64,000 bases of DNA from Streptomyces meridianus (lineage in GTDB: Bacteria > Actinomycetota > Actinomycetes > Streptomycetales > Streptomycetaceae): NCBI RefSeq assembly GCF_023703325.1, contig NZ_JAMQGM010000039.1, positions 62,001-126,000 on the forward strand, written 5' to 3'. Under the pieces are notes generated by a model. The model had not been told where the DNA came from. It made no database searches and saw nothing but the letters and a program-made list of their open reading frames with translations. The first letter of the stretch is position 1; each line of letters opens with the position of its first letter. The position numbers were made by a program, and so were the translations under genes. This document shows, piece by piece, positions 1 through 64,000 of the stretch.

Positions 1-1303
1 CGCGTCTGGTTGTCGTAGCCGGTGACCGACCAGAACCGGGCGGCGGGAATGTCCGGCGGGAGCACCAGGCGGTAGTGCTTGCCGCCGTCGAGGGGCCGGC
101 CCTCCTGGTCCGCGAACGCGAAGACGTACTGCGAGCCGACTCCGGTCAGTTGCGTGGCGAACGTCGGGCTGATGCCCACGGCCAGGTACCACCACCAGGA
201 CCGCATGTTCAGCTTCCGGGCGCCGCTGCTCGGACGGGGCTCGACGCCGCTGTCGGTGATGTCCGCGGGCGGGGTCATGAAGTCGTGGCCGGACGCGAGC
301 AGGCCGTTGACCCACTGGGAGGACGTGCCGTAGAAGTGCGCCCCCTCGGACGGGCGCGGGCAGCAGGCGAGGGTGCGGGCCGTGGCGTTCCCGATCGCGG
401 CCGCGTCGGTGAGGATCTTCCGCATCCTCGCGTCCGGCAGCGCCGGCCCTTGACGATCCCGACCGCGGCCAGCGGACCGGCGATCTCGGGATCGAGCGCC
501 TCCGCCGGCTGATCCTGGACCAGCTCGTTCGCGAGGTCGAAATACGTCTCGTCCGCGGGCGGAACCGTGTTCATGGGGAGCCCGGAGCCCTCGACGAAAC
601 GCGGCGGGTCGGCCTTGCGGAGCGCGGCGGTCCAGGTCTCCGCGGTCCACGGCAGCGGTGGGGCCGTGCCTCCGGTGACGATCTCCGCGACACTCGTTCC
701 GTACAGGCCCGGGACGTAGCGGTGGATGCGCATCCGCTCCCTGATGCGCTCGACCGCGGGCTTCGGGTCGCCTTCCTCCAGGAACGCCCGTCCGGCCAGG
801 ATGAGCCGCGTGGTGCGGACCCGGTGCGTGTAGAACCCGCCTTCGGGGAGCGGCCCGTCGTATCCGGGCGGGACGAAAAGGTAGGCGCCGCCGGTACCGC
901 GGTCGGGGCCGGGCATCCCGGGGTCGGCGACCCAGCGGAACCACATGTCATTGCAGAAGCTGAGCGTCAGGGGCGGCATCTCCACCACCACGGGCCCCTG
1001 GGTCAGGTCGAGGAACGTCACGAAGTAGACGGTGTCGGCGTTCCCGGTCAGCAGCACCGTCCTGGAATCCATGAACTCGGAGAAGACCAGCACGTCGTGG
1101 TCGTTGACCCCCGCTGCCAGGAAGCCCTTGCGGGCCGCCCACACGCTGACGCCGGAGTACGCGTCGAGGAACGCGCGGACGCCGTGCAGATGATCCAGGT
1201 GGTCGTAGAGGCGGCCGGCGGTCTCGTCGGTGGGAACGCCGAGGGGGAATTCCAGGGTGCCCAGGCGTGTCTCGACCCGCTCCGGAGTCGAGATCGACTC
1301 CAT
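1..1303 (-). pseudogene. DUF1254/DUF1214 domain protein, frame-disrupted and cut by the window edge
   Basis: The ATG at 1303 opens a frame reading MESISTPERVETRLGTLEF, a typical DUF1254 N-terminus, and the match runs through the conserved VGIVKG segment near 455. There the frame breaks. The family sequence resumes in another frame as LPDARMRKILTDAAAIGNAT and continues through FMTPPADIT, GARKLN and VTGYDNQT to base 1, where the gene leaves the window. Only eight bases separate the Gly of VKG from the codons for PD, so one or four bases are missing. The original frame runs on to a stop near 275. Family members are secreted or cytoplasmic proteins of unclear function, and no signal peptide is visible here. 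A sequencing error would explain it equally well. The family assignment is firm; the loss of function is an inference. Confidence 0.75.
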
Positions 1304-1770
1304 GACCTGTGGTGAGATCCGTGCGGCTCGCTGCAAGAATCGCTCCGTTCTCCTGGGCGGGTCGGTTCGCGGTTGGCGTCCTATCGACCATGAGCCGTCC
1401 CTGCCGCAGACCACCACTGCACTTAGGCCGTCGGAGGGCCTGCGCCTTGATCGACGGACTTGCCCCCGACCGGCGCGGTCAACGTGTCGGGGAATCCGGG
1501 CGAGCGTTGTGGTGCCGACGAGCCGACTGCTCGTGAACGCGTGGCAGGGCGGACGTCGAGCGGTTCCGGCAGTGGTCCCGCCCCACCCATCGATGCGCGG
1601 CAGCGACGGCCCGGGAGGACGTCCGCGAAACCTCGAGCACGAGTGCGGAGTGTTCCGTTCCGGCGGGCCGCGCTCGCCGGAGCCGGCCCTAGGGCATGGC
1701 CGCGCGGCCGACCCTCCCCGCCTCCCGGACGGCCGACGCCTCACCGTTGCAGGTCCACGACCCTCCGAGC
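1304..1770. other. Intergenic region, no gene seen
   Basis: The two flanking genes both lie on the minus strand, so this stretch should hold the promoter of the DUF1254 gene and the 3' end signals of the methyltransferase gene. The open frames across it lack family-like sequence and ribosome binding sites. I see no convincing hairpin terminator, tRNA or riboswitch. Confidence 0.5.
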
Positions 1771-2502
<732 letters not shown>

Positions 2503-2595
2503 TCACGCGCCCCCGCACGGGGGCCCCGGACCGAGCCGGACGCATCGTGGACACCACCTGGACAGGAGCCCGCCACTGGACCAGGCTTCACGCCC

Positions 2596-3432
2596 ATGAC
2601 CGATTCAGCACTCCGCTCCGCGCTGACCGCGCCCCTGACCGAAGCCCTCCACGGAGCGGCAGAGGAGACGGCCGCACTGCTGCGCCCCGGGGCCGACGTC
2701 ACCGCGCGGATCCCCGGCGCCGAGTGGAACGTCGGCGAGGCGGCGGCGCATCTGGCGCTGGCCAACGCGTTCATGGCGGCGCTGGCCCGGGGCGAGGAGC
2801 ACAGCTACGGGGACGGCACCCCGGGCGGCCTCGCCGCCGCCAACGAGGACTCCCTCAAGGCCTACCCGGAGCGCGACCCGGCGGTGCTGGCCGGCGAAAT
2901 CACCCGTCACACCAGGGCGTTCACCGAGGCCGCGGCGCAGCGGGCTCCCGGGGACCCCGTGCTGACCCCGATGGGGCCCATGGACATGCGCACCTTCGGC
3001 TCCTACCTGCTGACCCACATCATGGGACACGGCTACGACATCGCCGCCGCCCTCCGCCGTCCGCACATGGTCGACGGGAAGCGGGTCGAGCTGACCCTCC
3101 CGTTCTTCGCCAATGCCATGCCCCGGGTCGTCCACCCGTCGGCCGCGGGCCTCACCGCCCGGTACCGGATGAAGCTGTGGGGCGGTACGGGCTTCACCGT
3201 CGTCTTCACCGACGGAGTCCCCGACGTCCGCCTGCAGTCCGCCGGTGCGGGAGCGGATGCCGCCGGCACCGGACCTGTCGACTGCACGATCTCGGGCCAC
3301 CCCGTCGAATTCTTCCTGCTCGCCCTCGGCCGCCGCCGGATCCGGTCGGTCATGGGCCGCGGCAAGGTGTTCGCCTGGGGCCGCAAGCCGTGGCTCGCCG
3401 CGGGCTTCCCCGGCCTGTTCGTCGCGCCGTGA
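2596..3432 (+). CDS. Maleylpyruvate isomerase/DinB-like family protein, possibly mycothiol-dependent
   Basis: The 278-residue protein has the four-helix DinB/MDMPI N-terminal fold signature: IPGAEWNVGEAAAHL near 38 supplies the first metal-type histidine, and YLLTHIMGHGYDIAAALRRP near 138-157 supplies two more. A C-terminal domain follows from about 195 to 278. Actinobacterial relatives are mycothiol-dependent isomerases or unassigned metal enzymes, so a thiol-dependent reaction is an inference from the family. The ATG at 2596 was chosen because it starts directly before the conserved helix; longer versions run into non-conserved sequence. The stop overlaps the GTG of the SDR gene, so the two are translated together. 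Confidence 0.75.
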   Translation: MTDSALRSALTAPLTEALHGAAEETAALLRPGADVTARIPGAEWNVGEAAAHLALANAFMAALARGEEHSYGDGTPGGLAAANEDSLKAYPERDPAVLAGEITRHTRAFTEAAAQRAPGDPVLTPMGPMDMRTFGSYLLTHIMGHGYDIAAALRRPHMVDGKRVELTLPFFANAMPRVVHPSAAGLTARYRMKLWGGTGFTVVFTDGVPDVRLQSAGAGADAAGTGPVDCTISGHPVEFFLLALGRRRIRSVMGRGKVFAWGRKPWLAAGFPGLFVAP

Positions 3433-4220
3433 CCGCGCCCCGTCCCGGAACGCCTCCGTTCCCCGCCACCGGACGCCGGGTCCTGGTCAGCGGTGCCGCA
3501 CGCGGACTCGGGCGTGCCGTCGCCCACGCCTTCGCGGCCAACGGCGACCGGGTCGCCGTGCACTACGGCTCCCGCCGGGAGGAGGCCGAACGGACCCTCG
3601 CCGGGCTGCCCGGCACCGGTCACGTCCTGCTCGGTGCGGACCTGGCGGACCCCGGGCAGGCGGCGGCGCTGGCCCGGGATGCGGCGGAAGGCCTCGGCGG
3701 GCTCGATGTCCTGGTCAACAACGCGGCCGTCAACACCCCCCACCCGCCTGCCGGTACGGAGTCCGAGGATTGGGCGGCGGCCTGGCAGCTGCACGTCGAC
3801 GTCAATCTGCTGGGCACGGCCAATCTCAGCCACGCCGCTGCCCGGATCATGATCGACCGGGGCTCCGGCGGCCGGATCGTCAACATCGGTTCGCGCGGGG
3901 CCTTCCGTGGCGAGCCGGACCACCCGGCGTACGCGGCCACGAAGGCGGCCGTGCACGCACTCGGCCAGTCGCTGGCGGTCGCCCTCGCCCCGCACGGCAT
4001 CGCCGTCACCTCGGTGGCACCCGGCTTCATCGACACCGAACGCGTCGCCCACCGGCTGGCGGGGGAGCAGGGTGAGGCGATCCGTGCCCAGAGCCCGTTC
4101 GGCCGGGTCGCCGGGCCCGGGGAAATCGCCGACGCCGTGCTGTGGCTCGCCTCGCCGCAGGCCGAGTGGAGCTCGGGAGCCGTGCTGGACCTCAACGGGG
4201 CGTCCCACCTGCGGACGTGA
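3429..4220 (+). CDS. SDR-family NAD(P)-dependent oxidoreductase
   Basis: The 263-residue protein is a classical short-chain dehydrogenase. The cofactor glycine motif reads VSGAARGLGRAVA near residue 20, LDVLVNNAAVN lies near 97, the catalytic serine region is IVNIGSRG near 149, and the catalytic pair is YAATKAA near 165. The PGFIDTERV segment follows. It starts at GTG 3429, where GTGA overlaps the stop of the preceding gene, which points to translational coupling. The substrate is unknown. Length and motif order are normal and nothing is missing. It ends 48 bases before the convergent response-regulator gene. Confidence 0.9.
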   Translation: MTAPRPGTPPFPATGRRVLVSGAARGLGRAVAHAFAANGDRVAVHYGSRREEAERTLAGLPGTGHVLLGADLADPGQAAALARDAAEGLGGLDVLVNNAAVNTPHPPAGTESEDWAAAWQLHVDVNLLGTANLSHAAARIMIDRGSGGRIVNIGSRGAFRGEPDHPAYAATKAAVHALGQSLAVALAPHGIAVTSVAPGFIDTERVAHRLAGEQGEAIRAQSPFGRVAGPGEIADAVLWLASPQAEWSSGAVLDLNGASHLRT

Positions 4221-4267
4221 TGTCCCGCCGGAGGTTCCCGTGCTCCGGAGCGGGCGGAGCGGCACGC

Positions 4268-4873
4268 TCAGAGCCAGCCCTGGCGGCGTGCCGCACGTAC
4301 CGCCTCCATGCGGTTGCGGCTGCCCGTCTTTCCGATGGCGGACGACAGGTAGTTGCGGACGGTGTTCGGGGACAGGTGGAGCTCGGCGGCGATGTCCGCC
4401 ACCGTCCCGCCGTCCGTGGCGGCCGTCAGCACCTCGCACTCCCGCCCGGTCAGCGGATTCGGGCCGGCGCCGAGGGCGGCGGCCGCCAGCGCCGGGTCGA
4501 TCACCGACTCGCCGTCCAGCACGCGCCGGACGGCGACGGCCAGTTCCTCCACCGGACCGTCCTTGACCAGGAATCCCGCCGCACCCGCCTCCATCGCCCG
4601 CCGCAGGTACCCGGGCCGCCCGAAGGTGGTGAGGATCAGGACCCTGCAGCCGGGCACTTCCTCGCGCAGCCTCGCCGCGGCGTCCAGCCCGCTGAGGCCG
4701 GGCAGTTCGATGTCGAGGAGGGCGACGTCGGGCCGGGTCTCCCGCGCGGCGGGTACGATCCCGTCCCCTCTCTCGACCTGGGCGACCACGTCGATGTCCT
4801 CCTCCAGCCCCAGCAGCAGGGCGAGGGCCCCCCGCATCATGCGCTGGTCCTCGGCCAGTAGGACCCGGATCAC
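4268..4873 (-). CDS. NarL/LuxR-family response regulator (DesR-like)
   Basis: The 201-residue protein has an N-terminal receiver domain: acidic residues in LLAEDQRMM near 8-13, the phospho-accepting aspartate in VALLDIELPG near 54, and the conserved lysine in FLVKDGP near 103. The C-terminal LuxR helix-turn-helix begins at NPLTGRECEVL and contains VADIAAELHLSPNTVRNYLS. It is the last gene of an operon; its GTG start at 4873 overlaps the stop of the kinase gene (GTGA). It presumably controls the adjoining ABC exporter genes, as such pairs commonly do, but no operator was identified. Confidence 0.92.
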   Translation of the reverse strand: MIRVLLAEDQRMMRGALALLLGLEEDIDVVAQVERGDGIVPAARETRPDVALLDIELPGLSGLDAAARLREEVPGCRVLILTTFGRPGYLRRAMEAGAAGFLVKDGPVEELAVAVRRVLDGESVIDPALAAAALGAGPNPLTGRECEVLTAATDGGTVADIAAELHLSPNTVRNYLSSAIGKTGSRNRMEAVRAARRQGWL

Positions 4874-6030
4874 CGAAGGCCGCCCTCCCTCTCGTACTCC
4901 GCGCCGGCAGGCAGGCCCGCCGTCACACGGAAGCCGCCACCCGCGCGGGGGCCCGCGTCCAGGAACCCGCCCGCGTCCGCCATCCGTTCGGCCAGCCCGG
5001 TCAACCCGGTGCCGGCAGTGTGCCGTTCGCCGGCGCCGCCCCGCCCGTCGTCCGTGATCTCCAGCAGGACCTCGTGCGACGAACCGCGGACCTCGATCTC
5101 GCAGCGGTCCGCTCCGCTGTGCCGCACGGTGTTGGTGACCCCCTCCCGCACGACCCAGCCGAGCAGCGCCTCGGTCCGTGGCTCCAGCGGAGGGCCCGAC
5201 TGCCGTACCACCGCCTCGATGCCGCAGGCGCCGAGGGCGGAGCGGGCACGGTCCAGTTCCGTGTCCAGACTGCCCGCACGGTACCCGGTGACCGCATCCC
5301 GGACCTCGATGAGGGCCCGCCGGCCCACCGATTCGATGTCGGCGGCCTGCGCGAGCGCGGCCCCCAGGTCCCGGGAGGCCAGCCGCCGCACCGCCTCGGC
5401 CTTCACCACCACGACCGACAGCGTGTGGCCCAGCAGGTCGTGCAGATCCCGGGAGAAGCGCAGCCGTTCCCGTTCCACGGCGCTGCGCGCCAACTCCTGC
5501 CTGGTCCCGTCCAGTTCGCGGACGGTGTCGGCGAGCCGGACGAGGGCCGAGGCCATGAGCCCGGACATGAGGGTGCCGTAGCCGATCGTCATGGTGTACG
5601 TGATGCCCTCGCCGCCCGCCCAGCCGACGGCCCCGGCGAACACGCTCAGCGGGATCAGCACCGGGAACAGCACCCGCCCCCGCAGCACGGTGCCGCAGGC
5701 GAGGGCGAACAACGGCAGGAACAGCAGCCACGAGTCGCCGTATCCGGCGGCGAGGGTGCAGGTGACGGCGCCCTGGGCGGCCAGCAGCCACCAGGTGGAA
5801 CGGCTCTTCCTCCGCCGGGGGCACCAGGCGCGCGACACCACCGCGATGTAGAGGGTGTTGAAGAGCAGCAGGCCTGCCCCGCCGATCCACGGGTCGGGGG
5901 TCTCGCCCCGGAGGAGGTTGGCGAAGGATCCCGCGCCCAGCAGCAGCCAGGGCAGGAAGGCGAAGCCCCTCGGTGGTCCGGGGCGGTCGGACGCGTCGGC
6001 CGGGGGCGGCGCCGTCGCTGCGTCGGCCAT
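4870..6030 (-). CDS. Two-component sensor histidine kinase (HisKA_3, DesK-like)
   Basis: The 386-residue membrane kinase has about five hydrophobic segments in its first 160 residues. The dimerisation/phosphoacceptor helix holds the HisKA_3 motif SRDLHDLLGHTL near 190, with the phosphorylated histidine in DLHD. The C-terminal HATPase domain shows VREGVTNTVRHS (N box) and ITDDGRGG (G1 box). There is no large extracellular sensor domain, so it probably senses membrane state or a ligand within the membrane, as DesK relatives do. It lies three bases downstream of the permease gene and overlaps the regulator gene. Confidence 0.92.
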   Translation of the reverse strand: MADAATAPPPADASDRPGPPRGFAFLPWLLLGAGSFANLLRGETPDPWIGGAGLLLFNTLYIAVVSRAWCPRRRKSRSTWWLLAAQGAVTCTLAAGYGDSWLLFLPLFALACGTVLRGRVLFPVLIPLSVFAGAVGWAGGEGITYTMTIGYGTLMSGLMASALVRLADTVRELDGTRQELARSAVERERLRFSRDLHDLLGHTLSVVVVKAEAVRRLASRDLGAALAQAADIESVGRRALIEVRDAVTGYRAGSLDTELDRARSALGACGIEAVVRQSGPPLEPRTEALLGWVVREGVTNTVRHSGADRCEIEVRGSSHEVLLEITDDGRGGAGERHTAGTGLTGLAERMADAGGFLDAGPRAGGGFRVTAGLPAGAEYEREGGLR

Positions 6031-6033
6031 GGG

Positions 6034-6753
6034 TCAGACCCTTCGTGCCGAACGGCGGTAGGCGTGCACCGCGTAGCCGCCGAAGAGGAGGAGCCAGCCG
6101 GCGAGCACGCTCACCGTCCCGGCCGTGGGATGCGATCCGCGGGTGACGCTCAGTCCCAGTTCGGCGAAGCTGTGAGCGGGTGTCCACTGCGCGATGCCCC
6201 CGAGCCAGTCCGGGAGGAGCGTGGACGGGAACCACAGCCCTCCGATGATGGACAGCAGCAGGGTGCAGCCCATGTTCACCAGGCCCGTGGTCTGGGCGGA
6301 CAGGTGGTAGCCGTTGCCGAGCCCGAGCAGGGTGAACGGCGCGGTACCGATCCAGAGCAGGAAGGCGAGCGCACCCCACTGCCAGGCGTGCAGCGAAACC
6401 CCGTTGACGAGTGCCCCCGCCGCCAGCACGACGACGATCGCCGGGAGGACGACCACCGAGGCCGTCAGCGCCCGCCCGGCGACGATCTCGACCGGACGCA
6501 GCGGTGTCACGCGCAACTGCCGCAGCCAGCCGAGGGTCTTGTCCTCGGCGAGGACCGTCCCCTGGCTCAGCGCCGACCCCAGCGCCCCGTAGGCGGCCAT
6601 GCCGACCATCGCCGTCGCCGCCCAGTCCCCGTCGGCGCCGCCTCCCAGGCGGGTGAACAGCAGGTACATCAGGACCGGCATGCCGACCCCGAAGATGACG
6701 AAGGCGGGTTCGCGCAGCGTCCGCCGCACCTCCAGCCAGGCGTAGCGGATCAT
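6034..6753 (-). CDS. ABC-2 type transporter permease
   Basis: The 239-residue protein has six predicted membrane segments, the first near residues 15-33 and the last near 212-230. It carries the typical ABC-2 features LRQLRVTPL after the second helix and GLWFPSTLLPDWL before the last. It is the membrane half of an exporter whose ATPase is encoded immediately upstream; the ATGA overlap at 6750-6753 couples their translation. The exported substrate is unknown; such ATPase, permease, kinase and regulator operons often export lipids, peptides or drugs. Length is normal for the family. Confidence 0.9.
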   Translation of the reverse strand: MIRYAWLEVRRTLREPAFVIFGVGMPVLMYLLFTRLGGGADGDWAATAMVGMAAYGALGSALSQGTVLAEDKTLGWLRQLRVTPLRPVEIVAGRALTASVVVLPAIVVVLAAGALVNGVSLHAWQWGALAFLLWIGTAPFTLLGLGNGYHLSAQTTGLVNMGCTLLLSIIGGLWFPSTLLPDWLGGIAQWTPAHSFAELGLSVTRGSHPTAGTVSVLAGWLLLFGGYAVHAYRRSARRV

Positions 6754-7670
6754 CGGGTCGCTCCTTCGGGACGGGGCGCGGCGGTCAGGGCGAGGAAGGC
6801 GTCCTCCAGGCTGGCCGCGGTCACTTCCAGCCGGCGCAGGGCGCCCAGCCGGGCCAGCGCGACGACGGTGGCGTCCGAATCGGTGGTGCGGAGGAACGCC
6901 CGGTCCCGGCGCACCTCCACGGACAGCACACCGGGCAGGTCCCGCAGCCATGCGGTGCCGGACCCGGCGAGGTCGAACGAGACCAGATTGCCGCCCACCG
7001 CCCGCTTGACCTCCTCGCCGCTGCCGTCGGCGACGATCCGGCCGCGGTCGATGACGACGACCCGGTCGGCATTGCCGTCCGCCTCCTCCAGGTAGTGGGT
7101 GGAGAAAAGGACGGTGTTCCCGCGCTGCGCGTAGCGGTTCATGGAGGTCCAGAACGACCGCCGGGCCTCGACGTCCAGAGCGGCCGTCGGCTCGTCCAGG
7201 ACGACCAGCTCCGGATTGCCGGCCAGCGCGAGGGCGAACCGCACCCGCTGGGTTTGGCCTCCGGACAGGCGGTCGGCACGCCGGTCGGCCACGTCGTCCA
7301 GGCCCGCCAGCTCCAGGGTCTCCCGCACGGGGAGCGGCCGCGGGTAGCTGTGGGCGACGAAGGTGACCAACTCCCGCACGGTGACGCGGGGGATGAGCCG
7401 TCCCTCCTGGAGCATCGCGCCCACCCGGCCCGCACCGACGGCGCGCCGGGGAGGGCCGCCGAACAGGCGGACGTCGCCCGCTTCCGGTTCCTCGAGCCCG
7501 AGCAGGAGTCCGATGGACGTCGTCTTGCCGGCCCCGTTGCGGCCCAGGAGCGCCACGGTCTCGCCGCGGGCGATCGACATGTCGATTCCGTCCACGGCGC
7601 GCACCGTGCCGTAGGTTCTGACCGCCCCCGTCACGGACACCGCCCGGGGTGTGCCCTCTGTCATCGTCAT
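6750..7670 (-). CDS. ABC transporter ATP-binding protein (drug/antibiotic exporter type)
   Basis: The 306-residue ATPase has Walker A as GRNGAGKT near 43, the signature LSGGQTQRV near 138, Walker B as LVVLDEPTAALD near 158, and the switch histidine in FSTHYLEEAD near 193. A C-terminal extension of about 90 residues follows, as in the CcmA/DrrA exporter class. It is the first gene of a four-gene minus-strand operon (ATPase, permease, kinase, regulator) with stop/start overlaps or gaps of only a few bases. The promoter must lie above 7670; no clear operator was found there. Confidence 0.92.
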   Translation of the reverse strand: MTMTEGTPRAVSVTGAVRTYGTVRAVDGIDMSIARGETVALLGRNGAGKTTSIGLLLGLEEPEAGDVRLFGGPPRRAVGAGRVGAMLQEGRLIPRVTVRELVTFVAHSYPRPLPVRETLELAGLDDVADRRADRLSGGQTQRVRFALALAGNPELVVLDEPTAALDVEARRSFWTSMNRYAQRGNTVLFSTHYLEEADGNADRVVVIDRGRIVADGSGEEVKRAVGGNLVSFDLAGSGTAWLRDLPGVLSVEVRRDRAFLRTTDSDATVVALARLGALRRLEVTAASLEDAFLALTAAPRPEGATR

Positions 7671-7866
7671 GGCACCGACGGTACGGGCTGCGCGGCTGTC
7701 CGGGCAGGGCCCGATGTCCGTGGTCGGGCAGTACGGATGTCACGGTTGCGGCAACGCCGGCCGTGGCGGGCGGTGTCCCACGGCGTCGGCATGTCCCAGG
7801 AGCGGCCGCACACGCCAACGGCCGCCGCGTTACGGGACGCGACGGCCGACGTGAGGCATCCGGTTG

Positions 7867-8022
7867 TCAGGATGCTTCGTTGTTGGGGCGCCGGTGACGG
7901 CCCCGGCCTGCGGTCGCCGATTCCTCGCGGGAGGCGGTGCCGCGGTGCCTGCCGGGACCGGAGGAATCGGCGGACACCTCTCGGGGGTGCGCCTCTGCCG
8001 TGCTGTTCGTGGCTTCGGACAT
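7867..8022 (-). CDS. Possible small protein with two GRHR motifs
   Basis: A 51-codon frame starts with ATG at 8022, preceded at suitable distance by GGAG. It encodes a hydrophilic peptide whose middle reads GPGRHRG and whose end reads GRGRHRRP. Third codon positions are mostly G or C, as in real genes here. A plausible promoter lies upstream: TAGGCT at 8142-8137 and TTGGCC at 8167-8162, 19 bases apart. There is no membrane segment or signal peptide, and I do not recognise the family with confidence. Much of the rest of the 7671-8204 gap holds nothing I can name. Confidence 0.4.
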   Translation of the reverse strand: MSEATNSTAEAHPREVSADSSGPGRHRGTASREESATAGRGRHRRPNNEAS

Positions 8023-8204
8023 CAGTTGAGTCACTCCGTCGATTTCGCTTGCTGCTGTGCGCGTTGGGCCGGACGCCGGTGGCACCGGGACATCACCGCA
8101 GGTGGCCGGGGCCTTTCGGTGGCCGGAACAGCACGAAGCCTAATCGGGGGCGCCGACAGTCGGCCAACGGAATGCGGCCCCCGGCATTCCGGGACGGCCG
8201 ACGC

Positions 8205-9617
8205 TCAGGAGGCCCGGCGGACCGGGATCAGAGCCCTCTGCAGGGGGACGGGTCCGGTGGCCGGACCCGGAAGCGGGAGGGGCGAACCGGGCCCGGGATC
8301 CGAGGGGCCGGGCCCCGTCTCCACCCCCGTCGGCCGGTCGGCGGGAGCGGTGCCGGTGATTGGCGTGGTTCCGGCGGCCGGTGCGCTTCGGGGGGTCGTT
8401 GCGGACTCCGGAGCCGTTCCGCTCCCGGGCCCGGCTGCCGGTTCCGGCTCCGGGCCGGTGACGGTTGCGTCGGCACTCGCGTTCGCCTCCGACGGGCCGG
8501 TGCCGGGCCCCGGAACCGGGCGGCGGGACCGTTCGTCGGATCCCTCCGGCTCGTGCTGCGACGGCATCATCACGGGCAGGGCCGGGGTCGTGGTGCGGGC
8601 CAGCCCGCAGGGCACCTGGAACGTGGCGTACGGCAGGTGCAACTCGCCCTCCCGTGTCCACAGTCCGGCGCCGGTCAGCCAGCCGTCCGGCGCCGGGAAC
8701 TGGCGCAGCCGCCGGTCGCAGGGCCGCCACACGCCCACCCAGCTGCCGCGGGCGCCGTCGATCCGCAGCGCGACCGCGCACTGCTCGGGCAGCAGTGCCT
8801 GTCCGGGCTGCAGGGCGAACGGGGTCACCGCCGCGTCCGGCAGCCGCAGGCACTCCGGGAAGCGGACCGGACGGCTGCTGCCGAGCACACCCCAGCCCAT
8901 CCGGTCGTGCCCGGGGGCGTCGGAGCGCACGATCAGCAGGCCGCTGTCCGGGTCGGCCATCAGCAGCCGGTCGTTGCTCTTCTCGGTGAGCTGGAGCAGC
9001 GGTGTCACCAGCCCACCGCGCCGCAGGTCGACCACGACCGACTTCGTACGGCCGTCGAGTTCCTGGTCCACGGCGAGCAGATCGCCGGTGCGGTCGAGCC
9101 GGACGCCCCCGGAACAGCGCCCCGGCAGCCGGGTGATCCGCCGCGGGCCGCCGGAGTCCGTACCGCCGGAGGCGAGCGGTGCCACGAACCGCGGGTCGTG
9201 CACCAGCCACAGCTCCGTCGACGTCTCGCCGGGCGCCAGGCCGTACACCCGGGGGTCGTCCGCCGCCTGCGGGACGAGCGTGAACTCCGAACACCCGACG
9301 CCGCCGAGAGCGACCTCGCCCGTGCCGTCCCCCGAGGGGTACAGCAGCGCGAAGACGAACTGCTCACCCGCGCGGCGGCGGATCAGCACCCGCCCGTCGG
9401 ACAGCGGGAGTACGGCGCAGTCCTCGTCCTCGGGCTGGTTGACCGGCAGCGGGACGGCGTACGGCTCCGGGCCGGCGAGCGTCCAGCGCTCCGGGTACCA
9501 GCACCCTTCGCCGCCCGGGACCAGGCGGGCCGCGTAGGAACCGTCCGCACCGATCGTGAGCGCGGTCCGGACCGTCCCGCCGCTGCTCGCGGCGGCTTCG
9601 ATGGCACAAGCAGTCAT
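8205..9617 (-). CDS. Unknown protein: beta-rich domain with long Pro/Gly/Ala/Thr tail
   Basis: The 470-residue protein starts at ATG 9617 behind a strong GGGAGGTGA site. Residues 1 to about 345 are rich in beta strands with recurring LLxxD and WLVHD-type turns, suggesting a beta-propeller-like domain. From about 350 onward the sequence becomes low complexity, dominated by Pro, Gly, Ala, Thr and Ser (for example GPGTGPSEANA). There is no N-terminal signal peptide, so it is probably cytoplasmic. It is divergent from the Nif3-like gene, with about 240 bases between starts. I cannot assign a function; it resembles uncharacterised Streptomyces proteins only in general style. Confidence 0.7.
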   Translation of the reverse strand: MTACAIEAAASSGGTVRTALTIGADGSYAARLVPGGEGCWYPERWTLAGPEPYAVPLPVNQPEDEDCAVLPLSDGRVLIRRRAGEQFVFALLYPSGDGTGEVALGGVGCSEFTLVPQAADDPRVYGLAPGETSTELWLVHDPRFVAPLASGGTDSGGPRRITRLPGRCSGGVRLDRTGDLLAVDQELDGRTKSVVVDLRRGGLVTPLLQLTEKSNDRLLMADPDSGLLIVRSDAPGHDRMGWGVLGSSRPVRFPECLRLPDAAVTPFALQPGQALLPEQCAVALRIDGARGSWVGVWRPCDRRLRQFPAPDGWLTGAGLWTREGELHLPYATFQVPCGLARTTTPALPVMMPSQHEPEGSDERSRRPVPGPGTGPSEANASADATVTGPEPEPAAGPGSGTAPESATTPRSAPAAGTTPITGTAPADRPTGVETGPGPSDPGPGSPLPLPGPATGPVPLQRALIPVRRAS

Positions 9618-9860
9618 CCGTGCGTCACCTCCCGGAAACCGAACGTAGTTAATCGCAGATCACGCGCACCAGTGCGACCGGGGTTCCCTTCACACATAAG
9701 GGTGTCTGCCGCTCGATTCGGCTGAACTCGGGGCGGTGAGTGTGCTTTGCCCGGTGTTCTCCCGACCCTCCACCGCGCGCGGCCGCCGCACCCGGCCGCA
9801 GCGGCCGGCGGCCGACCGCGGCAGAGCTGACCGACCCGTCCGGCAGGTAACCTCTGACCC

Positions 9861-10775
9861 GTGCCCGCACTGTCTGAAGTCATCGCCGCGCTCGAGGCTC
9901 TCTGGCCCCCCGGTCAGGCCGAGCAGTGGGACGCCGTCGGCACCGTCTGTGGTGACACCGGGAACCCCGAGGCCCGGGTGGAGCGCGTCCTCTTCGCCGT
10001 CGACCCGGTCCAGGAGGTCGTCGACGAGGCCGTCCGCCTCGGCGCGGACCTCCTCGTCACCCACCACCCGCTCTATCTGCGCGGCACGACGACCGTCGCC
10101 GCCTCCACGTTCAAGGGCAGGGTGGTCCACACCCTGATCCGCAACGGCATCGCGCTGCACGTGGCCCACACCAACGCCGACCGCGCCGACCCGGGCGTCT
10201 CCGACGCCCTCGCCGGAGCGCTCGGGCTGCGGGTGACCGCCCCGCTCGTCCCCGACACGGACGACCCGGCGGGCCGCCGCGGCCTCGGCCGGATCTGCGA
10301 GCTCGACGAACCGGTCACGCTGGCCGCCTTCGCCGAGCGCGCGGCCTCCCGGCTGCCCGCCACCGCCGCCGGGATCCGGGTGGCCGGGGATCCGGAGCGC
10401 GAGGTGCGTACGGTCGCCGTCTGCGGCGGCTCCGGCGACAGCCTCTTCGACGTGGTGCGTGCGGCCGGAGCGGACGTGTACGTCACTGCCGACCTGCGGC
10501 ACCACCCCGCCTCCGAGGCGCAGCAGCAGGCAGCCATGCCCACCGGCGGCGGCCCCGCTCTGCTGGACGCCGCGCACTGGGCCACCGAGTGGCCGTGGAC
10601 GGAGCAGGCCGCCGCGCAGCTCGACGAGATCTCCGACCGTCACGGCTGGAATCTGCGCACCCACGTCTCCCGCACGGTCACCGACCCCTGGACCGCCCAC
10701 GTGGCGTCGTCCTCCGCCAACCCTCCCCCGGCCACCGGCGCGGGGGACACCGACACCCCAGGAGCCCCCCGCTGA
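9861..10775 (+). CDS. Nif3-like dinuclear metal centre protein
   Basis: The 304-residue protein belongs to the Nif3/YbgI/DUF34 family, hexameric proteins binding a pair of metal ions; their biochemical role remains disputed (GTP cyclohydrolase-like and metal-chaperone roles have been proposed). Metal-ligand motifs are visible: VTHHPLYLRGTT near 70, HVAHTNAD near 98, and the C-terminal DAAHWATEWPW near 238 with its His and Glu. The GTG at 9861 is chosen because PALSEVIAALEALWPP matches the family N-terminus. The stop lies within the next gene's proposed start region, indicating an operon with the zinc-ribbon protein and the RNase H/phosphatase. Confidence 0.92.
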   Translation: MPALSEVIAALEALWPPGQAEQWDAVGTVCGDTGNPEARVERVLFAVDPVQEVVDEAVRLGADLLVTHHPLYLRGTTTVAASTFKGRVVHTLIRNGIALHVAHTNADRADPGVSDALAGALGLRVTAPLVPDTDDPAGRRGLGRICELDEPVTLAAFAERAASRLPATAAGIRVAGDPEREVRTVAVCGGSGDSLFDVVRAAGADVYVTADLRHHPASEAQQQAAMPTGGGPALLDAAHWATEWPWTEQAAAQLDEISDRHGWNLRTHVSRTVTDPWTAHVASSSANPPPATGAGDTDTPGAPR

Positions 10776-11515
10776 ACGCCGCGCCCGCCGACCAGATCCG
10801 ACTGCTCGACGTCCAGGCTCTCGACCTCCGTCTCTCGCAGCTCGCGCACAAGCGCAGGAGCCTCCCCGAGCACGCGGAGATCGAGAAGCTCGACGCCGAT
10901 CTCGCCGAGCTGCGCGACCTGCTGGTCGCCGCACAGACCGAGGAGAGTGACACCGCCCGCGAACAGACCAAGGCGGAACAGGACGTCGACCAGGTGCGCA
11001 AGCGCGCCGTCCGTGACCAGGAGCGGCTCGACTCCGGCGCCGTCACCTCCCCGAAGGACCTGGAGAACCTCCAGCACGAGATCGCGTCGCTGGCCAAGCG
11101 TCAGGGCGACCTCGAGGACGTCGTCCTCGAGGTGATGGAGCGCCGCGAGTCCGTGCAGGAGCGGGTGCGCGAGCTGTCGGAGCGGGTCGAGGCGGTGGCC
11201 GCCAAGTCCGAGGACACCGCGGCCCGTCGGGAGGAGGCGTCCGGCGGTATCGACGCCGAGATCGCCACGGCCACCAAGGAACGTGAGGCCGTCGCGGCCG
11301 CCGTGCCCGCCGACCTGATGAAGCTCTACGAGAAGCTGCGCACCCAGCAGGGCGGCGTCGGAGCGGCCCGCCTCTACCAGCGGCGCTGCGAGGGCTGCCG
11401 GCTCGAGCTGAACATCACCGAGCTGAACGAGTTGCGTGCCGCGGCCCCGGACGAGGTTGTGCGGTGCGAGAACTGCCGCCGCATCCTGGTCCGTACGCCC
11501 GACTCGGGCCTGTAG
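10772..11515 (+). CDS. Coiled-coil zinc-ribbon protein (C4-type), CTG start
   Basis: This 247-residue protein has a long coiled coil from about 15 to 180, rich in Glu, Lys, Arg and Leu heptads, followed by a zinc ribbon with two CxxC knuckles (CEGC near 206 and CENC near 233). Bacterial relatives are annotated only as C4-type zinc-ribbon proteins; a nucleic-acid or protein-scaffold role is a guess. The family N-terminus appears to be LNAAPADQIRLLDVQALD. No ATG, GTG or TTG lies near it, but CTG at 10772 sits seven bases after GGAG and overlaps the Nif3 stop. I therefore propose a CTG start. Next gene begins four bases downstream. Confidence 0.87.
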   Translation: MNAAPADQIRLLDVQALDLRLSQLAHKRRSLPEHAEIEKLDADLAELRDLLVAAQTEESDTAREQTKAEQDVDQVRKRAVRDQERLDSGAVTSPKDLENLQHEIASLAKRQGDLEDVVLEVMERRESVQERVRELSERVEAVAAKSEDTAARREEASGGIDAEIATATKEREAVAAAVPADLMKLYEKLRTQQGGVGAARLYQRRCEGCRLELNITELNELRAAAPDEVVRCENCRRILVRTPDSGL

Positions 11516-11518
11516 GCC

Positions 11519-12712
11519 ATGGCCCGCAGCTTCGTCGTCGAGGCTGACGGCGGCTCCCGGGGCAATCCCGGGCCCGCCGGGTACGGGGCCGTCGTCCTGG
11601 ACGCGACGACCGGCGAAACCCTCGCGGAGGCCGCCGAGTTCATCGGCACAGCGACCAACAACGTGGCCGAGTACCGGGGACTGATCGCCGGACTGCGCGC
11701 GGCCCATGCACTGGACCCGCAGGCGTCGGTCCGGGTGCGCATGGACTCCAAGCTGGTCGTCGAGCAGATGTCCGGCCGCTGGAAGATCAAGCACCCCGAC
11801 ATGCGCCCGCTGGCCGCCGAGGCCAAGTCCGTCTTCGCTCCCGGCCGGGTGACCTACGAGTGGATCCCGCGTGAGCGGAACAAGCACGCCGACCGGCTGG
11901 CGAACGAGGCGATGGACGCGGGCCGGCGGGGCCGGCAGTGGCGGGCCGCCGATTCGACGGCCGAGCTCGGCGCCGGGGCACGGCCGGTCGGTCGAGCCCC
12001 GGCAGCCGGACGCCGGGACGCGACGCCGGAACCCGAGGAGGCGCCCCCGCAGCCGGCCCCCGGCGCCTGGGCGACCTCCGCCGACCTCGGAACACCGACC
12101 ACCTTCGTCCTGCTGCGGCACGGGGAGACCGAACTCACCGCGCAGAAGCGCTTCTCGGGCAGCGGCGGTGCGGACCCGTCGCTCTCGGCCGCGGGTCACC
12201 GGCAGGCGGAGGCCGCCGCTGCGGCGCTCGCCGCGCGCGGCACGGTGCAGGCGGTCGTCAGCTCCCCGCTGCGCCGCTGCCGGGAGACCGCCGACGCGGT
12301 CGCGGCCCGGCTCGGCCTGGAGGTCCGGGTCGACGAAGGGCTGCGCGAGACGGACTTCGGGGCCTGGGAGGGCCTCAGCTTCGCCGAGGTCCGCGAACGG
12401 TACCCGGACGACCTGAACGCCTGGCTGGGTTCGGCGAAGGCCGCGCCCACCGGCAGCGGCGAGTCCTTCGCGAGCGCGGCCCGGCGGATCGCGCTGTCCC
12501 GCGACAAGCTCATCGCCCGGTACGCGGGACGCACGGTGCTGCTGGTCACCCATGTCACCCCGGTCAAGACGCTGGTCCGCCTCGCCCTCGGGGCGCCGCC
12601 GGAAGCCCTGTTCCGGATGGACGTCTCGGCGGCCTCGCTCTCGGCGGTGGCTTACTACGGAGACGGCAATGCCTCGCTGCGGCTGCTGAACGACACCGGC
12701 CACCTGCGCTGA
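11519..12712 (+). CDS. Bifunctional RNase H / acid phosphatase
   Basis: The 397-residue protein joins two domains. Residues 1-130 are a type I RNase H that cleaves RNA in RNA/DNA hybrids, with catalytic acidic residues in VEADGGSRGN (Asp9), NVAEYRG, RMDSKLV and NKHADRL. A Pro/Ala-rich linker follows. From about 195 a histidine-phosphatase (CobC/phosphoglycerate-mutase-like) domain shows LLRHGETELT and the second histidine in LVTHVTPVK. This fusion is known from S. coelicolor SCO2299, where both activities were shown; that is recalled knowledge. It is the third gene of the operon with the Nif3 and zinc-ribbon genes. Confidence 0.95.
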   Translation: MARSFVVEADGGSRGNPGPAGYGAVVLDATTGETLAEAAEFIGTATNNVAEYRGLIAGLRAAHALDPQASVRVRMDSKLVVEQMSGRWKIKHPDMRPLAAEAKSVFAPGRVTYEWIPRERNKHADRLANEAMDAGRRGRQWRAADSTAELGAGARPVGRAPAAGRRDATPEPEEAPPQPAPGAWATSADLGTPTTFVLLRHGETELTAQKRFSGSGGADPSLSAAGHRQAEAAAAALAARGTVQAVVSSPLRRCRETADAVAARLGLEVRVDEGLRETDFGAWEGLSFAEVRERYPDDLNAWLGSAKAAPTGSGESFASAARRIALSRDKLIARYAGRTVLLVTHVTPVKTLVRLALGAPPEALFRMDVSAASLSAVAYYGDGNASLRLLNDTGHLR

Positions 12713-12789
12713 CGGCCGGGCGGCGCGGCCGGGCGGTTGTCGCGGAGGATGCCGGCCCGGCCCCGAGCGGCCCTCCGGCCGGGCGCCGG

Positions 12790-13407
12790 TCAGCCGCGCA
12801 GGGCCGCCGCCTGCGCGGCCAGCCGCTCCACGTGCCCCCAGTCCTTCGCGCGGATCGCGTCCCGGGGGAGCATCCATGTCCCGCCCACACAGCCCACGTT
12901 GGGCAGCGCCAGATAGGACGGCGCGGAGCCGGGGCCGATGCCGCCGGTCGGGCAGAAGCGGGCCTGCGGCAGCGGGGCGGACAGGGACGCGAGGTAGGCG
13001 GTGCCGCCGGCGGCCTCCGCCGGGAAGAACTTCATCTCGGTCACGCCGCGTTCGAGCAGCGCCACGACCTCCGACACGGTGGAGACCCCCGGCAGGAACG
13101 GCAGGCCGGTGCCGCGCATCGCCTGGAGGAGGCCGTCGGTCCAGCCGGGGCTCACCAGGAAGCGTGCCCCCGCGGCGACCGCGGTTCGCACCCCCTCGGC
13201 ACCGATCACCGTGCCCGCACCGACCACGGCCTCCGGCACCTCCTCGGCGACGGCGCGGATCGCGTCCGGCGCGGCAGGCGTGCGCAGGGTGATCTCGATC
13301 GCGGGAAGCCCGCCGGCCACCAGGGCCCGGGCCAGGGGCACGGCGTCGGCGGCGTCCTCCAGCACCACCACGGGGACGACGGGCGCGAGGTCGAGCACAG
13401 AGGTCAT
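12790..13407 (-). CDS. eda: KDPG/KHG aldolase (2-dehydro-3-deoxyphosphogluconate aldolase)
   Basis: The 205-residue enzyme is a class I aldolase that splits 2-keto-3-deoxy-6-phosphogluconate to pyruvate and glyceraldehyde 3-phosphate, or 4-hydroxy-2-oxoglutarate to pyruvate and glyoxylate. The active-site glutamate lies in IEITLRTPAA near 38, the Schiff-base lysine in TEMKFFPAEAAGG near 125, and the phosphate loop in FCPTGGIGPG near 150. I chose ATG 13407 because the family begins MTSVLDLAPVVPVV; an upstream GTG at 13437 would add unconserved residues. No other Entner-Doudoroff gene is adjacent. Palindromes about 32 to 60 bases upstream of the start suggest local repression. Confidence 0.9.
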   Translation of the reverse strand: MTSVLDLAPVVPVVVLEDAADAVPLARALVAGGLPAIEITLRTPAAPDAIRAVAEEVPEAVVGAGTVIGAEGVRTAVAAGARFLVSPGWTDGLLQAMRGTGLPFLPGVSTVSEVVALLERGVTEMKFFPAEAAGGTAYLASLSAPLPQARFCPTGGIGPGSAPSYLALPNVGCVGGTWMLPRDAIRAKDWGHVERLAAQAAALRG

Positions 13408-13438
13408 GCACGCCATCCTCGCCCCGGGCGTGTGCACA

Positions 13439-13466
13439 GCGCAACGACCGTTGCGCAGCGCGCAAC
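13439..13466. promoter_or_regulatory. Two overlapping perfect palindromes upstream of eda
   Basis: GCGCAACG-AC-CGTTGCGC occupies 13439-13456 and GTTGCGC-AGC-GCGCAAC occupies 13450-13466, sharing the central half-site. Together they present three alternating GTTGCGC half-sites 32 to 59 bases upstream of the aldolase start and close to the end of yaaA. This looks like a dimer-binding operator array; the regulator is not identified. Confidence 0.5.
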
Positions 13467-13489
13467 CAGCCCTGACCGGCGGCGGCCCG

Positions 13490-14290
13490 TCAGTGGATCT
13501 CGGTCACCACGACGTCCAGCTGCCAGGGCGTGCCCGCCCTGGCCGGCGGCCGGGACTCCACGGTGTGGCCGAGGTCCCGCAGGGCGGTGACGAGCTCTGG
13601 CGGGGACGCCGGTTCCGCGCCCGCTGTCAGCAGGTCGCGGACCAGCCGTCCCTTCGTCGCCTTGTTGAAGTGGCTGACCACCGAACGCTTCTCGACGCCG
13701 TCGACGGTCCGCGCATGGAGAACGCGCAGGGTCGCGGTGCGTTCCGCGAGTTCGCCCGCCGGCTTCCACGCGGCGGCGTACGCGGCCGACCGCAGGTCCA
13801 GGACCAGGCCGCTGTCGGCCTCCTCGGGCAGCACCCCTGTCATCGGCGCGCGCCAGTACCGTCCGAGTGCGCCGGTCCCCGGCAGCTTCACGCCCATCGA
13901 GCAGCGGTAGGCGGGGATCCGGTCGGTGATCCGCAGTGCGCCCCACAGCCCGGAGAAGACGATCAGGGCGGCCTCGGCGCGGGCACGCGCCGAGGCGTCG
14001 AGCGAATCGAGGCCCAGCGCGTCGTAGAGGACGCCCGTGTAGATCTCCCCGGCCGGCCGGGCCGGGGCCTCGCGCAGAGTCGCGTTCCGGGCCACCTCGC
14101 CGCGCAGGCCCTCGCCGATCCCGAGGACCGCGCGCGCCTTGTCCTCGTCCGCAGCGCACAGCGCCGTCAACTCGTCGAGAACCACCGACCGGTGCTCGGT
14201 CAGGCCCGGCAGGGACAGGCGGTCCAGTTGCAGGGCCGCACCCGAGCCGTCCGTGGCTTTCCCCTCGGACGGCGGCAACAGCACGAGCAC
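13490..14290 (-). CDS. yaaA: Peroxide stress protein YaaA (DUF328)
   Basis: The 266-residue protein matches the YaaA family, which limits free intracellular iron and so protects DNA and proteins during hydrogen peroxide stress in E. coli. The N-terminal LLPPSEGKA and the C-terminal SHFNKATKGRLVRDLL are family hallmarks, and IYTGVLYDALGL and FSGLWGALR are in the expected places. Start GTG 14290 follows GAGGAG by six bases and fits the family start; longer frames reach into the rnpB promoter region. It is transcribed away from rnpB and toward the aldolase gene. Confidence 0.9.
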   Translation of the reverse strand: MLVLLPPSEGKATDGSGAALQLDRLSLPGLTEHRSVVLDELTALCAADEDKARAVLGIGEGLRGEVARNATLREAPARPAGEIYTGVLYDALGLDSLDASARARAEAALIVFSGLWGALRITDRIPAYRCSMGVKLPGTGALGRYWRAPMTGVLPEEADSGLVLDLRSAAYAAAWKPAGELAERTATLRVLHARTVDGVEKRSVVSHFNKATKGRLVRDLLTAGAEPASPPELVTALRDLGHTVESRPPARAGTPWQLDVVVTEIH

Positions 14291-14470
14291 GGTGTTCTCC
14301 TCGGGGTCTGTCTCTCCCGGCGGCTCGGACGACGGCCGCAGGGCGGTGGCGGACGGGGGCGGTCCGGGTGCACCGCCGTGCCGTCCATGGTCCCCGACCG
14401 CGAGGGGTGCCCGGCCACCGGGCTCCGGCTGGGAGGGGATCTTCCTGCGGGTACCATGGCCGTACGGCAG

Positions 14471-14873
14471 ACGAGCCGAGCGGGCGGTCGCGTCAGGACT
14501 TACGGTCCTGCCGAGGAACGTCCGGGCTCCACAGGGCAGGGTGGTGGGTAACACCCACCCGGGGTGACCCGCGGGACAGTGCCACAGAAAGCAGACCGCC
14601 GGGGGCTTCGGTCCCCGGTAAGGGTGAAACGGTGGTGTAAGAGACCACCAGCGTCCGAGGTGACTCGGACGGCTCGGTAAACCCCACCCGGAGCAAGGTC
14701 AAGAGGGGCCGCCGCGAGGCGGCCCTGCGCGGATGATCGAGGGCTGCCCGCCCGAGTCCGCGGGTGGACCGCACGAGGCCGGCGGCAACGCCGGTCCCAG
14801 ATGGATGACCGCCTCCCTGCGGGCCGCGAGGCCCGCCGGAGACAGAACCCGGCGTACAGCTCGACTCGTCTGC
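14471..14873 (+). ncRNA. rnpB: RNase P RNA (bacterial type A)
   Basis: The catalytic RNA of ribonuclease P, which matures tRNA 5' ends. The universally conserved CR-I segment reads GAGGAACGTCCGGGCTCC near 14513, and the 3' conserved segment reads AGACAGAACCCGGCGTAC near 14840-14857. The 5' end CGAGCCGAG can pair with CTCGACTCG at the 3' end to form helix P1. A CAGAAAGCAGACCGCC block follows the P10/11 region as expected. Total length is about 400 nucleotides, normal for actinobacteria. TACCAT at 14452-14457 is a reasonable -10 box. Exact ends are approximate by a few bases. Confidence 0.95.
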
Positions 14874-14890
14874 CGCCCCGGTTTTGCCCA

Positions 14891-14918
14891 AGGGCCTCCG
14901 ACCTGCGTCGGAGGCCCT
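14891..14918 (+). terminator. rnpB terminator hairpin
   Basis: An 11-bp perfect stem AGGGCCTCCGA / TCGGAGGCCCT with a six-base loop starts about 18 bases after the rnpB 3' end. There is no long U tract, as is usual in Streptomyces. Confidence 0.85.
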
Positions 14919-14977
14919 TCGCCGTTGGCCGTGCCGCCAACACCGGGGTCCGCACCGCCTCTTCCGCCGACTCCCGT

Positions 14978-15581
14978 GTGGCCGAGGCAACACTGCGGAA
15001 CCTGACCGGACGGTCAAAGTCTCCGCGCGACGCGTTGCGGCGGGAGATTCTCACCGCCGCCCAGCGCCCTGTTCAGCACGCTCGGGTTCCAGGCGACCTC
15101 GCTGCAGATGATCGCCGACGAGGTGTCCTGCTCGAATGCCGCACTGCTCTACCACTTCGAGACCAAGACAGCGATCCTCGACGCCCTGATCGCCAGCCTC
15201 AACGACGAACTCGACGACATTCTGCGCGAGTTGGTCACCCCGCCGGAATCCGGCCGCACGGCACGCGTCCTGGAGATGTCCGTCGCGCTGACCATCCGGA
15301 ACCGCGCCGCACTGGCGATGCTGCGCGGACTCGAGGAACTCGCGGTCATCAGCCCCGCGGTGACGACCGTCCTGGAGCGGATCGAGCAGGCGACGACGAT
15401 GCTGTTCGGCCCCCACCCCACACCGGCCGACCGCGCCGCGGCCCACATCTTCCGGCACGGGGTGCTGGGCGCCTGCCTGGAGATGCAGGACGTCGGCGAC
15501 GAACTCGCCGCGGCGCTGCTGGAGATCGGCATGCGCATCTTCCAGGTCGACCCCGCTGAGGTCTCCCGCCCCGGCATCTGA
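14978..15581 (+). pseudogene. TetR-family regulator, frameshifted in the DNA-binding domain
   Basis: Family-like sequence begins in one frame (RDALRREILTAAQR, ending near 15069) and continues in another (LFSTLGFQATSLQMIADEVSC from about 15071). The helix-turn-helix ends with NAALLYHFETKTAILDAL. Removing one C from the CGCCCTG run near 15066-15072 would restore a normal TetR N-terminus, so one base has been inserted. The 15108 ATG would yield only the recognition half of the DNA-binding domain plus the ligand domain. The start is uncertain; GTG 14978 is the nearest in-frame upstream codon. The gene should have repressed the MMPL exporter 47 bases downstream, which is also broken. Confidence 0.7.
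15003..15016. promoter_or_regulatory. TetR-type operator palindrome
   Basis: TGACCG-GA-CGGTCA has perfect six-base arms, close to the TGACCGnnCGGTCA form seen at TetR-family autoregulated promoters. It lies at the 5' end of the broken TetR gene that precedes the MMPL exporter, so it is probably the relic or working operator of that pair. Depending on the true start it may overlap the first codons. Confidence 0.5.
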
Positions 15582-16366
15582 GGCCGTCCGGCCTTTCCGA
15601 TACCCACCCTCACCCCAGGAGTGCCTCCATGGCCGACCTGCTCTACAGGATCGGGCGCTCCGGATTCCGCCGCCGCGGCCTCGTGACGGCGATCTGGCTG
15701 GTCCTGCTCGGCGCGCTGATAGCCGGCGTGGCCGCAGTCGGCAAAGCACCCACCTCCGGTGTCACCATTCCCGGCACCGAGTCCCAGCGGGCGCTGGACG
15801 CTTTGGCCCACGAATTCCCCGAGGCCGGCGGGGCGTCCGGAACCGTCGTGGTGCGCGCCCCCGCCGGGGAGAGCCTGCTGGAGCCGGAGAACCGGCGACA
15901 GGTCCTGACGACCGTGCGCGAGGCGAACGAACTGCCCGGTGTGCTGGGCGCGATGAGCCCCTACGACACCCGGGCGATCGGCAAGGACGGCCGGTACACG
16001 CTGCTGAGCGTGCAGTTCGCCGAGACCGCCGACCGGCTCACCGACCGGGAACGCTCCGCCTACGAGGATCTGGGTGCCGACGCCCCGGAGGGCTGGCGGA
16101 TCGCCGCGGGCGGGGAGCCGCTGTTCGTCGAGCCGGAGGTCGGATCGACCGAGGGCATCGGTGTCGCGGTGGCGCTGGTCGTCCTCGTGATCACCTTCGG
16201 TTCCCTCATGGCCGCGGGCATGACCATGGTCAACGCCCTGGCCGGGGTGGGCGCCGGAATGGCCGGGATCACGATGGTGGGACACACCCTCGACATGTCC
16301 GCCACGGCCCCGGTGCCGGCCCTGATGCCGGGGCTGGCCGTCGGCATCGACTACTCGCTGTTCATC

Positions 16367-16773
16367 CCACACTCCTTGCGTGGATACCCCGTGCTTCAGC
16401 TCGGGGAGGAAACGCATCCTTGGCCCGGAGCCGCGAAGCGGCGGAGGCTCGGTGCGTATTCGTTCTGACAGTGGGATCTTCACGAACAGTGCTGATAGTT
16501 TGTGAGATGTGAAGACCAAGCCGGTGAAGCGGGCGTTCAAGTACCGCTTCCACCCCACGAACGAGCAGGCGGCGGAGCTGTCGCGCACGTTCGGGTGTGT
16601 CCGCAAGGTCTACAACCTGGCGTTGGAAGCACGCACGGTGGCGTGGTTCCAGCGCCAGGAACGGGTGAACTACAACGCCACCTCGGCGATGCTGACGCAA
16701 TGGAAGACCGAAGAGCCGGCCTTCCTGTCCGAGGTGTCGTCGGTGCCGTTGCAGCAGACACTGCGGCATCTGC
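16367..16773 (+). mobile_element. Remnant of an IS200/IS605-family (IS1341-like) element
   Basis: This insert separates adjacent MMPL codons with no visible loss or duplication of target, as expected for IS200/IS605 elements. Its left part contains an imperfect hairpin at 16387-16406 (CCCCGTGC-TTCA-GCTCGGGG), like the subterminal hairpins of these elements. From 16509 it carries the 5' part of a tnpB gene, cut off near 16770. The rest of tnpB and any obvious right-end hairpin are absent. No TnpA (Y1 transposase) is present, so the remnant cannot move by itself. Confidence 0.75.
16509..16770 (+). pseudogene. TnpB (OrfB_IS605) N-terminal fragment
   Basis: GTG 16509 begins VKTKPVKRAFKYRFHPTNEQ, the helix-turn-helix N-terminus typical of TnpB proteins, and continues through FGCVRKVYNLALEART and SAMLTQWKTEEPAFL to VPLQQTLRHL. 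There family similarity stops, at about residue 87 of a usual 370-400. TnpB proteins are RNA-guided nucleases encoded in IS200/IS605 elements; the RuvC-like catalytic domain and zinc finger are entirely missing here. The frame runs on into the MMPL remnant. Confidence 0.85.
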
Positions 16774-18464
16774 CTCTCCCACTACCGCCACAACGTCGCC
16801 ATCGGCCTCGACCGGGAGGAGGCGGTCGGCCGCGCGCGCCGTCTGAACCGCCGGCTCGGCCGTGGTGTTCGCCGGACTGACGGTGGTGATCGCGCTCGCG
16901 GGCCTCGCGATCGTGGGCATCCCCTTCCTGACGGTCATGGGGCTCGCCGCCGCCGGCACGGTGACCATCGCGGTCCTGGTCGCGGTCACCCTGCTCCCGG
17001 CACTCCTCGGTTTCGCGGGCGACAAGGTGCTGTCGCGGCGTCAGCGGAAGGCCGATGCCGCGGGGGCGGGCCAGGAGGATCTCGAGGACACCACCACGAA
17101 CGGAGGTTTCGCCTGGGGCCGTCTGGTGATGCGGGGACGGGTCCCGCTCCTGCTGGCCGGTGTGGCGGTCCTGGCCACTCTGGCCGTTCCCGCGGCCGGT
17201 ATGCAGCTCGCGCTGCCCGACGACGGAACGGCCCCGGCGGGATCGAGCAAGCGGCAGGCCTACGACCTCGTGTCCGAGGGGTTCGGTGAGGGCTTCAACG
17301 GCCGGCTGGTGATGGTCGTCCATGCCGACACCCCGTCGGACGTGCGGACCAGCGTGCAGCGGGCGTCCACCGTCGCGGACAGGGCCGGCGTCCTGGCCGT
17401 TGCCCCGCCGCAGACCAGCAAGGACGGCCGGACGGCGTTGGTGGCGGTCGTCCCGCGGTCCGGCCCCAGCGACCCGGAGACGTTCGACCTGGTGCGCGAT
17501 CTGCGCGACGACCTGGCTCCGGTCGAGCGTGCCACCGGAACCGGGATCTCGCTGACCGGAGTCACGGCGGTCGGCGTCGACGTCTCGGACAAAACTGCGT
17601 GCCGCGCTTCCGGTCTACCTCCTCGTGGTTGTCGGGCTGAGCTTCGTGCTGCTCATGCTGGTGTTCCGATCGGTCCTGGTGCCGCTCAAGGCGACCGCCG
17701 GATTCCTGCTCAGCCTGGGTGCGACGTTCGGCGCGACCGTGGCCGTCTTCCAGTGGGGATGGCTGTCGCACCTGGTCGGCGTCGACACCGCGGGTCCGCT
17801 GGTCAGCTTCCTGCCGATCCTGCTGATCGGCATCCTGTTCGGGCTGGCGATGGACTACGAGGTGTTCCTGGTCTCCCGGATGCGCGAGGACTTCGTCCAC
17901 GGCGAGACGGCGGCGGATGCCGTCGTGTCCGGGGTGGGCCACTGCGCCCGGGTCGTGGTCGCCGCAGCCCTCATCATGATCTCGGTGTTCGCCGGGTTCG
18001 TCCTCGTGGAGGACTCGGTGGTGAAGTCGATGGGCTTCGCCCTGGCGTTCGGCGTGCTCGTCGACGCGTTCGTGGTCCGTCTGACGCTGGTCCCGGCGGT
18101 GATGTCCTTCCTCGGCGAGAGGGCCTGGTCGTTGCCCCGATGGCTGGACCGGGCACTGCCGAACGTCGACATCGAGGGCGAGGGCCTGCGGACCCGTGAG
18201 CCCGCGGCTGCCGCTCCGAGGGAGGCGGAGTCCGTCCGCTGAGCCGCTGTCCGTGCGGGGTTCCGGCCGGAGGCGGTCCGCGTGACGTGCCCGGTCGGGG
18301 GTCCTGATCCTGTCGGGGGCCGGCCCTCGTGGCCGGTCCCGGCTGTCGGACGACGCCCCCGGCCGGGGGCGGGATGCCGGTTCTCCCGGGAATTCGCAGG
18401 CGAACTCCTGACACCGCACCACAACCCCTCCAGGATATGGACGTCCCCCAGATTGGAGATGTCC

Positions 18465-19421
18465 ATGTCACGCTGGAGACCGGCTCTCGCCGTCATTCCC
18501 GCCGCGGCCCTCGCCGTCACCGCGCTGTTCGTCGCTCCCGCCCCGGCCCAGGCCGCCCCCGGCGACGCCGAACTCGCCTACCGCTGGGCCCCGGTCCACT
18601 ACCAGGACACGTCCTCGTCCTACTACACGGCCGACTACCTCTCGACGGTCGACTACGACGGCGACTGGAACGCACGCAACAACTGGGACAACCTGGACGC
18701 CGACGCCGGACGGCTGACCGGCGCGGTGTACTACTCGGTGGCCGAGACCGGAACCCACTGGTACCTGACCTACGCCTTCTTCCACCCCCGCGACTGGAAG
18801 GACTACCCGGTCAACGCGTTCTCCCACGAGAACGACATGGAGGGGCAACTGGAGGTGGTCCGCAAGGACGGCAGCCAGTACGGGAGCCTGGAGGCCGTGG
18901 TGACCCTCGCCCACAACAACTTCTACTCCTACGTGCCGCCCGGCAGTCCGTTCACCGACGGCCGCGAGAACATCGACGGCACCCTCGTCATGCAGAGCTT
19001 CGACGGCGCGCCCCACCCCACCAGCTTCCAGGAGGCCCGCGGCCACGGCGCCTACGCCTGGGACGGCGGCTCCTTCCCGGGCGGGGACGGCATCGTCTAC
19101 CACCCCAGCCGCGGTGCGGGCTTCGTCCCGTCCGGCGGCAACGACCGTGCCGCCTCGTACGGTCTCGTCGACCTGACGGCGGCCGGAAGCCTGTGGGAGC
19201 GGCGCAACAACCCCGAGACCTACGCCTCCTACGGGGCCTTCTCGGGGGACAACGGCAAGGACAACGCCGCGCACGCGCCGTGGGCCTGGGACGACTCCGA
19301 CGACGGTGACGACCTCCAGGCCGGAGTGATCGCCACCGACCCCGCCTATCTCGTGTCGCAGTATTTCGGGAACACGGGTAACTTTTCGCTTGCCTACCTC
19401 AGGAATCCGTACGGGTTCTGA
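18465..19421 (+). CDS. Secreted protein of unknown function (Vps62/DUF946-like features)
   Basis: The 318-residue protein has a Sec-type signal peptide: basic start MSRWRP, hydrophobic core, and probable cleavage after PAPAQA near residue 31. The mature part is rich in aromatic residues (YRWAPVHYQD, HWYLTYAFFHPRDW) and contains HENDMEG near 125, reminiscent of Vps62/DUF946-type beta-rich proteins, but I would not insist on that family. There are no cysteine pairs and no obvious catalytic triad. ATG 18465 is preferred over ATG 18459 because GGAG lies six bases before it. A strong terminator follows directly, so it is a single-gene unit. Confidence 0.8.
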   Translation: MSRWRPALAVIPAAALAVTALFVAPAPAQAAPGDAELAYRWAPVHYQDTSSSYYTADYLSTVDYDGDWNARNNWDNLDADAGRLTGAVYYSVAETGTHWYLTYAFFHPRDWKDYPVNAFSHENDMEGQLEVVRKDGSQYGSLEAVVTLAHNNFYSYVPPGSPFTDGRENIDGTLVMQSFDGAPHPTSFQEARGHGAYAWDGGSFPGGDGIVYHPSRGAGFVPSGGNDRAASYGLVDLTAAGSLWERRNNPETYASYGAFSGDNGKDNAAHAPWAWDDSDDGDDLQAGVIATDPAYLVSQYFGNTGNFSLAYLRNPYGF

Positions 19422-19439
19422 GGGCAGGAGGCTCCTGCG

Positions 19440-19473
19440 CAGCCCCGGTCCGGTGTTCGCCGGACCGGGGCTG
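19440..19473 (+). terminator. Terminator after secreted-protein gene
   Basis: A perfect 14-bp stem CAGCCCCGGTCCGG / CCGGACCGGGGCTG with loop TGTTCG begins 18 bases past the stop. The remaining bases to 19729 (a roughly 308-base gap) hold the promoter region of the next gene, with an AT-richer stretch around 19560-19650; no other gene is seen there. Confidence 0.85.
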
Positions 19474-19729
19474 CCGGAAGGTCTCGGGAAGTTATGAGGA
19501 AGACCGTGGCGGAAACGGGACAGATGATCGGCATATGCCAATCGGGCGGCGGAAAATCCATCGCCGGAGTTCCGGTGCATGAACAATGTTCAACTCCGTT
19601 GGATCATGCTGCGATTGGCAATTCCTACGACTCCTTCATCTGTTAATCTGCCATCCCCTGGACGATCCTCCATCAGCCACTCTTCCGAACACCCCGACGA
19701 CTCTGTGGGTGCAGTGAGGTGTCTTACCG

Positions 19730-20452
19730 GTGTACAGACCTCCGTTTTCCCCTGCCGAGCTGAAAGCGGCACGCGACAGAATGGGGTTGACGCCCTACCA
19801 AGTGGCTCAGTCCATGGCGACGTGCGGGGTGCCTGTCCACCCCGATTTCATCGACGCGTGGGAGTCCGGTTCCCACATCCCTGCCGAAACCGAACTGTTT
19901 GCGCTGGCGGACGTGCTCTGGTGTCCGGTGGCGACCTTGATGGGCCTGGAACCGCAGACGCTCAGGGAACTCCGTCTCGCTCGCCAACTCACCGCCGAGC
20001 GACTCGCGTTGAGGATCGGCATGGACCTCGACGTTTACACATACGCGGAGGAGAACGAAACCTGGGACGGCGACTACCGGCAGACCCGGGCGCTGGCCGA
20101 CGCCCTGGGCCTGACCCTGCGCCAACTCGTCTCCGTCATCGGCCAGTCCGACGAACTGGGCGGCCTCCTTCGATCGGCGATCGAAGGCCGCTGGAAGGCG
20201 TACGTCGGACCGGTCTCGCAGATCGTCACGGTCAACGAGACCCGGGTGAGCGACGTCCTGCGAGCCCTGCACGCCGAGTACTCGGATTTCTCCGAGCGCT
20301 ACATGGGCCATCTCGTGGCCCGCAACGACGACGCCCGCCTGCGGGAGATAGCCGCCGAGCGGTCCGCGTTCCTGCGCAACCTCGTCGACCACTTCTGGGA
20401 GCTCGTGGGCGAGGCCGGCGAGGCCGCGCCGTTCTCCTCGCACACCCGGTGA
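19730..20452 (+). CDS. XRE-type helix-turn-helix regulator
   Basis: The 240-residue protein carries an N-terminal helix-turn-helix (about 9-60: ELKAARDRMGLTPYQVAQSM) and a second, similar unit at about 78-125 (ELRLARQLTAERLALRIGMD), so it looks like a tandem XRE protein. The rest is helical and lacks a recognised ligand domain. It starts at GTG 19730 with GAGG upstream. It stands alone between two strong terminators and converges on the permease gene. The adjacent permease might be a target, but there is no site evidence. Relatives occur in many Streptomyces without assigned roles. Confidence 0.8.
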   Translation: MYRPPFSPAELKAARDRMGLTPYQVAQSMATCGVPVHPDFIDAWESGSHIPAETELFALADVLWCPVATLMGLEPQTLRELRLARQLTAERLALRIGMDLDVYTYAEENETWDGDYRQTRALADALGLTLRQLVSVIGQSDELGGLLRSAIEGRWKAYVGPVSQIVTVNETRVSDVLRALHAEYSDFSERYMGHLVARNDDARLREIAAERSAFLRNLVDHFWELVGEAGEAAPFSSHTR

Positions 20453-20485
20453 CGGGGCGCCCGGTCAGCCGGGCCGGGACCTGTC

Positions 20486-20532
20486 GAACGACGGGCGGGC
20501 CGGGGCATGTCGCCCCGGCCCGCCCGTCGTTC
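20486..20532. terminator. Bidirectional terminator between convergent genes
   Basis: A perfect 21-bp inverted repeat beginning GAACGACGGGCGGG, with the five-base loop ATGTC, lies between the XRE gene (+) and the permease gene (-) and can end transcription from both sides. Confidence 0.9.
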
Positions 20533-20551
20533 CGGCCTCCCGGCCGCGGCG

Positions 20552-21943
20552 TCAGCTCGCAGGAGCCGGCGCCTCCTGCTCCTCCACCTTGTCCCAGTCG
20601 ATGTCCACGGTCTCGCGGCGGCCGAGCACGTTGAAGAACAGGTTCAGCACGATGGCCGTGAGGCTGCCCAGCGTGATTCCACTGTCCAGGACGGCCCGGA
20701 CGTCGTCCGGCATCCGCTCGAAGAACGGCGTCACAGTCGTCGGCAGCAGGGCGGCACCCAGGCTGACCGCGAGGATGAGGGCGTTCCGCTCGTCGCGGAG
20801 GTCCGCCTTGCCCAGGATCTGGATGCCGACCGAGGCGACCATGCCGAACATGGCGACGGCCGCGCCGCCGAGCACCGGGCCCGGGATGGCGGCGACGACG
20901 GTCCCCGCCTTGGGCAGCAGGCCCAGAATGATCATGATGACACCGGCGGCGACCACGATGTAGCGGCTCATCACCCGGGACATCCGCACCAGACCGATGT
21001 TCTGGCTGAACCCGACGTAGGGGAACGAGTTCAGGACACCGCCCATGACGGTCGTGAGACCGTCGGCCCGCAGGGCGGCCGCGACCCTCTCGTTGTCGAC
21101 CTTCTTGCCCGTGACCTCGCCGATGGCGTAGACGTCACCGGTGGACTCCACCATGGTGATCATCATGACGATCATCATGGCGATGATCGGGAAGATCTCG
21201 AACCTCGGCAAGCCGTAGTGGAACGGGGTGCTGATGCCGAACCAGGCGGCCTCGCTGACTCCGCCGAGGTCCACGTCGCCCAGGAACCAGGCGACCACGG
21301 TGCCGAGGACGAGGCCGAGCAGAACCGCGATGCTGCGCACCGCCGGCTTGCCGATCTTGACGACGAGAAGGATGAAGAGCAGGGTGCCGAGGGCGTAAGC
21401 CAGGTTCTTCGGGTCGCCGAACTCCGGCTTGCCCTTCAGGTGTGCGCCGCCCGCCGCGTCGGTCAGGCCCACGGGAATGAGCACGAGGCCGATGATCGTC
21501 AGGATGGTTCCGATGACGATCGGCGGGAAGTACTTGAGCAGCCTGCTGAAGAACGGCGCGAACAGGAACGTGGCGATGCCCGCTGTGATGACGGAGCCGT
21601 AGACGACCAGCAGACCGGCCGTCCCCCCGCCCGCGCCCAGCGCGATGGCGATCATGGGGGAGACTGCGGTGAAGGTCACGCCCTGCACCAGCGGCAGTCG
21701 CGCGCCGATCTTCCATATGCCCCACGCCTGGATGATCGAGGCGACGCCGCAGGTGAGCAGGTCCGCATTGATCAGGTAGACGAGTTCCTCGCGGGAGAGG
21801 CCAATGGCGTTTCCGAGAATGATCGGTACGACCACCGCGCCCGCGTAGAACGCGAGGACGTGCTGGAATCCGTAGAGGGACAGCTTCGGCAGTGGAAGCA
21901 CTTCGTCCACTGGGTGTGTTGTCTTTGTAGCGTCTCGGGCCAT
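20552..21943 (-). CDS. NCS2-family nucleobase:cation symporter (uracil/xanthine permease)
   Basis: The 463-residue membrane protein has the NCS2/UraA fold of 14 helices. Family marks include LYGFQHVLAFYAGAVVVP near 22-39, the QGVTFTAVSPM segment near 87, VESTGDVYAIGEVTGK near 265 with the conserved substrate-binding glutamate, and SFPYVGFSQNIGLV near 305 (NCS2 signature region). It imports a purine or pyrimidine base with protons or sodium. The VEST/QNIGLV pattern fits xanthine/uric acid permeases somewhat better than uracil transporters. It is a single gene with an AAGG-type ribosome binding site; its regulatory region lies in 21944-22490. Confidence 0.92.
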   Translation of the reverse strand: MARDATKTTHPVDEVLPLPKLSLYGFQHVLAFYAGAVVVPIILGNAIGLSREELVYLINADLLTCGVASIIQAWGIWKIGARLPLVQGVTFTAVSPMIAIALGAGGGTAGLLVVYGSVITAGIATFLFAPFFSRLLKYFPPIVIGTILTIIGLVLIPVGLTDAAGGAHLKGKPEFGDPKNLAYALGTLLFILLVVKIGKPAVRSIAVLLGLVLGTVVAWFLGDVDLGGVSEAAWFGISTPFHYGLPRFEIFPIIAMMIVMMITMVESTGDVYAIGEVTGKKVDNERVAAALRADGLTTVMGGVLNSFPYVGFSQNIGLVRMSRVMSRYIVVAAGVIMIILGLLPKAGTVVAAIPGPVLGGAAVAMFGMVASVGIQILGKADLRDERNALILAVSLGAALLPTTVTPFFERMPDDVRAVLDSGITLGSLTAIVLNLFFNVLGRRETVDIDWDKVEEQEAPAPAS

Positions 21944-22490
21944 CTCTGCCTTGCCTTACGAGGTAGGTGAATGAGAGGAAGCCGCCGGCCGTGCCACGCC
22001 CCGGGCGGGGGCGCGGTGGCGGTGGCGGCCACAGGCCTCGTCCCCGGGGAGTTCGAGGGAAGCCGTCCTGCCGTGCACGAGCGACCCGGATGTTTCGGGC
22101 CCTTCGCTGGACCACCCACCGCACCACAGGTGTTCGGCGTCCCGCGGATTGCTGGGCTGATCGGAGGCAAACCCTAGAGGAACAGCGCTTTCCCCGCGAG
22201 CATTCGAAGCCATATCCCGATCTCGGTCGGGCAACTCCGTGCGCGGCCCGGCGAATTCGTGCCCGGGATCCCGGGAAAAAGATGTCGATCCCGTACTGGT
22301 CCCTGATCACCCGCTGTGGGACGAAAGATGGTGGGGCGTCAGTGAAAATGCGTTCTTCGGCATCGGAGAGCCACAGGTCCGACCGTCACGAAATCTCCGC
22401 ACGCCCGCCGTGTCCGTGTTGTACCGGTGACAGCGGGCCGACCTTCCCGGACGCTCGGATGTGCTCAACATTCGTCAAGGGGAGGGCCAG
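21944..22490. other. Divergent intergenic region, no gene seen
   Basis: This region separates the divergent permease and PhoD-like phosphatase genes and must hold both promoters. Open frames across it on both strands lack recognisable protein sequence and ribosome binding sites. I found no purine riboswitch signature and no clear PHO box (GTTCACC repeats). Confidence 0.5.
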
Positions 22491-24113
22491 ATGACGTTCG
22501 CATTCCACGAGCGCGAGATGAGAGCCGCGGCCGCACACCTCGGCCGGCGGGGATTCCTCACCGCCACCGCAGCCGCCTCAGCACTCGCCTTCGTCACCGC
22601 CGTGCCGGGCACGGCCCGTGCGGCGGCAGGTGACGACCGTATCCTCAGGACCGAGCCGTTCACCCTCGGAGTCGCCTCCGGGGACCCGCTGCCCGGCGGG
22701 ATCGTGCTGTGGACCAGACTCGCGCCCCACCCGTACGAACCCGACGGCGGCCTGCCCGGCGTCCGCATCCCCGTCCACTGGGAGATCGCCCACGACGAGC
22801 GGTTCCGGCGGATCGCAGCCCGCGGACTCGCCACGGCGCACCCCGAGTTCCACCACACCGTGCACGTCGAGGCGGACGGACTGGACCACGACCGCGTCTA
22901 CCACTACCGCTTCCGTGCGGGTCACTGGATCAGCCCCGTCGGGCGAACCCGCACCGCCCCCGCCCACGACGCCCGCCTGACCGGGCTGCGCCTCGGCGTC
23001 GTCTCCTGCCAGGCGTACCACGACGGGTACTTCACCGCCTACCGCCATCTCGCGGACGAGGACCTGGACGCCGTGCTCCACGTCGGCGACTACCTCTACG
23101 AATACGCCGTCGACGCGGCCGGCGGCGCCCGCAGGTACACCGACCGTGTCCTGCCCGCGCACTTCGCCCGGGAGACGGTCACCCTCGACGACTACCGGAT
23201 GCGCTACGCGCTCTACAAGAGCGACCCGGACCTGATGGCCGCGCACGCTGCGCACCCGTTCGTCGCGACCTGGGACGACCACGAGCTCGAGAACAACTAC
23301 GCCGGAGCCGTCCCTCAGGACGGCTCTTCGCCGGAGGAGTTCCTCGTCCGCCGCGCCGCCGCCTACCGCGCCTACTGGGAGAACCAGCCGCTGCGCCGCC
23401 CGCAGCGGCCCCGGGGCCCCGACGCCCGGCTGTACCGGCGCCTGCGGTACGGCCGGCTCGCCCAGTTCGATGTGCTCGACACCCGCCAGTACCGCTCGGA
23501 CCAGGCGTACGGCGGTGTCTGGCACGCCCCGGGGCCGGAGTCCGAGGATCCCGCCCGCACCATGGCGGGCGCCGCGCAGGAGCGCTGGCTCGTCGACGGC
23601 TGGCGTTCCTCGCAGGCCCTCTGGAACGTCGTTCCGCAGCAGGTCACCTTCTCCCGGCGGCGCAGCACCACCGCGGAGACCTACAAGTTGAGCATGGACG
23701 CCTGGGACGGCTACCCCGCGGCTCGTGACCGGCTGCTGGACGGCGCCCGGGACGCCGGAGTGGAGAACCTGGTCGTCCTGACCGGCGACGTGCACGTCGG
23801 CTACGGCATGGACATCAAACGGGACTTCACCGACCCGGACTCGCCCACCGTCGGCACCGAGTTCGTCACCACCTCGGTGACCAGCGGCAAGGACGGCGTC
23901 GACAAGCCGGCCAACTGGGAGAAGTACATGGCTGCCAATCCGCACATGAAGTTCTACAACGGCCGCCGCGGGTATCTGCGGCTCACGCTCGACCGGGAGA
24001 AGACCCGAGCGGACTACCGCACGCTCTCCGCGGTCACCACGCCCGGGGCGCCCGTCACCACCGCCGCGTCCTTCGTCACGGAGGCGGGGAACCCCGGGCT
24101 GCAGCCCGCCTGA
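22491..24113 (+). CDS. PhoD-family alkaline phosphatase / phosphodiesterase, Tat-exported
   Basis: The 540-residue enzyme starts at ATG 22491 directly behind AAGGGGAGG. A twin-arginine signal GRRGFLTATAA lies at about 28-38, followed by a hydrophobic stretch and probable cleavage after ARA near 55. An N-terminal fibronectin-like domain (GVASGDPLPGGIVLWTRL) precedes the metallophosphatase domain. Its metal-binding motifs are VLHVGDYLYEY near 195, ATWDDHELENN near 260, and LTGDVHVGYG near 430. PhoD enzymes hydrolyse phosphate mono- and diesters outside the cell using calcium and iron. It is a single transcription unit with a hairpin downstream. Confidence 0.93.
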   Translation: MTFAFHEREMRAAAAHLGRRGFLTATAAASALAFVTAVPGTARAAAGDDRILRTEPFTLGVASGDPLPGGIVLWTRLAPHPYEPDGGLPGVRIPVHWEIAHDERFRRIAARGLATAHPEFHHTVHVEADGLDHDRVYHYRFRAGHWISPVGRTRTAPAHDARLTGLRLGVVSCQAYHDGYFTAYRHLADEDLDAVLHVGDYLYEYAVDAAGGARRYTDRVLPAHFARETVTLDDYRMRYALYKSDPDLMAAHAAHPFVATWDDHELENNYAGAVPQDGSSPEEFLVRRAAAYRAYWENQPLRRPQRPRGPDARLYRRLRYGRLAQFDVLDTRQYRSDQAYGGVWHAPGPESEDPARTMAGAAQERWLVDGWRSSQALWNVVPQQVTFSRRRSTTAETYKLSMDAWDGYPAARDRLLDGARDAGVENLVVLTGDVHVGYGMDIKRDFTDPDSPTVGTEFVTTSVTSGKDGVDKPANWEKYMAANPHMKFYNGRRGYLRLTLDREKTRADYRTLSAVTTPGAPVTTAASFVTEAGNPGLQPA

Positions 24114-24143
24114 ACACCGGCCGCACACCGCGGCACCGCCCGC

Positions 24144-24171
24144 GGCCGGCGGACCTTCGGGCCCGCCGGCC
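24144..24171 (+). terminator. Probable terminator after the PhoD-like gene
   Basis: Stem GGCCGGCGG / CCGCCGGCC with a ten-base loop begins 31 bases past the stop, before the exporter gene. Confidence 0.55.
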
Positions 24172-24254
24172 TGGGGGGCGGTCCGCGGTCCCGACGACCG
24201 CGGATTGCTGAGAGCATGGGCAGTCGGTGCCCAGCGACCACACGAAGGAGAGCG

Positions 24255-25571
24255 ATGGGGGAGCCCGTCCCGACCAGCCCCGGAACCGAATCCGTGCCCG
24301 CCCGGCACTCATGGGGCGAACCGCCCGCCCGTTACCCGGCGGTTCCGGCCCCTCCGGCCGACTCCGGGCAGCGTCGCGCGAGCCTGCTGGTCACGCTGAT
24401 CCTCGGTGCACTGACCGCCCTCCCCCCGCTCTCGATGGACATGTACCTGCCCGCGCTGCCCCAGGTCACCGGGGCACTGAACAGCCCGGCCGCGACCGTG
24501 CAGCTGACGCTCACCGCGTGCCTGGCCGGCATGGCACTCGGACAGCTGGTGGTCGGGCCGCTGAGCGACCGCTGGGGCCGGCGGCGCCCCCTTCTGGCGG
24601 GCCTGGCCGTCTACGTGCTCGCCACCGCCGTCTGCGCACTGGCACCGACCGTCGAACTGCTCATCGCCTTCCGGCTGTTGCAGGGCCTGGCCGGTGCGGC
24701 GGGCATCGTCATCGCCCGCGCCGTCGTCCGGGACCTCTACGACGGCCTCGCCATGGCGCGCTTCTTCTCCACGCTCATGCTGATCTCCGGGACGGCGCCG
24801 ATCATCGCGCCGGTCGTCGGCGGGCAGGTCATGCGGATCACCGACTGGCGGGGCGTCTTCGTCGTCCTCACCGGGATCGGCGTGCTCCTCACCCTCGTCG
24901 TGTGGCGGCTGCTGGACGAGACCCTCCCCCAGCACCGGCGCCACTCCGGTGGACTCCGGGCCACGCTGCGTACGGTGCGCGGGCTCCTCGGTGACCGGGT
25001 CTTCACCGGCTACACCCTCACCGGCAGCTTCGCCTTCGCGGCGCTCTTCGCCTACGTCGCGGCCTCCTCGTTCGTCGTCCAGGAGATCTTCGGCGCCTCG
25101 CCCCAGACGTTCAGCCTCCTGTTCGGTCTCAACTCGATCGGCCTCATCGGGGTCGGCCAGCTGAACGGGCGGGTCCTCGTCGGCCGGGTCAGCCTCGACA
25201 AGGTGCTCGCGGTGGGCCTGGCCGTCGTCATCGCCGCGGCAACGGCCCTGCTGCTGATGACGACGGGGGTGTTCGGGCCGGTCGGCCTGGCTCCGGTGGC
25301 CGCCGGGCTGTTCGTGCTGATGTCGGCCATGGGCGTCACCCTGCCCAACACCAATGCCCAGGCCCTGATGCGCACTCCGCACGCCGCCGGTTCGGCGTCG
25401 GCCCTGCTGGGCACGTCCTCGTTCCTCGTCGGGGCGATCGCCTCACCGCTCGTGGGCATCGCGGGGGAGCGGACCGCTGTGCCGATGGCCGTGGTGCAGC
25501 TGGTGTGCGCGGTGGCCGCCGCCGGTTGCTTCCTGGGTCTGTGCCGGCCCGGGCACCGGCGCGGGGCCTGA
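24255..25571 (+). CDS. MFS drug-resistance transporter, Bcr/CflA type
   Basis: The 438-residue protein has a hydrophilic, Pro-rich N-terminus of about 45 residues and then 12 membrane helices. The Bcr/CflA group is shown by LPPLSMDMYLPALPQV near 60, the loop motif GPLSDRWGRRRPLL near 107, and the RLLQGLAGAAGIVIARAVVRD segment near 150. Members are proton-driven exporters of drugs or small metabolites at the cytoplasmic membrane. ATG 24255 is preceded by GAAGGAG at proper spacing. It is a single gene; no divergent regulator is present. Confidence 0.9.
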   Translation: MGEPVPTSPGTESVPARHSWGEPPARYPAVPAPPADSGQRRASLLVTLILGALTALPPLSMDMYLPALPQVTGALNSPAATVQLTLTACLAGMALGQLVVGPLSDRWGRRRPLLAGLAVYVLATAVCALAPTVELLIAFRLLQGLAGAAGIVIARAVVRDLYDGLAMARFFSTLMLISGTAPIIAPVVGGQVMRITDWRGVFVVLTGIGVLLTLVVWRLLDETLPQHRRHSGGLRATLRTVRGLLGDRVFTGYTLTGSFAFAALFAYVAASSFVVQEIFGASPQTFSLLFGLNSIGLIGVGQLNGRVLVGRVSLDKVLAVGLAVVIAAATALLLMTTGVFGPVGLAPVAAGLFVLMSAMGVTLPNTNAQALMRTPHAAGSASALLGTSSFLVGAIASPLVGIAGERTAVPMAVVQLVCAVAAAGCFLGLCRPGHRRGA

Positions 25572-25689
25572 CCGGGCTGCGGACCTCGCGAGCGTCCGGG
25601 CAGGCCGACCGGCCCGGACGCCCGCAGCGGCCGTCCCCCCATCGGCCGTGTGAACAACGCCCCAGGCCGGTACACCTAGAATCGGGGCG

Positions 25690-26733
25690 GTGCACACCCC
25701 CGACACCGGCGGCACCGCCCCTGCCCTGCCCGTCCGCGACGCGCTCCGCACTGCCCTGGCCGGTCTGCTCGACGGGCTCCCGCCACGGCAGGCCGTTCAG
25801 GCCGTCGACCGGCTGATCGCCAACTACCGCGGCACCACCCCCACGGACGCTCCCGTGCTGCGCGACCGCGCCGACGCGGTCGCCTACGCCGCCTACCGCA
25901 TGCCCGCGACGTTCGAGGCCGTCCGCTCCGCGCTCGCCGCCTTCCGCGCCGCCGAGCCCGACCGGGTCCCTGCGGCTCACGTGGACCTCGGAGGGGGGAC
26001 CGGCGCCGCGAGCTGGGCGGTCGCCGACGCCTGGCCCGCCGGGAAGCACACCACCACCGTGCTGGACTGGGCCGAGCCGGCCCTCGGCCTCGGCCGGGAA
26101 CTCGCCGTCCGTTCCGGCCCCGCTCCGCTGCGCGACGCCCGCTGGCAGCGGCAGGCCCTCGGGGCCGGGACGGCACTGCCGGAGGGATGCGACCTGGTGA
26201 CCCTCTGCTACGTGCTGGGAGAGCTGACGGAGCCCGCCCGCCACGCGGTGGTGGACGCGGCAGCCGCCACGGCGGAGGTCGTCCTGGTCGTCGAACCCGG
26301 CACCCCGGAGGGCTACCTGCGGGTCATCGCCGCCCGGGACCGGCTGATCGGGGCCGGGTTCCGGATCGCGGCGCCCTGCCCGCACAGCCGGGCGTGTCCC
26401 ATCGAGCCGGGCTCCGACTGGTGCCACTTCGCTGCCCGCGTCAACCGGTCCTCGCTCCACCGGCAGGTCAAGGGCGGTTCGCTGCCGTACGAGGACGAGA
26501 AGTTCAGCTACGTCGCCGCGGTGCGGTCCGCCGCGCACGAGGACGCACAGCCCGGTCCGCGGGCGCGGGTCGTGCGGCGTCCCCAGTTGCGCAAGGGCCA
26601 GGTACTGCTCGACCTGTGCCTGCCGGAGCAGGGGCTGGGCCGGGAGACCGTCACCAAGCGCCGGGGCGCCCTGTACCGCGCCGCCCGCGACACGGAGTGG
26701 GGCGCGGCCTGGCCGCCGCCGGACCAGGACTGA
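25690..26733 (+). CDS. Rsm22/METTL17-like ribosomal small-subunit methyltransferase-family protein
   Basis: The 347-residue protein has the Rsm22 (PF09243-type) layout: a helical N-terminus, a SAM-fold motif VDLGGGTGAASWAV near 98-111, and DLVTLCYVLGELTEPARH near 168-185. The cysteine-rich region is CPHSRACP (Cys230, Cys236), DWCHF (Cys245) and LLDLCLP (Cys310). In mitochondrial METTL17 equivalent cysteines bind an iron-sulfur cluster; whether this holds here is inference. The family is linked to small-subunit ribosome assembly. Start GTG 25690 is chosen as the nearest start to the first helix. It converges on the dimethylargininase-like gene. Confidence 0.88.
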   Translation: MHTPDTGGTAPALPVRDALRTALAGLLDGLPPRQAVQAVDRLIANYRGTTPTDAPVLRDRADAVAYAAYRMPATFEAVRSALAAFRAAEPDRVPAAHVDLGGGTGAASWAVADAWPAGKHTTTVLDWAEPALGLGRELAVRSGPAPLRDARWQRQALGAGTALPEGCDLVTLCYVLGELTEPARHAVVDAAAATAEVVLVVEPGTPEGYLRVIAARDRLIGAGFRIAAPCPHSRACPIEPGSDWCHFAARVNRSSLHRQVKGGSLPYEDEKFSYVAAVRSAAHEDAQPGPRARVVRRPQLRKGQVLLDLCLPEQGLGRETVTKRRGALYRAARDTEWGAAWPPPDQD

Positions 26734-26749
26734 GCGCGGGCAGGAAGAG

Positions 26750-26782
26750 GCTGCGACCGGCGGGACCGGAGCCGGTCGCAGC
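26750..26782. terminator. Bidirectional terminator between convergent genes
   Basis: GCTGCGACCGGC / GCCGGTCGCAGC forms a perfect 12-bp stem with loop GGGACCGGA between the Rsm22-like gene and the dimethylargininase-like gene. Confidence 0.85.
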
Positions 26783-26815
26783 ACGCGCCGGCCCGTTCCG
26801 GGGCCGGCCGGACCG

Positions 26816-27622
26816 TCAGACGGCGTCCCGCAGTTCCTGGGTGCAGCACTTGACGCTGCCGCCGCCCTTGAGGAGCTCGGAGAGGTCGATGCCGATCGGC
26901 TCGTACCCGCGCTCGCGCAGCGGCTCGAACAGGCCGACGGCGGCCTGCGGCAGAAGCACGTGCAGGCCGTCGGAGACCGCGTTGAGGCCGAGAGCCCCGG
27001 CATCCGGCTCCTCGGCGAGGACCGCGTCCGGGAAGAGCCGCTCCAGGACCGCCCGGCTGCCGGGCGAGAACGCGGGCGGGTAGTACATGATCTCGTCGCC
27101 GCCGAGCACGCACAGCGCGGTGTCGAGGTGGTAGTAGCGCGGGTCGACCAGGTTGAGGCCGATGACCGGCCGCCCGAAGAACTCCTGCGCCTCGTTGTGC
27201 GAGAGCGGGCTGCTGCGGAAGCCCCGTCCCGCGAGCAGCCAGGAGCCGGTGACGGCGAAGTCGCCCTCGCCCTCGTTGATGTGCTCCGGCTCGTGCACCT
27301 CGGTGTACCCGTGGGAACGGAACCAGGCCAGGTGGGCGGCGGCTTCCGCATGCCGTTCGGGATGCGCGAAGCGGGCCCCGAGGACTCGTCCGTCGACGAC
27401 CGTCGCGCCGTTCGCGGCGTACACCATGTCCGGCAGTCCGGGGTCCGGCTCGAGTTCCTCGACGGTGTGGCCGAGGGACGTGTAGCGGTCCCGGAGGTCC
27501 TCCCACTGGGTGACCGCTAGCCGCAGGTCCACCGGCTTGGTGGGGTCCATCCAGGGGTTGATGGAGTACGTGACCTTGAAGTGTGCCGGTGGGCACATCA
27601 GGTACCGGCGGGCTGTGTACAA
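26816..27622 (-). CDS. Dimethylargininase-like amidinohydrolase (arginine deiminase superfamily)
   Basis: The 268-residue protein belongs to the guanidine-modifying superfamily. RRYLMCPPAHFKVTYSINP lies at the start, the substrate-carboxylate and acidic residues in EGEGDFAVTG near 125, the catalytic histidine in YYHLDTALCVL near 170, and the nucleophilic cysteine near the end in GGSVKCCTQEL. Relatives hydrolyse dimethylarginine or arginine to citrulline; the exact substrate is not certain. The start is probably TTG 27622, six bases after GAGGAG, because the conserved RRYLMCPP lies before the first usable ATG. The gene lies downstream of the glycerophosphodiesterase gene on the same strand, about 215 bases away. 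Confidence 0.85.
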   Translation of the reverse strand: MYTARRYLMCPPAHFKVTYSINPWMDPTKPVDLRLAVTQWEDLRDRYTSLGHTVEELEPDPGLPDMVYAANGATVVDGRVLGARFAHPERHAEAAAHLAWFRSHGYTEVHEPEHINEGEGDFAVTGSWLLAGRGFRSSPLSHNEAQEFFGRPVIGLNLVDPRYYHLDTALCVLGGDEIMYYPPAFSPGSRAVLERLFPDAVLAEEPDAGALGLNAVSDGLHVLLPQAAVGLFEPLRERGYEPIGIDLSELLKGGGSVKCCTQELRDAV

Positions 27623-27838
27623 AGAGGGCTCCTCGCTGTGGTGGTCGGACCGTGCGGAGCGTTGCGAGCACATGGTCCATCAAGGGAGGCGCCCGCGCAG
27701 GTGTTTCGCCCGCCAATCCCGGACCGGGTGCTGCGCGTCGGGACGGGATGTGCCGGCCCGCCTCCGGTCCGGCCGTACCGAACGGGCCCCGCCGCGGCCG
27801 GCAGGAGTCCGGCCGCCCCGGCCGGCCCGGGCCGGGTG

Positions 27839-28654
27839 TCAGCGGACCGGGGTCGAGGTGAGCAGCCGCGGCGCGTCGGTGATGATGCCGTTGCACCCGA
27901 GCCGCAGGGCCCGGTCGCGGTCGCGCGGGGTGTTGACGGTGTGCGCCCACACCCGCGGAATGCCCGAGCGCACGGCCCGGTGCAGATCCTCGTCGCGCGC
28001 CCGGTAGTCCACGTCGAGCAGGTCGACGAACGACCGCCATCGCTGCGGCTCGTCGTTGCGCATCTGCCCGGCGGAGCGCCACAACTGGGCCATCAGCCCC
28101 ATCCGGTGGGCCCGGAGCGCCACCGCGGGGGAGTTGCTGTTCACGAACACCGAGCGGGTGAGCCGCCGGGCGCGTATGAGTTCTGCCAGGCGCGGAAGGC
28201 TGCGGGGGTCCTTCGCCTCCAGCATCAGCACGGTCTTCCCCCCGAGCCGGTCGAGCACCTCGCCCACGCTCGGCGGATGCTCCGGTGCCCACCGGCCGCG
28301 CAGGGACCGGTCGGGCCGCAGCCGTACCTCCCGCCACTGGCGCCGGTCGAGCGCCCGGACCGCGCCCCGCCGGTCCGTCGTGCGGTCCAGCGTTGCGTCG
28401 TGCAGCACCACCAGCGTGCCGTCGCGCAGCATCCGGGTGTCGAAGTCGATCACCTGAGCGTCCCGGGTGCGCAGCGCCGCGAGCAGCCCCGACATGCTGT
28501 TCTCCGGCGCCTCGAGCGCACCGCCCCGGTGCGCGGTGTAGACGATTCCGCGCAGGGCCTGCGCGGTGGGTGCCCGGCCGGCGAACTCCAGGGGTATCAG
28601 CGGCCGGGTCAGCGTGAGGACGGCGGCCCCCGCCACCAGAGCAGTTGTCACCAT
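27839..28654 (-). CDS. Membrane-anchored or secreted glycerophosphodiester phosphodiesterase
   Basis: The 271-residue protein has an N-terminal hydrophobic segment (VTTALVAGAAVLTL, about 2-15) and then a GDPD barrel. The family motif HRGGALEAPENSM lies near 41, acidic metal ligands lie in DFDTRML and VVLHDATLDRTTD, and LMLEAKDPRSL follows. GDPD enzymes release sn-glycerol 3-phosphate and an alcohol from deacylated phospholipids or teichoic acids. The start is uncertain: ATG 28654 lacks a good ribosome binding site, and longer frames begin at 28771. The gene is divergent from the prim-pol-like gene. Confidence 0.88.
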   Translation of the reverse strand: MVTTALVAGAAVLTLTRPLIPLEFAGRAPTAQALRGIVYTAHRGGALEAPENSMSGLLAALRTRDAQVIDFDTRMLRDGTLVVLHDATLDRTTDRRGAVRALDRRQWREVRLRPDRSLRGRWAPEHPPSVGEVLDRLGGKTVLMLEAKDPRSLPRLAELIRARRLTRSVFVNSNSPAVALRAHRMGLMAQLWRSAGQMRNDEPQRWRSFVDLLDVDYRARDEDLHRAVRSGIPRVWAHTVNTPRDRDRALRLGCNGIITDAPRLLTSTPVR

Positions 28655-28803
28655 GAGGACAAAACTAGAATCGCGGCGGGTGGAATGCCCTGTTGTCGCG
28701 CGCCGTCCGGGGCGGACGCGCCCCCCCGGATGCGGCGGGCGCCCGCAGCGGGAGCAGGATGGTGGCAGCATTGACCGTGCACCCGGTCGAAGTGAGGGGA
28801 TAG

Positions 28804-29529
28804 ATGGAACGCGAAGGCAGGTTCTCCCAGTGGCTGCGCCGTCGACCGCGGAGCGGGACGGGCAGCGGCACCCCTGCGGAAGCCGCGGCGCTCCGCGAGA
28901 ACCTGCTGCTGGCCGCCGCCGAGGCCGGATTCCCGCTGGCTCTGGCGGCCCATCCGTCGGGATACGGCTGTTCGTGCGACCGGATCGGCTGTCCCACCCC
29001 CGGTCGGCACCCCGTCTCGTTCGCCTGGTCGACGCAGGCCGGCACCGACCCCGAGCAGATCGGCCGGCTGCTGAGGAACCACCCCGAGGCCAACTTCGTC
29101 ACGGCGACCGGGATCAATCACGACGTCCTCGACGTGCCCGCCGACGCCGGTCGCAGCGCTCTGGAGAGCCTCGAGGCGCGGGGCATCGACGTCGGCCCCG
29201 TGGCCGAGTCGGGTTCGGGGCGGGATGCCCGTGTGCTGTTCTTCACGGCCACCCGCGGCACCCCGGAGGACGAGGACGAGTGGTGGCCCTGCCAACTCGA
29301 CTGCCATCCCGAGACGATGGACGAGCACCCCGGCCTGCGCTGGCACTGCCGGGGCAGCTACGTGCCCGTGCCGCCGGCCCGCCTGCCGGCCGGTGAGTCC
29401 GTCGGATGGCTGCGCGGTCCCGAGCACCCGCTGCCCGACCCGCTGACCCTGCTCGAGGCGCTGACCGACGCCTGTGCGCGCCATGTGGGTGAGGAGCCGG
29501 AACAGCCGGCCTGGCCCCTCGGCCGCTGA
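28804..29529 (+). CDS. Prim-pol-like protein (bifunctional primase/polymerase N-terminal domain)
   Basis: The 241-residue protein resembles the N-terminal domain of archaeo-eukaryotic-type primase/polymerases found alone in many Streptomyces. Marks are ALAAHPSGYGCSCDRIGCPTPGRHP split near 45-68, HPEANFVTATG near 95, and WHCRGSYVPVPPARLP near 180-195. There is no helicase or C-terminal domain, and the usual catalytic DxD position reads DVLDVP, so activity is doubtful. Cys57, Cys59 and Cys64 region could bind zinc. Function in the genus is unknown; a regulatory or degenerate role is as likely as DNA synthesis. ATG 28804 fits the conserved start. Confidence 0.8.
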   Translation: MEREGRFSQWLRRRPRSGTGSGTPAEAAALRENLLLAAAEAGFPLALAAHPSGYGCSCDRIGCPTPGRHPVSFAWSTQAGTDPEQIGRLLRNHPEANFVTATGINHDVLDVPADAGRSALESLEARGIDVGPVAESGSGRDARVLFFTATRGTPEDEDEWWPCQLDCHPETMDEHPGLRWHCRGSYVPVPPARLPAGESVGWLRGPEHPLPDPLTLLEALTDACARHVGEEPEQPAWPLGR

Positions 29530-29583
29530 CACCGTGCACCGGCGCCGCGGGACGGCGGGGCATCCCGGCGGCCGGGACGCCGG

Positions 29584-30606
29584 TCAGCCGCCGCGCGCCT
29601 CGGTCAGACCTTCGAGCCGGTGCAGGAACTCGATCCGCTCCGACCCGGAGTCCTTCGCCGGAATCCGCACCGCGGACTCGGACATCTTGATCAGCGTGAG
29701 GGTCCGCCGTGCCTCGCCCTTCATCAGTGCCCGGATGTACGGGTCACCGATCCGGCCGATCCGGGATCCCTGCGCCACCGTGCGCTTCTGGGTGTGATGC
29801 GTGGCGAAGAACGCCAGCGCCCCGCCGTCAGCGGTCCGCAGGGCGATCGGCGGGTACTGCGGTGCACGACCCGGCTGGTCGTCGTACTGGGTCCAGTAGG
29901 TGGGTGTGCGCAGCTGGGACTTGCGCTGCTGACGCAGCTGCGTGGTGGCCGGTCCCGGGGCGAAGGGGGCGTCCTGGGCCTTGGCGTCGCCGGCGCCCTG
30001 CCCGGCGTCCGTGCTCACGTCCAGGAAGTCCGCGTACGTGCGGCTGAGCTGGTCGGGGGCCACTGCCAGTCCGGAGGCGTCGCCGTCCGGGACGGGTTCG
30101 GCGTAGCCGTCCTTGTCCGTCGCGAACTCCGGCATCTCCTCCTCGGTGACGACCGAGAGGTAGGCGGCCTTCCACTTCTGGTCCACGCCGGCTCGGGTGA
30201 ACACCAGCAGCCAGCGGTTGTCGTCGCGGTTGCTGTCCGCGTCGGCGAGGAAGAACCTGGGCCAGCCGGCCAGCTTCGGGATCGTGTAGCGGACGTCCGT
30301 CAGCTCCAGCGGCGTGTACTTCGGATTGCCCTCGGGGCTGACCTTGCCCCGGGCCTTGAGCCCGGCCTGGTCTATCGCCGCCAGGGCACCCGTCTCGACG
30401 TCCTTGTCGAGCGCCGGGTCGAGTGCCTCGTTCGCCTTGTTGGTGGCGGCGGTGTAGGCCTTGAGGGCCTTCGCGGCCTCAGCCTTCCGCACCGCCGGGA
30501 CGATCTCCCGCTCGCCGTGCACCGTCACGCATCCGGTCAGCGTCAGCAGCGCTGCGGCCGACAGGACGACCGACACCTTGGGCAGCGTGCGGGGCCTCGA
30601 CGTCAT
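29584..30606 (-). CDS. Lipoprotein of unknown function next to efeUOB
   Basis: The 340-residue protein has a lipoprotein signal peptide with lipobox LTLTGC, the lipidated cysteine near residue 25. The mature part has a helical region (RKAEAAKALKAYTAATNKA) and then beta-rich sequence containing WPRFFLADADSNRDDNRWLLVF and HTQKRTVAQGSRIG. It looks like an extracytoplasmic solute- or polymer-associated protein conserved in Streptomyces, without assigned function. ATG 30606 follows AAGGAG at good spacing. Its 5' end overlaps the efeU reading frame by 128 bases, and it could be the last gene of the efe operon. Confidence 0.82.
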   Translation of the reverse strand: MTSRPRTLPKVSVVLSAAALLTLTGCVTVHGEREIVPAVRKAEAAKALKAYTAATNKANEALDPALDKDVETGALAAIDQAGLKARGKVSPEGNPKYTPLELTDVRYTIPKLAGWPRFFLADADSNRDDNRWLLVFTRAGVDQKWKAAYLSVVTEEEMPEFATDKDGYAEPVPDGDASGLAVAPDQLSRTYADFLDVSTDAGQGAGDAKAQDAPFAPGPATTQLRQQRKSQLRTPTYWTQYDDQPGRAPQYPPIALRTADGGALAFFATHHTQKRTVAQGSRIGRIGDPYIRALMKGEARRTLTLIKMSESAVRIPAKDSGSERIEFLHRLEGLTEARGG

Positions 30607-31444
30607 CGGACTGGTGCTCCTTCGGGGCGGCTTGAGTCGGCGCAACCCTACCGGGGGCGAGGAACAGCGTGAGTGCGGGGACCAGATACGCCACCCACAC
30701 GATGACCTGAAGAACGGTCGGATCGGGCTGGAAGTTGACGGTGCCCTTCAGCAGGGTGCCGTACCAGCTGTCCGGCGGGATCGTGGAGCTGACGTCGAAG
30801 GCCAAGGTGCCCAGGCCCGGAAGGAAGCGGGCCTCCTGCAGATCGTGGAAGCCGTACGAGAGCACCCCGGCCGCCACCAGCACGAGCATGGCACCCGTCC
30901 AGGTGAAGAACTTCGCCAGGTTGATCCGCAGCGCCCCGCGGTAGAACAGCCAGCCGAGCCCGGTCGCGGTGAGCAGCCCCAACAGGACGCCCACCAGCGG
31001 CAGTCCGGTGCCGTCGTCCGCGGCCTGTACGGCCGTCCAGACGAACAGCGCGGTCTCGAGCCCCTCCCGGCCGACGGCGAGGAAGGCCGTCAGCACCAGG
31101 GCGCCGGTGCCCAGCGCGAGTGCCTGGTCGAGCTTGCCGTGCAGTTCCCGCTTCAGGTGCCGCGCGGTGCGCCGCATCCAGAACACCATCCAGGTCACGA
31201 GCCCGACGGCGAGGATCGACAGGGTGCCGCCGAGCAGCTCCTGCGCCTCGAACGTCAGCGTGGTCGACCCGTACTGGAGGATTGCACCGAAACCGAAGCT
31301 GACGGCGACGGCGATGCCGACGCCGGCCCACACCGGCGGCAGCTTGTCGGTGCGTCCGGTCTTCACCAGGTACGCCACGAGGATGCAGACGACGAGACTG
31401 GCCTCCAGCCCCTCGCGCAGTCCGATCAGGTAATTGGCCAGCAC
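30479..31444 (-). CDS. efeU: EfeU/FTR1-type iron permease
   Basis: The 321-residue membrane protein carries the two FTR1 iron-channel motifs REGLEASL near 9 and GREGLETALF near 110, on the first and fourth of seven helices. It is the permease of the EfeUOB ferrous iron system, which oxidises and imports iron across the cytoplasmic membrane. It starts at ATG 31444, seven bases below the EfeB stop, in the order efeO, efeB, efeU. The last 45 or so residues after LTLFLAPG are not family-like and overlap the next gene; the natural end may have been lost through a small indel. Confidence 0.93.
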   Translation of the reverse strand: MLANYLIGLREGLEASLVVCILVAYLVKTGRTDKLPPVWAGVGIAVAVSFGFGAILQYGSTTLTFEAQELLGGTLSILAVGLVTWMVFWMRRTARHLKRELHGKLDQALALGTGALVLTAFLAVGREGLETALFVWTAVQAADDGTGLPLVGVLLGLLTATGLGWLFYRGALRINLAKFFTWTGAMLVLVAAGVLSYGFHDLQEARFLPGLGTLAFDVSSTIPPDSWYGTLLKGTVNFQPDPTVLQVIVWVAYLVPALTLFLAPGRVAPTQAAPKEHQSDDVEAPHAAQGVGRPVGRSAADADRMRDGARRAGDRPGGAEG

Positions 31445-31450
31445 GGCCGG

Positions 31451-32761
31451 TCACTTCCCTTCGGCGTCTTCGGAGCCGTCCGCCTCGGTGAACAGCCCGC
31501 GGCCCCACCAGTCGTGCCCGTCGCGCACACCCGGCGGGACGGCGAAGACGGCCGAACCCACGTGCTGGATGTACTCGTTGAGGGCGTCGTTGCGCGCCAG
31601 GTTCCGCTGCACGGGCACGAATCCGTCCCGGACGTCCCGCTGGTAGGCGAGGAAGAACAGGCCGGCCTCCAGCCGTCCGAGTCCGTCCGTCCCGTCCGTG
31701 AACGAGTAGCCGCGGCGCAGCAGCCGGGCTCCGCCGTTGCTGTCGGGGTGGGCGAGCCGGACGTGCGACGTGGGCGGCATGGCCCGCAGGTTCGGCTTGT
31801 CGTGCTCGCGGGACCTGCCGACCGGGGCGCCCTCGCGCTTGTCCCGGCCGAAGATGTCCTCCTGCTCCTTGAGCGGGGTGCGGTCCCACGTCTCGATGTG
31901 CATCCGGATCCGGCGGGCGACCAGGTAGGAGCCGCCCGCCATCCATTCCGGGCCGTCCTTGCCCGACACCCACACGTGCTTGCCGAGTGCCCGGTCGTCG
32001 GTGCCCGCGATGTTGTGGGTGCCGTCCTTGAAGCCGAACAGGTTGCGCGGCGTCTGCGCGTCCGGAGTGGTCGACGAGGTCTTGCCGAAACCGAGCTGGG
32101 ACCAGCGGACGGCGACCTTGCCGAACCCGATCCGCGCCAGGTTGCGGATGGCGTGCACCGCCACCTGGGGGTCGTCGGCACAGGCCTGGACGCAGAGGTC
32201 GCCGTTGCTGCGCGCCGGGTCGAGGTTGTCGCCGGAGAACACCGGCAGGTCGATCAGCGCCTCCGGACGGCGGGACTTGATGCCGAAGCGGTCCTTGCCG
32301 TCCTTCTCGAACAGGGTGGGGCCGAAGCCCACGGTCAGCGTGAGCCGGGACGGGGGCAGCCCCAGTGCCTCGCCGGTGTCGTCCGGGGGTGCCTCGGCGA
32401 GCCCGCCGACGGCGCCGTCGCCCACCGGCTTGCCCGCGGTCATGCGGGCCGCCGCCTGGGACCATTCCTTGAGGAGCGCGACGAGTGCCTCGCGGTCGTC
32501 GGTCGTCACGTCGAAGGCAGCGAAGTGCAGCCGGTCCTGGACGGCGGTGGCGATGCCGGCCTGGTGCTCGCCGTGGAACGGCACGGCCCGGTTCCGGCTC
32601 CCGGTGTGGCGGGTGTCCTCGCCGACGGCTCCGGCCGCGGCTGCTGCCCCGCCTGCCGCGGCCGCGCCGATCGCCAGGCCTGCTCCGCCCCAGCCGAGCA
32701 GCGAGCGGCGGGACGGCGCCTTCGCGGTCATCTCTGCTTCCTGTGCGTGCGGTTCACTCAC
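31451..32761 (-). CDS. efeB: EfeB-type Dyp peroxidase, Tat-exported
   Basis: The 436-residue haem protein starts with a Tat signal: APSRRSLLGWGGAGLAIG near 14-31, then an Ala/Gly-rich hydrophobic core. The Dyp-type peroxidase domain contains LFGFKDGTHN near 240, matching the GxxDG motif, plus ETWDRTPLKEQED and HVRLAHP. It is the periplasm-facing haem peroxidase of the EfeUOB system, proposed to oxidise ferrous iron or act on haem. GTG 32761 and ATG 32731 are both possible; I used the longer one, 10 bases after the efeO stop. The ATG has AGGA seven bases upstream. Confidence 0.93.
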   Translation of the reverse strand: MSEPHAQEAEMTAKAPSRRSLLGWGGAGLAIGAAAAGGAAAAAGAVGEDTRHTGSRNRAVPFHGEHQAGIATAVQDRLHFAAFDVTTDDREALVALLKEWSQAAARMTAGKPVGDGAVGGLAEAPPDDTGEALGLPPSRLTLTVGFGPTLFEKDGKDRFGIKSRRPEALIDLPVFSGDNLDPARSNGDLCVQACADDPQVAVHAIRNLARIGFGKVAVRWSQLGFGKTSSTTPDAQTPRNLFGFKDGTHNIAGTDDRALGKHVWVSGKDGPEWMAGGSYLVARRIRMHIETWDRTPLKEQEDIFGRDKREGAPVGRSREHDKPNLRAMPPTSHVRLAHPDSNGGARLLRRGYSFTDGTDGLGRLEAGLFFLAYQRDVRDGFVPVQRNLARNDALNEYIQHVGSAVFAVPPGVRDGHDWWGRGLFTEADGSEDAEGK

Positions 32762-32773
32762 GGTGCGGATCCT

Positions 32774-33907
32774 CTACTTCTTCCCGACCACGGCGGCGGC
32801 CAGCCGGGACAGCGGCTCGGCGAGGGCGTTCACGCCGTCCGAGAGGTCCTTGCGGTCGGAGTCGCCGACGGTGTCGTACGCCACGAACCCGTCGCCCTCG
32901 CGGTATTCGTCGAGCTTCTTGAACAGCGCGGCGAACTGCCGGTCGAGCTCCCCGGCGAGTTCGGGGTCGTTCTCGGCGGCCACCGGCTTCAGCAGCTCGT
33001 AGGACTTCTGTGCGCCCTCGACATTGGCGTGGAAGTCGACCAGGTCGGTGTGGCTGTAGCGCTCCTCCTCGCCGGTCACCTTGCCGGTCGCGACCTCGTC
33101 GAGGAGTTCCTTGGCGCCGTTCGCCATGCCGGTCGGGGTGATCTCCGCGGACCCGACGCGCCCCCGCCAGTCCTCCAGGTCGTCGACCAGCTGCGAGGCC
33201 AGTTCCTTGTCGTCCGCGGTGATCTTCTTGTCGTGCCAGAGCGACTTCTCGAGCCGGTGCCAGCCCGTCCACTTCTGGCCCTTCTCCAGGCCGTCCTCGC
33301 GGAAGTCCACCTTGGGGTCGATGTCCCCGAAGGACTCGGCGACCGGCTCGGTCCGCTCCCAGCCGATCCGGGAGGGGGCGTAGGCCTTCTTGGCGGCCTC
33401 GAGGTCGCCCTTGCGGACGGCGTCGGCGAACTTCCGGGCCTTCGGCAGGGTCCCGTCGGCCTGCGCCTGGGCGTAGGTGCGGTACTCGGCGACGGCCTTC
33501 TCCAGCCGTGGGTCCAGCTTCGCCTTCGCGCTCCCGCCGGTGGCGGTGACCTTCTGCCGGATGCCCTCGCCCTTCATGCCGGGCTTGCAGGCGATCTCGT
33601 AACGCCCGGCCTTGACTTCGGCGTTGATGCGGACCCGGGTGCCCGGGCCGATGTTCTCCCGCTCGGTGACGATGCGGTCGCCCGGCGCGTAGACGTAGAC
33701 CTCGGTGACCTGCGAGCCCTTGTTCTCCACGGCGAGCTGCACGTGCCCGGCCGGGAACTCGGGCTTCGACACCTTGCAGGCGTCGTCGCTCGCGGTCACC
33801 CGGATCGCGTCGCCGGCGCCGCCCTCGGCGTCGCTCTTGTCGGCGCAGCCGGTCACGGCGGCCAGCGTTGCGGCGGCAAGCAGGGCGGACAGACGGACGG
33901 CTCGCAT
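32774..33907 (-). CDS. efeO: EfeO iron-binding lipoprotein (cupredoxin plus M75 domain)
   Basis: The 377-residue protein has a lipobox AAVTGC (Cys near 21). An N-terminal cupredoxin-like domain spans about 32-125 (VTASDDACKVSKPEFPAG, GRYEIACKP). A C-terminal imelysin-like M75 domain follows, with the characteristic WTGWHRLEKSLWHDKK near 220 carrying the HxxE metal site. It binds iron outside the membrane and hands it to EfeB and EfeU. It is the first gene of the efeO-efeB-efeU operon, and possible DmdR/IdeR-type iron boxes lie 50-90 bases upstream of the start. Confidence 0.94.
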   Translation of the reverse strand: MRAVRLSALLAAATLAAVTGCADKSDAEGGAGDAIRVTASDDACKVSKPEFPAGHVQLAVENKGSQVTEVYVYAPGDRIVTERENIGPGTRVRINAEVKAGRYEIACKPGMKGEGIRQKVTATGGSAKAKLDPRLEKAVAEYRTYAQAQADGTLPKARKFADAVRKGDLEAAKKAYAPSRIGWERTEPVAESFGDIDPKVDFREDGLEKGQKWTGWHRLEKSLWHDKKITADDKELASQLVDDLEDWRGRVGSAEITPTGMANGAKELLDEVATGKVTGEEERYSHTDLVDFHANVEGAQKSYELLKPVAAENDPELAGELDRQFAALFKKLDEYREGDGFVAYDTVGDSDRKDLSDGVNALAEPLSRLAAAVVGKK

Positions 33908-33959
33908 GCGGGCTCCAGGCGGGTGCGGGGTCGGGAACGGACGGAAGCCAGAGCCAAAT

Positions 33960-33996
33960 GACTAAGGCAGTCCTAAGTTATCTGAGGCTAACCACA
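33960..33996 (-). promoter_or_regulatory. Iron-box-like sites upstream of efeO
   Basis: TTATCTGAGGCTAACCACA (33978-33996) matches the actinobacterial DmdR/IdeR iron-box consensus TTAGGTTAGGCTAACCTAA at 14 of 19 positions by my count. A second, weaker element at 33960-33979 reads CTAAGG-CAGT-CCTAAG. Both lie upstream of efeO, so iron-dependent repression of efeOBU is likely. The rest of 33997-34190 leads to the next gene and shows nothing else I can name. Confidence 0.6.
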
Positions 33997-34190
33997 GTGA
34001 GGTGCCGGCCGGGGTCACGAACCGGGTCGCCGGCTGTGACCCGGGACACCATGGGTCGCCCGAAGGGGGTCGCCCTGGAGGACCGGAGGGGCAAAACGTC
34101 ATCAAACGGCGCCCCCGGGAGCCGGATCCTTTTGCCGGGTTTTTAACCGGAGGCCTCCGTCTGCAGCTCGTCGGCGGCCAGGATGGGCGG

Positions 34191-35228
34191 ATGAAGGTCT
34201 CCGACGCCCAAGCCGTGGCCGCCCGCTGGGTCGCCGAACACGCGACCGCCTCCCCCGACTTCGCCGGCGCGTTCCTGAGCGGCTCCACGACCTGGATGCC
34301 GCCGGGCGCCGAGCTGCCCGTGGGCTCCGACGTGGACGTCGTGATCGTGACGAACCAGGACGAAGCGCCGCCGAAGCCGGGCAAGTTCGTCCACGACGGA
34401 GTTCTCCTCGAGGTCACCTGCCTCGCCTGGCAGGACCTGGCCTCCCCGGAACACGTCCTCGGCTCCTGTCACCTCGCGGGCAGCTTCCGGAAGGACACGG
34501 TCCTCGCCGACCCCACCGGACGTCTCGCCGAGCTGCGCGACGGGGCCATGGGCGAGTACGCCCGTGAGCCGTGGGTCCGCCTGCGCTGCGAGAACACCGA
34601 GCGGCGGATCGTCGACGGCCTCGGACGGCTGGACGTCTCCCTCCCGCACCACGAGCGCGTGACCGGATGGATGTTCCCCGCCGGGGTGACCACCCACGTG
34701 CTGCTGACCGCGGGGCTGCGCAACCCGACCGTCCGCCTGCGCTACTCGGCCGCGCGCGACCTGCTCCAGGAGTACGGCATGCCGCAACTCCACGAAAGCC
34801 TTCTCGAGTTGCACGGGTCCGCGGCCCTGACCCGGGAGCGGGTCGAACACCATCTGAAGGCCATGACCGCGGTCTTCGACGCCACGGTCCCGCTCGCCAG
34901 GAGCCCGTACTTCTTTGCCTCCGACATCACCGAACGGTCCCGGCCCATCGCGGTGGACGGCAGCCACGCGCTCATCGCCGGCGGACGGCACCGGGAGGCG
35001 GTCTTCTGGATCGCGGCGACCTACGCCCGTTGCCTCACCCTGCTGGCGGCCGACGCCCCTGCCGAGCGGGCCCGGTTCGCCGCGGGCTTCGAGGAGCTGA
35101 CGGCGGACCTCGGGGTCGCCGACGGCCCGGCCCTCGAGCGCCGGGCGCGCGACGTCCTGGCCTTCCTGCCCCGGGTCCGGGAGGCCGCCGACGCGATCAT
35201 CGGGGCGAATCCCGGCATCATGCCCTGA
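34191..35228 (+). CDS. Nucleotidyltransferase-fold protein (MNT/aminoglycoside-type)
   Basis: The 345-residue protein has a polymerase-beta-like nucleotidyltransferase motif: FLSGSTTWMPPG near 28, then VGSDVDVVIVT near 45 with the GS...DxD pattern, and EVTCLAW near 72 for the third acidic residue. The remaining 230 residues are helical, as in stand-alone nucleotidyltransferase-like proteins of unknown target. It could modify a small molecule or a protein, or be an inactive relative. There is no HEPN or antitoxin gene beside it, so a MNT/HEPN toxin-antitoxin pair is not supported. ATG 34191 lies close after GGATGGGCGG. Confidence 0.7.
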   Translation: MKVSDAQAVAARWVAEHATASPDFAGAFLSGSTTWMPPGAELPVGSDVDVVIVTNQDEAPPKPGKFVHDGVLLEVTCLAWQDLASPEHVLGSCHLAGSFRKDTVLADPTGRLAELRDGAMGEYAREPWVRLRCENTERRIVDGLGRLDVSLPHHERVTGWMFPAGVTTHVLLTAGLRNPTVRLRYSAARDLLQEYGMPQLHESLLELHGSAALTRERVEHHLKAMTAVFDATVPLARSPYFFASDITERSRPIAVDGSHALIAGGRHREAVFWIAATYARCLTLLAADAPAERARFAAGFEELTADLGVADGPALERRARDVLAFLPRVREAADAIIGANPGIMP

Positions 35229-35275
35229 GACGGCCCGGACCGTCCGGCCGCGACGGGGCGGTTCCGTGGATCCCG

Positions 35276-35959
35276 TCAGGCGATGAGGGGATCCCGAGCC
35301 GCCCCCGGGCCGGACTCCTCGCCGAGTTCCCGGAACATCCCGGTGTTCAGCGCGAAGGCCCGCCGGCACTCCTCCACCGCGTCCCGCTTCTCCCCGTCGC
35401 CGACCGGCAGGGCGTCCAGCAGGGCTCGGTACTCCCGCTTGAAGGCCGCCGGATTGCCGATACCGGCGAACACGTAGAAGCGCACGCCGTCGCCCTTGTG
35501 GTCGAACCCCCACCGCTTCTCGGCGGCGGACCGGATGACCTGCCCGCCGCTGAGGTCACCCAGGTAGCGCGTGTAGTGATGGGCGACGTACCCGGCGGGC
35601 CACCGGCCGGCGACCTCGGTGATCCGGTCCGCGTACGTCCGGGTGGCCGGGAGCGCGGTTGCACGCTTGCGCCATCCGGCACCCAGGAGATGAGCCAGAT
35701 CGCGCTCGAGTTCGGTGACGCGCAGCAGCTCGGGCCGGATGAACGGTCCGGCGACCGGGTCGTCCGCCAGCGCGCCCGCGGCCCCCTCCAGCGCCCGGTA
35801 GACGAACCACAGCTGTTCCGTGTAGCGCGCGTACGCACCCTGCCCGAGCCGGCCGCCGAGCATGTCGCCCACGAACGCCGAATTCTCCGCCTCGGTGTGC
35901 TGCGCCTGCGATGCGGTGCGCATCAGTGCGGAGAACGGCATCGAGCCGGTCGTCTCCAA
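35276..35959 (-). CDS. Biliverdin-producing heme oxygenase
   Basis: The 227-residue protein is a HO-1-type heme oxygenase, opening haem to biliverdin, carbon monoxide and iron. The proximal histidine lies in QAQHTEAENSAF near 22, and the distal-helix signature YLGDLSGGQVI lies near 143-153. No ATG has a usable ribosome binding site; TTG 35959 lies five bases after GGAGGT and is the most likely start, giving LETTGSMPFSALMRTAS. Haem breakdown fits with the iron uptake operon 1.4 kb away, but I see no iron box directly upstream. The gene lies downstream of the methionine aminopeptidase gene on the same strand. Confidence 0.92.
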   Translation of the reverse strand: METTGSMPFSALMRTASQAQHTEAENSAFVGDMLGGRLGQGAYARYTEQLWFVYRALEGAAGALADDPVAGPFIRPELLRVTELERDLAHLLGAGWRKRATALPATRTYADRITEVAGRWPAGYVAHHYTRYLGDLSGGQVIRSAAEKRWGFDHKGDGVRFYVFAGIGNPAAFKREYRALLDALPVGDGEKRDAVEECRRAFALNTGMFRELGEESGPGAARDPLIA

Positions 35960-36052
35960 GACGGACCTCCGGGTGTCAGCGGGTACGCGGTGACCGCTCC
36001 GGGGCAGCCGGGCGGGTTCCCGACCGCCTGTCGGCAAAGTACCCGCACGGGG

Positions 36053-36910
36053 TCACGGCAATGTGAGGATGTCCGCCCCGGTGTCGGTGACGACGAGGGT
36101 GTGCTCGAACTGCGCCGTGCGCTTGCGGTCCTTCGTGACCACCGTCCAGCCGTCGTCCCACATGTCGTACTCGTGGGTCCCCAGGGTCAGCATCGGCTCG
36201 ATCGTGAAGGTCATGCCCGGCTTGATGACCTCGGTGGCGTGCGGGCTGTCGTAGTGCGGCACGATCAGGCCGGAGTGGAACGACGTGTTGATGCCGTGCC
36301 CGGTGAAGTCGCGCACCACGCCGTAGCCGAAGCGCTTGGCGTACGACTCGATGACCCGCCCGATGATGTTCAGCTGCCGGCCCGGCCGGACTGCCTTGAT
36401 CGCCCGGCTCAGCGACTCCCGGGTCCGCTCGACCAGCAGCCGGGACTCCTCGTCCACGTCGCCGCACAGGTAGGTGGCGTTGGTGTCGCCGTGCACCCCT
36501 CCGATGTAGGCCGTGACGTCCAGATTCACGATGTCGCCGTCGCGCAGGACCGTCGAGTCCGGGATGCCGTGGCAGATGACCTCGTTCACCGAGGTGCAGA
36601 TCGACTTCGGGAACCGCCGGTAGCCGAGGCACGAGGGGTAGGCGCCGTGGTCGCACAGGTACTCGTGGGCGATCCGGTCCAGCTCGTCCGTGGTCACCCC
36701 CGGCGCGATGTGCTTGGCGGCCTCCTCGCGGGCTCCCGCGGCGATCCGGCCCGCGGTCCGCATGAGTTCGACGGTGGCCTCGGTCTGGACCTCGGAACCG
36801 GTGTACGGGGTGGGCATGTCCCTGCCCACGTACTCGGGCCGCCGGATGGCACCGGGGACGGAACGGGTGGGAGAGAGCTCCCCTGGTACGAGCAGCGACT
36901 GGCCAGACAT
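36053..36910 (-). CDS. map: Type I methionine aminopeptidase
   Basis: The 285-residue enzyme removes N-terminal methionine from new proteins. All five metal ligands are visible: two aspartates in [19 protein letters not shown], histidine in [13 protein letters not shown], and glutamates in FTIEPML and AQFEHTL. The 40-residue N-terminal extension is typical of actinobacterial type 1 enzymes of the MapB kind ([19 protein letters not shown]). Streptomyces usually carry another map copy near the ribosomal protein genes; this one is stand-alone. ATG 36910 gives [20 protein letters not shown]. It is divergent from the 77-residue protein gene, with 58 bases between starts. Confidence 0.94.
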
Positions 36911-36968
36911 GTGAGCGAGTGTAACGAGGTCGCACCGGGCAGCATGAGCGGAGAGAGAAGGAGCACAG

Positions 36969-37202
36969 ATGGCCCTGTTCAAGCGACGGACGACCGGCAA
37001 GCCGGGCGAGTGGTACTACTGCCTCGAACACAGGAAGGTCGAGGAGGGGCCGGAGTGCCCCGCCAAGGACCGCATGGGTCCGTACGCGAGCCGGACCGAG
37101 GCCGGGCACGCCATGGAGAAGGCCGACGAGCGGAACGCCGAATGGGACACCGATCCGCGCTGGCACGACAAGGCCGGCCAGGAGGGCGGCGGCGACACCT
37201 GA
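36969..37202 (+). CDS. Small conserved actinobacterial protein
   Basis: The 77-residue hydrophilic protein has the central motif [20 protein letters not shown] (about 15-34) and [19 protein letters not shown] (about 38-56). Cys18 and Cys30 with His21 might bind a metal, but no full site is visible. The second half resembles a SPOR-like 'PYASRAEA' repeat only superficially. AGAGAAGGAGC precedes ATG 36969. It is divergently transcribed from map, an arrangement I recall as common in Streptomyces. No function is known to me. Confidence 0.8.
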
Positions 37203-37266
37203 GCCGCCTGCGACCGGGCCGGACCGGCTGCTCTCCCGGCCGTGCGCGCCGGCCGGCCCGTGCTGC

Positions 37267-38676
37267 TCAGGGGGCGGTCGCCGAGGGCTCCTGCCGACCG
37301 CCCGGCAGATCGCGTGCCCGCTCCTGCTCCTGCTCCCGTGCCCGACGGGCGGCGCGGGTCCGCAGGGCGTGTTCGTCGGTGCGGGCGTCGTAGGACATCA
37401 GCCCGGGCAGCGCGAGGGCCAACAGCCCCACCGCCCCCAGACAGGCCAGCCCGCCGCTCCACACCGAGACCCGGACATGCGTCAACGACGCCATCGCGCC
37501 GGCACGGACCTGGCCCAGTTGCGGGCCGACCGAGTACGAGAGCACCTCGATGCCCGCCAGCCGGCCGCGCAGCTCGTCCGGGATGGTCTGGTTCCACATC
37601 GCGGACCGGAAGATCCCGCTGACCATGTCGCTCCCGCCCGCCACGGCCAGGAACAGCAGCACGAGCCACACGTTGTCCACCCAGCCCGCACACGCCATCG
37701 CCAGCCCCCAGCCGGCTGCGGCCGTCACCACCATCCGGCCGTGCCGGTGCATCCGGGACGTCCATCCGCTGGTCAGGCTCACCACGAGCGAGCCGGCCGA
37801 TCCCGCCGCGTACATCAGGCCGAGTGCCCAGGGCGCGTCCAGGTCGTCTGCCAGGAACGGAAAGATCGCGACGGGGTACGCGAAGAACATCGCTGCCAGG
37901 TCGACGGCGTACGTCCCGAGCAGTTCCTTGCGGCTCCAGGCATACCGTCCGCCCTCGACGATGCCGCGCAGGGACGGCTTGCTCGCGCCGTGCGACGCGG
38001 GTGACGGGGCCATCCCCACCACGAGCGTGAGCGAGGCCAGGAACGTCCCGACGTCGAGCGCGTAGGCCCAGGGCAGTCCCGCGTACGCGATGATCACGCC
38101 CGCAAGGGAGGGGCCCGCGATGGCCCCCACCTGCCAGCGCAGGGCGTTGAGGGCCGCAGCCGGTGCGAGCAGGTCGTGCGGGACGACCCGGGGGACGATC
38201 GCGTTCAGGGCCGGTCGCTGCATGCCCGTCAGCGCACTGGCCAGGCCGGCGACGAGATACAGCGGCCACACCACGGGATCCGGCAGCAGCGTGTTGACCA
38301 GCAGGATCACGGCGAGGAGGCCGAGGCCCGCCTCGGTCCGCAGGATCAGGTTCCGCTGGTCCATGGCATCCGCGAGGGCACCGCCGTAGAGGCCGAACAC
38401 GATCAGCGGCACGAGCTCCACGGCGCCGATCGCGCCGACCGCCAGCGCCGAGCCCGTCAGTTCCTTGATCTGGAGCGGCAGGGCGACCAGGGTCAGGAAG
38501 CTGCCGAACGTCGTCACCAGTCCCGCACACCACATCAGCCGGAAGTCGCGGGACGACCGCCAGGGCGCGAGGTCGGGCAGCAGCGCCCGGGCGCGGCGCG
38601 GAGAACTCGAAGGAGCGGACGGTGCCGGGTCCTCGCCGGGCGAGGGTGGCGGGACGGTGGGAGCGGGTTCGGTCAC
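37267..38676 (-). CDS. MFS transporter, EntS/MFS_3-like exporter
   Basis: The 469-residue protein has about 45 hydrophilic N-terminal residues, 12 membrane helices and a charged C-terminus (ARRAREQEQERARD). PWRSSRDFRLMWCAGLVTTFG near 40-60 and LTGMQRPALNAIVPRVV near 155-170 place it in the MFS_3 group, with enterobactin exporter EntS and macrolide pumps. The cytoplasmic loop LYGGALADAMDQRNLI near 112 is a weak motif A. It probably exports a small molecule or siderophore; the substrate is unknown. Single gene, minus strand. Confidence 0.88.
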   Translation of the reverse strand: MTEPAPTVPPPSPGEDPAPSAPSSSPRRARALLPDLAPWRSSRDFRLMWCAGLVTTFGSFLTLVALPLQIKELTGSALAVGAIGAVELVPLIVFGLYGGALADAMDQRNLILRTEAGLGLLAVILLVNTLLPDPVVWPLYLVAGLASALTGMQRPALNAIVPRVVPHDLLAPAAALNALRWQVGAIAGPSLAGVIIAYAGLPWAYALDVGTFLASLTLVVGMAPSPASHGASKPSLRGIVEGGRYAWSRKELLGTYAVDLAAMFFAYPVAIFPFLADDLDAPWALGLMYAAGSAGSLVVSLTSGWTSRMHRHGRMVVTAAAGWGLAMACAGWVDNVWLVLLFLAVAGGSDMVSGIFRSAMWNQTIPDELRGRLAGIEVLSYSVGPQLGQVRAGAMASLTHVRVSVWSGGLACLGAVGLLALALPGLMSYDARTDEHALRTRAARRAREQEQERARDLPGGRQEPSATAP

Positions 38677-38760
38677 AGCCGGTCATGGTGCGCGGGCCAG
38701 GTCGCTCGGGGCAACCGGTTTCCGGCGGCGGGCGAGCGGCGGCGCGGCCGGCGGTTGCGC

Positions 38761-39444
38761 CTACCAGCGCGTGGGGGGCGGGGCCGTCAGCTGCTCGGCG
38801 ATCCGGGCCAGCCGGTCACGGAAGCCCCGCGGGCCGCGGGGCGCCGGCAGCCGGTTCTCCCCGGCGGCGGCGCTGACCAGATGCTGCACTGTGTCGAACC
38901 CGATCGCGTTCTCCCGCTCCCGGTCGGTGCCGTCGTCCACCGGGTCCCGGTCCGGTGCAGGAGAGCCGGCGAGCGCCGTGGGGTCCGCAGGACTCTCCGG
39001 CACGGCGAGGGCTTCGTGGGCGAGGGCGTGCAGGTCGCGGTCGCCGGCGTCGAGGGCGAGCACCGTCGCGCCGGCGCGACGGGCGTCGTGCACCCGCTCC
39101 AGCAGTTCCGGCTCCGGGCGGCCGGGCGTCACCACGAGCAGGGTCTCCCCGCGCCGGGCGGCCTCGATCCGGCCCAGCCCGACGGCCAGATGCGGCGGCT
39201 CCCCCGGGCGGGTCCGGTGCCGGACCAGGGTGGGGGAGAGCTGCGGCAGCCCGGACCAGGCCGCTTCGTCGTCGAGGTGCGCAGCCAGATGCCAGGGCTC
39301 GTACTCCGCGCTGCCGACGAGCAGCAGTCCGCCCTGCTGCGGTTCCACGGCGGTGCGCAACGCCCCAGCGAACCGCCGGGTGGCCTGCAGCCATTCGGTG
39401 CCCGTGAGCACTTCGCGCAGCAGCGCGACACGTACGGCGTCCAT
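38761..39444 (-). CDS. Conserved hypothetical protein with SIS-like segment
   Basis: The 227-residue protein starts with MDAVRVALLREVLTGTEWLQ, a helical N-terminus. A central alpha/beta part follows with GETLLVVTPGRPEPELLERV near 123 and ATVLALDAGDRDLHALAHEA near 150, a pattern like the second half of SIS sugar-phosphate isomerase folds. The phosphate-binding serines are not conserved as in true SIS enzymes. The C-terminus contains FDTVQHLVSAAAG, also typical of SIS proteins. It has no membrane segment. A regulatory sugar-binding role is a guess. It is divergent from the F420 reductase gene. Confidence 0.72.
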   Translation of the reverse strand: MDAVRVALLREVLTGTEWLQATRRFAGALRTAVEPQQGGLLLVGSAEYEPWHLAAHLDDEAAWSGLPQLSPTLVRHRTRPGEPPHLAVGLGRIEAARRGETLLVVTPGRPEPELLERVHDARRAGATVLALDAGDRDLHALAHEALAVPESPADPTALAGSPAPDRDPVDDGTDRERENAIGFDTVQHLVSAAAGENRLPAPRGPRGFRDRLARIAEQLTAPPPTRW

Positions 39445-39587
39445 GGCGAAATCCTGCCGTACCGGCGCCGCTCCCGGGGCCGGTACGGCGATCCCCGTCC
39501 GCGGGGAGCGTGGGGTGTGACGGCGGCCGCAGAAATTTGTTACCGCTCGGTAGGGTGTTGCGGCCCGGTTCCTGGCAGGATCGCCCC

Positions 39588-40292
39588 ATGACTTCTACTG
39601 ATGACGCGAACAAGGCGCCGGCGAAGGACCCGTGGGCGTTCCCGGACGTCTCCGACCTGGTCGTCGGCGTGCTCGGCGGCACCGGGGACCAGGGCCGTGG
39701 CCTCGCCTACCGGCTGGCCAGGGCGGGCCAGAAGGTGATCGTCGGCTCGCGCGCGGCCGACCGCGCACAGGCCGCCGCCGCGGAGCTGGGGGAGGGCGTG
39801 GAGGGCGCCGGCAACGCCGAGTGCGCCCGGCGCAGCGACGTGGTGATCGTGGCGGTGCCGTGGGACGGCCACGCCAAGACCCTCGAATCGCTGCGCGACG
39901 AGCTCGAGGGCAAGCTCGTGATCGACTGCGTCAACCCCCTCGGCTTCGACAAGAAGGGCGCCTACGCGATCCGGCCGGAGGAGGGCAGCGCCGCCGAACA
40001 GGCCGCCGCCCTGCTGCCCGGCTCGCGTGTCACCGCCGCCTTCCACCACCTGTCGGCCGTGCTGCTGAAGGACCCGGACATCGACGAGATCGACACCGAT
40101 GTGATGGTGCTCGGCGAGAACCGGGCGGACACCGACCTCGTGCAGGCCCTGGCCGCGCGCATCCCCGGGATGCGGGGCGTCTTCGCGGGCCGGCTCCGCA
40201 ACGCCCACCAGGTCGAGTCGCTCGTCGCCAACCTGATCTCGGTCAACCGCCGCTACAAGGCCCACGCGGGGCTGCGGGTCACCGACGTGTGA
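39588..40292 (+). CDS. npdG: NADPH-dependent F420 reductase
   Basis: The 234-residue enzyme transfers hydride between NADPH and the deazaflavin F420. The Rossmann motif VVGVLGGTGDQGRGLAYRLA lies near 25-45, and the NADPH phosphate site VIVGSRAADRAQAAA near 52. DVVIVAVPWDGH near 84 and HHLSAVLLKDPD near 148 are typical of the NPDG family. Streptomyces make F420, so the enzyme supplies reduced F420 to dehydrogenases and reductases. ATG 39588 is the family start apart from a 24-residue N-terminal extension. No F420 biosynthesis gene is adjacent. Confidence 0.92.
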   Translation: MTSTDDANKAPAKDPWAFPDVSDLVVGVLGGTGDQGRGLAYRLARAGQKVIVGSRAADRAQAAAAELGEGVEGAGNAECARRSDVVIVAVPWDGHAKTLESLRDELEGKLVIDCVNPLGFDKKGAYAIRPEEGSAAEQAAALLPGSRVTAAFHHLSAVLLKDPDIDEIDTDVMVLGENRADTDLVQALAARIPGMRGVFAGRLRNAHQVESLVANLISVNRRYKAHAGLRVTDV

Positions 40293-40364
40293 GCGCGGGC
40301 GGGGCGTGAGGGAGAATGGCGGCCGTACGACCGTCAGGCCCGTCCCCGGACAGGAGCTCCCCTC

Positions 40365-40559
40365 ATGCCCCGCCTCGCCGTGTTCGCCCTCGTCGTCTGC
40401 GCGCTCGCCGTGGCCGCCGCGGTGGTCTCCTTCGCGCGGGGCAGCCTGCTCGGGATCGCCTGGATCCTGATGGCGGGCGTCTCGTCCAACATGGCCTGGT
40501 ACTACGTGCGCCGCCTGCGCGCCGAGCGCCGCGAGCAGGACCCCACCGTCACGGGCTGA
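40365..40559 (+). CDS. Small two-helix membrane protein
   Basis: The 64-residue protein has two hydrophobic helices (about 3-24 and 28-46) and then a basic tail (RRLRAERREQD). CAGGAGC lies 10 bases before ATG 40365. Its 3' end overlaps the convergent site-2 protease gene by 11 bases. It is probably a conserved inner-membrane protein of Streptomyces; there is no functional clue beyond topology. Confidence 0.7.
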   Translation: MPRLAVFALVVCALAVAAAVVSFARGSLLGIAWILMAGVSSNMAWYYVRRLRAERREQDPTVTG

Positions 40560-41346
40560 GCGCCGGGATCTGCGGCTCGCCCTGCCAGAAGCGGTAGAAC
40601 TCCTGGCCCCAGTGGGTGTCCCACTGCGCGACGCCGAGGATGTCCAGGATTCCGTGCACCGCCCCGAAGAACGCCTGGTTGACCTCCGGGATCCACAGCA
40701 GGCCGAAGACGGCGAGCAACCCGAACGGGGCGAACGGCTCCACCTGGCGCCGGATGCCGTACGACAGCCAGGGCTCGACGACCCCGTAGCCGTCCAGGCC
40801 CGGCACGGGCAGGAAGTTGAGGATCGCCGCGGTCACCTGGAGCAGGGCGAGGAAGGCGAGGGCGTACCGGAAGGCGTCCGGCATGTCGTCCGCCGTCCCG
40901 AGCCAGAAGGGTGCCGTGAGGGCCAGCGCGAAGGCGACGTTGGTCAGCGGGCCCGCCGCCGAGATGACGCTGTGCTTCCAGCGGCCCCTGATCCGGCCGC
41001 GTTCGATGAACACCGCGCCGCCCGGCAGGCCGATCCCGCCGAGGATCACGAAGAGGACCGGCAGCACGATGCTGAGCAGCGCATGCGTGTATTTCAGCGG
41101 GTTGAGGGTCAGGTAGCCCTTGGCCCCGATGGTGATGTCACCGCCGTGCAGGGCGGTGCGCGCGTGCGCGTACTCGTGCAGGCAGAGGGACACGATCCAG
41201 CCCGACGTCACGAACAGGAAGACCGCGAAGCCGGTGCTCGCCGAATAGCCCGACCACACGGCCCAGGCGGACACCGACATCACGGCCAGCAGCCCGAGGA
41301 AGACAGGGCTGACCCGGCGTTCGCTGCTGGTGACTGCGGTGGTCAT
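40549..41346 (-). CDS. Site-2 protease family membrane metalloprotease (M50)
   Basis: The 265-residue protein has about six membrane helices. The zinc motif HEYAHA lies on helix 2 (about residue 58, LCLHEYAHARTALHGGD), and the second metal site NFLPVPGLDGYGV is near 195. These are the HExxH and LDG-type motifs of intramembrane site-2 proteases, which cut regulatory membrane proteins such as anti-sigma factors. It lacks a PDZ domain, so it belongs to the compact group. The target is unknown. ATG 41346 begins MTTAVTSSERRVS. Confidence 0.88.
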   Translation of the reverse strand: MTTAVTSSERRVSPVFLGLLAVMSVSAWAVWSGYSASTGFAVFLFVTSGWIVSLCLHEYAHARTALHGGDITIGAKGYLTLNPLKYTHALLSIVLPVLFVILGGIGLPGGAVFIERGRIRGRWKHSVISAAGPLTNVAFALALTAPFWLGTADDMPDAFRYALAFLALLQVTAAILNFLPVPGLDGYGVVEPWLSYGIRRQVEPFAPFGLLAVFGLLWIPEVNQAFFGAVHGILDILGVAQWDTHWGQEFYRFWQGEPQIPALSP

Positions 41347-41457
41347 CGGGGCGGGTCTCCTGACGTGCGGGGGGGTGTGCGGTGACGCCGTGCAGCCCCG
41401 GGCGGTGCGGAGTGGGGGCGTCACTCCGGCGTCCGACCGTACCGGGCGCCGGGCCGG

Positions 41458-41652
41458 CCGGGACAGGCAGCGGCGGCCGGGAGCCGGCCGGGAGGCGCGG
41501 CACGGTCGGTCTACCGTCTCCCCGTCCACCTCCCGCCGGCCCTTCCGGCCGACCCCCGGGACAGGCAGCGGCGGCCGGGAGCCGGCCGGGAGGCGCGGCA
41601 CGGTCGGTCTACCGTCTCCCCGTCCACCTCCCGCCGGCCCTTCCGGCCGACC
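41458..41652. repeat. 98-bp tandem duplication
   Basis: Two identical copies of a 97-base unit (41458-41554 and 41556-41652) with a one-base spacer start with CCGGGACAGGCAGCGG and end with TTCCGGCCGACC. The second copy overlaps the 3' end of the truncated integrase-like gene, so the duplication and loss of that gene's tail are probably related. Confidence 0.95.
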
Positions 41653-42454
41653 GGAGGCGGCGCAGCGTCCACCCCCGCCCTCCCGGATCGAGGGGGCGGG
41701 TGGACGTGGTGAAGATCTCTGCGGCCCGGCGGTAGGAGAGTCGTCCGCGGCCGGAGAGCGGGCACACGTCCGCGGCGTCCGCCCGGGCGGACGCGCGCCG
41801 GTCGGTGAGGAACAGCGGTCCGGCCGTGCGGCTCAGGACGGCCAGCGGCAGCAGTCGCGCGGTGCCGCCGCGCCACCCGACGGGCCCGGCGCCGATCGGC
41901 GTGGAGGGCCCGCGGGTGCGGCGGCGGAGGACGTCCAGATCGTCGACGTCCAGGGCGAGCAGCCGCTCCACCGGCGCGCCCGACTCGTACAGCAGGTGCC
42001 ACAGGAGCTGCTCGCGCAGCGGTACGCGCAGGGCGAGCACGGCCCGGACCTGCTCGTCGTCGAGCGGGCCGTCGGCCTCATCGGGCTCCGGCAGGGGCAG
42101 CGGGGGAATGCCGGCCGTGGGGTCGCCGGCGAGCCATCCCTGGTCGCGCCACCAGGCGACTGCGCTCCGCAGGATCGACAGTTCGCGGTTGGCGGTGCGC
42201 ACTCCGGCCGCGGTGGCCCGCTCGGCGAATGCGGCTCGCAGCCGGGCGGCGGCCCCGGGGGTGTCGAGGAGGGCCAGCGGGAGGACCGGCGGAACAGCGC
42301 GACGCCGCGCCGCGCCGGCGGGAGGCGTGCGGTTCACGAGAGACCAGGCCCAGGTTGCGAGTGCCGTCCGGTAGACCCGGCGGGAGCCGTCGCCGAGCCG
42401 GGCCGCCGCGAGGTAGTGGTCGGCGGCGAGGCCGTACTCCACGGGTTGCGTCAC
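41609..42454 (-). pseudogene. Tyrosine-recombinase-like gene, catalytic tail missing
   Basis: The 281-codon frame starts at GTG 42454. It has a core-binding N-terminus (DHYLAAARLGDGSRRVYRTA) and the box I arginine region LLYESGAPVERLLALDVDDL near 150-170. Sequence stays family-like to LSYRRAAEIFTTSTRPLDPGGRGWTL, where integrases continue with HQLRH and end with a catalytic tyrosine. Here it becomes RRLRSAGRAGGRWTGRR and stops inside the 98-bp duplication, so box II (HxxR) and the tyrosine are missing. It cannot be an active recombinase. No att sites or other phage genes are adjacent. Confidence 0.7.
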
Positions 42455-42473
42455 GGGTGCTACCCCTCGCTGT

Positions 42474-42567
42474 CGCAGTAAATCTACCGCAGAGCAGAGC
42501 CTGTCCGGGCGGTTGAGTGCAAGTCAATTTCCTTTCACCGCAGTAAAGATGAGCTGTTTTCTGCGGT
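42474..42567. promoter_or_regulatory. Repeated operator-like motifs between integrase-like and MFS genes
   Basis: An imperfect inverted repeat ACCGCAGTAAA / TTTTCTGCGGT (42537-42547 and 42557-42567) lies about 95 bases before the MFS start. Related words CGCAGTAAATCTACCGCAG occur at 42474-42492, next to the integrase-like start. The shared CGCAGTAAA and CTGCGGTAG words in an unusually AT-rich divergent region suggest binding sites for one regulator. Confidence 0.45.
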
Positions 42568-42661
42568 AGTGAAGCGCCTCCACAGAATTGCTTCGAATCG
42601 ACTCAACTTTTCGGTGTGAAGTCATTGCGCCCGCAGCCCGGTAGCCGCCACGCTGCCGGGC

Positions 42662-44035
42662 ATGGATACGGATTCCGCGCGTTCCGGGAGACCTGCCGAA
42701 CCGGCGAGACCAGTTCGGACCGGGAGCCGCTTCGGCGGCATGCGGCGTCGGCTTGCCGTCCTGGCAGGCCGTGACTTCCGGCTGTTCTGCCTCGGGTACG
42801 GCACCTCCCTGCTGGGTTCCGCGATGGCCCCGCTCGCCGTGGCCTTCGCCGTGCTGGACACCGGCGAGGGAGGCACCGGGGTCGGCCTGGTGATGGCCGC
42901 CCGGATCCTGCCGGTCGTCCTCGTGCTACCGGTGGGAGGGGTCGTCGCCGACCGATGGGGCGGCCGGCGGGTGATGCTCGTCGCGGACGCCGTCCGGTGC
43001 CTGACCCAACTCCTGTTCGCCGCGGCGCTCCTGGGCAGCCCCGGCCTGGGAACGCTGGTGGCCCTGGGGGCGGTGCAGGGCATGGCGGAGGGGGTGTTCA
43101 TGCCCTCCCTGGGAGCGGTGGTCCCACGCGTCGCCCCGGCCGACAAGCTCTCGGACGCCAATGCCGTGCTCGGCATCGCCCGCTCCACGACCGGTGTCGC
43201 CGGACCTGCCCTCGCCGGAATCCTCATCGCGCTGACCGGGCCCGCCCTGGTCCTCGTCGTGGACGCACTCAGCTACGCGGTGTGCTTCGCCGCCCTCCTC
43301 CGGCTGCCGCGGACCGCCGGGCAAACGGCCGGCGCCGGTTCCTTCACGACGGACCTGCGTGAAGGCTGGGTTGAGTTCCGTTCCCGGGCCTGGCTGTGGG
43401 TCACGTCCCTGCACGGCTGCCTGTTCAACCTGCTGGTGTGGGCGCCGTTCCTCGTCCTCGGGCCCGTCGTCGCCGACGACCGGCTCGGCGGCGCAGGCGG
43501 CTGGGGGACGGTCATGGCCCTGTACGGGGCGGGGGGCGCGGCCGCCGGGCTGACCATGCTCGGCCGCCGGGTGCAGCGGCCCCTCCTGGTGGGCACGATC
43601 GTCGCCGCGGGCTGGGCGCTGCCCTCCGGGGCCCTGGCCGCGCACCTGCCCCTGCCGTGGATCTGCGGGGCCGCGCTGGTCGCGGGCGTCGGTGGCGGCG
43701 TGTGCGGCACCCTCTACGACGCCACCCTCCAGAGCCGGGTGCCGCCCGCGGCACTGGCCCGCGTCAGCGCCTTCAGCACCCTGGGGGCCTTCGCCTTCGG
43801 CCCCCTCGGGCTTGCCGCCGCAGGCCCGACGGCCGAACTCCTCGGCACCACCGGGGTCCTGGGCTTCGGCGCCTGCTGGCAGATCCTCTCGGTCGCGGTG
43901 GTGGCCATGATCCCGGCGGTCAGGGCACCGCTGGGCCCCGGCCTGCCGGAGCCGCTGCCGCCGGCCCGCGGGGACGGTCCTCCCGGAGAACAGCCGGATC
44001 CGGACGAACGGCGGCCCGCCGCGAGGCGGCCGTAG
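42662..44035 (+). CDS. MFS transporter (MFS_3-like)
   Basis: The 457-residue protein has a basic N-terminus, 12 membrane helices and a Pro/Arg-rich tail. LAGRDFRLFCLGYGTSLLGS near 36-55, GGVVADRWGGRRVMLVADAV near 95-114 (motif A) and GAVVPRVAPADKLSDANAV near 158 are MFS_3 traits, as in macrolide and siderophore exporters. It is intact. The start has no strong ribosome binding site, so expression may be low or the start elsewhere. The operator-like motifs upstream suggest regulation. Substrate unknown. Confidence 0.87.
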   Translation: MDTDSARSGRPAEPARPVRTGSRFGGMRRRLAVLAGRDFRLFCLGYGTSLLGSAMAPLAVAFAVLDTGEGGTGVGLVMAARILPVVLVLPVGGVVADRWGGRRVMLVADAVRCLTQLLFAAALLGSPGLGTLVALGAVQGMAEGVFMPSLGAVVPRVAPADKLSDANAVLGIARSTTGVAGPALAGILIALTGPALVLVVDALSYAVCFAALLRLPRTAGQTAGAGSFTTDLREGWVEFRSRAWLWVTSLHGCLFNLLVWAPFLVLGPVVADDRLGGAGGWGTVMALYGAGGAAAGLTMLGRRVQRPLLVGTIVAAGWALPSGALAAHLPLPWICGAALVAGVGGGVCGTLYDATLQSRVPPAALARVSAFSTLGAFAFGPLGLAAAGPTAELLGTTGVLGFGACWQILSVAVVAMIPAVRAPLGPGLPEPLPPARGDGPPGEQPDPDERRPAARRP

Positions 44036-44086
44036 CGGTGGCCCCTGCGGCCCCGGGCACGGCGCACCACGGAGGGGGGACGAGGT

Positions 44087-44118
44087 CCCGGTCGGCCGGT
44101 GCCGGCACCGGCCGACCG
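44087..44118. terminator. 32-bp perfect palindrome, probable terminator of two convergent genes
   Basis: CCGGTCGGCCGGTGCC followed by its exact reverse complement lies between the MFS gene (+) and panB (-). As RNA it can fold into a long stem from either direction. Confidence 0.7.
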
Positions 44119-44194
44119 GCCGTGCCTCCGTTCGTGTGACCTCCGGGGCCGGTGCGTCCGGGGGAACGGACGCATCAGGCCCCGGGGCCTGCAC

Positions 44195-45082
44195 TCACGT
44201 GCGGAAGCTGTGCTCCTCGGCCGGGTAGGCGCCGCCGACCACATCTTCGGCGAACGCCTTGGCCGCCCCGCCCAGCACCTCCCGCAGGTGCGCGTACTGC
44301 TTGACGAACCGCGGGACCCGGCCCGCCGTCATACCCGCCATGTCCGTCCACACCAGCACCTGCGCGTCGCACTCGGCGCCCGCCCCGATGCCGACGGTCG
44401 GAATGTGCAGCGACCGCGTGACCTCGGCCGCCAGCTCGGCCGGCACCAGCTCCAGCACCACCGCGAACGCCCCGGCGTCCTGTACGGCCTTGGCATCCCG
44501 CAGCAGCTGCTGCGCCGCCTCCTCACCGCGCCCCTGCACCGGGTAGCCGCCGTAGGCGTTGACCGACTGCGGGGTCAGACCCACGTGCGCCATCACCGGA
44601 ATGCCCGACTGGACGAGCAGCTCGATCTGATGGGCGGACCGCTCGCCGCCCTCCAGCTTCACCGCGCCGACCCCCGCTTCCTTGACCAGCCGGGTCGCGC
44701 TGCGCAGCGCCTGCACCGGGCCCTCCTGGTACGAGCCGAAGGGCAGGTCGCCGACGATCAGGGCGCGCTTCGTGCCGCGCACGACGGCGGCGGACAGCAG
44801 GGTGATCTCGTCCATGGTGACCGGCACCGTGGACTCGTAGCCCAGGTGGCAGTTGCCCATGGAGTCGCCCACGAGCATGACCGGGATGCCGGACTCGTCG
44901 AAGACGGAGGCGGTCATGGCGTCGTAGGCGGTGAGCATGGGCCACTTCTCGCCCTGCTGTTTGGCCCTGGCGATGTCGCGGACGGTGATGCGCCGGTTCC
45001 CCGTGCCGCCGTAGAGCGTCCGGCTGCTGTCGGTTCCCCCGGTCTGCGGGGCGGTCTCGTGCGCACTGGTGGCATGCGTCAT
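44195..45082 (-). CDS. panB: 3-methyl-2-oxobutanoate hydroxymethyltransferase
   Basis: The 295-residue enzyme makes ketopantoate from 2-oxoisovalerate and methylene-tetrahydrofolate, the first step of pantothenate and coenzyme A synthesis. Metal-binding aspartates are in VMLVGDSMGNCHLGYES near 70-85; the catalytic glutamate region is AVKLEGGERSAHQ near 145; and HVGLTPQSVNAYGGYPVQG near 170-190 is a family hallmark. A 30-residue hydrophilic N-terminal extension is usual in Streptomyces. It is a single gene; panC and panD are not nearby. Confidence 0.95.
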   Translation of the reverse strand: MTHATSAHETAPQTGGTDSSRTLYGGTGNRRITVRDIARAKQQGEKWPMLTAYDAMTASVFDESGIPVMLVGDSMGNCHLGYESTVPVTMDEITLLSAAVVRGTKRALIVGDLPFGSYQEGPVQALRSATRLVKEAGVGAVKLEGGERSAHQIELLVQSGIPVMAHVGLTPQSVNAYGGYPVQGRGEEAAQQLLRDAKAVQDAGAFAVVLELVPAELAAEVTRSLHIPTVGIGAGAECDAQVLVWTDMAGMTAGRVPRFVKQYAHLREVLGGAAKAFAEDVVGGAYPAEEHSFRT

Positions 45083-45336
45083 GGCAACGGCTCCTGATCG
45101 TCATCTCGAGGCGCCCTCACGGCGTCCCCGGACCGACTCCATGGTGACACCTGACGCCCGGGCGGGAAACCCCGGCGGAACCGGTCCCGGCGGAACCGGC
45201 CCCGGCCGCCGGTCGTCGCCGCGCCCGCGAGGGACGAGGGGCAGCACCGGACGCCGCGGGCCGATCCGCAAAGATCCGCCGGACGCCACCCTCGCGGAGC
45301 CCGCCCGGATCCGCTCCGGAAGCTAGCGTTACGGGC

Positions 45337-46953
45337 ATGGCGAACCCCCAGGGCGACCGTGCCGCTCCGGTCCCGGATGCCGTTCACCGGCGCAGGTGGC
45401 TGATTCTCACCGTCCTGATGTTCAGCCTGCTGATCGTCGTCCTGGACAACTCGATCCTCAACGTGGCGCTCAAGACCATCGCCACGCCCCCGCCGCACGG
45501 CCTCGGGGCGAGCCAGAGCCAGCTCGAATGGGCGGTCAACTCCTACACCCTCGTCTTCGCCGGGGTCCTGTTCACCGCCGGTGTCCTCGGCGACCGGATC
45601 GGACGCAGGAAGGCGCTCGTCTTCGGCATGGCGCTGTTCGGGCTGGGGTCGCTGCTCGCCGCCTTCGCGGACACCCCGGCCCAGCTCGTCGCCTTCCGTG
45701 CGCTCATGGGCTTCGGCGGCGCATTCGTGATGCCGGCCACGCTCGCCGTCCTCATCAACGTCTTCGACCGCGCGGAGCAGCCGAGGGCGATCGGGATCTG
45801 GGTCGGCAGCGTCGGAGTCGCCATCGCCGCGGGGCCGATCACCGGCGGCCTGCTGCTCGCCCACTTCTGGTGGGGGTCGGTCTTCCTGATCAACATCCCG
45901 GTCGTGCTGACCGGCCTCGCAGCCATGCTGCTGATCATCCCCGAGTCCAGGGACCCGGCGCCCGGACGGCTCGACCCGCTCGGCGTGGTGCTGTCGGTCG
46001 TCGGGCTCGTCCTGCTCGTCTACGGCATCATCAAGGGCGGCCAGATCGCGGATTTCACCGATCCGTGGGTGCTGGCGTCCATCGCCGCCGGACTGTGCGT
46101 GCTGGCGCTGTTCGTCCTGCACGAGAAGCGCAGCAGCCACCCCGCCATGGAGGTCTCCTACTTCCGCAACCCGGCCTTCACCGCGGCGATCGCCGCGGTG
46201 TCGCTGGTGTTCTTCGCGCTGATGGGCGTGACGTTCTTCAGCGTCTTCTACCTGCAGAGCGTCCGCGGGCTCACCCCTTTCGAGAGCGGCCTCCTGCTGC
46301 TGCCGCTGGCGATCACCCAGCTGTTCTTCGCCCCGCAGGCCCGCCGCGTCGTCGAGCGCTACGGGGCCCGTGCCGTGTGCACGGTGAGCATGGTCGCGGT
46401 GGCCGTGCCGCTGGCCGGGTTCGGCTTCATGGACGAGCACACGCCGATCTGGCAACTGGAACTGCTCTATTTCGTCATGGGCTCCGGCATGGCGTTCAGC
46501 ATGCCCCCCGTGACCACCTCGATCATGCAGACGCTGCCGAGGGAGAAGGCCGGATCGGGCTCGGCGATCAACAACACCTTCCGGCAGGTCGGAGGAGCGC
46601 TCGGGGTGGCCGTGCTGGGTTCGGTGCTCTCCGCCACCTACCGGTCCGCCGTGCACGACGAACTCGCTGTCCTTCCGGCCCGGCTCCGGCACGCCGCGGG
46701 CGAGTCCATCGAGGCGACGCTCGCCATCGCCGGACGCATGGGACCGGCCGGACGGACCCTCGTCGAACCAGCCAAGGACGCCTATGTGCACGCGATGCAC
46801 GTGACCGCTTTCGGCGCTGCCGCCGTCGCCCTGGCCGGCGCGGGCATCGTCGCGGTGTTCCTGCCGGGACGGACCGCACCGGTGGAGGGGACGGCGCCGG
46901 CGGCGAAGGAACCCGTCACCGCCGGTGAGTCCGGGGACCAGGTCGGCCGGTGA
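45337..46953 (+). CDS. DHA2-family MFS drug transporter (14 helices, EmrB/QacA type)
   Basis: The 538-residue protein has the DHA2 signature [15 protein letters not shown] near 31-46 (motif D1), motif A as [13 protein letters not shown] near 85, and motif C region [18 protein letters not shown] near 155-172. Fourteen helices are predicted, with the long loop between the last two containing [14 protein letters not shown]. Such pumps export drugs, dyes or secondary metabolites by proton antiport. No TetR or MarR regulator lies beside it. The preceding 250-base gap shows a short tandem word (CCCGGCGGAACCGG twice near 45170-45200) and a possible promoter only. Confidence 0.92.
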
Positions 46954-47084
46954 CACCGGCCGGAACCCCGCAGGCCGTTGTACGCGTCCACGATCATGAG
47001 GCACCCCCGGCGAGGGAGGCGTCCCCGGCGCATCACCTAGGGTCGTGGGGCGAGGATCAGGCGGTCGAGGCACGAGGACGGCAC

Positions 47085-48101
47085 ATGACCCAGGCGTACA
47101 TGACGCAGACGCGACAAGGGGGCTCGGACGCGCGCTCCGGGTCCCGCACCCGGCTCCGCTTCCGGAGTCCGCACGGTGGCGGCCCATGGCGCCGCGGCAT
47201 CATCCTCGTCCTGGCCGCGGTCCTGCTCACCCTGACCCTGGTCCTGCACGCCGACATCCCCAACAGCGTCGGCAACCTCGGCAGCCTGGTGGAGACCTTC
47301 CTGCCCTGGCTGGGGCTGGCAGTTCCGCTGCTGCTCGTGCTCGGCCTGCTGCGCCGCTCGGCGGCGGCGCTCGTGGCGCTCCTGCTGCCGACCGCGGCCT
47401 GGCTGAACCTCTTCGGCGGTCAGCTCGACAGCAAGTCCGGTACCGGCGGTGATCTGACCGTGGCCACCCACAACGTCAACGCCGAGAACCCCGACCCTGC
47501 GGGCACCGCGCGGGACGTGGCAGCGGGCGGCACGGACGTGGTGGCCCTGGAGGAGCTGACGGAGAAGGCGACCCCCGTCTACCGCAAGGCGCTGGCCGGC
47601 ACGTACCGCTACCACACGGTGCAGGGCACCGTCGGCGTCTGGAGCAAGTACCCGCTGTCCGCGACCCGGCCGGTGGACATCCGGCTCGGCTGGACCCGCG
47701 CGCTGCGCACCACCGTCAGCACCCCTCAGGGGCCGGTGGCCGTGATCGCCGCCCATCTGCCTTCGGTCCGGGTCGAGGTCAAGGCGGGCTTCACCGCCGG
47801 GCAGCGCGACGGAAGCGCGGACGCCCTGGGCCGGGCGATCGCCGACGAGAAGCTCGAGCGCGTCGTCCTGCTCGGCGATCTCAACGGCACGATGAACGAC
47901 CGTGCCCTGGCCGGCGTCACCTCGCAGATGCGCTCCGCCCAGGGCGCGGCGGGCGACGGGTTCGGCTTCACCTGGCCCGCTGCGTTCCCGATGGCGCGGA
48001 TCGACCAGATCATGGCCCGCGGTGTCGAGCCGGTCCGGTCGTGGACCCTGCCGGAAACCGGCAGCGATCATCTGCCGATCGCGGCGGCCGTCGACCTCTG
48101 A
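47085..48101 (+). CDS. Membrane-anchored endonuclease/exonuclease/phosphatase-family protein
   Basis: The 338-residue protein has three hydrophobic helices (about 38-55, 68-85 and 88-108) and then an EEP catalytic domain outside the membrane. Motifs are VATHNVNAENPD near 126 (metal Asn), VVALEELTE near 150 (metal Glu), VIAAHLPS near 225 (catalytic His), LLGDLNGTMND near 268 (DxN) and TGSDHLPI near 327 (DH). All catalytic residues are present. Substrates of such proteins range from DNA to phospholipids; an extracellular nuclease or phosphodiesterase is plausible. ATG 47085 is chosen; GAGGAC upstream is a modest ribosome binding site. Confidence 0.88.
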   Translation: MTQAYMTQTRQGGSDARSGSRTRLRFRSPHGGGPWRRGIILVLAAVLLTLTLVLHADIPNSVGNLGSLVETFLPWLGLAVPLLLVLGLLRRSAAALVALLLPTAAWLNLFGGQLDSKSGTGGDLTVATHNVNAENPDPAGTARDVAAGGTDVVALEELTEKATPVYRKALAGTYRYHTVQGTVGVWSKYPLSATRPVDIRLGWTRALRTTVSTPQGPVAVIAAHLPSVRVEVKAGFTAGQRDGSADALGRAIADEKLERVVLLGDLNGTMNDRALAGVTSQMRSAQGAAGDGFGFTWPAAFPMARIDQIMARGVEPVRSWTLPETGSDHLPIAAAVDL

Positions 48102-48360
48102 GCCGCCGGGTGCCGATCCCCGAGAGCCCGGGGCGGGCGTCACCTCGGCAACGCACGGCTGCTCTTCCCGCCACTCCGGTTGTTCTGCGGTGATGTGCGC
48201 CTCCTGCGGCCGGCGGCAGGCCGCGTGGAGGTCCCGAACGCGCCGTCCTGCCGGGTGCGGGGGCGTTCTGCCGGGGCTTCCCGGTTTCCCTTTCCGCCGC
48301 TGACCGGTGTCGGGCGGAAACGCGCTGTTCACCAGGGGGAATACGTCGACCGGGTCGTTT

Positions 48361-48382
48361 GTTCCGCAAGGGAACTTAAATA
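48361..48382 (+). promoter_or_regulatory. Promoter/operator-like element before the AraJ-type MFS gene
   Basis: GTTCC-GCAAG-GGAAC is a perfect inverted repeat at 48361-48375, followed by the AT-rich TTAAATA, a possible -10 box, 35-40 bases before ATG 48416. It lies at the end of a roughly 314-base gap (48102-48415) in which I see no gene or terminator. Confidence 0.4.
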
Positions 48383-48415
48383 TGCTCCCAGTCTCCGCAG
48401 CCGAAAGGTCCCCCC

Positions 48416-49753
48416 ATGCCCCTGGCCCTGCTCGCCCTCGCGATCGGCGCCTTCGGTATCGGCACCACCGAGTTCGTCATGATGGGGCTCCTGCCCAACG
48501 TCGCGGACGACCTGGGCATCCCGGTGCCCACAGCCGGCCACCTCGTCTCCGCCTACGCCATCGGCGTCGTCATCGGCGCCCCGCTGCTCACCGCACTCGG
48601 CGCCCGGGTGCCGCGCAAGCGGATGCTCGTGCTGCTCATGGCCGTCTTCACGGCCGGCAACCTCGCGTCCGCACTGGCCCCCGACTACGAACTGCTCCTC
48701 GTCGGGCGGGTGCTCGCCGGGCTCCCGCACGGTGCGTTCTTCGGCGTCGGTGCCGTCGTCGCGGCCCGGCTCGTGACCGAGGACCGGCGCGCCCGGGCAG
48801 TCGCCGCCATGTTCCTGGGCCTGACGGTTGCCAACATCGTCGGGGTCCCGGCGGCGACCCTGCTCGGCCAGAACCTCGGCTGGCGGACGACCTTCCTGCT
48901 CGTCGCCTCGATCGGCGTGCTCGCCATGGGCTCACTGGCGCTGCTCGTCCCGCGGATGCCGGCCGAGCCGGGCGGCGGACTCGTCCGCGAGGTCCGGGCA
49001 CTCGGCGACCGGCAGGTGCTTCTGGGGCTGCTCACCGCGATCTTCGGGTTCGCCGGGATCTTCGCCGTCTACAGCTACCTGGCATCGATGATGACCGAGG
49101 TCACCGGCCTCGCCGAGTCGTCCGTCACCCTCGTTCTCGCCCTCTTCGGCATTGGCATGACCCTGGGGGCGCTGCTCGCCGGGCCGCTCACCGACCGGGC
49201 TCTGCGGCCCACCCTCTACGGTTCGCTCGCCGCGCTCGCCGTGGCGCTGGGCGTCTTCGGCTCCGTCGTGCACGTCCGATGGGCGGCGCTGGTGATGGTG
49301 GTGGTACTCGGGGCGGTCGGCTTCCTGACCACGACACCGCTCCAGATGCTCGTCATGAACAAGGCCCACCGGGCCCCGACCCTGGCGTCGGCCTCGAACC
49401 ACTCCGCCTTCAACCTGGCGAATGCGGGCGGGGCCTGGCTGGGCGGCCTCGCCGTTACGGCGGGCTGGGGATGGACGTCGCCCGCATTCGTGGGCGCGGC
49501 GCTGGCGGTGGCGGGTCTGGGGATCGCGCTGCTCGCGGGGGCGATGGACCGCGGGCGGGGGGCGGTGGCGGACGTGGCCGAGGCCGGTGCGGTGGCCGAC
49601 GCGGGGGGCTCGCGGGTGGTGGCGCGGGGTGGGGAGCGGACGGATGCGCGGTTGCCTGCGCGGGGCGGAGAGCGGGTGGGCCGACAGGGGCGCGGCTCGG
49701 GGTCGCGGGTCCTGGGGCCGGTGTCCGGGGCGGGGCGCCCTCCGCTGGACTGA
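48416..49753 (+). CDS. MFS transporter, AraJ/DHA1 type
   Basis: The 445-residue protein has 12 helices in its first 385 residues. It begins LALLALAIGAFGIGTTEFVMMGLLP, the characteristic AraJ/CMX-type DHA1 start with GTTEFV. AGHLVSAYAIGVVIGAPL near 42-60 and GRVLAGLPHGAFFGVGAVVA near 101-120 also fit. Substrates of relatives include sugars, chloramphenicol and other drugs. The last 60 residues (RGRGAVADVAEAG onward) are Gly/Arg-rich and probably disordered. ATG 48416 has AAAGG about 10 bases upstream. Confidence 0.9.
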   Translation: MPLALLALAIGAFGIGTTEFVMMGLLPNVADDLGIPVPTAGHLVSAYAIGVVIGAPLLTALGARVPRKRMLVLLMAVFTAGNLASALAPDYELLLVGRVLAGLPHGAFFGVGAVVAARLVTEDRRARAVAAMFLGLTVANIVGVPAATLLGQNLGWRTTFLLVASIGVLAMGSLALLVPRMPAEPGGGLVREVRALGDRQVLLGLLTAIFGFAGIFAVYSYLASMMTEVTGLAESSVTLVLALFGIGMTLGALLAGPLTDRALRPTLYGSLAALAVALGVFGSVVHVRWAALVMVVVLGAVGFLTTTPLQMLVMNKAHRAPTLASASNHSAFNLANAGGAWLGGLAVTAGWGWTSPAFVGAALAVAGLGIALLAGAMDRGRGAVADVAEAGAVADAGGSRVVARGGERTDARLPARGGERVGRQGRGSGSRVLGPVSGAGRPPLD

Positions 49754-50189
49754 GAGGTGGGCGCGGTGAGCAGCTCGCCCCTGCCGGGGGTAGGAGGGAA
49801 ATCGGGATCCGGGGAGGGATGGGTGGCGGAGTCATGCTGTGTTGTCCCTCGTCGGTCTGTTCTGCGGAGGCCTGTGCCGCTCCGCTGTCCCCTGAGGGCG
49901 CCCGTGGCCTCGGCGTGGGACGAGTCGAGGCACGTGACCGGCCTATTGCGTCTGTCTGACACGATCTCCCGTGGGCGTTCGCCCGGCGGCCCGCGTGGGG
50001 CATGCCCGGTCGTGCCGCCGCGCGACCGGCGCCGGGCGTGAGCCGGGACTCAGGGCCTAGCCTGGGCCGGGAGCGGAGCGGTGCGTGGCGGGTACGAAAC
50101 CCCGTGGAAACCGCGACGCGCGATACTGAGGTGGCGAACGTCGGGCGAAGTCGCTGAATCAGGACTCTGACCTGCGAGGATTGGGAACT
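49754..50189. other. Upstream region of glnA2, with GlnR-like direct repeat
   Basis: This 436-base gap precedes glnA2 and carries no convincing gene. At 50096-50111 it contains GAAAC-CCCGTG-GAAAC, two GAAAC words with a six-base spacer. GlnR sites in Streptomyces are GTnAC-n6-GAAAC, so only one base of the first word departs from consensus. It lies 79 bases before the start codon, a suitable place for an activator or repressor. Confidence 0.5.
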
Positions 50190-51551
50190 ATGGATAAGCA
50201 GCAGGAGTTCGTGCTCCGGACGCTCGAAGAGCGCGACATCCGCTTCGTGCGTCTGTGGTTCACCGATGTGCTCGGGTTCCTCAAGTCGGTCGCCGTGGCG
50301 CCGGCGGAACTGGAGCAGGCCTTCGACGAGGGCATCGGGTTCGACGGATCCGCGATCGAGGGGTTCGCGCGCGTCTACGAGTCCGACATGATCGCCAAAC
50401 CGGATCCCGGCACCTTCCAGATCCTGCCGTGGCGCGCCGAAGCCCCCGGAACGGCGCGGATGTTCTGCGACATCCTGATGCCGGACGGTTCCCCCTCGTA
50501 CGCCGACCCGCGCTATGTCCTCAAGCGCATCCTCGCCAAGACCTCCGACCTCGGGTTCACCTTCTACACACACCCGGAGATCGAGTTCTTCCTGCTGAAG
50601 GACAAACCGATGGACGGGCGCCGGCCGGTGCCCGCCGACTCGTCCGGTTACTTCGACCACACGCCGCAGAACGTCGGCATGGACTTCCGCCGCCAGGCCA
50701 TCACCATGCTCGAATCCATGGGGATCTCGGTCGAGTTCTCGCACCACGAGGGCGCGCCGGGCCAGCAGGAGATCGATCTGCGCTATGCCGACGCGCTGTC
50801 CACGGCGGACAACATCATGACGTTCCGGCTGGTCATGAAGCAGGTCGCGCTGGAGCAGGGCGTCCAGGCCACGTTCATGCCCAAGCCGTTCTCGGAGTAT
50901 CCCGGCTCGGGGATGCACACCCACCTCTCGCTCTTCGAGGGCGACCGCAACGCCTTCCACGAGTCGGGTGCCGAGTACCGGCTGTCCAAGGTGGGGCGTT
51001 CCTTCATCGCCGGCCTGCTGCGTCACGCCGCCGAGGTCTCGGCGGTGACGAACCAGTGGGTCAACTCCTACAAGCGGATCTGGGGCGGTTCCCAGCGCAC
51101 TGCGGGCGCGGGCGGCGAGGCGCCGTCGTACATCTGCTGGGGTCACAACAACCGTTCGGCGCTCATCCGGGTGCCGATGTACAAGCCCGGCAAGACCGGG
51201 TCGACCCGGGTCGAGGTGCGTTCGCTGGACTCCGGCGCGAACCCCTACCTCGCGTACGCGGTGCTGCTCGCCGCCGGGCTCAAGGGCATCGAGCAGGGCT
51301 ACGAGCTGCCGGCCGGCGCCGACGACGACGTCTGGGCGCTCACCGACGCCGAGCGGCGCGCCATGGGCATCGAACCGTTGCCGCAGAACCTGGGCGAGGC
51401 GATCACCCTCATGGAGCGCAGCGAACTGGTCGCCGAGACGCTCGGCGAGCACGTCTTCGACTTCTTCCTGCGCAACAAGAAGTCGGAGTGGGAGGAGTAC
51501 CGCTCCGAGGTCACCGCCTTCGAGCTGCGCAAGAACCTGCCGGTGCTGTAG
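50190..51551 (+). CDS. glnA2: GlnA2-type glutamine synthetase (probable gamma-glutamylpolyamine synthetase)
   Basis: The 453-residue protein has glutamine synthetase motifs: GFDGSAIEGFARV near 52, ETE-like metal site EIEFFL near 130, MPKPFSEYPGSGMHTHLS near 230-248 (ATP site), NQWVNSYKRIWGG near 287, and WGHNNRSALIRVP near 318. The length equals S. coelicolor GlnA2 (SCO2241), which glutamylates polyamines to start their breakdown rather than making glutamine; that is recalled literature. The adenylylation motif NLYDLP of true GSI enzymes is replaced by GYELPAG, so GlnE probably does not modify it. ATG 50190 has GCGAGGA nine bases upstream. Confidence 0.93.
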   Translation: MDKQQEFVLRTLEERDIRFVRLWFTDVLGFLKSVAVAPAELEQAFDEGIGFDGSAIEGFARVYESDMIAKPDPGTFQILPWRAEAPGTARMFCDILMPDGSPSYADPRYVLKRILAKTSDLGFTFYTHPEIEFFLLKDKPMDGRRPVPADSSGYFDHTPQNVGMDFRRQAITMLESMGISVEFSHHEGAPGQQEIDLRYADALSTADNIMTFRLVMKQVALEQGVQATFMPKPFSEYPGSGMHTHLSLFEGDRNAFHESGAEYRLSKVGRSFIAGLLRHAAEVSAVTNQWVNSYKRIWGGSQRTAGAGGEAPSYICWGHNNRSALIRVPMYKPGKTGSTRVEVRSLDSGANPYLAYAVLLAAGLKGIEQGYELPAGADDDVWALTDAERRAMGIEPLPQNLGEAITLMERSELVAETLGEHVFDFFLRNKKSEWEEYRSEVTAFELRKNLPVL

Positions 51552-51569
51552 CGCAGCGACAACCTCTCG

Positions 51570-51598
51570 CGGGCCGGCGGCACATGGTCGCCGGCCCG
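51570..51598 (+). terminator. Terminator after glnA2
   Basis: Perfect stem CGGGCCGGCG / CGCCGGCCCG with a nine-base loop (GCACATGGT) starts 19 bases after the stop. Confidence 0.8.
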
Positions 51599-51681
51599 GA
51601 GACGTCTCATCGGTCGTGGGTCGTCCATCAATTCCCACGCCTACGATGTGTCCATCACTGCTGCATCACCGTCGAGGCAGC

Positions 51682-51978
51682 ATGGCGGACCACGTCAAGC
51701 TGTCCCGATTCCCACCATCCGGCGGGGCGTCCGGGAGGCGATCCGTGAAACGGCGGCTTACCCAGTTCGGTGTCACCCTTCTGGGCATCGAGGCGTGGGC
51801 AGCCCTTCGCGACACGACATCGCTTCTCTCGCTGGCGATCGGCTGTCTCTGCGTCGCGATACTCGCTTGTTACTTCTTTTTCCGGGTCTGGCGAGAGATC
51901 CAGGCCGTCAAGGAAGGCAACAGGCAGGCCCGGGAGCGTCGGGAAGCGCGTAGGCGTCGGCGACACGTAGGTGAGTAG
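51682..51978 (+). CDS. Small membrane protein, hypothetical
   Basis: The 98-residue frame begins at ATG 51682 and encodes a basic N-terminus, one or two hydrophobic segments at about 28-45 and 48-70 (SLAIGCLCVAILACYFFF), and a highly basic tail (RERREARRRRRHVGE). No family is recognised. No good ribosome binding site precedes the ATG; GTG codons a little downstream would still include the hydrophobic part. Base composition is less G/C-extreme at third positions than in neighbours, consistent with accessory DNA. Confidence 0.5.
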   Translation: MADHVKLSRFPPSGGASGRRSVKRRLTQFGVTLLGIEAWAALRDTTSLLSLAIGCLCVAILACYFFFRVWREIQAVKEGNRQARERREARRRRRHVGE

Positions 51979-52183
51979 CCGACCGCCCTCTTGGCCGGCG
52001 GTGGCAGGGCAGCCGTGCCCGATCCGTGCTCGACGGGTCGGTGAAGCACGGTCAACAGCGGGCACCGGGACGCACCCGAGACGCGCCAGGTCACCTGTTC
52101 GTCGCTGGTTCGACCCGGAGGACTACGAGGCCCGGTAGGCGGTCGAGTGCGGCATCAATCGCCTCAAGAGAGGCGATCGGTGG

Positions 52184-52783
52184 TCACCAGGCAGGCCGGA
52201 CCCGTGGTCCGCTACGGGACCACCGTTCTCGTTGCCGTCGTCGACGAGTGGTTGTGACGTACTGTTCCGACGACAACTCGAACACCCGTACTCGCCGACC
52301 GCAGGTGGGATTGACGGTCTCTTGGACCGGATGCATCCCCAGTTTGGCAGTGATCCGCTCGGAGGCGTCGTTCCCCACTTGAATGATGCTGACGATCCGC
52401 TCCAGCCCTCGCTCTTCGAACCCGAACCGTACAGCGGCCGCAGCGGCCTCGGTGGCCAAGCCCTGCCCCCAGTGGGAACGTCCCAGCCGCCAGCCGACTT
52501 CAACCGCCGGCAGCACCTCCGGCAAGTAGTCGGGCACCGAAAGGCCGGTGAATCCGGCCAGTTCGCCGGTGGACCGGATCTCCACGGCGAACAGGCCGAA
52601 GCCCTGTGACTCCCACTCGCTCTCCCATGCCTGGACCCCGCCACGAGTCTGCTGTTCGTCACGGATGTTGCCGTCACGGATCCACCGCATGACCTCGGGG
52701 TCGGCATTGACGGCAGCCATGGGCGCAACGTCCTCCTCGCGCCAGCGACGCAGGATCGAACGGGGAGTCTCAAGCGGAACCAT
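52184..52783 (-). CDS. GNAT-family N-acetyltransferase (RimJ/RimL-like)
   Basis: The 199-residue protein starts ETPRSILRRWREEDVAPMAAV, the usual beta1-alpha1 start of RimJ/RimL-type acetyltransferases. The acetyl-CoA loop reads RSHWGQGLATEAAAAAVRF near 105-123 (consensus QxxGxA), followed by LERIVSIIQVGNDASERI near 132 with the conserved Asn. It acetylates an amino group of an unknown target. The last 25 residues (TTRRRRQRERW) are atypically basic. Starts at 52783 and 52818 are both possible, and neither has a strong ribosome binding site. Confidence 0.85.
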   Translation of the reverse strand: MVPLETPRSILRRWREEDVAPMAAVNADPEVMRWIRDGNIRDEQQTRGGVQAWESEWESQGFGLFAVEIRSTGELAGFTGLSVPDYLPEVLPAVEVGWRLGRSHWGQGLATEAAAAAVRFGFEERGLERIVSIIQVGNDASERITAKLGMHPVQETVNPTCGRRVRVFELSSEQYVTTTRRRRQRERWSRSGPRVRPAW

Positions 52784-53132
52784 CCGATCATTCTGGATCA
52801 GGAATGGGCGCGCCGCCATCCTCACCAGACACGTTCGATACCCGCCCGAGTCCTCTTGTCGCTGATTCCAACGGAACCTGCTCCTGCACGGGACCGACCC
52901 TGCCGGTTGCCGTGGCGCAGGGACAACTTCTCGCGGGCCGCCGGCCCGGAACACACCAGGGCTCACCTGTTCCAGCTCGTCACCCGTCACCGCGATGTGA
53001 ACTTCACCGTCCGCGAGGGGGACCCCGGCCAGGGCAGGCCACCGGCCGAACCCGCTTCACCGGCCCCGGGACAGCGGCCACGGGCCCGAAAATGGGTTGC
53101 CCGGACCGTCGCGACGTTCGCAGGATCTGTTC
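52784..53132. other. Intergenic region, no certain gene
   Basis: This stretch lies between the divergent GNAT and LysE genes. Long frames cross it on both strands (a plus frame reads AHLFQLVTRHRDVNFTV), but without start signals or family similarity. It may contain eroded coding DNA. No RNA gene or clear terminator is seen. Confidence 0.4.
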
Positions 53133-53237
53133 ATGAATGCGACCCTCGCCTCTCTGCCGTCGACTTCCGCCGTCCGATCGGTGCGCGTCCAGCAGCAGCC
53201 CGGCCGACTGCGAAGGCCGATGCTCCCGCACTCGTGA
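53133..53237 (+). CDS. Possible 34-codon leader ORF overlapping the LysE start
   Basis: ATG 53133 opens a short basic frame (MNATLASLPSTSAVRSVRV) whose TGA overlaps the GTG start of the transporter in GTGA. AGGA lies upstream at fair spacing. The overlap would couple translation to the transporter gene; alternatively it is chance. Nothing identifies the peptide. Confidence 0.25.
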   Translation: MNATLASLPSTSAVRSVRVQQQPGRLRRPMLPHS

Positions 53238-53866
53238 TTGCCGCGCTGGTCGCGGGCCTCCTCGCCGGCTACGGCATCGCCATGCCCGTGGGGGCGGTGG
53301 CAACACATCTGGTCGCTCTGACGGCCCGGACTTCTTTGAAGATCGGGGCTTGTGCCGCGCTGGGTGTCGCAACCGCCGACGGTCTCTACGCGTTGATCGC
53401 CGCGCTTGGGGGCTCCGCGCTCATCCCCGCCGTCGAACCGATCGTGATTCCCCTGCGGTGGGTCTCGGCCCTGGTGCTCATCGCACTGGCTGCCCACAGC
53501 AGTGCCACGGCAGTCAGCCGGTACCGCACTCGGCAGGCGGCGACCCGGACCGACGAGGTTCCCCTCCATCCCGCACGGGCCTATGCGGGACTGCTGGGAA
53601 TCACGATGATGAACCCCCTGACCGTGGTCTACTTCACAGCACTTGTGATCGGCGGTCAGGGCACCGCGGCTCCGGGCCGGTCGGAGCAGGCCGTGTTCGT
53701 CCTCGCGGCCTTCGCGGCGTCCGCGAGTTGGCAACTGCTGCTCGCCGGTGGGGGAGCGCTCCTCGGCCGAACTCTGACCGGCAATCGGGGCCGGCTCATC
53801 ACTGCCATGGCTTCCAGCGCGCTGATCGCCGGGCTCGCCGTCCACCTGCTCACCTCGGCGCCATGA
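53234..53866 (+). CDS. LysE-family amino-acid or metabolite exporter
   Basis: The 210-residue protein has six hydrophobic helices. The LysE/RhtB start VAGLLAGYGIAMPVGAVATH lies at about 6-25, and FARTS-like TARTSLKIGACAALGVATADG near 29-50. GLLGITMMNPLTVVYFTALV near 120-140 is the conserved NP motif of helix 4. Members export lysine, threonine, homoserine lactones or similar compounds. GTG 53234 gives a normal length but lacks an independent ribosome binding site and overlaps a short upstream frame. The gene may thus depend on coupled translation. Confidence 0.82.
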   Translation: MIAALVAGLLAGYGIAMPVGAVATHLVALTARTSLKIGACAALGVATADGLYALIAALGGSALIPAVEPIVIPLRWVSALVLIALAAHSSATAVSRYRTRQAATRTDEVPLHPARAYAGLLGITMMNPLTVVYFTALVIGGQGTAAPGRSEQAVFVLAAFAASASWQLLLAGGGALLGRTLTGNRGRLITAMASSALIAGLAVHLLTSAP

Positions 53867-54012
53867 CGAGGTCCCGGTCCGACAACTGCGGCTGGCGCCG
53901 CAGGGCTGTGACGCGAGCCGGGCGTGGGTCGCTCTCCCGGGGGCACTCCGCCGGCCTCACGTGAGTTCGGTCAACGGCCCGGAGGCCCTCCGGCAGAAAC
54001 GCGGACCGGCAG

Positions 54013-54252
54013 GTGAAGCACTGGAGGGCCGGTGTCGTCGTGCCAAAGCTGCCGACCGGGGAGTACCGGCGGCTCCCGCTCGCGTTCGGCGACGTTCACG
54101 TCGACCGGAACGACCGGAGTGCGTTCCGGCAGGTGCTGCAGTTCGGCGTTCGGAACCTGTGCGAAGCCGAGTTGGAGTGGCTCGTGGTGAACACGTTCGA
54201 GCACCGGCCCGGAACGGTCACGCTTCCCCCGGAGCGCGCGCGACCGACCTGA
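54013..54252 (+). CDS. Hypothetical 79-residue frame
   Basis: GTG 54013 opens a frame reading VKHWRAGVVVPKLPTGEYRR and ending ELEWLVVNTFEHRPGTVTLP plus a short Arg/Pro tail. Third codon positions are strongly G/C, as in real genes of this genome, but there is no ribosome binding site and no known family. It may be the remnant of a larger gene. The remaining 100 bases to the epoxide hydrolase gene hold nothing evident. Confidence 0.3.
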   Translation: MKHWRAGVVVPKLPTGEYRRLPLAFGDVHVDRNDRSAFRQVLQFGVRNLCEAELEWLVVNTFEHRPGTVTLPPERARPT

Positions 54253-54359
54253 CCCGGGTCTGTCGGCGCCTGCTCGGAGAGAACCGCCGGAGGCGCACCA
54301 CCGCCGGCGGGCTCGCCCGTGCCGTCGGCGTGCACCCCTCGGGCGACGCCGGCCCGGCG

Positions 54360-55562
54360 TCAGCCGGGGGAGGCCGTGCGGAACCGGCGGAAGAACGTCC
54401 GGATGTCGTCGACCAGCAGGTCGGGCTCCTCCATCGCGGCGAAGTGACCGCCCCGGTCGAACTCCGACCATTGGACGATGTTGTTCGTCCGGTCCGCGAT
54501 GTGCCGCAGCGGAATGAAGTTCTCCTGCGGGAACGCGGCCAGCGCGGTCGGCGTCGTCGACGGCTCCGGGGGTGCACCCCAGTAGTCCGCGTGGGCGCGC
54601 TCGTAGTAGATGCGCGCGGACGATCCCGCAGTTCCGGTCAGCCAGTACAGCATCACGTTCGTGAGCAGCTGGTCGCGGTCGACGGCGTCCTCCGGCCGGT
54701 CCTGCGAGTCCGTCCACTCCATGAACTTCTCAGCGATCCAGGCCAGTTGCCCCACCGGGGAGTCGGTGAGGGCGTAGGCGAGGGTCTGCGGACGGGTGGA
54801 CTGGATGTCCGCGTAGCCCTGGCGATCCCGGTTCCACTCCCGGGTCCGTTCCCAGGAGGCCAGCGTGCGCGCACGTTCGGCCGAGTCGAGTCCGGCCAGT
54901 GTCTCCGCGGTCGGTTCCGTGACGGCAGCGGTCCCGGGGATCAGGTTCAGATGGACGCCGACGACCCGATCGGGACGGATGCGGCCGAGCTCGCGGGAGA
55001 CGGCCGAGCCCCAGTCGCCGCCCTGTGCGCCGTACCGCCGGTAGCCGAGGCGCTCCATCAGCTCCGCGAACGCGGCGGCGATCCGCCGGTACTCCCAGCC
55101 GGTCTCCCGGGTCGGCCCGGAGAAGCCGAATCCGGGAATGCTCGGTATCACCAGGTGAAAGGCGTCGGAGGGGTCCGCTCCGTGGGTGCGCGGGTCGGTC
55201 AGCGGGCCGGTGATCCCGGTGAACTCCACGATGGAGCCAGGCCAGCCGTGCGTGATGATCAACGGGACCGCGTCGGGTTCCGGTGAACGGACGTGGGCGA
55301 AGTGGATCTTTGCTCCGTCGACGGTGGTGGTGGACTGCGGCCACCGGTTCAGCCGGGCCTCGGCGGCGCGCCAGTCGTACCCGTGACGCCAGTAGCGGAC
55401 GAGTTCCTGCAGGTAGTCGCGCGGGATCCCGTACGCCCAGCCGACACCGGGCAGTTGATCCGGCCACCGGGTGCGGTCCAGGCGCTGGTTCAGGTCCTCC
55501 AGCTCGCTGTCGGGGACGGCGATGCGGAAGGGGTGGATGCCGTCGTCGGCCGGAGTGGTCAT
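54360..55562 (-). CDS. Epoxide hydrolase family protein (EHN domain plus alpha/beta hydrolase)
   Basis: The 400-residue enzyme begins with the epoxide-hydrolase N-terminal domain (IHPFRIAVPDSELEDLNQRL, and RTRWPDQLPGVGWAYGI near 30-46). The hydrolase domain follows: oxyanion motif ITHGWPGSIVEF near 105, nucleophile aspartate in GAQGGDWGSAV near 180, and the catalytic histidine in RGGHFAAMEEPDLL near 370. A tyrosine pair for epoxide activation is plausible in the lid. Such microsomal-type enzymes turn epoxides into diols for detoxification or secondary metabolism. ATG 55562 is used; ATG 55571 is an alternative. Single gene. Confidence 0.92.
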   Translation of the reverse strand: MTTPADDGIHPFRIAVPDSELEDLNQRLDRTRWPDQLPGVGWAYGIPRDYLQELVRYWRHGYDWRAAEARLNRWPQSTTTVDGAKIHFAHVRSPEPDAVPLIITHGWPGSIVEFTGITGPLTDPRTHGADPSDAFHLVIPSIPGFGFSGPTRETGWEYRRIAAAFAELMERLGYRRYGAQGGDWGSAVSRELGRIRPDRVVGVHLNLIPGTAAVTEPTAETLAGLDSAERARTLASWERTREWNRDRQGYADIQSTRPQTLAYALTDSPVGQLAWIAEKFMEWTDSQDRPEDAVDRDQLLTNVMLYWLTGTAGSSARIYYERAHADYWGAPPEPSTTPTALAAFPQENFIPLRHIADRTNNIVQWSEFDRGGHFAAMEEPDLLVDDIRTFFRRFRTASPG

Positions 55563-56066
55563 GGGGCGCATGCTAGGCGGCGCCCGGCCGGGACGGGAGC
55601 GCACGCCATGACGGAGGACGCGGGGAGGCGGGGGAAGGCGTCCCGCCAGGTGTGCGGTGGCACGATGCGGAGGATCCGCAGGCAGCGAGGCGGCCCGACT
55701 CGCCGTGGCCACCGCTCGGTTCGGCTCCGGACGAGGTCTGATGCGCCCCCGGCTGCCGGGACTTGCCGGCGGGCCCGCAGAGCGGCGGAGGCGGACGGCG
55801 TCCGGTCCGGGGGCCACCGCACCAACTGCGAGCGACGAAGCGGAATGTCCCGCGGACCCGGCGGGGTGATGCGTTCGCAAGGTTGCTCGACAGCCCCAAA
55901 CAATGATTGCATCACGCGTCGACGCGGTGTCGGCAGTCGTGCCGCGCCGCCCTGCCCGCAATCCCCGGTGCCTTGCGATCGTCGACCGGGCACTGCAAGG
56001 ACAGGAACCGAGAACGGTGACCGCCCACCCCGGACGGTCGGTGCGCGCCGCTCAGAAGGGAGCAAC
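55563..56066. other. Intergenic region, no gene seen
   Basis: These 504 bases separate the divergent epoxide hydrolase and cysteine-motif protein genes. Open frames on both strands are Arg/Pro/Ala-rich shadows without start signals. The AT-richer segment around 55880-55915 (CAAACAATGATTGCATCACG) may hold a promoter. No RNA or repeat is seen. Confidence 0.4.
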
Positions 56067-56570
56067 GTGGGTTGCTCACACGCTGCAGCATGTCCGCTCT
56101 TCCCCTTGCTCAAATCGAGCCTGCAGGGGTGGCGCGACCACTACTGCGACAGCCAGGACAGGTGGCTCGAGTGCGCGCGCTACCAGATGTCGCTCACCGG
56201 CGAGCGTGTGCCGATCAGTCTGCTGCCCAACGGGCACCAGGCACTGCACCTCGCGTCCCAGGCCAACTGGTCCGGTACGGTCGCGGAGGCGCAGGCACCG
56301 CGGCGGGCGCCCCGGCAGGAAGCCGCACAGGAAGCCCTTTCGGATTTCCGCCGGGAGTTCCGTGAGGAACCGCCGATGTCCGATCCGCGGTCGCGGGACA
56401 CCGTGCACCGGTTCGAACCGGCCCTCCCGCCGGTCACGCCGCGGCACCGTCAGCCGTCGCAGCAAACCCAGTCCCCCCAGCCACAGGACCGCCCCGCCGG
56501 CCACTCGCGCCGAGCGGCGAAGCGCGGCCTGTGGGCCCGGCTCGTCGATTGGATGACAAGCCCCTCATGA
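56067..56570 (+). CDS. Small protein with a conserved CPxF...YC...CxRY...VPxxLLPNG domain, unknown function
   Basis: GTG 56067 follows GAAGGGAG closely and encodes 167 residues. Residues 9-60 contain CPLFPLLKSS, YCDS (Cys27), CARYQMS (Cys36) and GERVPISLLPNGH, a pattern I recall from uncharacterised small proteins in many bacteria. Cys3 and Cys9 make four cysteines in all, enough for a zinc or iron-sulfur site or for sulfur carriage. The C-terminal half is Pro/Gln/Arg-rich and ends with RAAKRGLWARLVDWM, perhaps an amphipathic membrane-binding helix. Its stop overlaps the YeeE gene start (ATGA), so the products are probably linked. Confidence 0.75.
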   Translation: MGCSHAAACPLFPLLKSSLQGWRDHYCDSQDRWLECARYQMSLTGERVPISLLPNGHQALHLASQANWSGTVAEAQAPRRAPRQEAAQEALSDFRREFREEPPMSDPRSRDTVHRFEPALPPVTPRHRQPSQQTQSPQPQDRPAGHSRRAAKRGLWARLVDWMTSPS

Positions 56571-57223
56571 GTACTTACTGGCCCTGGTGGGCGGGCGCCC
56601 TCGGGCTCGCCCTGGTGACCGTCCTCCACACCGTTGTCACCGGTCGCTCGCTGGGCATCTCGTCGGCGTGGGACCGCGTCCTGCACTGGCGCCGTGAACG
56701 CCGGATCGAGCGGCTGGAAGAGGAGTTCACCGACGAGAAGGCGCTCGCCGACGCCCTCGCCGCGGCCACCGCCGAGCACTTCGGGACCGTGCCCGCAGCG
56801 CCGGCCGCCGCGTACGCCCCGCAGGGGGAGACCGGGCCTGCGCCATGGGACGAGGAGCCGGCCCCGCCTGCCGCAGCTTCGGCCGCCAACCAGCGGCCGG
56901 CCCCGTTGTTCACCCAGGCCGCCCTGCTGGTGTCGGTCTTCGTCGGCGGACTGATCGCCGCGGTCACCTCCGGACGATTCGATCTCCGTCTCGACATGGG
57001 CCCCGGGTTCCGGGACATGGTCACGGCCGACCCCTGGATCATGACCGCTGTGCTGTTCGCCGGAGGCGTGCTGGTCGGCTTCGGCACACGCCTGGCGGGC
57101 GGGTGCAGCTCCGGCCACGGCCTGAGCGGCTGCGGCCGTCTGCGCCCGGTCAGCATCGTCGCGACCGCCGTGTTCTTCGGTACCGCCTCCGCGGTGTCGT
57201 TCCTCCTGTGGAAGGTGATCTGA
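56567..57223 (+). CDS. YeeE/YedE-family sulfur transporter, first half
   Basis: The 218-residue membrane protein starts STYWPWWAGALGLALVTVLH. It has one N-terminal helix, a cytoplasmic insert of about 85 residues rich in Glu, Ala and Pro (ERRIERLEEEFTDEKALA), and three more helices. The conserved YeeE motif GFGTRLAGGCSSGHGLSGCG lies near 178-197; its cysteine is the sulfur-relay type residue in thiosulfate transporters such as TsuA. Here the usual single protein is split in two genes. The stop overlaps the next start (TGATG). Thiosulfate or other sulfur import is inferred from the family. Confidence 0.87.
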   Translation: MSTYWPWWAGALGLALVTVLHTVVTGRSLGISSAWDRVLHWRRERRIERLEEEFTDEKALADALAAATAEHFGTVPAAPAAAYAPQGETGPAPWDEEPAPPAAASAANQRPAPLFTQAALLVSVFVGGLIAAVTSGRFDLRLDMGPGFRDMVTADPWIMTAVLFAGGVLVGFGTRLAGGCSSGHGLSGCGRLRPVSIVATAVFFGTASAVSFLLWKVI

Positions 57224-57639
57224 TGCGCACGCGCGGCGCAGTGCTACTGGGCAACGTCCTCGCCGGACTGGCACTCGGCTTCGTCGTCACCAACATCGGC
57301 TTCGGTGACTACACCGAGCTCAACCGCATGTTCACCTTCCAGGACCTGCGCATGTTCCTCGCCTTCGCCGGGGCGGTCGCGATCATCGTGTGCGTCTTCG
57401 CCCTGCTGCGGGTCCGCCGCACGCCGGGCCGCATCCACGCCGGTGTGGTCCCCGGCGCGGTGCTGTTCGGCACCGGCTGGGCGGTCTCCGGCGGGTGCCC
57501 GGCCATCCCGATCATCCAGGTCGCCAGCGGCTATCTGCCGGCGGTGATCACCATCGTCGGCGTCGTCGTCGGAATGCGGCTGTGCCGCTGGGCCAACGGC
57601 CGGTACTTCCACCTCGACAGGGGGTCCTGCGGGCTCTGA
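57223..57639 (+). CDS. YeeE/YedE-family sulfur transporter, second half (DUF6691-like)
   Basis: The 138-residue protein has four helices. Its conserved motif GTGWAVSGGCPAIPIIQVASG (about 86-106, given here in two overlapping parts GTGWAVSGGC and GCPAIPIIQ) matches the second cysteine motif of YeeE proteins. Together with the preceding gene it makes the full pseudo-symmetric transporter. Split YeeE pairs occur in other bacteria near sulfide or persulfide enzymes; none is adjacent here. ATG 57223 overlaps the preceding stop. A terminator follows. Confidence 0.85.
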   Translation: MRTRGAVLLGNVLAGLALGFVVTNIGFGDYTELNRMFTFQDLRMFLAFAGAVAIIVCVFALLRVRRTPGRIHAGVVPGAVLFGTGWAVSGGCPAIPIIQVASGYLPAVITIVGVVVGMRLCRWANGRYFHLDRGSCGL

Positions 57640-57670
57640 CCCGGCGCTCCGCCAGGATCTGCACGGCTTC

Positions 57671-57697
57671 GGGCCGACGGTGACGAACCGTCGGCCC
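57671..57697 (+). terminator. Terminator of the sulfur-transporter operon
   Basis: Perfect 11-bp stem GGGCCGACGGT / ACCGTCGGCCC with loop GACGA, followed by GGAGGTGTTTTCG, begins 32 bases after the stop. Confidence 0.85.
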
Positions 57698-57797
57698 GGA
57701 GGTGTTTTCGGCGGGTGGTGGAGGCCCGGCCGGTTCCCCCGCTCTCCGGGTGCGCCGCGGCTCCCGCCCCGGCAGGGGACCGTGGCAGGGTTGCCGT

Positions 57798-58220
57798 GTG
57801 AACGCAGCAGATCGGCCCCTGGTCATCGTGGACGCGGCCAACACGGTGGGCTCCGTCCCGGACGGCTGGTGGCGCGACCGCCACGGCGCGACGGAACGCC
57901 TGCGGGACCGGCTGGCCCGGTTCGCCCGGGAGGGGCTGCCCCGGGGGCGGGACGTCCCCGAGTGGGCTGCCTCCGGTGACGCGCCGCCGGAGATCGTGCT
58001 GGTCGTCGAGGGGGCGGCGAAGCACGTGCCGTCCGTCCCGGGCGTCCGGGCGGATCCCGCAGGCGGGAGCGGCGACGACCGGATCGTGGAGCTGGTGCGG
58101 GAGCTCTCCGGTCGGCCGTGCCTGGTGGTCACCGCCGACCGGGAGCTGAGGCGGCGGGTGGCCGGACACGGGGCGGTGTGCGTGGGACCGCGTGCGGTTC
58201 GCCCCGCCCCCGGGGCATAG
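57798..58220 (+). CDS. NYN/PIN-like putative RNA-binding or nuclease protein
   Basis: The 140-residue protein reads LVIVDAANTVGSVPDGWWRD near 8-27, where the first aspartate and Asn match the NYN/PIN nuclease active-site start. GSGDDRIVELVREL near 92 supplies two more acidic residues and CLVVTADRELRRRVAGHGA near 108-126 the last. This is the acidic pattern of small NYN-type RNases found alone in Streptomyces. There is no partner antitoxin gene, so a toxin-antitoxin role is not supported. GTG 57798 matches the conserved start. Confidence 0.8.
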   Translation: MNAADRPLVIVDAANTVGSVPDGWWRDRHGATERLRDRLARFAREGLPRGRDVPEWAASGDAPPEIVLVVEGAAKHVPSVPGVRADPAGGSGDDRIVELVRELSGRPCLVVTADRELRRRVAGHGAVCVGPRAVRPAPGA

Positions 58221-58362
58221 CGTCCCGGACGGGGCGTCCGGCCGCGATGTCGGGTTCGCCCACGCCCTGTTGCGCTGCGGCAGCCACGCGTTCCCGGACG
58301 GCGCCGGGTGAACCCGGTCGCGACGCCCCGGCCGTGCCACGGAGCACCTCCCGGATGGTGCC

Positions 58363-59211
58363 TCAGCTCATGAGCCGGTCCAGGAACCGCGCGGTGGCCG
58401 CCACGAAGCGGTCGGCGTCGTCGAGCCACGGGTAGTGCCCGGAACCCGGCAGGACGACGAACTCCGCGTCGGGGAACAGTGCCGCGAACTCCTCCATCGG
58501 GCGCGGGGGCGTCGCCAGGTCGAGGTCCCCGGCGAGCAGCAGCACCGGCTGTCCGAAGGCGGCGAGTGCCCTGCGGGTGGCGTCGGGGTCGAAGGCGCCG
58601 TCGTTGTACACGGCCGCCGCCTCCGTGTTGGTCTGCTCGTCCTCCGACGCCTGGAGGGACTGCGCCGCCTCGTCCCAACGGCCGTGCAGGAACGGCGTGA
58701 TCGCACGCCAGGAGCCGTCCGTGCCGCTGCCCGCGACGATCTCCTCCAGGACGGTGAAGGCGGTCGGGAACCACGGCTCCTCCCGACGCGGCCGAGCCGC
58801 CCCGAGCCGGTCCTCGTCGGTGACCGCAATCCCGACGGCGTTGACGCTGGGCGTGATCAGGGCGAGCCTGCCGATCCGTTCCGGGTGGCGGCCCGCGTAC
58901 AGCGCCGCCAGGCTCGCGCCGGCGGAGTGTGCGAGCAGGTCCATCCGATCGAGGCCGAGGTGCTCGCGCAGCGCCTCGAGGTCGCCGACGAGCCGGTCGC
59001 AGCGGTAGGAGCCGGGATCCGCGGGTACTGCCGACCGGCCGGTGCCGCGGAGGTCCAGCCTGATCAACTGCCGGTGTGCGGACAGGCCGCCGAGGTCGCC
59101 GAGGTAGGCGGAGTCCCGCATCGGGCCGCCTGGCAGACAGACGACGGGTGCGCCGTCCCCGGAGACGTGGTAGGCGAGTTCGGTTCCATCGGGTGCGGTG
59201 AAGGTGGGCAT
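58363..59211 (-). CDS. Alpha/beta hydrolase (proline iminopeptidase-like)
   Basis: The 282-residue protein has the oxyanion motif VCLPGGPMRDSAYL near 28, DLRGTGRSAVP near 53, the nucleophile elbow LAHSAGASLAALYA near 95-108, the aspartate in LAGDLDLATPP near 228, and histidine in PGSGHYPWLDD near 255. The GGP start and RGTGRS resemble proline iminopeptidases and tricorn-associated hydrolases, but other esterase activities are possible. A short lid of about 75 residues lies between the elbow and the aspartate. ATG 59211 is the family start. It lies downstream of the SRPBCC gene on the same strand, 81 bases apart. Confidence 0.88.
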   Translation of the reverse strand: MPTFTAPDGTELAYHVSGDGAPVVCLPGGPMRDSAYLGDLGGLSAHRQLIRLDLRGTGRSAVPADPGSYRCDRLVGDLEALREHLGLDRMDLLAHSAGASLAALYAGRHPERIGRLALITPSVNAVGIAVTDEDRLGAARPRREEPWFPTAFTVLEEIVAGSGTDGSWRAITPFLHGRWDEAAQSLQASEDEQTNTEAAAVYNDGAFDPDATRRALAAFGQPVLLLAGDLDLATPPRPMEEFAALFPDAEFVVLPGSGHYPWLDDADRFVAATARFLDRLMS

Positions 59212-59292
59212 GGGGCACGACCCTGTCAGCGGGGCCCGGCCCGGATCAACCGCGTGGCCCGCGGCGCACGGCGGATGCCGCACGGGCCGGAC

Positions 59293-59982
59293 TCAGGTCC
59301 GCGCCGCGACCCGGGCGCGCAGGTTGCGGAACTGCCGGGTCTGCATGACGAAGTGCGCGGGTTCGCCGAGCAGCAGGTCGAACGGCCGGGTGAGCGCGCG
59401 CGGCCGGCTCCGGCCGCGGGTGCGGACCACCAGACGAGTGCTGCCGCCGGGCCTCGGCCGCAGATGGAACCCCCAGACCCCCTGCGCGAAGCCGCGTGGC
59501 GCGGAACCGGGCCCGCTGTCCGGGGCCCGGGCCAGTGAGTGCCCGGAGGGCAGCTGCAGCTCCGAACGCAGCACCAGGGTCCGGTCCGGTTCCAGCACAG
59601 CCACCGTGAACCAGGTCCGGCGGTCGCGTGCCGCGACCAGGCGCTGTCCTTCCTCCAGGTGCTGCCACTCGGGCACGATGCGGTCGGCGCTCGGTTCCCC
59701 GTAGTGGTCCAGCCGGTCCCAGCTGTACCAGCCCCCGCGGTCGCCTCCCATCTGCACCAGCCAGGCCCAGACCGCACCGGGCGGTGCCGGCAGCGTGGTC
59801 GCCATCGTGGAGGTGCTGTCGGGGTCGGGAACGATCGCGTCGCCGGGGCAGGCCCGGTTCGTCTCCTCTTCGGTCGCACCCCAGGTGAGCATCCGCGGCC
59901 GGAACCAGAACGTGTACAGGACCGCCGCGGCGGAGGCCGTCACGAGCGGGAGCAGACCGGCTCGGCGTCGGTGTCCGCTCAT
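59293..59982 (-). CDS. SRPBCC-fold protein with N-terminal hydrophobic segment
   Basis: The 229-residue protein begins with a basic stretch and one hydrophobic helix (GLLPLVTASAAAVLYTFWF, about 9-27). A START/SRPBCC-type beta-alpha-beta domain follows: APPGAVWAWLVQMGGDRGGWY near 67-87, WQHLEEGQRLV near 107, and TRLVVRTRGRSR near 183. Such proteins bind hydrophobic ligands, but the ligand is unknown. It starts at ATG 59982 right behind GGAGG, so the start is firm. Confidence 0.82.
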   Translation of the reverse strand: MSGHRRRAGLLPLVTASAAAVLYTFWFRPRMLTWGATEEETNRACPGDAIVPDPDSTSTMATTLPAPPGAVWAWLVQMGGDRGGWYSWDRLDHYGEPSADRIVPEWQHLEEGQRLVAARDRRTWFTVAVLEPDRTLVLRSELQLPSGHSLARAPDSGPGSAPRGFAQGVWGFHLRPRPGGSTRLVVRTRGRSRPRALTRPFDLLLGEPAHFVMQTRQFRNLRARVAART

Positions 59983-60116
59983 GCCTCCAGAGTCGCATCG
60001 CCCCACGTGGACCGCCATCGGGGTGCGGACGCGACTCGCGTCCCCCCCGGGCCGCGTGCGAGCCTGGGTCCGTGGTCGCGGGACCTACGCTCCGACGAGC
60101 GTGAGGAGTGACGCAC

Positions 60117-60788
60117 ATGACTGCCGAGAACACGTCCCCCGTGCGGATCGAGGCGTCACTCGATCCGCAGCTCTCCCGATGGCTGTGGCTGGTGAAGTGG
60201 TTGCTGGCCATCCCGCACTACATCGTGCTGTGCTTCCTGTGGGTCGGGTTCGTGCTGGTGACCGTCGTGGCTTTCTTCGCGGTGCTCTTCACCGCCCGGT
60301 ACCCACGGCCCCTGTTCGACTTCAACGTCGGTGTCCTGCGCTGGAACTGGCGCGTCGCCTACTACGCCCACACGGCGCTCGGCACCGACCGCTACCCGCC
60401 GTTCACGCTCGCCGACGTCCCCGACTACCCGGCACACCTCGACGTCGCCTACCCGGAACGGCTCTCCCGCGGCCTCGTCCTGGTGAAGTGGTGGTTGCTG
60501 GCGATCCCGCAGTACATCGTCGTCGGCATGCTCGCCGGAAACGGGTGGGGCAATGGCTGGCACAGCGGGCTCATCGCCTACCTGTCGCTGGTCGCCGTGA
60601 TCGTGCTCGCCGCCACCGGCCGTTACCCGCGCTCCCTGTTCGGGCTGCTGATCGGGCTGACCCGCTGGGTCGCGCGCGTGACCGTCTACGCCGCGCTGAT
60701 GACCGACGTCTACCCGCCGTTCCGGCTGGACCTGGGCGGCCGGGAGAACCGGCTGGAGCCGCAGCGCGGGACGGGCGACGACGGGTGA
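60117..60788 (+). CDS. DUF4389 membrane protein
   Basis: The 223-residue protein contains two tandem DUF4389 units. Each has [17 protein letters not shown]-type helices (near 25-41, and again as [17 protein letters not shown] near 125-141) followed by [19 protein letters not shown] or [19 protein letters not shown]. Four hydrophobic segments are predicted. The family is widespread in actinobacteria without known function. GTGAGGAG lies eight bases before ATG 60117, so the start is firm. Confidence 0.9.
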
Positions 60789-60861
60789 GCCGGTCTCCAG
60801 CACGGCGGAGTCACCGGAATATCTCATTCCGGCCATGGTTGATCATGTCGGCAATGATGGC

Positions 60862-60891
60862 TTGACCTGTGCAGTTCAAGCCACCTAGTGT
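60862..60891 (+). promoter_or_regulatory. Possible housekeeping promoter of the DUF805 gene
   Basis: TTGACC (60862-60867) and TAGTGT (60886-60891) are 18 bases apart, close to the HrdB consensus, and lie about 60 bases before ATG 60950. The inverted words GGCTTGA and TCAAGCC (60859-60865, 60876-60882) overlap the -35 box. Confidence 0.45.
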
Positions 60892-60949
60892 CGCAATCCG
60901 ACCTGGCCAGAAGGACAGGACGCACACTCGAGTCCTGTGGGGGGACACC

Positions 60950-61309
60950 ATGAGCTGGTACCTGGAAGTCCTGAAGAAGTACGCGGTGTTCAGCGGTCGC
61001 GCGCGCCGCAAGGAGTACTGGATGTTCACGCTGGTCAGCGTCGTGATCAGCATCGTGCTGACGATCGTCGACAAGGCGGTCCTCGACTCGAGCATCCTCA
61101 ACGGCCTCTACAGCCTCGCCGTCCTCCTCCCCACCCTCGCGGTGGGTGCGCGTCGGCTGCACGACACCGGCCGCTCCGGCTGGTGGCAGCTCATCGGCGT
61201 CGTCCCGCTGGTCGGCTGGATCGTCCTGATCGTCTTCTTCGCCTCCGCCGGCGAGCAGAACCAGAACGCGCACGGCGCCAACCCGAAGTTCGCGCCGGCC
61301 CAGGCCTGA
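60950..61309 (+). CDS. DUF805 membrane protein
   Basis: The 119-residue protein reads MSWYLEVLKKYAVFSGRARR and EYWMFTLVSVVISIVLTIVD, the standard DUF805 start, then GARRLHDTGRSGWWQLI near 67-83. It has three to four membrane helices. DUF805 proteins are small inner-membrane proteins of unknown function. GTGGGGGG lies just before ATG 60950. It is a single gene between its own promoter and a strong terminator. Confidence 0.93.
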   Translation: MSWYLEVLKKYAVFSGRARRKEYWMFTLVSVVISIVLTIVDKAVLDSSILNGLYSLAVLLPTLAVGARRLHDTGRSGWWQLIGVVPLVGWIVLIVFFASAGEQNQNAHGANPKFAPAQA

Positions 61310-61332
61310 CCGACCGCCGCTCCGCCCGTCCC

Positions 61333-61364
61333 GACCGCCCGCCGGCAGCAGCCGGCGGGCGGTC
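61333..61364 (+). terminator. Terminator after the DUF805 gene
   Basis: Perfect 14-bp stem GACCGCCCGCCGGC / GCCGGCGGGCGGTC with loop AGCA begins 24 bases past the stop. Confidence 0.88.
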
Positions 61365-61430
61365 GTCGTACCGGCGGCCTTCCGGCCGGATAGGCTCGGC
61401 AGCAGCCCTTGACCCACGGGAGGCGGCGGT

Positions 61431-64000
61431 ATGTCCATGTCCGTTCCGCAAGGACGCCGGAGCAGTCCCTCCACTCAGCTGCTGCGGCGGGGTTTCACCG
61501 ACCCGGCGGCCGCCGACACCCTGCTCGACGCGCCCGACCTGGTCGCAGTCCGCTCCGACCCCGTCCTCCTCGATGCGCTCGGCATGACGGCCGACCCCGA
61601 CCTGGCCCTGCGCAGCCTGGTGCGCCTCATCGAGGCGCTCTCCGTCGGCGACGAGGTGCGGGCGGCGTCCGGCGAGGAAGTCCGCCCCGAGACCCAGGTC
61701 CTGCTGGAGACCCTGGTCGCCGCGAAACCCCTGCGCGACCGGCTGCTGGGCGTCCTGGGCGCATCCGAGGCGCTCGGCGACCACCTGGCCCGCCACCCCG
61801 GGGACTGGCAGGCCATGGCGACGTTCGACGCCGCGGCCGACCTCCACCCCGATCTGGGCGACTTCGAGACGTGCCTCGGCGACGCCGCCGACCCCGACAG
61901 CCTGCGCATCGCCTACCGCCGCTGCCTCCTCGGCATCGCCGCCCGCGACCTCTGCGGCACCACCGACCTGCCCGCCACCGCCGCCGAACTGGCCGACCTC
62001 GCCACCGCCACCCTCCGGGCCGCGCTGCGCATCGCCGAGGCGGCGGCTCCCGAAGACGCCGACCGGTGCCGGCTCGCGGTCATCGGCATGGGCAAGTGCG
62101 GCGGCCACGAGCTGAACTACGTCTCCGACGTCGACGTCATCTTCGTCGCGGAGGCCGCCGACGGGGCCCCGGAGGACGAGGCGCTCCAGGCGGCGACCCG
62201 GCTCGCCTCGCACCTCATGCGGATCTGCTCCGACAACACCGCCGAGGGCACGATCTGGCCGGTCGACGCCAACCTGCGCCCCGAGGGACGCAACGGGCCC
62301 CTGGTGCGCACCCTCGCCAGCCATCTCGCCTACTACCAGCGGTGGGCCAAGACCTGGGAGTTCCAGGCCCTGCTCAAGGCCCGGCCGGTCGCCGGCGACG
62401 CCCGGCTGGGGCGCGAGTACATCGACGCCGTGCACCCCCTGGTCTGGCAGGCCGCCGAGCGCGAGAACTTCGTCTCCGACGTGCAGCAGATGCGCCGCCG
62501 CGTCGTCGACAACATCCCCGCCGCCCAGGTGGACCGGGAGCTCAAACTCGGCCCCGGCGGGCTTCGGGACGTCGAGTTCGCCGTCCAGCTCCTGCAGTTG
62601 GTGCACGGGCGGGCGGACGCCTCGCTCCGCAGCGGAAGCACCCTCGACGCGCTCTCCGCCCTCGCGGCCGGCGGCTACGTGGGCCGGGCCGACGCCGGGG
62701 CGCTCGACGACGCGTACCGCTTCCTGCGCTCCATGGAGCACCACATCCAGCTCTACCGGATGCGCCGCACCCACCTGGTCCCCGAGGACGAGGCCGACCT
62801 GCGCCGACTCGGACGCTCCCTGGCGGGCCTCTACGGCTGGGACCGCCGCGCCGAACCCGTCGCCGAACTCCGCCGCGCCTGGAAGCGGTACGCCCGCGAG
62901 GTGCGCCGGCTCCACGAGAAGCTCTTCTACCGGCCGCTGCTCGACGCCGCCGCACAGCTGGAACCCGGCGAGGTCCGGCTGAGCCCGCGGGCTGCCGGCC
63001 AGCGGCTGGAGGCGCTCGGGTACATGGACCCGTCCGCCGCACTGCGCCACATCGAGGCGCTGGCCTCGGGGGTCACCCGCAAGGCGGCCATCCAGCGCAC
63101 CCTGCTGCCCGTCCTCCTCGGCTGGTTCGCCGACTCGGCCGACCCGGACGCCGGTCTGCTGAACTTCCGCAAGGTCTCCGACGCCCTCGGCAAGACGCCC
63201 TGGTACCTGCGGCTCCTACGGGACGAGGGGGCCGCCGCCGAGAACCTGGCCCGCGTCCTGTCCGCCGGCCGCCTGGCTCCCGACCTGCTGCTGCGTGCCC
63301 CGGAGGCCGTTGCGCTGCTCGGAGACCCGGAGGGGCTGCGCCCGCGCGGGCGGGACCACCTGGAGCAGGAGATCCTGGCCGCCGTGGGCCGGGCCGACAC
63401 CCCCGAGCAGGCGGTCGTCGCAGCCCGTGGCGTGCGCCGGCGCGAGCTGTTCCGCACGGCCGCGGCCGACCTCATCCGGGCCTACGGAACCGAGGAGCGG
63501 CCCGCTGACCAGGAACCCGGCGAGGCCGTCGACCTGATCGGGGGCGCGGTGTCCGACATCAACGCCGCGACCGTCGCGGGGGCCCTGCGGGCGGCCGTCC
63601 GCGCCCAGTGGGGCGACGAGCTGCCCACCCGCTTCGCCGTGATCGGCATGGGCCGCTTCGGCGGCCACGAACTCGGCTACGGATCCGACGCGGACGTGCT
63701 GTTCGTCCATGAGCCGCGCGAGGGTGTCGGCGAGCAGGAGGCGTCCCGGGCGGCGTTCGCCGTGGCCAACGAGATCCGCAGGCTGCTCCAGCTGCCCACG
63801 GCGGATCCGCCGCTGCTGGTCGATGCGGATCTGCGCCCGGAGGGCAAGACCGGCCCCCTGGTGCGCACGCTGTCCTCCTATGCCGCCTACTACCGGCGGT
63901 GGTCCCTGGTGTGGGAGTTCCAGGCCCTGCTGCGGGCGGCTCCCGTCGCTGGGGACCGGGAGCTCGGCGAGCGTTTTGTCGAGCTGATCGACCCGCTGCG
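61431..64000 (+). CDS. glnE: Bifunctional glutamine synthetase adenylyltransferase/deadenylyltransferase, 3' end outside the window
   Basis: ATG 61431 follows GGGAGG by seven bases. The frame stays open to the window end (about 856 of some 1000 codons). Two nucleotidyltransferase domains are visible in the same frame. The N-terminal AR domain, which removes AMP from glutamine synthetase, has VIGMGKCGGHELNYVSDVDV near 218-237. The C-terminal AT domain, which adds AMP, has VIGMGRFGGHELGYGSDADV near 738-757. Both keep the GGxELxYxSDxDV core. The enzyme adjusts GlnA activity to nitrogen supply in the cytoplasm. The true GlnA gene is not in the window; only glnA2 is. Confidence 0.96.
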   Translation, partial: MSMSVPQGRRSSPSTQLLRRGFTDPAAADTLLDAPDLVAVRSDPVLLDALGMTADPDLALRSLVRLIEALSVGDEVRAASGEEVRPETQVLLETLVAAKPLRDRLLGVLGASEALGDHLARHPGDWQAMATFDAAADLHPDLGDFETCLGDAADPDSLRIAYRRCLLGIAARDLCGTTDLPATAAELADLATATLRAALRIAEAAAPEDADRCRLAVIGMGKCGGHELNYVSDVDVIFVAEAADGAPEDEALQAATRLASHLMRICSDNTAEGTIWPVDANLRPEGRNGPLVRTLASHLAYYQRWAKTWEFQALLKARPVAGDARLGREYIDAVHPLVWQAAERENFVSDVQQMRRRVVDNIPAAQVDRELKLGPGGLRDVEFAVQLLQLVHGRADASLRSGSTLDALSALAAGGYVGRADAGALDDAYRFLRSMEHHIQLYRMRRTHLVPEDEADLRRLGRSLAGLYGWDRRAEPVAELRRAWKRYAREVRRLHEKLFYRPLLDAAAQLEPGEVRLSPRAAGQRLEALGYMDPSAALRHIEALASGVTRKAAIQRTLLPVLLGWFADSADPDAGLLNFRKVSDALGKTPWYLRLLRDEGAAAENLARVLSAGRLAPDLLLRAPEAVALLGDPEGLRPRGRDHLEQEILAAVGRADTPEQAVVAARGVRRRELFRTAAADLIRAYGTEERPADQEPGEAVDLIGGAVSDINAATVAGALRAAVRAQWGDELPTRFAVIGMGRFGGHELGYGSDADVLFVHEPREGVGEQEASRAAFAVANEIRRLLQLPTADPPLLVDADLRPEGKTGPLVRTLSSYAAYYRRWSLVWEFQALLRAAPVAGDRELGERFVELIDPL

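Follow-up and report, generated by a model that had tools for sequence, protein, structure and literature searches.

A co-inherited three-gene module of Streptomyces joins a split YeeE/YedE-type transporter to a four-cysteine protein

Here we report a module of three overlapping genes in which a small soluble protein with four invariant cysteines (P1) is encoded together with the two halves of a split YeeE/YedE transporter (P2 and P3). P1, P2 and P3 form one co-inherited gene unit, and P1 shares its C-terminal tail with an otherwise unrelated six-cysteine protein encoded divergently beside most relatives of the module. The module is a genuine and seemingly undescribed variant of an established transporter type; the domain of P1 is uncatalogued, and its tail recurs in a sibling protein. 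A minority of Streptomyces carry the module, which may represent a hitherto undescribed means by which imported sulfur is controlled or received. The reading that we prefer, to which we give slightly less than an even chance, is a three-subunit importer of sulfane sulfur in which P1 is docked by its tail and a metal-holding domain senses or gates the flux rather than carrying sulfur. A search of titles and the beginnings of abstracts, with subscription journals mostly out of reach, found no description of such a module.

Gene organization and co-inheritance

The stretch of Streptomyces meridianus DNA analysed here (the window, 64,000 nucleotides) belongs to a genome of 5.6 Mb in 93 contigs. 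On its plus strand, the P1 gene (56067–56570; 167 residues, GTG start) overlaps the P2 gene (56567–57223; 218 residues) through an ATGA junction, P2 overlaps the P3 gene (57223–57639; 138 residues) through a TGATG junction, and an intrinsic-terminator-like hairpin of 15 pairs, 11 of them G–C, stands at the operon end (57667–57701, plus strand). An earlier note on this DNA had described these overlapping genes ahead of a single terminator, and that description holds. The junctions are also kept across relatives: the ATGA junction occurs in 44 of 44 related loci and the TGATG junction in 42, the remaining two being truncated at contig ends. Coding constraint, expressed as pN/pS, is 0.26 for the P1 domain (45 sequences), 0.35 for the conserved parts of P2 (43 sequences) and 0.24 for P3 (43 sequences); the P1 tail, at 0.55 (45 sequences), is under weaker constraint than the P1 domain.

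The operon leader (55900–56066, plus strand) contains conserved blocks in a 26-sequence alignment, namely a ATGATTGCATCACGC-type block near 55902–55917 and the blocks GATCGTCGACC and CCGAGAACGG, followed by a GGGAGC ribosome-binding site. We considered a structured RNA in this leader and rejected it; the leader is conserved, but the RNAalifold covariation term is negligible (−0.22 kcal/mol), and a search of the leader against Rfam gave nothing near a gathering score.

Scanning genome contigs with the P1 domain yielded 58 stretches that fit its pattern, 43 of which are confirmed loci; by record name, 41 come from Streptomyces, one from Saccharopolyspora rosea and one from an actinomycete metagenome-assembled genome. 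P2 lies downstream of P1 in all 43, although only in part at two loci cut by contig ends (L063 and L072), and P3 is present in the 41 others. In the reverse direction, P2 as the query matched 25 of 392 genus genomes, and in every one of them (25/25) P1 stands upstream and P3 downstream; among 345 class genomes P2 matched its own genome only. Both searches scored part of the candidates per genome, so their absence counts are soft. The co-occurrence of the cysteine-motif domain with YeeE genes, on which the earlier note had staked its proposal, is thus found in both directions.

The P1 counts leave out two of five matches (E = 5e-4 and 7e-4), which are long frames with no P2 or P3 nearby, and likewise one match at E = 7e-4 from a further search. 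With the window's own, 46 P1 sequences were available, 44 of them distinct. Identical P1 proteins occur in L002 and L057 and in L003 and L042 (the latter of each pair from a named Streptomyces). Streptomyces carpinensis has two whole copies of the module (L054 and L069), and another strain has two copies that are both truncated by contig ends (L063 and L072).

Clustering of frames from the 43 loci and the window, based on a rough gene caller that missed the small divergent six-cysteine gene in most loci, found no other widespread gene-like family beyond the module and its antisense frames. This isolation would suit a module that serves as a sensor of the sulfur state rather than as a nutritional importer, with P1 and the six-cysteine protein reporting a trickle of sulfane sulfur to a partner encoded elsewhere. 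The YeeE-like SoxT is said, in the accessible text on this family, to serve both sulfur import for oxidation and signal transduction (PMC11582611), which also favours a sensor. No regulator gene, however, turned up as a conserved neighbour in this clustering; the next cluster, a protein-kinase-like frame, recurs in 9 of the 44 stretches, but at scattered places. We consider the sensor reading quite unlikely.

Split transporter halves

P2 and P3 both match the YeeE/YedE family model PF04143 above its cut-off, P2 with E = 7e-11 over profile positions 176–307 of 310 and P3 with E = 1.5e-8 over positions 10–101, in line with their earlier reading as two halves of one transporter on the strength of their GGCSSGHG and GGCPAIP motifs. 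They are the only PF04143 matches found in this genome. P2 (56567–57223) resembles PmpA/YedE and the C-terminal half of TsuA/YeeE, P3 (57223–57639) resembles PmpB/DUF6691 and the N-terminal half, and each has four hydrophobic regions. In the available text of a study of PmpAB, PmpB is likewise aligned to the N-terminal half of TsuA and PmpA to its C-terminal half, and the PmpAB cysteines are equated with TsuA Cys91 and Cys293 (PMC11582611). On that basis the cysteine of the P2 motif GGCSSGHG (57098–57121, plus strand) is the equivalent of TsuA Cys293, and that of the P3 motif GGCPAIP (57490–57510, plus strand) the equivalent of Cys91. P2 Cys180, Ser182, Gly183, His184 and Gly185 are invariant across 29 rows, as is P3 Cys92 across 23 rows; further cysteines beyond the one motif cysteine per half are conserved in P2 and P3 too. 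By sequence, P2 and P3 are of the known split YeeE/YedE type, PmpAB/YedE1E2.

P3 scores 20.7 bits against the DUF6691 model (E = 5e-4; cut-off 27), and its tblastn match to annotated plasmid DUF6691 proteins has E = 2e-7, the best of 15 listed among 117 records. A one-gene TsuA, which would be a single protein of 330–350 residues, was rejected; there are two genes, and P2 scores 35.7 bits against NF052577 (cut-off 400) and 23.3 bits against NF041049 (cut-off 645). Profile–profile comparison of P2 with P3 found similarity in a 19-residue motif region only, and the AlphaFold2 model of P2 (mean pLDDT 48.9) gave no usable fold.

We compared the module with three ordinary split pairs, from plasmids of Runella, Halobaculum and Sphingomonas. 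As in those pairs, the transporter consists of two short membrane proteins with about four hydrophobic regions each, the gene for the C-terminal half precedes that for the N-terminal half, and each half carries a single motif cysteine (GGC-SGHG and GCP); P2 aligns with the three ordinary PmpA proteins at 29%. The differences lie in what surrounds this core. The module has a constant P1, whereas the three ordinary pairs have no adjoining P1-like gene by annotation. The P2 loop between hydrophobic regions 1 and 2 (56675–56902, plus strand) is longer than in the three PmpA proteins and contains a conserved stretch, RVLHWRRER...ALAAATAEHFG, followed by a variable linker; we infer that this loop lies on the cytoplasmic side. 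P3 ends in GSCGL (57622–57636, plus strand), the extra cysteine of which, Cys136, occurs in 23 of 23 alignment rows and 43 of 43 P3 proteins and was not seen in the three ordinary PmpB proteins; the positive-inside rule places this C-terminus probably in the cytoplasm. Finally, an MBL-fold hydrolase is encoded directly upstream of two of the three ordinary pairs, whereas no constant outside neighbour was found for the module. As to distribution, most split-pair genes are reported from Proteobacteria in the accessible part of a survey (PMC10812762). In a sample of 116 Actinomycetes genomes, eight others had PF04143, all in the one-gene form.

The survey cited above also reports that the YedE1E2 split pair imports zero-valent sulfur and requires both conserved cysteines, and that the one-gene YedE3 forms tested alongside did not import it (PMC10812762). 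Because the tested split pairs import zero-valent sulfur and the fused forms did not, thiosulfate, which the earlier note names as the substrate of YeeE/TsuA proteins, is not the best guess for P2 and P3. The note's proposal of an undescribed functional unit survives for the unit around the split pair, which the co-occurrence supports; the split itself is already known from PmpAB.

The four-cysteine protein P1

P1 (56067–56570, plus strand) consists of a four-cysteine domain (residues 1–62), a variable Pro-rich linker and a conserved C-terminal helix. The domain (56067–56252, plus strand) aligns as C-x5-CPLF-x-YC-x8-CARY-x-VPxxLLPNG. All the features that had been listed for it are present, namely 167 residues with Cys3, Cys9, Cys27 and Cys36 and the motifs CPLF, YC, CARY and VPISLLPNG. 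The four cysteines, on the conservation of which the acceptor, sensor or gate role proposed for P1 depended, are invariant in all 46 P1 proteins, 45 of which have no additional cysteine; His5, Trp22, Trp33 and Gly45 are likewise invariant, and the pattern of C-x5-C, YC, CxR and VP-LP[ND]G fits 46 of 46. The linker is 12–29% Pro and varies in length. P1 is a soluble protein, with no stretch above the transmembrane threshold used (maximum KD19 1.03).

The domain, of about 58 residues, matched no Pfam or NCBIfam model, and the sole Pfam match in P1 is at chance level and falls in the linker. Comparison with the PDB found no match; the best hit of a profile that includes distant forms (profile A7, below) is at chance level (E = 1.8). 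The AlphaFold2 model of P1 (mean pLDDT 54.5) has no usable domain fold. WhiB-like (Wbl) proteins are small four-cysteine iron–sulfur proteins of actinobacteria, and their cysteine spacing is unlike that of P1. P1 differs from them also in having no Pfam match to WhiB.

A tail shared with a divergent six-cysteine protein

The last part of P1, KRGLWARLVDWMTSPS (56520–56567, plus strand), is common to P1 and a six-cysteine protein of other Streptomyces. Its consensus in P1 is KRGWW-R-(F/L)--WM-GPA, and AlphaFold2 predicts a helix over residues 151–164 (pLDDT about 80), the rest of the model being poor. An amphipathic character was considered for the tail and rejected; the tail does not stand clearly above shuffles of its own residues, and we therefore call it a conserved aromatic helix only.

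The six-cysteine gene lies on the strand opposite to P1, 364–472 bp from it start to start, and is intact in 29 of the 43 loci. It encodes a protein of 67–99 residues that consists of a six-cysteine domain, a linker and a P1-type tail, with cysteines at positions 2, 7, 10, 18, 35 and 37 in 29 of 29. One locus (L061) has a degenerate copy, and at 13 of 43 there is none, either within 3 kb upstream or in the remainder of the available locus. Among the 25 loci of the genus search, the gene is whole in 16, has an internal stop in one (L089) and is degenerate in another (L082); in one genome (G835) it lies downstream on the same strand. A search of the window's own genome, run without a positive control, did not find it, and the strain appears to lack it. 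Absent at 13 of 43 loci, degenerate at one and not found in the window's genome, the six-cysteine gene is dispensable.

A profile built from the P1 tail alone matches 29 of 29 intact six-cysteine proteins (E = 2e-10 to 4e-4), and the best of 941 controls, made up of shuffles and other predicted frames, reached 0.14; in a first run the figures were 28 of 28 and 0.25 for the best of 921 controls. Matches in seven loci (L038, L042, L043, L046, L051, L093 and L097) fall on the tail or linker of P1 itself and do not enter the gene count. In a scan of 40 whole genomes, the query alignment of which had errors in 3 of 14 rows, tail matches at E < 1e-4 were confined to the module. They occurred at P1 in 23 of 25 module genomes (0.004 and 0.09 in the other two) and about 1.2 kb from P1 on the opposite strand in 15 of 25, and the best tail match in 15 module-free genomes without P1 was 0.05. 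Neither blastp (best E 0.14) nor hhalign (probability 0.1) shows similarity between the two cysteine domains themselves, so what the proteins have in common is the tail. The simplest reading of such a tail, judging from sequence, would be a docking helix for a common partner; a docking-like helix is thus common to two unrelated cysteine proteins.

Rhodanese and metallo-hydrolase genes near plasmid relatives of the six-cysteine protein

The module's P1 domain itself is linked to sulfur through its partners only. Relatives of the six-cysteine protein occur in 37 plasmid records. We read 13 neighbourhoods from 25 listed of these records, some of them near-identical, with the records' own annotation. 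In ten of the 13, a rhodanese gene, an MBL-fold metallo-hydrolase gene or both lie within 3 kb, and those neighbourhoods often hold genes for a 'metal-sensitive transcriptional regulator', DsrE or TauE too; the other three (H3, H10 and H24) have neither rhodanese nor MBL-fold hydrolase. Six cysteines are found in 8 of the 13 plasmid relatives and five in 5, and these proteins end in a short GFFARLLGR-like stretch, not the full tail.

Genes of these kinds recall a circuit of Streptomyces coelicolor that, according to the accessible text, senses and removes sulfane sulfur through a CsoR-like regulator, a persulfide dioxygenase, a rhodanese and a sulfite transporter; sulfane sulfur is also reported there to promote antibiotic production and sporulation in Streptomyces (PMC7533328). 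An operon yeeE-yedE-pdo2 under BigR is reported elsewhere (PMC7315123). The plasmid relatives of the six-cysteine protein are mostly near genes of the kinds found in the circuit, whereas the module encodes none of the circuit's genes. No site with fewer than 3 mismatches to the published ScCsoR palindrome was found in 28 divergent intergenic regions.

A substrate other than sulfur, such as selenium or another oxyanion, has in its favour that the best NCBIfam match of P3 is a putative selenium YedE, at 22.7 bits and hence far below the cut-off of 200. The preference of the tail-sharing protein's family for rhodanese and MBL-fold hydrolase genes tells against it, and the stop–start overlaps present at every locus (44 of 44) tell against the companion idea that the three genes are mere conserved neighbours with no physical link. 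Both ideas, taken together, are very improbable.

Proposed mechanism

In the three-subunit importer that we prefer, P2 and P3 would form a membrane channel that imports sulfane (zero-valent) sulfur by way of one motif cysteine each, and P1 would be its obligate cytoplasmic subunit. P1 would dock on the channel through its tail helix, the likeliest site being the long P2 loop, which ordinary PmpA proteins lack, and the flexible linker would bring the four-cysteine domain within reach of the channel mouth and of the extra C-terminal cysteine of P3. There the domain would most likely hold a metal and sense or gate the sulfur flux, and not act as a free-cysteine carrier. In most relatives the six-cysteine protein, with the same tail, would use the same docking site; the window's strain would have lost its gene or never had it.

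The common tail also allows a different arrangement, in which the two unrelated cysteine proteins act as exchangeable adaptors that compete for one docking site on the split channel. Their balance would then decide between blocking imported sulfane sulfur, storing it and passing it on to persulfide metabolism. We regard this arrangement as possible but unlikely. The module offers a constant candidate partner for the hand-over of sulfur from split YeeE/YedE channels.

Relatives of the four-cysteine domain outside the module

Profile A7, which combines the Streptomyces and distant forms, matches the domain at 21 places with E ≤ 0.003, spread over 14 of the 396 phylum genomes scanned. All 20 places outside the module's own genome fit the four-cysteine pattern, the LP[ND]G end being looser in several. 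At two of the 20 the domain forms the C-terminal end of a protein that scores above the cut-off of the uracil-DNA glycosylase model PF03167, so that this uncatalogued domain occurs on a DNA-repair-type enzyme too; an NCBIfam scan of one of these fusions showed a resemblance to type-4 glycosylases, with scores under the cut-offs. Most of the remaining places are small stand-alone frames. A broader scan had given 50 genomes at E ≤ 0.1, mostly with noise-like partial matches, which were used only if profile A7 found them again. Scans of viral contigs and phages with forms of the domain returned nothing, as did scans of plasmids with P1, P2 or one form of the domain.

A P1 domain specific to sulfur was rejected; no common sulfur gene was recognised around the distant relatives, the neighbourhoods of which were read by eye, without profile searches, mostly over 1.5 to 5 kb per side. 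Retention of all four cysteines, whether the domain stands alone or is fused to a glycosylase, agrees better with a metal site than with a sulfur carrier. The domain would most likely hold a metal, either zinc or an iron–sulfur cluster.

This bears on the acceptor role that was among those proposed for P1, in which a free cysteine of P1, like that of YeeD/TsuB, would receive sulfur relayed from the membrane cysteines and pass it on. This reading survives mainly through the analogy with YeeD. YeeD is reported as an essential cytoplasmic partner of YeeE, with a conserved cysteine proposed to take thiosulfate from it, and in both systems a membrane sulfur transporter gene lies beside one for a dedicated cytoplasmic cysteine protein (PMC11073785). 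P1 constantly accompanies the pair, and its four cysteines never vary; the extra, probably cytoplasmic cysteine of P3 could be the hand-over point; and a single TusA-type gene was found in the genome, on a different contig. YeeD, however, has one or two conserved cysteines in the accessible account (PMC11073785), whereas P1 has four, as well as a linker and a tail, and serves a split transporter. P1 has no match to the TusA/YeeD family PF01206 even at E = 10. The same four-cysteine pattern, alone or glycosylase-fused and with no sulfur gene recognised directly beside it, weakens the acceptor while leaving the sensor and the gate; we judge an acceptor credible though unlikely.

A metal-like domain on a flexible linker with a docking-like tail, co-inherited with the pair, would also suit a P1 that delivers a metal or an iron–sulfur cluster, or an assembly factor that stabilises the split halves, with no role of its own in transport. 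Yet annotation shows no such partner for the three ordinary split pairs, pairs are reported as active in Escherichia coli as two genes (PMC10812762), and P2 and P3 have no obvious metal site; we consider delivery or assembly unlikely.

Two observations on distant relatives run counter to the rejection of a P1 domain specific to sulfur. In one relative (L112), a disulfide-reductase-like gene lies at a distance of about 4 kb. A weaker relative of the domain (E = 1e-3) lies on a Leptolinea plasmid, where genes for a 'redox-active disulfide protein' and a permease stand about 3 kb from it.

Genes and leader sequences upstream of P1

Among the 43 related loci of the four-cysteine protein P1 (L037–L079), a gene encoding a six-cysteine protein with the P1 tail, a conserved C-terminal helix, lies 364–472 bp upstream of P1 on the opposite strand, in divergent orientation. 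This gene is intact in 29 of the 43 loci, and is degenerate in L061 and in the genus-mate locus L082; at a second genus-mate locus, L089, it contains a stop. In the window, the place upstream of P1 where the divergent gene sits in many relatives is occupied by a long minus-strand frame (54360–55961) with a probable resemblance to epoxide-hydrolase-type α/β hydrolases.

The leader preceding P1 (55900–56066) and the equivalent leaders in relatives contain conserved blocks (TGGTTGCATCACGC, GATCGTCGACC and CCGAGAACGG). These leaders matched no known RNA family, and their covariation was unconvincing.

Related cysteine-rich domains

Two uracil-DNA-glycosylase-superfamily proteins (L008 in genome G439 and L009 in genome G498) carry a P1-type four-cysteine domain at their C-terminal end, which no Pfam model covers. 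On three Arthrobacter plasmids (L166, L174 and L178), a 58-residue six-cysteine frame, unannotated as a gene in the records, has the gene for a metal-sensitive regulator on one side and that for an MBL-fold hydrolase on the other; genes for rhodanese and TauE come next.
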